Shown piece by piece: positions 1 to 37,180 of a stretch of 37,180 bases of DNA. Origin of the DNA: Thermoflexales bacterium (GTDB lineage Bacteria; Chloroflexota; Anaerolineae; J036; Brachytrichaceae); assembly GCA_025056895.1 (NCBI GenBank), contig JANWVJ010000010.1, positions 1 to 37,180 on the forward strand, in the 5' to 3' direction. The first letter of the stretch is position 1. Each line of letters begins with the position of its first letter. The position numbers were made by a program, and so were the translations under genes. The notes under the pieces are model-generated. The model saw only the letters and a list, made by a program, of their open reading frames with translations. It was not told the origin of the DNA and did not search any database.

Positions 1-2265
1 CTCTTGCTCGTAGGCGGCAGTGTGCTTTCGGTGCTGGGGTTTGTTGCGGCAGTGGGGATCAGCGCTCTGGGGGTTGGGGTGGCGTTTGGCGTCGCGCTGG
101 GGCTGTTGCTGTATCTGATCGTCAGCGCCCTGATCAACGTCTTGAGCAAAATCGGCCCTGAGACGCGCGTGAACCTTAGCCTGCGCGATCAAATCATCGT
201 AATTGCGTTGCTCTCGGCGGTGATGGCGCACTTCATTGAGATTCACCTGGGCATCGCGATTGCCTCCACACGCACGCATTTCTGGGCGTTTGCAGCGATG
301 ATGGTTGTAGTGGGGATGGGGTGGTTGAACGACTCTCGCACCAATGCGCCGGCAAGTGAGCTTACCCAGGCCAATGGGCCGGCTACCGCCGGCGAGAGCC
401 AAACGATTCAGAGCGCCCCTGCCCATCAGGCTGGCTCTATTGGTGGCCAATCCAAGCCCCGCCCAAGCGGCGGCGTGCCATCTTCTGCAACAGGCCGGCG
501 CAGACAGCGCGCAGCGGCTGCTCGCGCCCAACAGGCTGCCTCGGAGCGCCGCTCATCAACCGGATTGCGCTTGCCATCTTGGTTTCATACGGTGCTGGTC
601 AGCGGACTATTCCTGGGCCTGATGCTGGGCATTTTGGCTTTCGACTTCATCACCAATTCTGACCGCAAAACGGTGCCGATCCAGGTATTCTGGGATGCTC
701 TAACCAAAGTACGCGGTGCGCCGTCGTATGGCATTTTGATCATGTTCCTGCTCACCTGGGTCGTCGGTGCGCTCCTGCTGGTCGGCGACGCGCATCGCAG
801 CGGCACATTGATGATCCGTGAGAAGGACAACGTCGGGCCGCTGGCGACAGCAACAGCGTTGTGCTTGGCGGTGTCGCTCTTGATCGGCGTGATATTCGGT
901 TCGTTCATCGCCGGCCGGCTGGTTGATTTCATTTCGTCCGGCCAAAACACGGTTGACACGATTCTGACCATCGCCGATCAACTTGGCGCCTTCCCTTCTT
1001 ATTTGTATATCTTGATCGGCGCAATCATGGTGATCGGCGCGCTCGTCATGCGCAAGGAAGAGCCGGTTCGCCCGCGCGAGCCAATGAGTGCGGGCGGATT
1101 GGCCGTCCTGTTGGTAGCGTTCCCGCTCGGCGTGTGGACGATGAGCACCAGCAACCTGCAACCTATCGCCGCCGACATCGTGTACAAGCAAGCCACGCCA
1201 TGGGATCAGCAAGGGCCGGCCATCCTACAGCCGGGGACAAACGTTCAAGGCTGGGACATGGCAATCGAGCATTACCGCCGCGCCATTGCACTCGCTCCAA
1301 ACGAAGACTTCTACTACCTGTGGCTGGGCCGCGCTTTATTGGAGAAAGCTAAATCCACCCAGAACGTACAAGCGCTGCGCACCTGGCCAGACAACGTTTC
1401 ATTTAGCAAAGTAATCGACGACAGCCCGCAAAACTGGAACCGCTTGCCGAACACCTTACCTTCGGCGAATATGAGCCGGGAAGATTTGCTGATCGCTGCC
1501 CAAGTCATCCTGAACGAGGCGCGCATTATCAATCCCTTGAACACCGACCACAGCGCCAACCTGGCGCGCATGTGGCGACAGGCGGGCGACATCGCAACCG
1601 ACCCAGAAATTCGACAGCAGCGCTACCTCAATTCCACCAAAGAGTATGAGACCGCTACAGCGCTCAGTCCAAACAACGCCGTCTTGTGGAACGAGTGGGG
1701 CTCGCTGTACTTGTACGCATTTAATGACATGCAGACCGCCATGCAGAAGTTCGATCGCTCGCTCAGCATCGACCGCAAGTTTGACCAGACATACCTGCTG
1801 CGCGGCGAACTTCTGATGCGCCAGGCAGCGGAACTGGATCAGCGACGCCAAGTCGCCGCGCAGATCGTAGCCACTGTGCCGGCCACCGACACGCAGGCTC
1901 TGGAACAAGCCCAAGCCGCTCAGCGGCAAGCTGAAGAGGCATACCGCGCTAAACTGCGTGAGGCCCGCCTGGAATTCACAAACGCCATCAGCATCAACCA
2001 GAACAATACCCAGGCCTACAACGTGCTAACTTACATCGACCAGCAGTTAGGCGATGTGGCTTCGGCGATTAGCGCCACCCAGGCATTGATCGATCTCAAC
2101 CCCGGCGATTGGAACGCCTATAAGAATCTGGCTTTGCTGTACCGAGACGCCAATCAACCTGACCTGGCACGGCGAGCAGCCGAGAAAGCAATTGAACTGG
2201 CGCCCGAGGATCAACGGCCTGCCTTACAAGCGTTCATCGCACAACTGGGCGCTCCCGCACCGTGA
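1..2265 (+). CDS. Polytopic membrane protein with C-terminal TPR repeats (O-antigen ligase/polymerase-like), probably 5'-truncated by the window edge
   Basis: ORF open from the window start; multiple hydrophobic segments (e.g. AHFIEIHLGIAIASTRTHFWAFAAMM), then TPR-like repeats (YRRAIALAPNEDFYYLWLG, YETATALSPNNAVLWNEWGSLYL, KNLALLYRDANQPDLARRAAEKAIELAP). Confidence 0.7.
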   Translation, partial: LLLVGGSVLSVLGFVAAVGISALGVGVAFGVALGLLLYLIVSALINVLSKIGPETRVNLSLRDQIIVIALLSAVMAHFIEIHLGIAIASTRTHFWAFAAMMVVVGMGWLNDSRTNAPASELTQANGPATAGESQTIQSAPAHQAGSIGGQSKPRPSGGVPSSATGRRRQRAAAARAQQAASERRSSTGLRLPSWFHTVLVSGLFLGLMLGILAFDFITNSDRKTVPIQVFWDALTKVRGAPSYGILIMFLLTWVVGALLLVGDAHRSGTLMIREKDNVGPLATATALCLAVSLLIGVIFGSFIAGRLVDFISSGQNTVDTILTIADQLGAFPSYLYILIGAIMVIGALVMRKEEPVRPREPMSAGGLAVLLVAFPLGVWTMSTSNLQPIAADIVYKQATPWDQQGPAILQPGTNVQGWDMAIEHYRRAIALAPNEDFYYLWLGRALLEKAKSTQNVQALRTWPDNVSFSKVIDDSPQNWNRLPNTLPSANMSREDLLIAAQVILNEARIINPLNTDHSANLARMWRQAGDIATDPEIRQQRYLNSTKEYETATALSPNNAVLWNEWGSLYLYAFNDMQTAMQKFDRSLSIDRKFDQTYLLRGELLMRQAAELDQRRQVAAQIVATVPATDTQALEQAQAAQRQAEEAYRAKLREARLEFTNAISINQNNTQAYNVLTYIDQQLGDVASAISATQALIDLNPGDWNAYKNLALLYRDANQPDLARRAAEKAIELAPEDQRPALQAFIAQLGAPAP

Positions 2266-2296
2266 AGCGTTGCTGTGCTCGCTCATCATCGTTGCC

Positions 2297-3337
2297 ATGC
2301 TAAACACGGTCATCATCCTCTTTGTGGGCGCACTGGTAATTGCCCTGGCCATGACGCCGGTCAGTAAGTGGCTGGCTCCGCACGTTGGGGTGATGGACAG
2401 GCCGAATGCGCGCAAGATTCACGCAGCGCCTGTGCCGCGCATGGGAGGGCTGGCCATATTCATCGCCGTGATGGCCGTCGTGGGGCTGTTCGGGGGCCAA
2501 CAAGAGATTCAACAGACAGCAGCCATTTTGTTCGGTGCTGCCTTCATGTCATTTTTGGGCCTGGCCGACGACCGGTTTACGCTCAGCGCCTATCTGCGAC
2601 TGGCGCTGCAACTGGGGGCAGCGCTGTTTGTGTGGTTCGCCGGCGTGCGTGTGCAGATGTTGTCCATCGAATGGCTGGACGCCGCACTGACCGTGCTCTG
2701 GATTGTCGGCATCTCAAACGCGATGAACTTTTTGGACAACATGGACGGGTTGCTGGCCGGCATCAGTGCAGTGATGTCCGGTTTCTTCTTAGTGTTGGCC
2801 GTGCTGAACGGCCAGGTGCTGGTGGCCACCCTATCCGCTGCGTTAATGGGCGCTTGTATTGGTTTTCTATTCTGGAATCTCAACCCGGCCTCAGTGTTTA
2901 TGGGCGACTCTGGGAGCATGTTTCTCGGCTTTCTGCTGGCGTGCGTGGCAATCAAGTTGCGCTTCGTCGCTCAGACGCCAAGTGTGTCCTGGATGGTGCC
3001 CGTGATCGTGATGGCGTTGCCGATATTCGATATGACGATGGTGGTGATTTCTCGGCTGCGGCGCGGCAAGAATCCCCTAACCACGCCGGGGAAAGATCAT
3101 ACGTCTCATCGGATTGCTGCGCATGGCTTCAGCCGGCGCGAAGCGGTGTTAATTCTCTATTTGGTGTGCTGTGTTCTCGGTCTGGTGGCCTTGTTGGTTT
3201 CAATCGCCGATGAAACAGCGGCGCGCATCTTGGGGCTGGCCGTAGCCGGCGTAGCTGCTTACATGCTTTGGTACATGGAGTTCGGACCATGGAAGCTCAA
3301 AATCAATCCAGACGATCAGATCAGCGTGTCGCAGTGA
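2297..3337 (+). CDS. Glycosyltransferase family 4 / undecaprenyl-phosphate GlcNAc-1-phosphate transferase-like (MraY/WecA/TagO family)
   Basis: Family motifs DRPNARKIHAAPVPRMGG, FLGLADDR, NAMNFLDNMDGLLAG, FMGDSGSMFLG; start placed at the in-frame ATG 2297 after the upstream stop. Confidence 0.9.
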   Translation: MLNTVIILFVGALVIALAMTPVSKWLAPHVGVMDRPNARKIHAAPVPRMGGLAIFIAVMAVVGLFGGQQEIQQTAAILFGAAFMSFLGLADDRFTLSAYLRLALQLGAALFVWFAGVRVQMLSIEWLDAALTVLWIVGISNAMNFLDNMDGLLAGISAVMSGFFLVLAVLNGQVLVATLSAALMGACIGFLFWNLNPASVFMGDSGSMFLGFLLACVAIKLRFVAQTPSVSWMVPVIVMALPIFDMTMVVISRLRRGKNPLTTPGKDHTSHRIAAHGFSRREAVLILYLVCCVLGLVALLVSIADETAARILGLAVAGVAAYMLWYMEFGPWKLKINPDDQISVSQ

Positions 3338-4629
3338 TCGGCCTAGGTTACGTTGGCCTGCCGCTTGCGATTGCTTTTGCGCGCCGAGGGCGACACGTGA
3401 TCGGCATCGACCTTGATGGCCGCAAAGTCAGCCAACTGAATAGCCGCTCGAGCTACATCCCCGATGTGCCGGTAGCAGAAGTGGCCGGCGCTGTTGAGGC
3501 CGGTTGCTTTGAAGCAACGGCCGACTATGACCGCTTGCGCGACCGCGACGCGATCTTCATCTGCGTGCCCACCCCGTATGACGCGATGCGCGCGCCAGAC
3601 CTATCTTTCATCGTTAGCGCCACCGAAGGCATTCAATCGCGTCTGCAACGCGGTCAGATGGTGATTCTGCAAAGCACGACTTACCCCGGCACAACCGAAG
3701 AGATCGTTTTGCCGATTCTAGAAAAGAGCGGCCTGAAGTGTGGCGCGGATTTCGATTTGGCCTTCTCGCCGGAACGGATTGACCCCGGCCGCACCGATTT
3801 CACGGTGGCCAACACCCCTAAAGTGGTGGGCGGGGTGACGCCAGCGGCGACTCAGCGCGCCGCCGAATTGCTTGGGGTGATGGGTGCGCCAATTGTGCCG
3901 GTCTCCTCACCGCGCGCGGCTGAGATGACCAAGCTGCTCGAAAACATCTTCCGCTCGGTCAATATTGCGCTGGTTAACGAGCTAGCGCGCCTGTGCGAGC
4001 GAATGAATATTGACATCTGGGAAGTGATCAACGCCGCCAAGACAAAACCGTTTGGCTATATGCCCTTCACACCGGGTCCGGGTGTAGGAGGGCACTGCAT
4101 CGGCGTCGACCCCTATTACCTATCCTGGAAGGCACGCGAGTTCGATTTCTACACGCGCTTTATCGAGCTGGCAGCGGAAGTGAACCAGTCAATGCCGTTT
4201 CATGTGATTGACCTCACCGAAGAGGCATTAAGCGATATAGGCGTTCCGTTACGCGGTGCACATGTGCTGGTGCTAGGCGTCGCTTTCAAGCGCGACATCG
4301 ATGACGCGCGCAATTCCCCTTCTGAACGCATCATCGAGTTGCTGATGAATCGCGGGGCGCACGTAACGTACCATGACCCGTATGTACCGCGCTTTCAGGT
4401 AGGGGGTGATGTCTTTCATCGCACAGTGAAGTCTTTAGTGTCGCAGCCGCTCACCGAAGCCAACCTGAAAGCGGCTGACTGCGTGATTATCGCCACCGGC
4501 CATCGCAGCATCGATTATGGATACGTTGTCCGACACGCCAAAGCAGTCGTCGATTGCTGCAATGCTACGGCATCGGTCAAAGAAGAACGCTCCAAAATCA
4601 TCCGCCTGGGGAGCGGCGTCAGAGGCTAA
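3289..4629 (+). CDS. Nucleotide-sugar dehydrogenase (UDP-N-acetylglucosamine/UDP-glucose 6-dehydrogenase family, WbpA/TviB-like)
   Basis: VIGLGYVGLPLAIAFA Rossmann motif, STTYPGTTEE, FSPERIDPG, GPGVGGHCIGVDPYYL, GVAFKRDIDDARNSPS. Confidence 0.92.
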   Translation: MEAQNQSRRSDQRVAVIGLGYVGLPLAIAFARRGRHVIGIDLDGRKVSQLNSRSSYIPDVPVAEVAGAVEAGCFEATADYDRLRDRDAIFICVPTPYDAMRAPDLSFIVSATEGIQSRLQRGQMVILQSTTYPGTTEEIVLPILEKSGLKCGADFDLAFSPERIDPGRTDFTVANTPKVVGGVTPAATQRAAELLGVMGAPIVPVSSPRAAEMTKLLENIFRSVNIALVNELARLCERMNIDIWEVINAAKTKPFGYMPFTPGPGVGGHCIGVDPYYLSWKAREFDFYTRFIELAAEVNQSMPFHVIDLTEEALSDIGVPLRGAHVLVLGVAFKRDIDDARNSPSERIIELLMNRGAHVTYHDPYVPRFQVGGDVFHRTVKSLVSQPLTEANLKAADCVIIATGHRSIDYGYVVRHAKAVVDCCNATASVKEERSKIIRLGSGVRG

Positions 4630-4630
4630 G

Positions 4631-4704
4631 TGGGTGGTGAGGGACTCGAACCCCCGACCTCTTGTGTGTAAAACAAACGCTCTAACCAACTGAGCTAACC
4701 ACCC
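4631..4704 (-). tRNA. tRNA-Val (anticodon TAC)
   Basis: Minus strand reads GGGTGGTTAGCTCAGTTGGTTAGAGCGTTTGTTTTACACACAAGAGGTCGGGGGTTCGAGTCCCTCACCACCCA; 7-bp acceptor stem, D-arm, TTTACAC anticodon loop, GTTCGAGTC T-loop. Confidence 0.96.
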
Positions 4705-4717
4705 AACTTGCTCTTCA

Positions 4718-4723
4718 ATTATA
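4718..4723 (-). promoter_or_regulatory. Candidate -10 box (TATAAT) for tRNA-Val
   Basis: Minus-strand TATAAT 13 nt upstream of the tRNA 5' end. Confidence 0.55.
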
Positions 4724-4728
4724 TATGC

Positions 4729-4937
4729 TGCATCGCATCATGTTGCGGCGGGTGCATCTTCCAACAGGGGCAATTTCCCTGTGTGGGTCACCCGGCGACT
4801 GGGGCTGCCTCAGGCGAAGCCAGCGCAGACGATGTCCACCTGCCTCGGCTGTGCAGGTGTTGCGCGGATTCATCCGCAGTGCAATCGCCTGTGCTGCCCC
4901 CGCAAGAAGTGTACCCGATGCGGCAGGCAGCGATGTA
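4729..4937. ncRNA. Candidate structured RNA, rod-like with central bubble (6S/SsrS-like architecture); strand unresolved
   Basis: Nested complementary segments read by eye: 4729-4736/4930-4937 (8 bp), 4741-4746/4920-4925 (6 bp), 4750-4756/4910-4916 (7 bp), 4801-4805/4896-4900 (5 bp), 4812-4817/4885-4890 (6 bp), 4823-4827/4861-4865 (5 bp), apical 4837-4843/4853-4859 (7 bp); side hairpin CAGGG/CCCTG 4765-4781. No convincing ORF. Confidence 0.5.
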
Positions 4938-5007
4938 AGCGGATAGCGGAATTGTTCATCCCCTCATCGCTTTGCTCTCATCTAAGGGTACTAGGCTGAT
5001 TGGTGCT

Positions 5008-5700
5008 ATGGGCAACTGTCGCGGCATGATTACGCTGGATCGAGTGACCAAATATTACGAAGAGGCCGGCACCAGGCGCCTCGTTCTCGACCATATCAGC
5101 GCCGAATTCGGCTGCGGCGAGTTCATCGTGCTACTGGGAAAGAGCGGTTCTGGAAAGAGCACACTGCTCAATCTGATCGGTGGGTTGGATACCCCAACAT
5201 CAGGAGAGGTGCTGATCGATGGTCAATCGTTGACTCGCATGAACGACCATCAGCGTACCGTGTTCAGGCGGCAGCATTTTGGCTTTGTCTTTCAAGCCTT
5301 TAACTTAATTCCTACCTTGACTGTGGAGGAGAACGTTATGCTGCCGGCAGAACTGGCCGGCGCTCGTCTGAGCACTTCCTCTATTCGTCAGCACGCCCGG
5401 GACCTATTGGCCTCGGTCGGGTTGCTCGAGCGCGCCAACACCTTCCCCGATCGACTGAGCGGCGGTGAGCAGCAACGGGTTGCAATTGCCCGCGCCCTTG
5501 CGAATGATCCGCTCGTGGTGTTGGCTGACGAGCCGACCGGCAATTTGGACGCCGAAACCGGCAAGCGCGTGCTCGACCTGCTCGATCAACTGACACGCCA
5601 GGCCGGCAAAAATTTGGTTATGGTCACACATAGCGAAGAAGTGATCGGCATAGCCGATCGCGTCTTGCGCCTGCGCGATGGCCGATTGGCTATGTCGTAA
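5008..5700 (+). CDS. ABC transporter ATP-binding protein (LolD/MacB-like)
   Basis: Walker [11 protein letters not shown]-loop [13 protein letters not shown], signature [15 protein letters not shown], Walker [13 protein letters not shown]; start could be 5008 or 5026. Confidence 0.92.
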
Positions 5701-5872
5701 GGGCTACCGCATGTTTTACTGAAACGTGTTTTGATCTTTAAAAGAATCAAACCTTCCCTACAGACAAACTATCAGGAGAGCGTTACGATCAAATCAGAAC
5801 TCGGACCATAAACACTTATCTGGTTAGTTCGCAACCTGACAATCCATTGATAGCCTAAGGAGTCCTGAGAAC

Positions 5873-6643
5873 ATGTCTGAGGAGACTGCCGAGAAGAAGA
5901 TTGCTGTCTACATGACGAACGGGGAAGGACCGGATGAAGCCATCTTACAAGGTCTGCACGGCGCCGGCTGTGAAGTAACTCGTACTCACTCAATTGCCCA
6001 AACCTTAGAATTTATCCACTCGCTGCCGCCGGAAGAAACCCCTCTTCTGATAGCCGAGGTGCAATCAGGTGCCATGCCGTTGCTGGCCATTTTGCGCGAA
6101 TATAGTTATCAGATGCCGCCTACAGTGTTGCTTGACCGTGTCGGTAATGATATCTATGCTCCGATCAAGGCACTTGAGTTCGGCGTGAAGGCCTATCTGT
6201 TGGTCAGTCAACCCCCGATCGAGCGTCAAATCACAACCCAGTTAACTGCTGAACGCGCCTTTGCCGAGAGCAGAGCCGCGCTTCACGAGTCGTCCTCCGC
6301 CGGCAAGCTCGCCTCAAAAGTTGCCGGCTCGTCCTCATCTGAAGAACTCAATGAAGACTTTGACTGGGATCCGGTCTCTCACGTGATTCGCATCGCTGGA
6401 AAATACATTCATCTTAGTCCTATTGAAGGGCGTATCTTCAACCTATTAGTTGAACGCCGAGGCCGGACGGTCACCCTTCGAGAGTTTATGCAGAATGCGT
6501 TGAAGAATCCGAACGTCAGCGAAAAGACCGCTTTGGAGCAGCTCCGGCCCCACATTATGCGTTTGCGTCGCAAGCTGGCCGTCTATCCGCCTCTGGCCGA
6601 ACGCATTGTGAATACGCGCGGGTCGGGATACATGATGATCTGA
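5873..6643 (+). CDS. Pseudo-receiver domain + OmpR-type winged-helix DNA-binding regulator
   Basis: N-terminal receiver-like fold pattern with LLIAEVQSG and LEFGVKAYLLV; C-terminal LSPIEGRIFNLLVERRGRTVTLREFMQ...LEQLRPHIMRLRRKL...ERIVNTRGSGYMM; AAGGAG ribosome-binding site upstream. Confidence 0.8.
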   Translation: MSEETAEKKIAVYMTNGEGPDEAILQGLHGAGCEVTRTHSIAQTLEFIHSLPPEETPLLIAEVQSGAMPLLAILREYSYQMPPTVLLDRVGNDIYAPIKALEFGVKAYLLVSQPPIERQITTQLTAERAFAESRAALHESSSAGKLASKVAGSSSSEELNEDFDWDPVSHVIRIAGKYIHLSPIEGRIFNLLVERRGRTVTLREFMQNALKNPNVSEKTALEQLRPHIMRLRRKLAVYPPLAERIVNTRGSGYMMI

Positions 6644-6673
6644 CAGCCATCCATCTCGACACATTCCTCTTTA

Positions 6674-6710
6674 TGGCAGGGCATGTTTAGGCAGCCTTGC
6701 CATTTTTATT
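6674..6710 (+). terminator. Rho-independent terminator
   Basis: TGGCAGGG...CCTTGCCA stem (8 bp, one G-T) followed by TTTTTATT, about 30 nt after the stop at 6643. Confidence 0.7.
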
Positions 6711-6899
6711 TGCGTGACGATGAGACCGCGTTGCAGATATGCGCCAGCAGAAATCGTCTTCGAGAGGAAGGCTAATTGAAAACCAGTATTCGATATACCT
6801 ACTTTGGGTGATTCCAAGCCGCATTACGACCTGTATCCTTCGCGTTGTGCAGGCTGGCCAGGGCGCCTGCGCTGTATATCTACGCAAGGGTGTTTGACA

Positions 6900-7325
6900 A
6901 TGACACACCGGACAACACGTAAACAGGCTGTATATATGGTCGACGGGCAGGGAGCAGATGCGGCAATTGTGCGCGGCTTAGAATCGTCTGGCTGCCAAAT
7001 TACATTTGCACATGGCTTGGCTGAAGCACTTGGGGCAGTATTTGCCGTTCAGGAGCGTTTTGCTCAGCTCCCTATCCTTGTGGCAGAAGTTCAAGCAGAT
7101 GCTTTATCTTTACTAGCCGTTCTGGCCCATCAATCCTGGCTCCAGAACCCTTCCACGGCGATTCGTCCTTTGCCGATGCAGGTGGTACTTTTTGACCGCA
7201 GTGGAGATGACATACAAACTGCTATTCGTGCTATCGAGTACGGTGTGCGGGCTTATTTGTTGGCCCGTCATTCCCCTGTCGAGCGCGAATTAAGAGTGCG
7301 CCTCGTTGCAGAAGAGATCAGGTAA
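6900..7325 (+). CDS. Stand-alone pseudo-receiver protein, paralog of 5873-6643 lacking the DNA-binding domain
   Basis: Shared pattern with upstream gene: AVYMVDGQGADAAIVRGLESSGCQIT, ILVAEVQADALSLLAVL, DRSGDDIQTAIRAIEYGVRAYLL; start at ATG 6900 chosen by homology. Confidence 0.72.
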   Translation: MTHRTTRKQAVYMVDGQGADAAIVRGLESSGCQITFAHGLAEALGAVFAVQERFAQLPILVAEVQADALSLLAVLAHQSWLQNPSTAIRPLPMQVVLFDRSGDDIQTAIRAIEYGVRAYLLARHSPVERELRVRLVAEEIR

Positions 7326-9009
7326 AACGAATCGGGGCAGTGATTGAAGCAATACTACCCTTTGCTGTACGCTTCCACTCGAATCTTCCGCGCAGATCGT
7401 CAGTCACCAGCGTTTCGACAATATGCAGGCCCAGGCTAGGCGAGGGCGAAACCCCGCCGGCATTGCCGCGCCCATCATCCTTCACTACCACTTCTAAATT
7501 GCCGCCTCGGTCATTTAGCGTAATGGTGATCTTGCCGCGCTTGCGATCGACAAAAGCGTGTTCGATCGCGTTTTGCACCAGCTCATTTACACATAACGCC
7601 AGAGCTGTGGCCGCCTTTGAAGATAAGCGGAGTGCATCTCCTTTTACTTCAATCTCCAGAGACTGATCCGGCCGCACCATATTGGCGCGCACCAAGGACA
7701 CAACGCGCGTAATCACGTCTTTCACGTCCACCAGCCGAAATCCTTCATGGGCCAGGGCGTCATGCACTGCCGCAATACTCATGATGCGATTGATGCTCTC
7801 ATGCAATACCTCCTTGGCCGTCACCTTACGCTCATCGTTCATCTGGAGCTGAAGCAACATGACGATATTCTGCAAGTTGTTTTTGACGCGGTGATTCATC
7901 TCGCGCACAATCGCCGCATTCCCGATCAGATGAGCGTTTTCAATTGCCAAGCCGATCTGGTTGGCCAGTGTGGAGGCCAGCTCCATTTGCTGGGCAGAAA
8001 AGTCGGCGGCTGCGCCACTCCAGACGTTCATAATCCCGATCGTGCGCTCATGCACGGTGACCGGCACACACAACAACCGCACCAAGCCGGCTCGTTCGGC
8101 CCATTGTGCATATGCCGGCTCCATCTCTGCCCGCGCATCGCTCACGATCACCGCTTGTTCCAAGCTATCCACATTCAGCAACGGGACATGCTCCAACGGC
8201 CAAGACAGCTCTTCCGGTTTTGTTTCGGCTTCATCGAACACCGCGCGCGGCACATAAGCGCGCTCGTCCTCATCGAGTAACAGCAACGAGCAACGCCGCG
8301 CGCCCAGAGCGTGCGCGGCCATTTCGGCCACCACACGCAAGGTTTCATCTACGTAGTTTGGGGCAATGACGGCCCGGCTGACCTCGGCCACAGCAGCCAA
8401 CTCACGCATGCGCCGCTCTGTTTCTTCATACAGCACAGCGCGCTCCAGCACGCCGGCCACCACGTCAGCAATCAGCGCGGCAAATTCGACATCGCCCTCG
8501 CTCCACGAACGCAACTGATGCGTTTGAATATTCATCGCACCGATGACACGATCTTGGCTGATCAACGGCACGGCCAGTAAAGATTTGAACGGCTTTTCAC
8601 GGGTTCCCGGAAGCGGATAGAAACGTGGATCAGCCCAGGCATCACGCACAGCCACTGGCTGGCGGTGCAGCGCCGCCCAACCGGTCAGCCCTTGTCCTAG
8701 CTCTAGGGAAGCGTGATCGACTGCTTGAGGATATAGACCGGTCGTTGCCTTCAGCACCAGTTTTTTGGTTGCGGGCTGAAGCAGGTAAATAGAAGTCGAG
8801 TCCGCCCGAATGGCGCGAGCCGTGGTGTGAGTGATCGTATTGAGAATCGAACGCAGGTCTGCCGTAGCGTTGATGGCGCGAAAGATGTCGCGGATTGCAT
8901 CCAGCTCAATCGTGCGCCGGCGCAACACACTGCGCACACCGGTCAGCACATCCGAGCGAGCGCGCCGCGTTTCGGTGGACAAGGTGGAAGTCTCTTTCTG
9001 GGTGCTCAT
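7318..9009 (-). CDS. GAF-domain sensor histidine kinase, HisKA_2/HWE-like family
   Basis: Tandem GAF-like regions, REMNHRVKNNLQNIVMLLQLQ phosphoacceptor region, ALCVNELVQNAIEHAF and DDGRGNAGG HATPase motifs. Confidence 0.88.
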   Translation of the reverse strand: MSTQKETSTLSTETRRARSDVLTGVRSVLRRRTIELDAIRDIFRAINATADLRSILNTITHTTARAIRADSTSIYLLQPATKKLVLKATTGLYPQAVDHASLELGQGLTGWAALHRQPVAVRDAWADPRFYPLPGTREKPFKSLLAVPLISQDRVIGAMNIQTHQLRSWSEGDVEFAALIADVVAGVLERAVLYEETERRMRELAAVAEVSRAVIAPNYVDETLRVVAEMAAHALGARRCSLLLLDEDERAYVPRAVFDEAETKPEELSWPLEHVPLLNVDSLEQAVIVSDARAEMEPAYAQWAERAGLVRLLCVPVTVHERTIGIMNVWSGAAADFSAQQMELASTLANQIGLAIENAHLIGNAAIVREMNHRVKNNLQNIVMLLQLQMNDERKVTAKEVLHESINRIMSIAAVHDALAHEGFRLVDVKDVITRVVSLVRANMVRPDQSLEIEVKGDALRLSSKAATALALCVNELVQNAIEHAFVDRKRGKITITLNDRGGNLEVVVKDDGRGNAGGVSPSPSLGLHIVETLVTDDLRGRFEWKRTAKGSIASITAPIRFT

Positions 9010-9047
9010 GCTTGTGACTGAAAGCGCCTGCTGAAACGCTTAAATTG

Positions 9048-9053
9048 TATACT
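9048..9053 (+). promoter_or_regulatory. Candidate -10 (TATACT) for purE, within palindromic GTATAC of the divergent kinase/purE promoter region
   Basis: TATACT 9 nt before ATG 9063; inverse orientation also gives a TATACA/TACAAT-like box for the minus-strand kinase. Confidence 0.5.
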
Positions 9054-9062
9054 TCGCCGCCG

Positions 9063-9587
9063 ATGGACGGCTCATCTCAACTTGTGCGGCCCTTGGTTGG
9101 CGTGATCATGGGGTCGAGGTCAGACTGGGAAACTATGGCTCATACGGCATCGACTTTAGACACGCTCGGCGTGCCGTATGAGGTGCGCGTGGTGTCGGCG
9201 CATCGCACACCTGATTTGCTGTTTGAATATGCCGGCGCGGCCGCCGAACGCGGCTTGGAGGTCATCATCGCCGGAGCAGGGGGGGCAGCGCACTTGCCCG
9301 GCATGACCGCCGCCAAAACTTGGTTGCCGGTCTTGGGCGTGCCGATCGAATCCAAGTCGCTCAGAGGCATGGACTCGCTCTTATCGATTGTGCAAATGCC
9401 GGCGGGCGTGCCGGTGGCGACGTTTGCAATTGGGCGAGCAGGAGCTATCAACGCGGCACTGTGCGCCGCCGCGATTTTGGCCGGCAAATATCCTGCCATC
9501 CGCGACGCACTACAAACCTATCGCCGCAACCAAACCCAGTCTGTGCTCGATCATCCCGACCCACGCACACCCAACCCAGCACCCTAG
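9063..9587 (+). CDS. purE: 5-(carboxyamino)imidazole ribonucleotide mutase
   Basis: [48 protein letters not shown]. Confidence 0.95.
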
Positions 9588-9623
9588 GCACATCGAGTCG
9601 TGTCAGGCGGAGCGCTTCTCTGC

Positions 9624-10778
9624 ATGAAGATGTCTCTCGATTCCGAATCACCGACGATCGCCGTATTGGGCGGCGGTCAGCTTGGGCGCATGCTGGCGTT
9701 GGCCGGCTATCCGCTTGGGTTGCGTTTTCGCTTTCTCGATCCTGCCCCACAAGCCCCGGCCGGTCATCTGGCCGAGCTAGTCGTAGCGGAATACGACGAT
9801 TTGGCCGGCCTCGAACGACTGATTGCCGGCGCGCACACAGCAACGTATGAATTCGAGAACGTGCCGGCGCGCGCCGCGGCGTTCCTGTCCCAGCGCCTGC
9901 CGGTCTATCCGCCTGCGCACGCGCTCGAAACCGCACAGGATCGTCTGGCAGAGAAGACGTGCTTTCGCAGCTTAGGGATTCCCACTCCTGATTTTGCGTC
10001 GGTAGACACATGGGATGATTTGACGACGGCAGTGCGCCGCCTCGGATACCCAGCCGTGCTGAAGACGCGCCGGCTCGGTTATGACGGCAAGGGCCAGCGC
10101 CTATTGCGTAACCCAAGCGACCTTGCGCCGGCTTGGGCGGCGCTGGGTGGGACGCCGCTTATCCTAGAGCAATTTGTCCCCTTCGACCGCGAGTTGTCTG
10201 TGCTGGCCGTGCGCAGCGTGGGCGGAGAAATTGTCCTCTATCCTCCGGTTCAGAATCATCATCGCGATGGCATCTTGCGCGTGTCACTGGCCCCTGCGCC
10301 GGCGCTTTCCACCGATCTACAGCAGCGCTGTGAAGACTACGCGCGGCGCCTGCTCCAACACTTAGACTATGTCGGTGTGCTGGCAATCGAGCTATTCCAA
10401 CTGGGAACCCAACTCCTGGCGAACGAGATGGCGCCCCGCGTACATAATTCAGGCCACTGGACGATCGAAGGCGCGACAACCAGCCAGTTTGAGAATCATC
10501 TGCGCGCCGTGTTGGGATGGCCCTTAGGCAAGGCTGCCCCACGCGGCTACTGTGCGATGATCAACTTAATCGGTGATCTGCCGCCACTCTCGCGCGCGCT
10601 GGCCCTTTCTGGGGCGCACGTCCATCTATACGGCAAAGCCCCGCGCCCCGGTCGCAAGCTCGGCCATATCACCTTTGTCGAGCCGAGCGAAGCCGGCCTG
10701 GCCGGCCGGTTGGCGGCCCTGCACTCCGAACTGCCAAGCCTGGTTTCAGGCCTGTCTCAGACTACGCAAGGACACTAG
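9624..10778 (+). CDS. purK: 5-(carboxyamino)imidazole ribonucleotide synthase
   Basis: ATP-grasp: IAVLGGGQLGRMLALAG, TYEFENVP, KTRRLGYDGKGQ, NEMAPRVHNSGHWTIEG; directly follows purE; exact start uncertain (9600 or 9624). Confidence 0.95.
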   Translation: MKMSLDSESPTIAVLGGGQLGRMLALAGYPLGLRFRFLDPAPQAPAGHLAELVVAEYDDLAGLERLIAGAHTATYEFENVPARAAAFLSQRLPVYPPAHALETAQDRLAEKTCFRSLGIPTPDFASVDTWDDLTTAVRRLGYPAVLKTRRLGYDGKGQRLLRNPSDLAPAWAALGGTPLILEQFVPFDRELSVLAVRSVGGEIVLYPPVQNHHRDGILRVSLAPAPALSTDLQQRCEDYARRLLQHLDYVGVLAIELFQLGTQLLANEMAPRVHNSGHWTIEGATTSQFENHLRAVLGWPLGKAAPRGYCAMINLIGDLPPLSRALALSGAHVHLYGKAPRPGRKLGHITFVEPSEAGLAGRLAALHSELPSLVSGLSQTTQGH

Positions 10779-10831
10779 CCGGCGCGGAATTGAGCGCATA
10801 GTTGCGCAAGCGACGAGGCAAGCGGAAGAGC

Positions 10832-11380
10832 ATGGTCAAATATGCAAGCGCGACGGTAAGCGGCGTGATCACAGCGCCGGCTCAGAAGCTGTTTGCGATT
10901 GTCAGCGACGTAACACGCCATCCAGAGCTGGCCGGCAGCGGCGAGGTCATGCGCGTGGAGTGGGTTACTCCCCCGCCCATCCGCGTGGGTTCAGAGTTTC
11001 GCGCGCGCCAACAGATCGGCTTGGCGCGCTATTCGACGCGCTCCTTTGTACAAGTCTACGAACCGCCCTATCGGTTCACCTGGCTTTCCGGCCCCGGCTT
11101 TCGCAAGCCGCCGTTCGGACAGCTATGGGGCTTTGAGTTTCAACCTCAGGGCGATCATCCTAGCACGTTGGTCTTGCACAGCATGACCGTTCCCGTGCCG
11201 CTGTTGAACGTGCCGCCGCTTTCATGGATCGCCGATGCCGGCGCGCGCCACGAAACACGGAACATGCTGCCAACACTTGAAAACCTGGCCCGGATGGCAC
11301 AGGCCCGCTTGATCGGCGATATTCGCATCGTATTGTCCCCGTCGCAGTCTCATCGCGCCTTGCTGCCCATTCCGACCTGA
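10832..11380 (+). CDS. SRPBCC (START/polyketide cyclase-like) family protein
   Basis: VSGVITAPAQKLFAIVSDVTRHPELAGSGEVMRVEW pattern. Confidence 0.7.
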   Translation: MVKYASATVSGVITAPAQKLFAIVSDVTRHPELAGSGEVMRVEWVTPPPIRVGSEFRARQQIGLARYSTRSFVQVYEPPYRFTWLSGPGFRKPPFGQLWGFEFQPQGDHPSTLVLHSMTVPVPLLNVPPLSWIADAGARHETRNMLPTLENLARMAQARLIGDIRIVLSPSQSHRALLPIPT

Positions 11381-11457
11381 CACACGGCTGTTCACGACCA
11401 TTCCCGCTTGAGCATCTCCGACCACGGGCAGACCGACCGGCGGCTAACAGGCCACTC

Positions 11458-12393
11458 TCACCATCGGCGCTGTTGGCTGAGTTCCTCGCGCAGCCGGCAA
11501 TAGGATTCGTAGCGCGCTTGACTGATCTCACCGCGCGCCACAGCGGCTTTTACGGCGCAATCCGATTCATGAATGTGGGTGCAGTCTGAGAAGGCGCACC
11601 GACTGACCCAGGGGGCAATCTCGCGGTAATAAGCGTCCAGCTCTTCAGCAGTCACGTCCCAGATGCTATAGGCGCGCAAGCCGGGCGTGTCGGCAATCCA
11701 ACTGTTCTCATCAAGCCGCACTAGTTCCGGCACAACGGTAGTGTGCTTTCCCTTACGCCATTTGCTGCTGATCTCTCCGACTGCCAGCCCCAAGCCGGGT
11801 TTCAATGCATTGAGCAAGCTGCTCTTGCCGACGCCACTCTTGCCGGTCAGCACGCTGAGTTTGCCGTGCAGCGCCGCGCGCAGCTCGTCAATACCCTGAC
11901 CGGTTACAGCGCTGGTGTAGATCACACAATAGCCGATACGCTCGTATTCGGCAAACAAGGCTTTGGCCTGATCCGGACCGACCAGATCAATTTTGCTAGC
12001 GCAGATCAACACCGGCAGGCGTTGTGCCTCTGCCCCGACCAAATAGCGGTCGAGCAGGCGCGGGGTGAACTCTGGCTCGGCACACGCAAACACAAACACG
12101 GCCAAATCGGGATTGGCGACGATGACCTGGCGGATTTCACGCGCCGCGCTGCCGATGATTGGATCGTGGCGCGACAGGGTGCGCGCACGAGGTTCCACCT
12201 CGATAATGCGGGCGGTAATCGGTCCGCCACTCTGAATGACCTCGAACGTTACCCGATCCCCTACGGCCAGCGCGTCTTCAACGTGTTTGCCTTTGGTCAG
12301 CCGGCCGGCTGCGCGCGCCACAAACTGCGCGCCATCGGGCAGACGATGCAGCGTGAAGAAGCCGCTGTGCGCTTTGATGACCAGTCCCTTCAT
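11458..12393 (-). CDS. rsgA: Small ribosomal subunit biogenesis GTPase RsgA
   Basis: Circularly permuted GTPase: CASKIDL (G4), LTGKSGVGKSSLLNAL (G1), DTPGLR (G3), zinc-binding C-terminal CAFSDCTHIHESDCAVK. Confidence 0.95.
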   Translation of the reverse strand: MKGLVIKAHSGFFTLHRLPDGAQFVARAAGRLTKGKHVEDALAVGDRVTFEVIQSGGPITARIIEVEPRARTLSRHDPIIGSAAREIRQVIVANPDLAVFVFACAEPEFTPRLLDRYLVGAEAQRLPVLICASKIDLVGPDQAKALFAEYERIGYCVIYTSAVTGQGIDELRAALHGKLSVLTGKSGVGKSSLLNALKPGLGLAVGEISSKWRKGKHTTVVPELVRLDENSWIADTPGLRAYSIWDVTAEELDAYYREIAPWVSRCAFSDCTHIHESDCAVKAAVARGEISQARYESYCRLREELSQQRRW

Positions 12394-12442
12394 ACGTTCA
12401 CAGGCGTTTACACGTTAGACACATCAATCCGCGAGCGCGAGG

Positions 12443-14683
12443 CTATGGCGTTGCAGGGGGAACAGGAGTCGAGAGGGGCAAGCCGAAATACGCTTCCATG
12501 ATCTGTCGCACCAGAGGGCCGGCCTGCGCTGAGCCTTCGCCGGCGTTTTCCAGCAGCACCGTCACCACAACTTGCGGCGCATCGGCGGGCGCATAGGCGG
12601 TGAACCACGCAAAGGGCTTGGCGTCAGTTTGAGGCGCCTGCGCCGTCCCACTCTTTCCGGCTACAATCAAACGCCGCGCCCGACTGCGCTCGGCGGCCGT
12701 CAGACGACGGGCCGGCACAATGCGCGGGGGTTCGCCGGCCGCTTCAACGATGTAATACTCAAAGCCGGCAAACTGCCGCGCGGCTGTTCCAAGACGCGGG
12801 TCTGTGGTGACGCGCTCCATACCGGTGCGAATGGCTTGCAAAACGGCCGGTGCCAGTTCAAGTTGGCCGACGACCTCAGGCTGTATCTCGCTGTGGGAGA
12901 AAGGGCTGCTGAGCCTGGCAACCAGATAGGGCCGGTGCAGTTCGCCATTGTTGGCCACAGCGGCGGTCATCTGCGCCACTTGGAGCGGCGTGACCAGGAT
13001 AAAGCCTTGACCGATGGACATGTTGACCGTGTCGCCGGAGGTCCACACTTCGCCGCGCGTTGCGCGCTTCCAGTTCGGATCGGGCACCATGCCGGCCAAC
13101 TCGCCGGCCAGTTCAATTCCCGTTGACGCGCCGAATCCAAAGCGGCGGGCGTAGGCCGGCAACACAGATTGTCCAACCGCATCTAGCCGCTTGCCGATCT
13201 CATAGAACACCACATTGCATGACGCGCTTAACCCGTTGACCAGCGTAATGCGACCGTGCCCGCGTTGCAGCCAACACGTCTTGCGATACGCCTGGCCCAG
13301 ACCGTCCCAGTAGCCCGGATCGACGAACACATCTTCTGGACGGACAACGCGCTCGGCCAGGCCGGCCGCCATGACGACAATTTTGAACGCCGAGCCGGGC
13401 GGGTAAGCGCCTTGAACAGCGCGGTTAAGCAAGGGCAGTTTCGGATCGTCAAGCAGCCGTTGACGTTGCTCGATTTGATCCGACAGGGCGAAGATCGCGT
13501 TATCAAACGCTGGGTAACTGACCATGGCCAGCACAGCGCTCGTGCGCGCATCTAGCACAACCGCTGCGCCGGTTCGCTCTCCTAAAATCGATTGAACAGC
13601 CCGTTGTAAGGTTGGGCTGAGGGTGAGCGTTACATCCAGACCGCGCTCGACTGGGCGCTCCGCAATCAGTTCAAAGCTGCCATCATCACGCAACAGATAG
13701 AGCCGGCCGCCTGGTTGCCCGGCTAATGTCGCATCCATGTAGCCTTCGACACCACTCAGGCCAACTTGTTCGTCGCCGGCAAAGCCGCGCGCGCGATATG
13801 CGGGCAACTTGTCAGGCGAAATCGCTCCCACGTACCCAACCACGTGGGGCGCCAGATCACCGTTGGGATAGCTGCGTGTCCATTTCGAGATGGCGCTTAC
13901 GGCTGCGAAGGGAGCCAGCCGGCTGCTGTATGGGGTCAGTGCATCCTCCTCCAGCTCGGCAATCGGCACAAACCAATCTGCCGGCACGCGTGCATAGCGC
14001 GCCTGAATCTGTTCCGGCGGCCGGCCGGTGATCTCACCGAGGAGTTCGAGCATGGCCTTTTCCTCGTCCGCATCTCGAATCAGGCCGCGTCGCACGCCCA
14101 GCACCAAACGCTCTTGTTGCACAGCAAGTTCTGTGCCATCGCCGGCATAGATCAAGCCGCGCGGGGGCATCTCACGTTGCATCAGCAACGTGCCGGCAGA
14201 CAGCCCCGGCAGAATCAAATCGCGCGACCACACCACAACCCACCGTTGACCGTCGAACTTCAACTTCATCGTGGCAGTGACGTGAAAGCGATCCACGAGT
14301 GTGGTGTCCCAGGCGCTGACCAACAATGCCGCAGCAGTGTTGCCTTCAGTCAAGATGCCGCCGCGCAGTTGGTAGGTGACGGTGAGCGCTGTTGCGGTAG
14401 CGCGTTCGGTGACAAAGTTTTGCTCCAGCATCGCCGGATCAAGGCCGGAACGCGATGACTCCTCCAGGAAGTCATACATCGCTTGATAGTTCAGCGTGTT
14501 CAGCGCATCCACAAAAGCCAGCGCCGTCCCCACTGCGGGAGGTAAAGCGGTCGGCGTGACGACAACAGGAGCAGTAGAGGGAGTGGGCGAAGCAGGGGTG
14601 TCAGCGCACGAAGCGATGCACCACGCCAGCGCAACGAACGACAGCACCCTGATCCAGGATTCTCGGCGGCGCTGCCGGCGCAT
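12443..14683 (-). CDS. Penicillin-binding transpeptidase with N-terminal NTF2-like (MecA_N-like) domain; predicted lipoprotein
   Basis: PBP motifs SAFK (SxxK), SCN (SxN), KSGTAQ (KSG); lipobox-like SFVALAWCIASC; start at 14683 preferred (minus-strand TACAAT around 14716-14721) over ORF-track 14761. Confidence 0.88.
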   Translation of the reverse strand: MRRQRRRESWIRVLSFVALAWCIASCADTPASPTPSTAPVVVTPTALPPAVGTALAFVDALNTLNYQAMYDFLEESSRSGLDPAMLEQNFVTERATATALTVTYQLRGGILTEGNTAAALLVSAWDTTLVDRFHVTATMKLKFDGQRWVVVWSRDLILPGLSAGTLLMQREMPPRGLIYAGDGTELAVQQERLVLGVRRGLIRDADEEKAMLELLGEITGRPPEQIQARYARVPADWFVPIAELEEDALTPYSSRLAPFAAVSAISKWTRSYPNGDLAPHVVGYVGAISPDKLPAYRARGFAGDEQVGLSGVEGYMDATLAGQPGGRLYLLRDDGSFELIAERPVERGLDVTLTLSPTLQRAVQSILGERTGAAVVLDARTSAVLAMVSYPAFDNAIFALSDQIEQRQRLLDDPKLPLLNRAVQGAYPPGSAFKIVVMAAGLAERVVRPEDVFVDPGYWDGLGQAYRKTCWLQRGHGRITLVNGLSASCNVVFYEIGKRLDAVGQSVLPAYARRFGFGASTGIELAGELAGMVPDPNWKRATRGEVWTSGDTVNMSIGQGFILVTPLQVAQMTAAVANNGELHRPYLVARLSSPFSHSEIQPEVVGQLELAPAVLQAIRTGMERVTTDPRLGTAARQFAGFEYYIVEAAGEPPRIVPARRLTAAERSRARRLIVAGKSGTAQAPQTDAKPFAWFTAYAPADAPQVVVTVLLENAGEGSAQAGPLVRQIMEAYFGLPLSTPVPPATP

Positions 14684-14762
14684 TAAGGCCAATAGTCTGG
14701 CGCACGTCACCAGATCATTGTAGCGCAGGGCTTTTACCACAGCACCGTGTGACAGTGCCATC

Positions 14763-14768
14763 TATAAT
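14763..14768 (+). promoter_or_regulatory. Candidate -10 box TATAAT for selA
   Basis: Perfect TATAAT with 9-nt gap to ATG 14778. Confidence 0.6.
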
Positions 14769-14777
14769 CTCTCGCAC

Positions 14778-16268
14778 ATGATCAAACACAACACCGGCGC
14801 CAGTTGCAACGAACTGCTCCGCCGGCTGCCCAGTGTGGATGAATTGCTGCGCCACGCCATGCGCGATGCCGGCGACTGGGTAACGCTGGAAGGCCATCGG
14901 CGCGTGGTAACAGCCCTACGACATGCGCTCCAGGAGGCGCGCGCGATGATTCGCGCCGGCGCCGGCTTGCCCGACGATACGGAACTGCTGGCGACAGCAC
15001 GCGCGTATCTCGAGTCGCACGCGCGTGCACAGTTGCTGCCAGTGATCAACGCCACCGGCGTGATCGTACATACCAACCTCGGTCGGGCCGTGCTGAGCCG
15101 TGCCGCCATTCAAGCGATGGACGAAGTCGCTGCCGGCTACAGCATGCTGGAGTTTGACCTAGAGCAAGGGACACGTGGCCGGCGCGGCGAAGCGGTGGAG
15201 CAACTGGTCTGTGAGCTGACCGGCGCAGAAGCTGCATTAGTCGTCAACAACTGCGCCGGCGCAACGCTGCTCATGCTCAGCGCGATTGCGCACGGCACGG
15301 CGGTGGTGATCTCGCGCGGCCAGCTCGTCGAGATCGGCGGCGGGTTTCGCATCCCCGATATTCTGCGGCAAAGTGGCGCCCAGTTGCTCGAAGTGGGCAC
15401 GACCAATCGCACGCGCCTGGCAGATTACGAACAGGCCATTCTAGAGCGTCGCCGCTCTGCCGGCGGTGATCGTTTGCCGGTCGGCGCCGTGCTGCGCGTG
15501 CACGCTTCCAACTTTAAGATGGTCGGCTTCACCGAACAGGTCGAAGTCGGCGAGCTGGTCACCCTGACCCGGAAGTTGTCCGAACAGGCCGGCGAAGGGA
15601 TGAGCAATGCGCTCATCCCAGTGTTGGACGATGTCGGCAGTGGCGCGCTGATTGATATGAGTCAATTCGGCCTGAGCCGTGAGCCGATGCCCCAGGATAG
15701 CGTGCGCGCCGGCGCAGCCATCGTCACCTTCAGCGGCGACAAATTGCTGGGCGGACCGCAGGCCGGCATTCTGGCCGGCCGGCGCGCATCCATCGAAAAG
15801 TGTCGCCGCCACCCGCTGGCGCGCGCACTGCGCGCCGACAAATTGACGCTGGCCGGCTTGGGCGCCACATTGCTGCACTATGCGCGCGGCGAGGCCGTGC
15901 GCGAAGTGCCAGTTTTGCGCATGATTGCCTTGCCTGCTGCCGAAATTGCGACACGCGCTCGGCGTGTGATGGCCGACCTGGCAGGTGTGTTGGATGCGCA
16001 CGGCGTGCGGGCCGAGTTGATCGCCGGCCAATCAACGGTTGGCGGCGGCAGCTTGCCCGGCGAGACGTTGCCCACCTGGTTGATTGCGCTGTCCGGCAAC
16101 GCACCGGACGCACTGGCCAAGCGCCTGCGCCGCGCGCCCACGCCGGTGATTGCCCGTATTCAAAACGAGCGCGTGATGCTGGACTTGCGCACCGTGCAGG
16201 ATGACCAGGCGCTGACACGCGCGATTGTAGAAGCGCTCGCACCCTCATCGGCCTCTTCTCTCACGTAG
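14778..16268 (+). CDS. selA: L-seryl-tRNA(Sec) selenium transferase
   Basis: INATGVIVHTNLGRAVLS, VVNNCAGATLLML, EIGGGFRIPDILRQSGAQLLEVGTTNRT, PLP lysine region TFSGDKLLGGPQAGI. Confidence 0.94.
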   Translation: MIKHNTGASCNELLRRLPSVDELLRHAMRDAGDWVTLEGHRRVVTALRHALQEARAMIRAGAGLPDDTELLATARAYLESHARAQLLPVINATGVIVHTNLGRAVLSRAAIQAMDEVAAGYSMLEFDLEQGTRGRRGEAVEQLVCELTGAEAALVVNNCAGATLLMLSAIAHGTAVVISRGQLVEIGGGFRIPDILRQSGAQLLEVGTTNRTRLADYEQAILERRRSAGGDRLPVGAVLRVHASNFKMVGFTEQVEVGELVTLTRKLSEQAGEGMSNALIPVLDDVGSGALIDMSQFGLSREPMPQDSVRAGAAIVTFSGDKLLGGPQAGILAGRRASIEKCRRHPLARALRADKLTLAGLGATLLHYARGEAVREVPVLRMIALPAAEIATRARRVMADLAGVLDAHGVRAELIAGQSTVGGGSLPGETLPTWLIALSGNAPDALAKRLRRAPTPVIARIQNERVMLDLRTVQDDQALTRAIVEALAPSSASSLT

Positions 16269-16313
16269 TTTCGATTATGCTTGGATGCACAGCTTGAACA
16301 CGCGGAGACCATC

Positions 16314-17588
16314 ATGCTCGACATCAATCTGATTCGTACTCAACCGGAGATCGTCCGACAGAGCCTGGCTTATCGCGGCGAGCCAACCGAGGCGCTGGAT
16401 GAAATCATCGCATTGGATGCACAACGGCGAGACATTCTCAAACACTCTGAGCAATTGCGCGCCACGCGCAACGCGGTCAGCAAAGAGATCGGTCGTATGA
16501 AAGACCCCGCCACGCGCGAGGCTAGGATCACCGAGATGCGCGCTGTAGGCGATCAGATCGACATGTTGGAGTCGGAGTTAAAAAAGATCGAGGCACAACT
16601 GGACGAGCTGACGGCCAAACTGCCGAACATCCCCGACCCGCGTGTTCCGGTTGGACCGGATGAGGAACACAACGTGATCCTGCGCACAGTGGGCCAGCCG
16701 CGCACGTTCGATTTCGAGCCGAAGGCGCACTGGGACTTGGGGCCGGCGCTCGGCATCATCGATTTCGAACGAGGCGCCAAGCTGGCCGGCAGCCGCTTCT
16801 ACGTGCTCAACGGCTATGGCGCTCGTCTGCAACGCGCACTCATCGCCTACATGCTCGACTTGCATCACGCGCGCGGCTATCGCGAAGTGTATCTGCCGTT
16901 CATGGTCAAGTCGCAAACGCTGTTCGCCGCTGGCCAGTTGCCCAAGTTCCGCGACAACTTGTACCACGACGCCGAAGAAGACTTTTGGATGGTGCCGACC
17001 GCCGAAGTGCCGCTGACGAATTTACACGGCGATGAAATTTTAGATGCGGAGCAATTGCCGCTTTGGTATTGCGCCTACACGCCGTGCTTCCGCCGCGAGA
17101 AGATGAGCGCCGGCAAGGACGTGCGGGGCATCAAACGCGGCCATCAGTTCGACAAAGTGGAAATGTACAAATACTGTTTGCCAGAACACAGCGACGAAGA
17201 GCATCACAAGATGCTGGCCGACGCAGAAGCCGTGCTGCAAGGGTTGGGGCTGACTTATCGCGTAAAGCTACTCTGCACCGGTGACCTGGGCTTCGGGATG
17301 CGCATGACCTACGACCTGGAAGTGTGGGCGCCGGGTTGCAACGAATGGCTGGAGGTTAGCTCGGTCAGCAACGCTGGCGACTTTCAGGCTCGTCGCGCCA
17401 ACATCAAGTTCCGCCGCGAGAAGGGCGCTAAAGCCGAGTTTGTACACACACTGAACGGCAGCGGCTTGGCCTTGCCACGCACCATGATCGCGGTGATCGA
17501 GAATTATCAGCAAGCCGATGGCAGCGTCGTGGTGCCAGAAGTGTTGCGTAAATTTGTCGGGGTGGAAGTGATCAGGATGGGAGCATGA
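16314..17588 (+). CDS. serS: Seryl-tRNA synthetase
   Basis: N-terminal coiled coil MLDINLIRTQPEIVRQSL; class II motifs (GFG.., SAGKDVRGIKRGHQFDKVEM, LNGSGLALPRTMIAVIENYQ). Confidence 0.97.
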   Translation: MLDINLIRTQPEIVRQSLAYRGEPTEALDEIIALDAQRRDILKHSEQLRATRNAVSKEIGRMKDPATREARITEMRAVGDQIDMLESELKKIEAQLDELTAKLPNIPDPRVPVGPDEEHNVILRTVGQPRTFDFEPKAHWDLGPALGIIDFERGAKLAGSRFYVLNGYGARLQRALIAYMLDLHHARGYREVYLPFMVKSQTLFAAGQLPKFRDNLYHDAEEDFWMVPTAEVPLTNLHGDEILDAEQLPLWYCAYTPCFRREKMSAGKDVRGIKRGHQFDKVEMYKYCLPEHSDEEHHKMLADAEAVLQGLGLTYRVKLLCTGDLGFGMRMTYDLEVWAPGCNEWLEVSSVSNAGDFQARRANIKFRREKGAKAEFVHTLNGSGLALPRTMIAVIENYQQADGSVVVPEVLRKFVGVEVIRMGA

Positions 17589-17616
17589 GAGCGTGAGAGT
17601 GTGAGAGGACGGGAGG

Positions 17617-18393
17617 ATGGAAATCGTCAATCGTTCAATCCGCAATCCGATAACTGAACCGATCGTGTTGATCGGCGGCTTTGGGTCGCATTGGAAGCAC
17701 TATCGCCAGTTTGCGCGCGTGTTGGCGAATGTAGCGGGCCGGCGCGTCTTTATCGCGGCCATCACGCGCTCGACATGGTTGTTGGGCAGTCTTACCGGCT
17801 ATTGGTTGCTGGTGCATCGGGCACACCGCGCGGTACAACATGCCCTGGAGACAACCGGCGCGCAGAAGGTGATTCTCGTCGGCCACAGCGCGGGCGGCGT
17901 GATCGCACGGGGCTACCTGGCCGACCGGCTGGCCGGCAATCATCATCCGGCTTACGGTGGACATCGCCGGGTAGCGCGGTTCATTGCTCTGGGCAGTCCG
18001 CTGCGCGGCGTGGAGCACCCGCGACACCGTGGCTTGCGCCAAGCAGCCTGGCTCGATCGCGCCTTTCCAGGCGCATATTACGCCCCGCAGGTGCAATATT
18101 TGACGGTGTGCGGCCGGCGCGTGGAAGGCAAGCGTATCGGCCTGCCCGAACAGCGCATCGCCTACCGCAGTTACGAGTTTATCTGTGGCGACGGCGCGCA
18201 GTGGGGGGACGGCGTGGTGCCGGACTCGGTGTGCCGGTTAGAGGGTGCGCCGCACCTACAACTGGAGGGAGTCGGCCACTCGCCGGCATGGGGGCGCTGG
18301 TACGGCTCCGACGAGGAAACGGTGCGCTTGTGGTGGCACTACTTTGATGTGGGCGACGCGCCGGCCTACGAAATGGGCCGGATGGTGGTGTAG
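17617..18393 (+). CDS. Alpha/beta-hydrolase, triacylglycerol lipase/esterase-like
   Basis: VLIGGFGSHWKHY, nucleophile elbow GHSAGG, VGHSP. Confidence 0.8.
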   Translation: MEIVNRSIRNPITEPIVLIGGFGSHWKHYRQFARVLANVAGRRVFIAAITRSTWLLGSLTGYWLLVHRAHRAVQHALETTGAQKVILVGHSAGGVIARGYLADRLAGNHHPAYGGHRRVARFIALGSPLRGVEHPRHRGLRQAAWLDRAFPGAYYAPQVQYLTVCGRRVEGKRIGLPEQRIAYRSYEFICGDGAQWGDGVVPDSVCRLEGAPHLQLEGVGHSPAWGRWYGSDEETVRLWWHYFDVGDAPAYEMGRMVV

Positions 18394-18416
18394 AGGTGTA
18401 GGGCGCGCACGCCGAT

Positions 18417-18476
18417 TACTCGCTCAGCTACTCGCTCAGCCAGTCGCTCAGCCAGTCGCTCAGCTACTCGCTCAGC
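18417..18476. repeat. Five 12-bp tandem repeats in two variants (A A B B A)
   Basis: TACTCGCTCAGC x2, CAGTCGCTCAGC x2, TACTCGCTCAGC x1, directly contiguous. Confidence 0.95.
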
Positions 18477-19477
18477 CAGCACGCGGCAAATGGAAACGCT
18501 TCTTCGAGCGCAGCATACATGGCCGCATAGTCGGCTTGCAGCCAGGCAATCCGCTCGTTCACATAGGCCCGCAGGCGTTCCAGCTCCGCGTTTCGTTCCT
18601 GCGGACCGAGCGGACGCGGGGTGCAAGGCAGAGCCGTGGGCACCGGCGCGACCCGCTGATCACCTGTGCCAGCCTGCGGCGTAACCGGCATTTCTTCACA
18701 CCCTGCCAAATCGCTCTTTTCGAGAACAGCCTCTCCTGCTGCCAGCAAGGACTGATATTGGCGGATGCCCAGCTCACGCAACGACTCAGGCGTTTCAAGC
18801 AGACGCGCCAAGCGGTGGCCGCCGTTTAATCTGGCCAGTTCATCCAGTTGTCCGTGAATTGCGAACCCGCCACGCCGATCGGGCAGGGTGTAGGTCGCAT
18901 GACACAACAGCCCAATCACGCGGCTGGGCGCTGCGGCGCCGGCCTCAAAGTAGGTCAGCCGCACGCAGGCGTCGCCGGGCGTCTCGCCGGTGGCCATGTC
19001 CAGTTCAGCAACCCATCCAGCGTTGGCCGGCACATACAAGGCCTTGAAGGCAATGCTGAAAATATCGGCCGGCGCGCCCTGGTCGAGTTGGCGGCTGGGC
19101 AAAAGCGCCGATACCTCCACGCGACGCGCCTCCTGCTCGCCGGGCGCGCTGCCGATCGTTATGCACCAACCCAGAGTATCCTTGCGGCACCAGGAAGCCA
19201 TCAACGATGAGTAGGGGACGCCGCTGCCGGCGCGGTAGTAGGGCAAGTAATCTAGCCCCTTTTCTTCCGCGAACTGGCGCGCACAGGCATCCAGGTGTCG
19301 AAATCGGAAACCGAAGGCCGGGTTGCGGAAGCGGAGTTGATCGACGGTGTAGGTTTTGTCAGGCGGAGGCGGAGTGGTGGGGGCCGGCGTGGCTATGCGA
19401 CAAGCGCTCAGCAGCAAGAGGATGATGAGGATGCTCACCCGATGCACGATATGGGTTGGACGTGACACACCAGCCAT
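18464..19477 (-). CDS. Putative lipoprotein of unknown function
   Basis: ORF with hydrophobic signal and lipobox (ILIILLLLSAC); start at 19477 or 19498; stop codon lies inside the tandem repeat. Confidence 0.65.
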   Translation of the reverse strand: MAGVSRPTHIVHRVSILIILLLLSACRIATPAPTTPPPPDKTYTVDQLRFRNPAFGFRFRHLDACARQFAEEKGLDYLPYYRAGSGVPYSSLMASWCRKDTLGWCITIGSAPGEQEARRVEVSALLPSRQLDQGAPADIFSIAFKALYVPANAGWVAELDMATGETPGDACVRLTYFEAGAAAPSRVIGLLCHATYTLPDRRGGFAIHGQLDELARLNGGHRLARLLETPESLRELGIRQYQSLLAAGEAVLEKSDLAGCEEMPVTPQAGTGDQRVAPVPTALPCTPRPLGPQERNAELERLRAYVNERIAWLQADYAAMYAALEEAFPFAACWLSE

Positions 19478-19504
19478 AGGCAAAGACTCACCGTGCAAGA
19501 CGAA

Positions 19505-20137
19505 TCACGAGTTCACCGACAGCGCAATCAGCGATTGGCCGGCCCAGTACGTGCCAAGCACCAGCGCCTGAGCAGCACGGAACGGGCGCACAAAACGATT
19601 CCAGGCCAGCGCCGAATCCGACAGCACAAACAGGGCGGCGCCCATTGCGGCCGACCCTGATGAAAAGGTCGGCAGCGCTGCCGCGCGTTCAACAGCTTGC
19701 CACAGCATCACCGTGATCACCACACCGTAGATGAGCACCGGCACTTTCAAGGCGCCGGCATGGGGCCACAAGAAATACATCAACACGGCAAAATAGATCA
19801 AGCCAGGCAGCAGCCACCCGGACACGCGCGGCCCATCTCCCCAGACAAACGCGCCGATATAACACAGATGCCCGAATAGGAAGCTGATCAGCCCCGCGAC
19901 AAAGCGATTGCCGGGCAGCATCAGAAAGACATCGCCGATTAAGGAGAAGAGCAAGCCGGCAACGATCAATGCCTGATACCAGCGATCCGACGGAATCGCC
20001 AGCGCCCCGATAAGGACAATCAGAAAGGTCGTCAGCGGTTTAAAGATATACACCGCCCAGCGCGCGCGACGATACTCGGCCATAATGGCTAGGATGGCCG
20101 ACAGGCCGATCAGAATCACGAGTATCATGGACGGCAT
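19505..20137 (-). CDS. YhhN-family (lysoplasmalogenase-like) membrane protein
   Basis: KPLTTFLIVL, LLFSLIGDVFLMLPGNRFVAGLISFLFGHLCYIGAF typical of the YhhN family. Confidence 0.85.
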   Translation of the reverse strand: MPSMILVILIGLSAILAIMAEYRRARWAVYIFKPLTTFLIVLIGALAIPSDRWYQALIVAGLLFSLIGDVFLMLPGNRFVAGLISFLFGHLCYIGAFVWGDGPRVSGWLLPGLIYFAVLMYFLWPHAGALKVPVLIYGVVITVMLWQAVERAAALPTFSSGSAAMGAALFVLSDSALAWNRFVRPFRAAQALVLGTYWAGQSLIALSVNS

Positions 20138-20155
20138 CAGGAGGGATTATCCACG

Positions 20156-21313
20156 ATGAAGATTACGGACATCAAGGTATACCCCGTCTGGGTCGGCAGT
20201 CGCAATCAGTGCATCGTCAAGGTCGAGACGGACGAGGGGCTGTACGGCTGGGGCGAGTCGGGGTTGTCGGGCCGCGAGCTGGCCGTGCAAGGCGCAATCC
20301 GGCACTACCGCGAGTTTTTGATCGGGCGGGATGCGATGCAGCGCGGGGCGCTGTGGCAGGAAATGTACCGCAGTCAGTACTTTGAAGGCGGGCGCGTGCT
20401 AGTAGCAGCGATCTCCGCTATCGACATCGCGTTGTACGACATCGCCGGCAAAGCGCTGGGCGTGCCGGTGTACCAACTGTTGGGCGGCAAGCAACGCGAC
20501 TGGGTGCCTTGCTTTGCCACCACCGGCGCGCCGATGGGGCCACAATTGATCGAGGATGTGAAGTTGCTGCTTGCACACGGCTGGAATGTGATCCGCACCG
20601 TGCCCGGCCACCCGGCCGGCGATGACCCAAACGTGTTCGAGCCGCGCGAGTCGATCGGCTTGACGGCCAAATGGCTGACCAAGCTGCGCGAGGCGGTCGG
20701 ACCAGAGCCGGTGCTGGGCATCGATTACCACCATCGGCTGAGCGTGGCCGAAGCGGCCTCGTTCTGCCAGCGCATGCCGTCCGGCACGCTGGACTTTCTG
20801 GAGGAACCCATCCGTGACGAGACGCCCGAAGCGTATGAGGTCTTGCGCACAATGACCGATGTACCGCTCGCCATCGGCGAGGAGTTCTCCAGCAAGTGGC
20901 AATTCCTGCCGTATATCGAGCGCGGCATCACCAATTTTGCCCGCATCGACATCTGCAACGTAGGGGGTTTCACCGAGGCGATGAAGGTAGCCGGCTGGGC
21001 CGAAGCGCATTACATCGATTTGATGCCGCACAACCCATTGGGGCCGGTTTGCACGGCAGCCACCGTCCACCTGGCAGCAGCCGTCGCCAACTTCGCGTGG
21101 ATGGAGGTGCGCGTGTCGCCTACTGAAAATCTCGGCTTCGACGATTCAGAATGGTTCCCTGTGCAGCTCAAGCTGGAAGGCAATCGGTTCCGTGTGCCGG
21201 ATGGCCCAGGGTTGGGCGTAGAGTTCAACGAAGCGCTGGCGCACCAGCACACACTGAAGTTCTGGGAGCCACCCCACCTGCGCCGGCGTGACGGATCATA
21301 CACGAACTGGTAG
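20156..21313 (+). CDS. Mandelate racemase/muconate lactonizing enzyme-like enolase superfamily protein (galactonate dehydratase-like)
   Basis: MKITDIKVYPVWVG, ALYDIAGKALGVPVYQLLGGK, GIDYHHRLS, FLEEPI, AIGEEFSSKWQF; strong AGGAGG Shine-Dalgarno. Confidence 0.88.
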   Translation: MKITDIKVYPVWVGSRNQCIVKVETDEGLYGWGESGLSGRELAVQGAIRHYREFLIGRDAMQRGALWQEMYRSQYFEGGRVLVAAISAIDIALYDIAGKALGVPVYQLLGGKQRDWVPCFATTGAPMGPQLIEDVKLLLAHGWNVIRTVPGHPAGDDPNVFEPRESIGLTAKWLTKLREAVGPEPVLGIDYHHRLSVAEAASFCQRMPSGTLDFLEEPIRDETPEAYEVLRTMTDVPLAIGEEFSSKWQFLPYIERGITNFARIDICNVGGFTEAMKVAGWAEAHYIDLMPHNPLGPVCTAATVHLAAAVANFAWMEVRVSPTENLGFDDSEWFPVQLKLEGNRFRVPDGPGLGVEFNEALAHQHTLKFWEPPHLRRRDGSYTNW

Positions 21314-21323
21314 CACGTCGCTT

Positions 21324-21329
21324 TATAAT
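21324..21329 (+). promoter_or_regulatory. Candidate -10 (TATAAT) for the FHA/kinase/tubulin-like block
   Basis: Perfect TATAAT 15 nt before ATG 21345; only recognisable promoter-like element immediately before the co-directional block. Confidence 0.5.
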
Positions 21330-21344
21330 CCACCCGTATAGGCG

Positions 21345-22328
21345 ATGGGAAGCACGTACTTCGATGTGTTGCGATTGCCGCGCACCGCGACGGATGCACA
21401 AATCAGCGATGCGTATCGCCGGCTGCGCGCCTTGCACGCCAATGACCCGGCTCGACTGCGGGCAATTGAAACAGCCTATCGCGTGTTGGCCAACCCCATC
21501 ACCCGGCGCAGCTACCTTCGGGCGCTGGAAGAAGGCCGCGCCCCCTCCGTTCAAGAGAGCGAGGCAGCCGAATTGCCCTCCGATCAAGCCGCTAGAGGGT
21601 TTGTCTCGCTCTTGCGTCGCGCAGGCTTACGCCGCTCAACCGGCACTGACAAACGTTCAAAAACCGAATTGCTTGACGCCACAAACGTGGGCCGAGAAGC
21701 GAACGGCGCCGGCGCGGCGCATCCTCCACCAGACAATGCAGCCCGCGCGACTCCCCCTTCTGCCGGCCCACGTCGCCGCAATCGGTATCCAACCGAGTTG
21801 ATTGACAATGAGGCAGCACGGTCTACGGTGAACGATGAGAAGGCTGCATCAAGCCAAACGAACAGCAGTGGAAACTCTATCTCCGGTGCGGCGGATGAGT
21901 TTCATACAGAGCCTGACCGACCCGAGGCGTCGCACCCCCCCAGCGCAGAGGATGCACATCAGACCGGCCGTGATGAAACGCGCATCAGCCCGTTGCGCCG
22001 ACCAAAGTACCTCGCCACCATCGAAGTCGTGTACGAGGGGCGGACAGAAACGTTCGATTTGCTGGCCGGCACAAATTGGATCGGACGACCGTCTAAAGAC
22101 GAGCCATCGCCGGCCGTGCCATTACCCGACCCCGATCGATTCGTTTCGCGTAAACACGCCCGTATCTTTCTGGATGACACAACGTGGACGGTGACCGATA
22201 CCAGTGAAAACGGCACCTTGTTGAACGGCAAGCCACTGCGCAAGGGCCAGCCCAGTCGCCTTAAGGATGGCGATGTATTGACCATCGAGGGCCGCACGCT
22301 CACCATCCGGCGCGTCCCAGACGGATGA
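21345..22328 (+). CDS. J-like domain (degenerate) + C-terminal FHA domain protein
   Basis: YFDVLRLPRTATDAQISDAYRRLRALHANDPARLRAIETAYRVLANPITRRSYL; FHA: NWIGRPS...VSRKHARIFLDDTTWTVTDTSENGTLLNGKPL. Confidence 0.85.
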   Translation: MGSTYFDVLRLPRTATDAQISDAYRRLRALHANDPARLRAIETAYRVLANPITRRSYLRALEEGRAPSVQESEAAELPSDQAARGFVSLLRRAGLRRSTGTDKRSKTELLDATNVGREANGAGAAHPPPDNAARATPPSAGPRRRNRYPTELIDNEAARSTVNDEKAASSQTNSSGNSISGAADEFHTEPDRPEASHPPSAEDAHQTGRDETRISPLRRPKYLATIEVVYEGRTETFDLLAGTNWIGRPSKDEPSPAVPLPDPDRFVSRKHARIFLDDTTWTVTDTSENGTLLNGKPLRKGQPSRLKDGDVLTIEGRTLTIRRVPDG

Positions 22329-24079
22329 TCCGCGCCGGCTGCGCCCTGCCGGCGGGATGTCTCACCTGTACATTCATTCATGCGACCATGACGACTCGTC
22401 CTGTTGCTGTTGTAGCTTTTGGCAGCCAGACCGACATCGGCAGAGAGCGTGATCAGAATCAAGACAGTCTCTTGTCCTACACGCCCCTTGCGCCCTCCGG
22501 CCTACCCTCCAAACAGGGCTGGTTGTTTGTTGTGGCAGATGGCATGGGTGGGCATCTGGCCGGCGAGGTAGCCAGTCAGGTCGCTGTCGAAAGCATCGTC
22601 GAGCACTTCGCCGCCAGCGACGCAGAAGATGTGGCTGCCGTGTTACAGCAGAGCATAGCGGTTGCCAACGAAGCCGTTTGCCGGCGCGCGCACGATCTGG
22701 GTGTGGATATCATGGGCACAACCCTCGTGTGCGCCGTCATCCGAGACGACCAGTTGTTTGTCGCGCACGTTGGCGACAGCCGCGCCTACTTGCTGCGCGA
22801 TCAGACCTTGACTCCTCTCACGCGCGATCATTCACTTGTCAACGAACAAATCCGTCAAGGATTGATTACCGAGACCGAGGCGCGCGACAGTGAGCTACGC
22901 GGGATCGTCACCCGCGCACTGGGGATGAAAGGTGGCGTGCAAGCCGACATCGCTGGCCCAATCGCTTTGCATACGGACGATGTAGTGCTTTTGTGCACGG
23001 ATGGCGTGTGCGGCTACGTGCCGGAAATTCAAATCCGCTACATCTTGCAAACCCATCGCACAGAGCCTCAAAGCGCCGCCGAGCTGCTCATCGAGGCGGC
23101 TAACGCCGTCGGCGGGTTCGACAATGCTACGGCTGTGGTAGCACATGTTCAGCGCATCGAACAGGCCGCGTTAGAGGAAGAGGAAACAGGAGAAACCGTG
23201 TCGGGGCAAATGCGTCTGGAAAAGCCAGCCGCTGTTGATAATGGCCGCGTGCACAGGCCTGCTGCGCCGGCGCCCCTTATGCCCGATGACAGCGATACGG
23301 CCGACAACTTACCGACTGAACCGCCGCCCTCAGATGGGTCGCCTGCTTCCGACAGTCAGACCGAACGCACGAACGACCGTTTGACCGCAGCGCCATCACC
23401 GGCACAGCCAGAACCGTTGATCGGTTGGCGCGAGCTGATCCCGATCAGTGTGCTGATCGTTGTGTTACTGGCCGAAGCAATCGTGTTTGCCTTCGGCGCG
23501 CGACGCACCACCACCGACCCGACTCCGGCGCCGGCGCCTTCTATCACGACATCGGTGGGTGAAGCCGGATCGACCTCGGTTCAAGGGTCGGTAGCCGTTC
23601 AGCCGCTTGTGTTGTCCATCTCTGTTGAACCGCAACCGCCGCTGACGGCATTCACGCAACTGGAGGTGATCACGACACAACTGGCGTCAAACGCACCAGC
23701 AGCCATCACGTTGACTTTTCGCACTAATGCCACCGTGATCGAGCCGACGCATTTTGAGACCAATCTCGATTTGAGCCGGCCTAAATCGACTGTGCGCATC
23801 GAGCTGGCGCCACAGGTCAACTTCAACCGTCAAGAACAGGTCAAGATCGAAGCGCTTGCTGAGGCCGGGCCGGCGGATGATGGTCAGAGCAACACGTGGA
23901 CAATCGGCGCATTTGGCCTACCCTCGCAGCCCGATTTGCGCCTGCGCTCCCGCTTGACGATCCTGATGACGCTGACGCCAATGCAGCCGGTTCCAAGCCG
24001 TTTGCCCATGCGTATCTCTATCCGGTGGCTGGCCGTTGGGGCCATTCCGGGCGATTTCAAGCCCGCTGTTTCATGGTGA
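22325..24079 (+). CDS. PP2C-family protein Ser/Thr phosphatase with TM segment and C-terminal extracytoplasmic region
   Basis: RDQNQDSLL, VADGMGGHLAGEVAS, FVAHVGDSRAYLL, LLCTDGVCGY, DNATAVV; TM ISVLIVVLLAEAIVFAFG; start 22325 (ATGA overlap) or 22388; C-terminal reading frame uncertain. Confidence 0.88.
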   Translation: MIRAGCALPAGCLTCTFIHATMTTRPVAVVAFGSQTDIGRERDQNQDSLLSYTPLAPSGLPSKQGWLFVVADGMGGHLAGEVASQVAVESIVEHFAASDAEDVAAVLQQSIAVANEAVCRRAHDLGVDIMGTTLVCAVIRDDQLFVAHVGDSRAYLLRDQTLTPLTRDHSLVNEQIRQGLITETEARDSELRGIVTRALGMKGGVQADIAGPIALHTDDVVLLCTDGVCGYVPEIQIRYILQTHRTEPQSAAELLIEAANAVGGFDNATAVVAHVQRIEQAALEEEETGETVSGQMRLEKPAAVDNGRVHRPAAPAPLMPDDSDTADNLPTEPPPSDGSPASDSQTERTNDRLTAAPSPAQPEPLIGWRELIPISVLIVVLLAEAIVFAFGARRTTTDPTPAPAPSITTSVGEAGSTSVQGSVAVQPLVLSISVEPQPPLTAFTQLEVITTQLASNAPAAITLTFRTNATVIEPTHFETNLDLSRPKSTVRIELAPQVNFNRQEQVKIEALAEAGPADDGQSNTWTIGAFGLPSQPDLRLRSRLTILMTLTPMQPVPSRLPMRISIRWLAVGAIPGDFKPAVSW

Positions 24080-24119
24080 GGCACGTATTGCCGGGCGCAA
24101 ATGGCCGGATTGTGACACG

Positions 24120-26069
24120 ATGAGCATGGTCGGCAAGACACTCGGACGCTTCAGGCTGCTTGAAGAGATCGGCAGCGGCGGTTTCGCCACGGTCTATCTC
24201 GCCTTGGACACCCAACTCAACGAGCCGGTAGCCGTCAAAGTATTGTCCGAGAAAGCTGGGCGTGACCCAACGGCAGTGGCCCGTTTCGAGCGCGAGGCTC
24301 AGGCATTACGCAAATTGCCCAGCCACCCGAACATCGTCGGCTTACGCGCATCCGGCCGGTTTGAAGGGCGCCACTACCTAGTGATGGACTATTTAGCCGG
24401 CAACGATCTGAGCACTGTGTTGAGCCGGCAAGGCAAGTTGCCGTTCTCTGAGGCAGCCGATATCGTCGGACAAATCGCGGACGCGCTGCGTGCGGCCGCT
24501 GCGGTCGGTTTAGTTCACCGGGATATCAAACCGGAGAATATTCGTTTGCTGCCAGATGGGACGGTGAAGTTGCTCGACTTCGGCATTGCCCGCGAAGCAG
24601 GAGCGTCCCGTCTGACCAAGGAGGGGTTGCTGGCCGGCACAGCAGCCTACGTCGCGCCGGAGGTGTGGCGCGGTCAACAACCTGATCAGCACAGTGATAT
24701 CTATGCCTTGGGGTGCGTGTTCTATGAAATGCTAACCGGTCGCCCGCCGTTCGCCTCGGATTCGCTCGAAACGATGATGCGCCTGCATCTCGAGTCCAAG
24801 CCAGACTTGGATGCACTTGGCCCAGCCGGCGCGCCGGCCGACGTGCGACGCGCCATCGAGCACATGCTGGCCAAAGAGCCGAGCAAGCGCCCGACGTATG
24901 ACGGCTTGCTCAAACAGCTTAAACCGTACCGCCCCAACGAGCGACCGGCGGTCGGCCGTTCCAGCAGTTCTTCCTTTACAACAAGCGATGACGAGGCCGA
25001 AAGCTCGCCGACCGCTTCTGGAACGACCGCCGATGAAACGCGCGTCAACTTGCGCGCCGGTTCCGGACGGGCCGCCTCCGAACGGGCCACAGCCGGACGC
25101 CCCAGACAAGCTCTGCCCGGCGGCCCACGTTCGTTTCGGCTTCAGCCGGCCGGCAGTGCTGCCGGCGCCGGTGTTGGCAAACGCCAAGCCGTCGGGCGCG
25201 GCCTATCTTGGCGCGTAGGCGCCGCGTTAACCGTCTTGCTGCTTCTGGTGGGTGCAGCGTGTGGGGCACTGACGGCAGGCAGCGTAGGCTTGCCGATCAT
25301 TTTGGACTGGCGCGCAGCGCAAATGGCTCCCACACCGGCAGCTCTGGCGCGCGGTGTGGCAAATATGTTGCGGGGAACCGCTTTGCCGATGCCGAGCACC
25401 CCGACGCTGTCCCCAACCGACACACCGGTTCCTCTGCCCACCGAAACGCCGGCCACCATGTTCAGTTTCATTCCTCGCCGATTGCGCTTGTTGCCCGACG
25501 GCCGGCGCGCTGACTACTGGATCGACGATAGCAGTCCCGGCCTGACGCTTGACCCGCCCTTCGATAGCGAAGCCGGCCGCCTGACATGGACGCGCCTGGA
25601 TTACCTCGACCCGGCCGATTACGGCTCCGGTTTTGTCACCATCCGCGCCGGCGTCACGGCTAATATCGTTTGGTCAATGGACCGGCCGTTAGAGCCGGGG
25701 TTCTATGAACTGTTCATCTACCGGCCCTACCGTCCCCCCGATCCGTTGGTGCGCCCCTTTATCGCCATCACCGTCCCATACGAGGTGCGCCTCGACGGTC
25801 AGGTGCTCACACCATTTGCCGGAACTGCTGAGGTGAACCATCAAGCAGCTTATGGACAGTGGGTGAGCATCGGCGGCTACGAACTCAAGCGCGCCGGCAT
25901 CCTGAGCGTGCGACTGGATGTGGAGAATGCGCTGCCGCCGCGCTACGAGGTTGCGATTGATGGACTGGCGATTGCACGGTTAGACGGGCCACAACTCACT
26001 CCAACCCAAACACCATCGCCCACACCGACGGAAACGCCAACCGTCGCCCCAACTGCGCCTGGCCGGTAA
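24120..26069 (+). CDS. Transmembrane Ser/Thr protein kinase (Hanks type) with non-PASTA ectodomain
   Basis: GSGGFATVYLA, AVKVL, LVHRDIKPENI, LLDFGIAR, GTAAYVAPE, DIYALGCVFYEMLTGRPPF; TM VGAALTVLLLLVGAACGALTAG; ectodomain beta-rich with Pro/Thr-rich linkers. Confidence 0.92.
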   Translation: MSMVGKTLGRFRLLEEIGSGGFATVYLALDTQLNEPVAVKVLSEKAGRDPTAVARFEREAQALRKLPSHPNIVGLRASGRFEGRHYLVMDYLAGNDLSTVLSRQGKLPFSEAADIVGQIADALRAAAAVGLVHRDIKPENIRLLPDGTVKLLDFGIAREAGASRLTKEGLLAGTAAYVAPEVWRGQQPDQHSDIYALGCVFYEMLTGRPPFASDSLETMMRLHLESKPDLDALGPAGAPADVRRAIEHMLAKEPSKRPTYDGLLKQLKPYRPNERPAVGRSSSSSFTTSDDEAESSPTASGTTADETRVNLRAGSGRAASERATAGRPRQALPGGPRSFRLQPAGSAAGAGVGKRQAVGRGLSWRVGAALTVLLLLVGAACGALTAGSVGLPIILDWRAAQMAPTPAALARGVANMLRGTALPMPSTPTLSPTDTPVPLPTETPATMFSFIPRRLRLLPDGRRADYWIDDSSPGLTLDPPFDSEAGRLTWTRLDYLDPADYGSGFVTIRAGVTANIVWSMDRPLEPGFYELFIYRPYRPPDPLVRPFIAITVPYEVRLDGQVLTPFAGTAEVNHQAAYGQWVSIGGYELKRAGILSVRLDVENALPPRYEVAIDGLAIARLDGPQLTPTQTPSPTPTETPTVAPTAPGR

Positions 26070-26074
26070 AATCT

Positions 26075-26950
26075 ATGAGCACGATCATTCTGCAATTCAT
26101 TCACCGCACCATGGGCGCGATGTGGGTTTTCGCTGGCGCCCTACTCGTTCTTGCGTCAGGACTCTTAGCGGTTGCTCCAGACCGACTACGCCAATTGGCT
26201 TTTGGCGACGTGCCGCAAGTTGGCGCTGTATTACAACCGATGTTCATGCCATCGTTGGCGGCAGTACTGGCCGGCGTGGTCAGTGGGATTTACATGATGG
26301 TTGTGGGCTTTGGACTGGTGACGCTGCGGAGCTGGGCACGCCTGATCAGCATCGCGTTGAACGTAGCCGTCGGCGCATGTCTGGCCGCATTCGCAGCGGC
26401 CATCGTCATGTACATCCCGGCCGGGGGCATGTCGTCCTCCACTCTGATGATTGTCGCGACGGCCGGCAGTTCAGCAGCCGTCTTGCTGGCCTTCAGCCTG
26501 GCGCTGAGCGCGCCGATTGCCATCGGCTCGTTCGGCGAAGCCGTTCCGGCAGTGCCCAGGCCGGCGCCGGCCAAGTGCCCGACCTGCGCGGGCGCGCTCG
26601 ACCTGACGCGGGCGCGGTGTCCCAAATGCGACCTAGAAATGGAACATCCGGCCGAGCCAAAACGCGCCCGACTGGTCGAAGTCCGCAGCGGCAGAGAGTA
26701 TCCGCTCTCGTTGCGCAAGCTCAACCGGATCGGCCGCGAGTCGCCCGATTTGGACGTATCGCTCGATCACCGTTCGGTTTCGGCAAACCATGCCAGCATC
26801 GAGCACTATCACGGTCGTTTCTATCTCCATGCCCACAACGACGCCTTTGGCACATGTGTCAATCAACGGCGCGTGCGCGAGGCAGAGATTCGTCACAACG
26901 ACGTGTTGACTTTCGGTCAGGCCGAATGTCGCTTTATAGTGGATTATTGA
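26075..26950 (+). CDS. Polytopic membrane protein with zinc ribbon and C-terminal FHA domain
   Basis: Several N-terminal hydrophobic helices, CPTCAGALDLTRARCPKCDLE, FHA RIGRESPDLDVSLDHRSVSANHASIEHYHGRFYLHAHNDAFGTCVN. Confidence 0.85.
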   Translation: MSTIILQFIHRTMGAMWVFAGALLVLASGLLAVAPDRLRQLAFGDVPQVGAVLQPMFMPSLAAVLAGVVSGIYMMVVGFGLVTLRSWARLISIALNVAVGACLAAFAAAIVMYIPAGGMSSSTLMIVATAGSSAAVLLAFSLALSAPIAIGSFGEAVPAVPRPAPAKCPTCAGALDLTRARCPKCDLEMEHPAEPKRARLVEVRSGREYPLSLRKLNRIGRESPDLDVSLDHRSVSANHASIEHYHGRFYLHAHNDAFGTCVNQRRVREAEIRHNDVLTFGQAECRFIVDY

Positions 26951-26992
26951 TTCCTATTCAGGCGCTGCGCCTGTGAACGGACAACTGAGGCC

Positions 26993-27871
26993 ATGCCGAA
27001 TGTGTTGATCCTCTTTATCGCCATGCTGGTTGCATCAGCCGGCATCGCCGCTTGGCTGACTTGGCGCGATGTGCAGCGGCGCAAGCCGACCGATCCATCG
27101 TCGGTTCAACTCGCGGCTGCTGCTAAGTTGAATCAACCTGGACAGACCGGCAGCGCCCAATCTGCTGAGCCTTTGGCATCCCCCGCCCCTACCATCCGCA
27201 CAGCAGTCGAGACTGTTCCGGCGCCGCTGGCTGTTCCAGCGCCGCCGACAGACAAGCAGATTGCTTCCAAGACAAAAGAGTTTCAACTGATCTGCGTGAG
27301 CGGAGCACTGGCCGGAACAGCCTTCAGCGTTGGCGCGGAGTGTCTGATCAGCCGAGGGCCGGTATGCTGGATCGCTATTCCAGAACCCACCTTGTCGGCG
27401 CCGCACCTCGCGATTGATTCATCTGATCGGCCCATTCGCATAAAGGACTTAAACAGCCGCGCCGGCGCACGCATCGGTCAACATCGGCTTGAGGACGCAC
27501 GCGGATTTGTAGAACTGCCGGCAGATCGTTCGATCCAAATCGGGGCGCTCACACTCGCCATCGAAGGCGGAACGCTCACCGTGTCTTCAGCACAAGCCGG
27601 CCGCAGCCTGGCGGGCAAATCGTATGTGATGCCGGCCGCGTTCGTCGTAATCAGCCGGCGCGAGATGCCGGTAGTGATTACCGGCGACATCGATCACCGT
27701 ATCTCCGATGCTCACGCCTTAATGTATGTGGACAACGGCGCATTGATGATCAAGGATTTGAACAGCACCAACGGCACGCGGGTGAACGGAAAGAAACTGG
27801 CCCGCCAGCCGATGCCACTTCAGGCCGGCGATCTGATTGAGATCGGGCAATCGACATTCCGAGTATCGTAG
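26993..27871 (+). CDS. Single-pass membrane protein with tandem FHA-like domains (first degenerate)
   Basis: N-terminal TM VLILFIAMLVASAGIAAWL; second FHA DHRISDAHALMYVDNGALMIKDLNSTNGTRVNGKKL; first FHA-like ISRGPVCWIAIPEPTLSAPHLAIDSS..IKDLNSRAGARIG. Confidence 0.85.
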   Translation: MPNVLILFIAMLVASAGIAAWLTWRDVQRRKPTDPSSVQLAAAAKLNQPGQTGSAQSAEPLASPAPTIRTAVETVPAPLAVPAPPTDKQIASKTKEFQLICVSGALAGTAFSVGAECLISRGPVCWIAIPEPTLSAPHLAIDSSDRPIRIKDLNSRAGARIGQHRLEDARGFVELPADRSIQIGALTLAIEGGTLTVSSAQAGRSLAGKSYVMPAAFVVISRREMPVVITGDIDHRISDAHALMYVDNGALMIKDLNSTNGTRVNGKKLARQPMPLQAGDLIEIGQSTFRVS

Positions 27872-27956
27872 AAGGAGAGCCGATGGACTGCCCGAAGGCG
27901 GGCTTATCTCTATCTGTTGTATGCCGATTACAATACCAACGCAAGCCCAAAAAGTG

Positions 27957-30218
27957 ATGCTGAATCAGAATTTGTCCCCTAAGACCGGAACACTTCGGCT
28001 GCTCCGAGGCCTCCTCGCGTATGCCGTGCGCCTGCTGTGCGGGCTGGGGTTGATGGTTGGGACGGTATGGGCCGCCCACGGGCCGGCGTTGGCGCAAGTT
28101 GCGCTGCCGGGCATCACCAATCTGGACATTGTGCTGGTCATTGATGAATCCGGCTCGATGTGGGAGCGCAACGATCCGCAACTCTTCAACCCAGATGGCA
28201 CGGTGAAGAACCCCGGCTGGCGCATCGTGGCGGCCAATCTGCTGGCGCAATGGCTGGCCACCGACCAATCCGGCGCGCAGCACCAACTTGCCGTTGTCAT
28301 GTTTGGCACCGACGCCAAAGTGATTTTCCCATTACAGGAGATTCACAGCCGTGAATCGCAGGCAGCCTATCAACAGGCGCTGAACGACAACCACGCCTAT
28401 CTCGGCGCGACGGACATCGTGGAGGCGATGCGGCTGGCGAAGAGCGAGCTGAATAAAGCGCGCAGCGGTGAAAACGTCAAGCGCGCGGTGATCTTCTTGT
28501 CAGATGGCGTATGCGAGCCAAAGCCGGTCACCAGCGCCGCCGAACGCCGCCAGTGCGAGCGCGATTTGCGTGAGGTTGTGCAGCGCGATTTTGCCGAGGC
28601 TCAGTTGCCCATCTTTACCATCGCACTGACATCAGACGCGTTCAAGCAGGACCCGGCCAACACCGTATACAAGAACGTATGGCAGGAAATCGCTGCCGTC
28701 ACCGGCGGCGATTACTACGAGCCGGTGCAAGCCGAGCGAGAACTGCTCGAAGCGTTCGTCGGCATCTTGCAACGCCTGTTTGGCTTGCCGATTCAGGCTC
28801 CTCCTCCGCCGGTCGATGCGCCGACCGAGCTGACATTCGAAGTCGCAGCGGACCTCTTGCAAGTTGGTTTCACCACCATCAAGTACGAGCCGGGCATCCA
28901 GATGACGGTGATTCGCCCAAATGGAGCGGTGGTATCGGCCAACGATCCCGACGTGCAATACTCCAGCTCGGCCTTGACCGAGAGCTACAGCGTTTCGCGC
29001 CCTCAGCCCGGCACATGGACGGTGCGCCTGTCTGGGCGCGGCAAAGTGATTCTGGTCACCGTTCCATTTCCTAAGAATAAGTTCGCCGTTGAACGACAGC
29101 AGCCAGCCGCCGTGCACCCGCAAGGCAAGCCGATGGACATCCGCGTGCGCGTATTGGATGTGGATCAGATCGCCAGAACAGCCCAGCAATTGAACCTGGA
29201 GATCACCTTGCCGGATGGGACAACGACCGCCCTGGCGATGACGTCCAACGGCCAGGTGTACACAGCTCGGCTGGACAACACCCTGCAAGTCGGCATGTAT
29301 ATGCTGCGCTTTAGTGGCTCGGTCACGAATGCCGACGGCAGCACGTTCGAATTGAGCGACCAGCAAACCATTCAAGTCGCGCCGGCGCCGTGGCTGCAAC
29401 TGGTCGAACCTCAAGCCAACCGCACGTATCCAACCAACCTGCCCGTGCCGGCGCAGGTGCAACTAATGCTGGGCGCCCAAGCGCTCACCCAACTCAACCC
29501 AAACGATCAATTCGAAGTGATCGCACGTTTGCGCCAAGAAAGCGGCCAAACCATCGACACACAATTCTTGCGCCCAATCGGCAGCGGCGTGTTCAGTGGC
29601 ACATTGATGGCCGGCACAGAGGGGAGCTTTGTCCTGGGGGTGGAACTGGATTACCGAGCCGCCGACGGTGAGACGTTCAAAGATACAAGTGAAGTGCCGG
29701 TGTCGGTAAGCGGTATTTTCGTCCCACCCACACCGCTGCCGACGCCCACACCGGCGCCTACACGGGCCGAACCGCCCGATCCCTTGTTAATCGGCGGCAT
29801 CGTGGTTGCGCTGATTTTGGTGGGCATTTTGACTTTGTTTGTCCTATGGCGGCGCAGTCTGCCTGACCTGATCGGTTCAATCGAAGTAGGCGGCGCGCCG
29901 TTTGCCCTGCGCGGCAAACGCCCGGTCACTATTGGCGCGGATCCGCGTAACCGCATTCTGGTTCAGGGTGTCGGTGTGCTGCCCCGTCACGCCGAGCTGC
30001 GACCGATGGGTAGTCCGAAGCGGCCGCGCGTTGTCATCCGCAGCCTCGACCCAACCAACCCAGTGCTCGTAAACGGCATGGAAGTCCCTTCACAAACATT
30101 GGAGAACGGCGATGTGATCAAAGTCGGCGATCAAACTCTTACCTACATCGGGCCGGATTCGTTCGACGATCTGAGCAGCTTGATGGCTGACGATAGCGCG
30201 GGAGGATGGAAGTTCTAA
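27957..30218 (+). CDS. Signal peptide - vWA domain - TM - cytoplasmic FHA domain protein
   Basis: vWA MIDAS DESGS, GATDIVEAM, FLSDGVC; C-terminal TM LLIGGIVVALILVGILTLFVLW followed by FHA-like PVTIGADPRNRILVQGVGVLPRHAELR..LVNGMEV; start among 27921/27957. Confidence 0.87.
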   Translation: MLNQNLSPKTGTLRLLRGLLAYAVRLLCGLGLMVGTVWAAHGPALAQVALPGITNLDIVLVIDESGSMWERNDPQLFNPDGTVKNPGWRIVAANLLAQWLATDQSGAQHQLAVVMFGTDAKVIFPLQEIHSRESQAAYQQALNDNHAYLGATDIVEAMRLAKSELNKARSGENVKRAVIFLSDGVCEPKPVTSAAERRQCERDLREVVQRDFAEAQLPIFTIALTSDAFKQDPANTVYKNVWQEIAAVTGGDYYEPVQAERELLEAFVGILQRLFGLPIQAPPPPVDAPTELTFEVAADLLQVGFTTIKYEPGIQMTVIRPNGAVVSANDPDVQYSSSALTESYSVSRPQPGTWTVRLSGRGKVILVTVPFPKNKFAVERQQPAAVHPQGKPMDIRVRVLDVDQIARTAQQLNLEITLPDGTTTALAMTSNGQVYTARLDNTLQVGMYMLRFSGSVTNADGSTFELSDQQTIQVAPAPWLQLVEPQANRTYPTNLPVPAQVQLMLGAQALTQLNPNDQFEVIARLRQESGQTIDTQFLRPIGSGVFSGTLMAGTEGSFVLGVELDYRAADGETFKDTSEVPVSVSGIFVPPTPLPTPTPAPTRAEPPDPLLIGGIVVALILVGILTLFVLWRRSLPDLIGSIEVGGAPFALRGKRPVTIGADPRNRILVQGVGVLPRHAELRPMGSPKRPRVVIRSLDPTNPVLVNGMEVPSQTLENGDVIKVGDQTLTYIGPDSFDDLSSLMADDSAGGWKF

Positions 30219-33025
30219 TGGCACTGACTCCGCAGGAAATCCAACAGAAAGCCAATTTGCGCCCGACTTTGTTGATCGGGATTGGCGGAACGGGCCAGAA
30301 AGTGTTGGTACAGCTCAAGGCGCGCTTTTTGCGCAATTACGGCTTCAAGCCGGCGGCGGTCGAGTTTCTGTGTTTCGACACCGATCAAGCCGTGGAGCAG
30401 GTCAACCTGGACGGGCAGCCGGTCAGTCTGACACCGGGCGCCGAACTGGTCAACATAGGCGGCATCCAAACGGCCAACATTCTGCGCCATCTCGACATCA
30501 CCCCGGCCATTGCAGCCTGGATCACCGAAGACAAAGAGCGTATCCCCGTGCAAGCCATCACGATGGGCGCAAAGCAAGTGCGCCCTTTGGGCCGGCTATC
30601 GTTGTTCTGGCATGTCGGCACGGTCGCCAGCAAGATCAAAGCAGCCGTTGCGCGTCTAACCGACATGCGTCTGCGCAGCCAGCAATACGGTGTGAATGTG
30701 TTCATCATCGCCTCGGTGTGCGGAGGAACCGGATCGGGCGGCTTTCTCGACATGGCTTATCTCACACGCAAAGAAATCGAGAACGCAAATTTGCCCTCGT
30801 CGTTCTGCAACATCAACGCCATTCTGGCCCTGCCCTCGGTGTTTCCGAATGTCGATCCGATCGGCATTCAATCCAACGCCTTCGCTGCTCTGCGCGAGTT
30901 GGACTATTTTATGGAGACCGGCGAATGGCGTGTGGACTATGGCAACGCGGCAGTCGGCGTGGTGGACTTTTCGGGTCAACGTCCGTTTAACATCTGTTAC
31001 TTGGTGGACGCGCGCAACGAGCGCGGCGGCGGGTTGGTCGGTCTGGAAGATATTGCGCCGATGATCGCAGAAGCAGTCTATCTGCAAATCAGCTCGCAGG
31101 TGGGCGCTGCCACGAACAGCGTGTTCGACAATGTGCGCGTGTTGTCGTCGCGTGTGTTTTACAAGGAAGAGAACACGTACAAGGGCACAGTCTATAGCAG
31201 CCTTGGCACAGCCTCGCTCGTGTTTCCGGTCAACCGCATCATCGAGCTGTGCGCACAACGCCTGGGGCGCGATCTGATCAAGCAGTATTTGCTGTGCCCG
31301 CCTCCGCCGGCAGAGAAAGTGGATACCGCCGTACAAAGTTTCTTGCAGTCCCAACAGATAGACGGCGAGACGCTGCTGCAAAACTTGGCGCGCGATGCGA
31401 AGGGCAACATCATGCGCTTGATGCTCAACCCGAATGCGCTGAACACGTTTAAAGAAAGCGAGATGTACGGCGCAACGGTGAGCTATCTGAACAAGGCCGA
31501 GACGGCGCTGGACAATGACTTCAGCCAACAGGTAGACAAAAACCGCAAAGCGATGGCCGATAAGCTGAACGCCGCCATTCAGAGCGAAGTGAATCGATTG
31601 GTGGACGACCCGGCCAACGGTTTGAACGCAGCTATAGCATTCCTGGATCGTTTAGACGAACGGCTGGCGCTGGCGCGCCGCGAGTTGGACAAGGTGCGCG
31701 CCGACATGGATCAGCGCCGCGAGCGTCTGCAAAACCAGCTTAAGCTGACTCAGGACGCTTTTGTGTCCAGTTTCAAGTCTTTTCCGGTTGGGCGCACCAA
31801 TCGGATTCGTGAAGCGCGCGATCAACATGTGCAAACATTTCAGAATTATCTGACCGTGCGCGCAGAGAGCCGCAAGCGCGAGGCCGCTTTGGCTCTGCTG
31901 GCAAACTTTAGCGTGACCATTCAGAACATGCGCGCCGGCTTGCAAAACACCGTCAGCCGCCTCCAGTTTGTTCAAACCCAATGGCAAACTCAAATCGGTC
32001 GCGGCCAAGGCAGCGCCAAATCCCGCACCGATTTTGTGCTGGCCGACGACATTACAACCGACGCCGACATCGACCGCTATTACGAGGAGCACGTAGCGCG
32101 GCTGGGCGATTCGCCGCTTGCCGGCTTGCTCAACAGCCAGGGACCGCTGCACGAGTGGCTGAACTGGGAGCAGGAGCAAATTGCAGACCACATCCTGAGC
32201 TATGCCCGTGAGGTATTCACCGACCTGCGCGCCATCACCATCGAGGACATCATCCTCCAAAAACGCAGCGAGATGGACCCCCGTGCAAGACTGCAAGCGT
32301 TGATCCATCGCTCCGCTCCCTTCTGGTCGTATCAAGTTGAGGGTCGCATGGGTCAGGACTGGCAAAGCGAGAAGATCGTCGCTGTCGGCGTAAACGACAA
32401 GGACAACTCCATTTACAAGGACGCCATCGAAACTTCGCAGATTCTCGCCTCAACATTCGATCCGTACACCATCACCGTGCTGCAAACCAAGCACGGTGTG
32501 CCGCTCTTCGCACTAACCCAATATCCCGCGTTCAAGGAGAAGCACGACCTGGTCATGCGTTCTGGGCTGAAGCCGTTGTACGTCTTCCCCGAAGTGCGAC
32601 CGGGCGGCCAGCGCGCGAAACAAGTGTTTGCACTGGGCGTCGCGTATGGCTTCATTTTTAAGTCCGGCGTGTACTACTACATCGCCCCGCGCGACGCCGG
32701 GGATCAGCCGCTGCAACTGGATCGCGGCATGGCCGAATCGCTGCACATGTTCCGCAATAACGAAACGCTGGTTGATCAGGTAGGGGCGCAGGTCGAGCAC
32801 GAGATCAGCGTGTTGGGCATCGAACCAGCGCATCAAATCCTGGAGCAGTTTGTCAGCGAGCCGTATGTCATGGAGCTGCGTGGAGGCGCAGCGCGCGCCA
32901 ACATTGACCGTCGCTCGATGTCGAAGGATGCTTCGGTCGGCAAGGCCGGCAGCGTGAACTATGATTTGCTGATGGAACTGCGCGAGACCGTGAAAGCCTA
33001 CATCAAAGATGTGTTGAGAGCATGA
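30218..33025 (+). CDS. Tubulin/FtsZ-superfamily-like protein (bacterial tubulin-like family)
   Basis: RPTLLIGIGGTGQKVLVQLKARF (T1-like loop), IASVCGGTGSGGFLDMAYL (GGTGSG signature), coiled-coil-rich middle; start coupled to the upstream stop (TAATG). Confidence 0.82.
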   Translation: MALTPQEIQQKANLRPTLLIGIGGTGQKVLVQLKARFLRNYGFKPAAVEFLCFDTDQAVEQVNLDGQPVSLTPGAELVNIGGIQTANILRHLDITPAIAAWITEDKERIPVQAITMGAKQVRPLGRLSLFWHVGTVASKIKAAVARLTDMRLRSQQYGVNVFIIASVCGGTGSGGFLDMAYLTRKEIENANLPSSFCNINAILALPSVFPNVDPIGIQSNAFAALRELDYFMETGEWRVDYGNAAVGVVDFSGQRPFNICYLVDARNERGGGLVGLEDIAPMIAEAVYLQISSQVGAATNSVFDNVRVLSSRVFYKEENTYKGTVYSSLGTASLVFPVNRIIELCAQRLGRDLIKQYLLCPPPPAEKVDTAVQSFLQSQQIDGETLLQNLARDAKGNIMRLMLNPNALNTFKESEMYGATVSYLNKAETALDNDFSQQVDKNRKAMADKLNAAIQSEVNRLVDDPANGLNAAIAFLDRLDERLALARRELDKVRADMDQRRERLQNQLKLTQDAFVSSFKSFPVGRTNRIREARDQHVQTFQNYLTVRAESRKREAALALLANFSVTIQNMRAGLQNTVSRLQFVQTQWQTQIGRGQGSAKSRTDFVLADDITTDADIDRYYEEHVARLGDSPLAGLLNSQGPLHEWLNWEQEQIADHILSYAREVFTDLRAITIEDIILQKRSEMDPRARLQALIHRSAPFWSYQVEGRMGQDWQSEKIVAVGVNDKDNSIYKDAIETSQILASTFDPYTITVLQTKHGVPLFALTQYPAFKEKHDLVMRSGLKPLYVFPEVRPGGQRAKQVFALGVAYGFIFKSGVYYYIAPRDAGDQPLQLDRGMAESLHMFRNNETLVDQVGAQVEHEISVLGIEPAHQILEQFVSEPYVMELRGGAARANIDRRSMSKDASVGKAGSVNYDLLMELRETVKAYIKDVLRA

Positions 33026-35922
33026 TGGTCACGGTGCAGCAAACCTACATTGTCGGCCTGGGCCGGCTGGGCGCTGAAGCAGTTGAGCACTTCAAGCGCC
33101 GCACTCAGGCGACATGGGGCGAGCTGCCGGCGATAAAACTGCTGGTCATCGACGCCCCAGACGTTGAGCCGCCCGATCCGCCAACCGATGAGCCACCGCT
33201 CTCCGTGTTAGGGCCGACGGAGGGGATCAATCTACCACTTGAACTGCCGGCCAAGCCAGCGCTCAAGGTCGATCCAACTGAGTTACAACGCCTGTTGCCG
33301 TGGTTGCCGCAAGAGGTTGTTGCGCGGGGCGAGGCATGGCGACACACGCGCGCTGCTGCCCGCGCAGCTTGGCATCTCAACCTGCCGGCGTTGTACCCCT
33401 TTCTGGCCGCCCACCTAAACGAAATGGGATCTGCAGCAGCGCGCGATGCAATGGCTGCCAAGGGCTTTGATGTGCCCACCGACCGGAGCGAGGCGGCGCT
33501 GATCCTCATCGGTGACATCGGCGACCGCGTAGCGGGCGGCTTGTTGCTCGATGTGGCGTACGTCTTTCACCACTTGTTCCAAACCGCCGGATTGCACACT
33601 GCCGGCACGGCGCTGCTCTTTTTGCCCTCGCTCACACGGTCTGATCCCCTGGCAGAAGCGCGCGCCTATGCCACCCTGAAAGAAATCAATGCGCACATCG
33701 GCGCGCCGTTGGGCAAACGACGACTCTATCGCTGCGTCTATGGCGCGCCCGACAATCCCTTCCTGGTCATCGAGTCTGACGCGCCGGTATTCAACTACGG
33801 CTGTTACTTGATCGACACACGCAACGAGAAGACGCTCACGCTGAAAGATGAGCGTGAAGCTGCTCGCTTGGCCGGCGAATGGTTGGTGCGCACAGTGCTT
33901 ACGCCGCTCAAGGGCCGCGTGGACGAGTTCGTTTCTGCGCAGAGCACGCTCCCCTGGGCGCAAGGGCAACCTGCCGCTTACAACAGTCTGGGCCTTGCCA
34001 GCTATGTGGCGCCGATAGACAACCTGTTGTCCTGGAGCGCCTGCCGGCTCGGTGAAGCCATGCTCTCTGAACAACTGCTCAAGCCGGAGTCATTCGCCGT
34101 CACAGCCGATAAACTGAGCGGATTGATGAGCGCTGTTCGTCTGCGGCCGGAGGACTTGCTGAACACCGTCTTGCGGCGCGACCGAGACGGCAAACCGATC
34201 CGCTTGCACAGTGATCTGATCGAGCGTCTCAAAACGCTGCCGCGCGGTCAAATCGCCGCTGCCGCGCAGGCAACCCTCAACACACTCAACAAAGACACTG
34301 TGCCGACCTTGCGCCGACACATCGAAGGCAATGTGCGGCGCGTTGTGCAAGACGTTGAAGAAGCGCTCGATCAAGAAGTGGCAACGCTCTTGCGCTCTCG
34401 TCCGATCGGCGGCTTGTCGGTGGCCACTCAGCTTGTCGCGCGCATACGGGACGACGCCGGCCGCTTTCTACAATCGCTGGACCGACGGGAAGCGGCGCTG
34501 TTGGCGCGCAACCAGCATCAGGTCAATTTTCTCGCCCGCCAAGGGCCGCTGCTCAAACAGGCCGTTGCCGGCGTTCCCCGCGCACCAATCATCGCCTTGG
34601 CAGCGCTAGGCGGCTTTCTCGCGCCGCTTGTCCTGGCTACAGCGTGGCTCTCGCAGGTGCTGGAATTCGCGCCGCTGCCGTTACGGTTGGGCGTGATCGG
34701 CAGCACATGGCTGACCGCTGTGGCCGGCGCACTGTATGCCGTTTGGCAAGGGGTGTTTGGCGTTGAGCGCATTCGGGATCAATACCTTGCGTACCTGCAA
34801 AACCGATTTGAAACCGAATTGAGCTTGATCACAGCGCAGGCTGCGCGCACCGTCTACTCCGATGTGATGACGACAGCCGAACGTCGTCTGAACCGGCTCG
34901 AACAATTCGGTGAAACGCTGCGCGACCTGGCCCGCACATATCATCGGCGCGTCGAAGAAACGCACCTTGTCGGCGCTATTGACTTTAGCCTTCAACGGTC
35001 GGCCTTGACCGAGATGATGGTTGATGCGCTCTATCGACGCTATGCCGGCGCAACCGATGACGAAGCACACACCTACGCCCTGATGGAGAGGGTCGGCCCG
35101 CTTGATCGGTGGTTGGATTGGAGCCGCGAGCAGATCGAACTGAGTATTCTGGACTATACCGAATCCCTGTTCGCGCCGATGCGGGAAGTGCGTGTCGAGA
35201 GCCTGGCACGCGAGCTGGACGACCTGGATCGGCTGGCGCGCGAGCTGAACGACCGATCGGCGCCCTTATGCGGGTTCAACGTCTATCACGCCGGCCAGTC
35301 TCCGATTTCCACCGTGCAGACGTTCATCGGGCTGGAATCTCCCGACCAGAGTGAACTGCGCGCCATCTTCGAGCGTGTAAATCCCTTGGCAGTATTTGAG
35401 ACGACCGGCGACCCGCATGCCGTCGTAGTCACCAGTGTGCGCCGGGGCATGCCCTTATTCAGTCTGTTGCGTTTGGGCGATCTGCGCCGCAATTATTTCG
35501 ACGTGTTGCGTCAGCGCAGCGAACCCTTGCACCTCGAGGACGAGCTGGCGCTGACCGCCGACTTGGCCGCTCTGTCGAGCGGCCTGCCCGACCAGATGCA
35601 ATCTGACCCAGGCAGCGCGTTTGCTCTGGGTTTGGCTTTCGGGCTGATCGGGCGCGACGGGCCGCCTGACGGACTGTACGTGGCCCACGATGCGACAGGC
35701 GCCGTCATCGCTCGGCTGGCCTCCCAGCGGCTGGAGTCGGCGGTGCTGTTGGGGGCAGATGACAAACTTCTGGCGCGGATCAATCAGCTCATTCAAGAGC
35801 GATTGGCCTCCCAAAGCAGTGTTGAATTGGCTCGGCAACTGACCTCTTATCGACAGCGGTCGGACCTAAGCGACTGGGAGCGGCGGCGTTTGGATGAATG
35901 CATCGCACTGTTACGGCGATAA
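33022..35922 (+). CDS. Divergent, membrane-anchored paralog of the tubulin-like protein (pseudo-tubulin)
   Basis: Full-length collinear similarity to 30218-33025 (VGLGRLGAEAVEHFKRR; GDIGDRVAGGLLLDVAY; CYLIDTRNEK; YNSLGLASYVAPIDNLL; GPLDRWLDWSREQIELSILDY; DPHAVVVTSVRRGMPLFSLL); two hydrophobic helices at ~34580-34760; ATGA overlap with upstream gene. Confidence 0.75.
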   Translation: MMVTVQQTYIVGLGRLGAEAVEHFKRRTQATWGELPAIKLLVIDAPDVEPPDPPTDEPPLSVLGPTEGINLPLELPAKPALKVDPTELQRLLPWLPQEVVARGEAWRHTRAAARAAWHLNLPALYPFLAAHLNEMGSAAARDAMAAKGFDVPTDRSEAALILIGDIGDRVAGGLLLDVAYVFHHLFQTAGLHTAGTALLFLPSLTRSDPLAEARAYATLKEINAHIGAPLGKRRLYRCVYGAPDNPFLVIESDAPVFNYGCYLIDTRNEKTLTLKDEREAARLAGEWLVRTVLTPLKGRVDEFVSAQSTLPWAQGQPAAYNSLGLASYVAPIDNLLSWSACRLGEAMLSEQLLKPESFAVTADKLSGLMSAVRLRPEDLLNTVLRRDRDGKPIRLHSDLIERLKTLPRGQIAAAAQATLNTLNKDTVPTLRRHIEGNVRRVVQDVEEALDQEVATLLRSRPIGGLSVATQLVARIRDDAGRFLQSLDRREAALLARNQHQVNFLARQGPLLKQAVAGVPRAPIIALAALGGFLAPLVLATAWLSQVLEFAPLPLRLGVIGSTWLTAVAGALYAVWQGVFGVERIRDQYLAYLQNRFETELSLITAQAARTVYSDVMTTAERRLNRLEQFGETLRDLARTYHRRVEETHLVGAIDFSLQRSALTEMMVDALYRRYAGATDDEAHTYALMERVGPLDRWLDWSREQIELSILDYTESLFAPMREVRVESLARELDDLDRLARELNDRSAPLCGFNVYHAGQSPISTVQTFIGLESPDQSELRAIFERVNPLAVFETTGDPHAVVVTSVRRGMPLFSLLRLGDLRRNYFDVLRQRSEPLHLEDELALTADLAALSSGLPDQMQSDPGSAFALGLAFGLIGRDGPPDGLYVAHDATGAVIARLASQRLESAVLLGADDKLLARINQLIQERLASQSSVELARQLTSYRQRSDLSDWERRRLDECIALLRR

Positions 35923-35933
35923 GCCATGACGAG

Positions 35934-36929
35934 CTACTCCTGCTGCTCTGTGCTGGCGCTGCCGGCGCGCAGCCGACTGAGCGCTGCCACTGGGCTGGCC
36001 ATCGGCAGGTTGGTCAGATTGCTGTACTGACGCAGCAGGTGATACACCAACAGCAACTGCGTCAGCGCCAGCGGATTGCTGTGGCGCGTCTCGGTTGATT
36101 CCTGAAACGCACCGAATTCGCCGGGACGCAACGGGCGCAGGCCGGGCAAGTGCGCCCAAATGGCTGCCTCCAGCTTTTCAGCTTGATCTGCCGACACGTT
36201 GCCGTCGATTTCGAGCACATCCACCGGCCTGTTGGCATCGCGCTCAAGCGACAGGCGCACGCCACTGCCGTTTTCGCTTCCACTCTGAATCAGGTAAGAA
36301 AAGTCGGGATGTGGAACGGTAGGCCGCAACGTCAGACGGGCGTTCAGATGCGCTCCATCCACATATCCGCCTTGATCCGGGTAGAAGCGCACGACGATAT
36401 CTGCGTGATTGCGTTGCGGGCGAATGAAGGCAGCCGCATCCGGCTCACGGCGCTCTAAATCGGCCAGTACTTGCTCGACGGTGTAACCGCGTTTGGTTGT
36501 GTCACGTTTGATTTTCCATTGCCGGCGCAAGTCTTCTGGTGGGTCCAGATACACCTTCACGTCGTAGAACTGGCGCATGGTGGCGGTGTGAAAGCCCAGC
36601 AAGCCCTCGACGATCACGAACTCTTTCGGCTTCACATACTCCGGCCGGCCGAGTGTGCCGGTCTCGTGGCAATAGACCGGCTTTAAGATCGGTTGGCCGT
36701 AGTGCAATCGCTCCAAGTGCAGCTCGAAGATGTCGAGGTAATTGCAATCTGGGTGCAACGGCGTGATGTTCAGCGCCCTGCGCTCGATGCGGTCGTATTT
36801 GTGATAGTCGTCCACGCACACATGCGTGACGCGCTCTTCACCGAGCAGCTTCACCAAGCCGTTGGTCAGAGTGCTTTTGCCGGCGGCGCTATCGCCTACA
36901 ATGCCCAGAATAATCGGTCTGCGTGTCAT
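35934..36929 (-). CDS. Phosphoribulokinase/uridine kinase family protein, class II (cyanobacterial/plant-like) PRK-like
   Basis: GIVGDSAAGKSTL P-loop, CVDDYHKYDR, ITPLHPDCNYLD, KPVYCHETG, VIVEGLLGFH, WKIKRDTTKRGYT. Confidence 0.82.
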   Translation of the reverse strand: MTRRPIILGIVGDSAAGKSTLTNGLVKLLGEERVTHVCVDDYHKYDRIERRALNITPLHPDCNYLDIFELHLERLHYGQPILKPVYCHETGTLGRPEYVKPKEFVIVEGLLGFHTATMRQFYDVKVYLDPPEDLRRQWKIKRDTTKRGYTVEQVLADLERREPDAAAFIRPQRNHADIVVRFYPDQGGYVDGAHLNARLTLRPTVPHPDFSYLIQSGSENGSGVRLSLERDANRPVDVLEIDGNVSADQAEKLEAAIWAHLPGLRPLRPGEFGAFQESTETRHSNPLALTQLLLVYHLLRQYSNLTNLPMASPVAALSRLRAGSASTEQQE

Positions 36930-36953
36930 GTTTGTTGGATGTATGCCTGAGAG

Positions 36954-37180
36954 TCACGGCTGGGAACGCGCGCCGTCGGCGCGCTGCTGAAACACACTGC
37001 TGGCATAGATATCGCCGGCGTCGATGCGGGTCAGCTCATCGGCTTCCACGATGCCGCCTTGCTGAATCAAGCGATTGGCTTGCCGCAGTTTAAAACGATC
37101 GATGGCATTGCGCACACTGCGCGCGTTACTGAAGTGCGGTTGTTGCATGCGCAGCATCAGATATTCCCGAAACGCTTGCC
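36954..37180 (-). CDS. C-terminal part of a CbbX/SpoVK-like AAA+ ATPase (runs off the window)
   Basis: QAFREYLMLRMQQPHFSNARSVRNAIDRFKLRQANRLIQQGGIVEADELTRIDAGDIYASSVF matches the C-terminal lid pattern of CbbX-type AAA+ proteins; frame stays open to the edge. Confidence 0.65.
   Translation of the reverse strand, partial: QAFREYLMLRMQQPHFSNARSVRNAIDRFKLRQANRLIQQGGIVEADELTRIDAGDIYASSVFQQRADGARSQP

Follow-up and report, generated by a model that had tools for sequence, protein, structure and literature searches.

Operons that combine an FtsZ-like protein, FtsZl1 (Pfam Tubulin_2, PF13809), with a vWA protein and a protein kinase were predicted by Makarova and Koonin 2010 (PMC2875224), in whose account of these operons an OmpA-family protein or a diverged P-loop GTPase is a frequent but non-obligatory partner, and the T6-H7 elements needed for filaments are not identifiable in FtsZl1. 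Section 29 of Kaur et al. 2020 (PMC7159879) describes GAP1-N2 GTPase-centric conflict systems with a tubulin theme (in Firmicutes, two coiled-coil tubulin-domain genes and a TM protein with an extracellular vWA domain) and a kinase/PP2C/vWA theme (in actinobacteria, a kinase with PP2C and vWA). No experimental function of FtsZl1 surfaced in the abstracts and passages of the literature searched. We know of no experiment that shows polymerisation of any member of the family.

The operon described here lies in a window of 37,180 nucleotides (the whole stretch of DNA that was analysed) from a filamentous Anaerolineae bacterium of hot springs, of the genus Candidatus Roseilinea. As in the operons of Makarova and Koonin, which an earlier note on this DNA had rightly named as the precedent, it encodes an FtsZl1 protein (TubA) recognized by domain, T4 loop and architecture, with a MIDAS-containing vWA protein upstream and a protein kinase in the operon. 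Unlike those operons, it has no OmpA or P-loop GTPase Pfam match among its eight proteins, and it adds TubB, a loop-dead paralogue with a predicted membrane anchor; its PP2C and FHA genes have no mention in the main text of PMC2875224. The two themes that do not overlap in the section of Kaur et al. are joined here, with FHA proteins added, but a TRAFAC GTPase or GAP1/FNIII component is lacking (GTPase and FNIII were checked by Pfam). Although the FtsZl1 family is already known, the full combination, which had been thought possibly undescribed, and the division of labour between TubA and TubB appear to be new, neither having been found described in the abstracts and passages of the open-access literature.

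The eight genes occupy positions 21345-35922, all on the + strand and each with a verified ORF, in the order J-domain+FHA, PP2C, Ser/Thr kinase, 4TM-FHA, TM-FHA-FHA, SP-vWA-TM-FHA, TubA and TubB. The tiny gaps or overlaps between co-directional genes claimed by the earlier note were found as claimed, including the ATGA junctions at 22325 and 33022 and TAATG at 30216-30220; the successive intergenic distances are -4, -44, +5, +42, -35, -13 and -4 nt. The -44 and -35 overlaps are partly an annotation effect, the kinase and vWA frames beginning at TTG; an in-frame ATG near 24120 for the kinase, and one at 27921 or 27957 for the vWA gene, are the likelier true starts. A whole-genome Pfam search placed five of the ten FHA domains of the 3.29-Mb genome within these 14.6 kb, where about 0.04 would be expected, and this crowding is far beyond chance; one of the genome's four Ser/Thr kinases is also located here. 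The congener G002 has the identical eight genes in identical order, and in the congener G001 the gene order matches, the FHA domain of the first protein having been found by the whole-genome search. Comparison of the window with G002 gave dN/dS values of 0.04-0.21 across all eight genes, which indicate that the operon is kept under purifying selection in two congeners. One scan of genome contigs returned the two congeners only, and rearranged versions of the operon are present in three further Anaerolineae.

TubA (30206..33025; 939 aa as ORF, preferred start 30218) matched PF13809 over the full model (positions 1-356 of 356, E=5.3e-65), lacks TM segments and has intact T1 (GIGGTG) and T4 (CGGTGSGG) loops, the latter agreeing with the FtsZl1 GTP-binding loop GGGTG(S/T)G. 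Its AF2 model (pLDDT 79.4) shows an FtsZ-like head, a coiled-coil stalk and an alpha/beta C-terminal domain. In the PDB the head matched CetZ2 (4b45, E=6.8e-5), as well as TubZ and FtsZ, so that the fold previously ascribed to 30218-33025 held up; unlike canonical FtsZ, CetZ and TubZ, however, TubA has a stalk and a C-terminal domain that together add about 600 residues, and no FtsZ_C or Tubulin_C. A shared membrane-touching motif was sought at the tip of the TubA stalk, and none could be claimed in an alignment that is too loose there. TubB (33022..35922; 966 aa) has degenerate T1 (GLGRLG) and T4 (IGDIGDRVAGG) loops, and hydropathy predicts a TM hairpin in its stalk at about residues 515-575. 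It matched PF13809 at 176-354 (E=9.6e-15), its homologues match 1-355, and hhalign related TubB to TubA with 99.9% probability (E=4e-34). The TubB AF2 model is of moderate confidence only (pLDDT 76.5, pTM 0.62); its head best matched TubZ and CetZ, and also tubulin, with all tubulin-head hits at E of at least 3e-3. The top Foldseek matches of TubB, long-helix membrane proteins, were dismissed because the resemblance is one of coiled coils (TM-score about 0.1). Assignment of both proteins to the FtsZ/tubulin superfamily, as the earlier note had proposed, is supported. Judged from its sequence, TubB is a homologue of TubA but probably no functional GTPase, and the two proteins are not equivalent, TubA having kept the T1/T4 nucleotide loops that TubB has lost, and TubB being the one with a predicted membrane anchor.

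The SP-vWA-TM-FHA protein (27837..30218, likely start about 27921-27957; Pfam VWA_2 1.6e-12, FHA 2e-9) is composed of a signal/TM segment, a predicted extracytoplasmic vWA domain with the MIDAS sequence DESGSM, a TM segment at about residue 646 and a cytoplasmic FHA-fold tail. In five of five loci this tail lacks the Arg and Ser that bind pThr; in the protein of the window the residues there are IGA and LPRH. The proposal that the FHA domains are phospho-readers thus fits the accessory FHA domains, all of which keep the pThr-binding residues, and fails for the vWA tail. Kinase-less loci also have FHA-fold vWA tails, with hhalign probabilities of 93% and 90% versus 1.0% and 0.2% for two control tail groups. 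The TerY-P triad, in which a cytosolic TerY vWA protein is combined with PP2C and a TerY-linked kinase, is presumably at most analogous, since the vWA domain here is predicted to be extracytoplasmic.

Pfam agreed with the count of four FHA proteins and five FHA domains, and it gave in addition a sub-threshold DnaJ match (1.2e-5) that had been overlooked in the first protein (21345..22328; 327 aa, no TM). This protein carries a degenerate J-domain at residues 1-65 and a canonical C-terminal FHA domain (1.7e-16) that retains GR, SRKH and NG, with PDB matches to DnaJ-B13 and FHA (TB39.8). The HPD motif was absent from the J-domain in both species, and a functional Hsp70 co-chaperone is therefore unlikely. 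The catalytic motifs of the kinase and the phosphatase are kept, in line with the earlier reading. The PP2C protein (22325..24079; 584 aa; Pfam PP2C 3.7e-18, NCBIfam Stp1/IreP 2.4e-68) retains VADGMGG, GDSR, DG and DN in a cytoplasmic N-terminal phosphatase domain, followed by one TM segment and an extracytoplasmic C-terminal region. The Hanks-type Ser/Thr kinase (24036..26069; 677 aa as ORF, likely start about 24120; Pfam Pkinase 1.9e-51) has GxGxFxxV, VAVK, HRDIKPEN and DFG all intact and a TM segment at about residue 390, then an extracytoplasmic domain. The 4TM-FHA protein (26075..26950; 291 aa; Pfam FHA 7.6e-14) has TM segments at 12, 51, 88 and 122, zinc-ribbon-like CxxC pairs and a canonical C-terminal FHA domain with a match to EmbR FHA, and the TM-FHA-FHA protein (26993..27871; 292 aa; Pfam FHA x2, 2.1e-20) has an N-terminal TM segment and two FHA domains in tandem. 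The counterpart of the latter in another genome, G009, is a kinase fusion, TM-FHA-FHA-kinase (L059:11227-13635).

We surveyed the neighbourhoods of 67 sampled Chloroflexota TubA loci, TubA itself being chosen by its GGTGxG motif, and scored FHA, kinase and PP2C genes within 11 kb. In 53 of the 67 loci the gene immediately upstream of TubA encodes a vWA protein, and in 43 a second, diverged tubulin matching the TubB profile lies downstream; none of 56 long proteins downstream of TubA contains GGTGxG, and TM segments are present in about 27 of 36 unfused TubB proteins. The conserved core is vWA-TubA-TubB. FHA together with kinase and/or PP2C was found in only six loci, a clade of five (SH-aLRT 100) plus one, and the phospho-module is therefore a lineage-specific add-on; it is kept in four genera, with gene order and fusion state varying among genomes. 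The tie between the FHA/kinase set and the tubulin pair drawn in the earlier note accordingly holds in the Roseilinea clade and not generally, the other 61 TubA loci having no gene of the set, a distribution that agrees in part with what the note itself had named as telling against the tie. Single-polypeptide fusions (CAP-vWA-2TM-PD40-TM-Tubulin_2 in L063, vWA-TM-Tubulin_2 in L148, and the 3513-aa Tubulin_2-vWA-TM-Tubulin_2 in L079, which takes in TubA as well as TubB) appear to tie the vWA domain outside to the tubulin inside.

Gene content, predicted folds, loop loss, the hydropathy-predicted TM hairpin, conservation, selection, and the vWA-TubB and kinase-FHA fusions lead us to propose, with about even confidence, that in this operon the vWA/FtsZl1 membrane system takes a phospho-signalling form, comprising a GTPase/pseudo-GTPase scaffold, a vWA sensor and a phosphorylation gate. 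Soluble TubA would cycle GTP and assemble with membrane-anchored TubB into a scaffold, possibly polymeric, at the inner surface of the cytoplasmic membrane. The MIDAS site of the vWA protein would sense an extracellular or envelope ligand, while the FHA-fold tail of the protein would dock on the scaffold independently of phosphorylation. The membrane kinase/PP2C pair of the Roseilinea clade would additionally gate assembly, with the FHA adaptor proteins reading phospho-threonine marks placed by the kinase on whichever proteins are its substrates.

A different view of purpose, compatible with the scaffold mechanism, is that the operon is an anti-phage or cell-fate conflict system, in which the vWA protein senses invasion or envelope damage, a TubA/TubB GTP-switch sets the threshold, and kinase, PP2C and FHA proteins replace effector/regulator modules. 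We regard this as a serious contender, while leaning slightly against it. In nine of the 67 TubA loci (L060, L073-L075, L130, L134, L135, L137 and L141), RT, Cas1, RNase H and/or Cas2 come after the triad in the same orientation, often with a DUF697 GTPase; the triad-linked Cas1 is the only one in six genomes, and a CRISPR array with about 70 repeats is present at L075. These sister Anaerolineae operons share the homologous vWA-TubA-TubB core and the FHA-like vWA tail with the Roseilinea operon, and differ in their partners. Their TubB is mostly without TM segments, and anchoring by TubB is therefore not universal. On Thermus and Allomeiothermus plasmids vWA-tubulin adjoins BrxL and RecQ; the 677-aa product 3' of TubA on the Thermus plasmid could not be identified as a TubB (hhalign probability 2% with the TubB profile and 43% with that of the sister-clade TubB). 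Section 29 of Kaur et al. 2020 predicts such a role for tubulin/vWA GTPase systems. Occurrence is patchy (90 of 396 Anaerolineae genomes), and the swapping of partners is typical of conflict systems. On the other hand, the operon has housekeeping or metabolic genes as its neighbours in the window and contains no gene for a nuclease, toxin or other effector, and the core is strongly conserved (TubA is 91% identical between species, dN/dS 0.042 for the window versus G002), unlike fast-evolving effectors. PADLOC found no system in the operon, its hits being generic for the kinase (PD-T4-6, MAD6) and weak for PP2C, with none for the tubulins, vWA or FHA proteins, and thus did not support a known defence system. 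The membrane-remodelling purpose suggested in the earlier note is no better supported than conflict or defence, given the RT-Cas1 sister loci.

It is conceivable, if doubtful, that TubA and TubB do not polymerise at all, TubA being a GTP-dependent conformational switch that pairs with TubB in a discrete heterodimer, or joins it in a small ring, and relays a signal from the vWA protein to the cytoplasm. The reported lack of identifiable T6-H7 and FtsZ C-terminal domains in FtsZl1 (PMC2875224, in its treatment of the family), the lack of FtsZ_C or Tubulin_C Pfam matches in TubA and TubB, and large stalk and C-terminal domains that could hinder protofilaments are in keeping with this idea; however, the head resembles those of CetZ, TubZ and FtsZ, which polymerise, and a filament could display long stalks laterally. 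We think it improbable that the kinase, PP2C and FHA genes serve general signalling and share the operon with no action on the tubulin/vWA core: their rarity and varying arrangement beside the core would fit, but start/stop junctions overlap, the set is retained across genera, Roseilinea genomes have only the four kinases, and the vWA protein itself terminates in an FHA fold. It is very unlikely that the operon provides another cytoskeleton, for cell division or cell shape, in a filamentous multicellular form: the tubulin fold, the predicted membrane anchor and the filamentous habit of Roseilinea (as given in PMC7729410) could point that way, but canonical FtsZ is encoded separately in all six genomes, 22 of 28 relatives of the same family lack a TubA match, and sister loci lie inside CRISPR operons.

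Returning to the phospho-gated scaffold, we consider an envelope-stress or anti-invader response more likely as its purpose than cell division, because FtsZ is encoded separately and the sister loci are tied to defence. More tentatively, and with some doubt on our part, vWA-TubA-TubB may be a modular membrane-tethered GTP-switch, an active GTPase with a pseudo-GTPase anchor, that forms a common chassis for immunity and stress sensing, fitted with RT-Cas1-Cas2 for RNA-templated spacer acquisition at the membrane in one lineage and with threonine phosphorylation and FHA readers in Roseilinea. The locus offers testable handles in a predicted soluble GTPase and its membrane-anchored dead twin, the natural fusions point to parts that probably touch, and the writer/eraser/reader set is complete and may have its targets in the cytoskeletal core. 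To our knowledge, the sister loci would be the first link of a tubulin-superfamily machine to spacer acquisition, and their place in CRISPR adaptation operons suggests why bacteria retain such systems.

The eight open reading frames described in the earlier note (21345-35922, + strand) were borne out in their order, strand and tight junctions, and curated models agreed with the domain content assigned to the eight products. Two features had been overlooked, namely a J-domain-like fold lacking the HPD motif at the N-terminus of the first protein and the loss of the nucleotide loops from the last protein, TubB (33022-35922). The window corresponds to contig 11 of a chloroflexotal genome of 3.29 Mb, and half of the FHA-domain matches of this genome (5/10) and one of its four kinases lie within the operon, which excludes chance clustering. 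Among named relatives, Candidatus Roseilinea mizusawaensis AA3_104 is the closest (91% identity in TubA, 30206-33025); it belongs to an anaerolineal genus described as filamentous anoxygenic phototrophs. The operon was present with unchanged gene order in two congeners, G001 and G002, and comparison with the latter indicated purifying selection on all eight genes (dN/dS 0.04 for TubA, 0.11-0.21 for the others). The tandem-FHA protein and the kinase are a single fusion in G009, from the same family, where two PP2Cs and a DUF3352 gene also occur. G492, from a different family, retains 4TM-FHA, TM-FHA-FHA, PP2C, vWA-FHA, TubA and TubB, and in this genome kinases and another PP2C lie ~15-30 kb away. 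G540 has FHA-FHA, vWA, TubA and TubB followed by a kinase array. About eight Ser/Thr kinase genes were counted downstream of the G540 tubulin genes (C188, 10.8-35.2 kb; L118 and L161).

TubA is a member of the FtsZ-like 1 family (FtsZl1; Tubulin_2, PF13809), which was detected in 35/400 Chloroflexota and 90/396 Anaerolineae genomes of the sampled sets. Profile HMMs made from the window domains were used to annotate 67 TubA loci, a sample skewed to stronger TubA matches; the neighbourhood statistics cover Chloroflexota MAGs and genomes with mechanical gene calls. A vWA gene lay directly upstream of TubA in 53 loci, and a protein of more than 600 aa was encoded downstream in 56, 43 of which matched the tubulin profile. 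The GGTGxG loop was found in none of these 56 proteins; TubA was itself selected by the presence of this loop, and the informative part is its total absence downstream. The neighbourhood survey did not uphold the view that phospho-genes are general partners of the tubulin pair, as FHA together with kinase and/or PP2C genes occurred within 11 kb of TubA in just 6/67 loci. Five of the six form one clade in the TubA tree (SH-aLRT 100), the branch joining all six has a support of only 53, and a single gain is enough to account for the phospho-module. A separate kinase/PP2C/four-FHA cluster, in which one FHA protein carries a vWA domain, was seen without tubulins in G009 (C380, L164); from this cluster, the module may exist on its own.

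The assignment of the last gene as tubulin-like held, since TubB received independent support as a tubulin homologue from Pfam matches (window, G009, G540 and L063), an hhalign probability of 99.9% against TubA, and a moderate-confidence AF2 model whose elements follow one another as they do in TubA. Hydropathy, the sole basis of our TM predictions, placed a TM hairpin at about residues 515-575 of TubB, within long stalk helices, through which a TubA/TubB polymer would be anchored to the membrane. The unfused TubB proteins of L074, L075, L130, L134, L135 and L137, which are linked to reverse transcriptase (RT)-Cas1 genes, mostly lack this stalk TM. Fusions of vWA to TubB across the membrane were found in several genomes, with more cases detected by the HMMs built here: CAP-vWA-2TM-PD40-TM-Tubulin_2 by Pfam (L063), vWA-TM-Tubulin_2 (L148), and a 3513-residue Tubulin_2-vWA-TM-Tubulin_2 protein with TM segments and PD40 repeats (G311, L079:6299-16840). 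These fusions are the best available evidence that an extracytoplasmic vWA protein, the putative sensor, and a cytoplasmic tubulin constitute one machine, without proving binding in the unfused homologues. The tail of the window vWA protein has an FHA fold, and in 5/5 loci it lacks the Arg and Ser which, from general knowledge of FHA domains, we take to bind pThr. FHA-like vWA tails were also present at kinase-free loci (hhalign 93% and 90%, compared with 1.0% and 0.2% for two control groups of vWA tails); therefore, the FHA-fold tail predates the phospho-module or is independent of it, and it is probably a docking module. Phosphorylation, on targets that may include the scaffold, would gate the system in the Roseilinea clade.

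The association of FtsZl1 with vWA proteins and kinases was already noted in 2010 by Makarova and Koonin (PMC2875224). Kaur et al. (PMC7159879) assign two-tubulin vWA and kinase/PP2C/vWA arrangements to distinct themes of GAP1-N2 GTPase systems, which do not overlap. In contrast, the window locus has neither the GTPase of those systems nor a recognisable GAP1, unites the tubulin and kinase/PP2C themes, and adds FHA readers; we therefore regard it as a novel version of a known system type.

The system is not the division tubulin, because a canonical FtsZ is encoded separately in 6/6 genomes. On plasmids of Thermus and Allomeiothermus, the vWA-tubulin pair adjoins BrxL and RecQ-type genes; in Thermaceae plasmids pTHEOS01 (L166:7449-15408) and pMESIL01 (L167:7375-16467), the vWA gene, the tubulin-like gene and a ~680-aa gene lie beside genes for a BrxL-like protease and a RecQ-family helicase, a possible defence island. 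The sister-locus context is the most telling on purpose. At L060, L073, L074, L075, L130, L134, L135, L137 and L141, the vWA-TubA-TubB triad is followed co-directionally by at least two of the RT, Cas1, RNase H and Cas2 genes, and a DUF697 GTPase is often present in such RT-Cas1-linked loci. The triad locus holds the sole Cas1 of the genome in G057, G168, G184, G560, G569 and G716 (the G569 frame has one internal stop). At L075, ~70 repeats at intervals of 71-77 nt make up a CRISPR array. In the TubA tree, the RT-Cas1-linked loci are split between two places, one of which lies with the window in a set of 18 (SH-aLRT 99). The Roseilinea operon itself carries no RT or Cas1, the Cas1 of Roseilinea being elsewhere in the genome. 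No relevant paper on triads with RT-Cas1 CRISPR operons was found in open-access full text, and subscription literature or supplements may differ. The occurrence of the triad in RT/Cas1/RNase H/Cas2 operons merits separate study.
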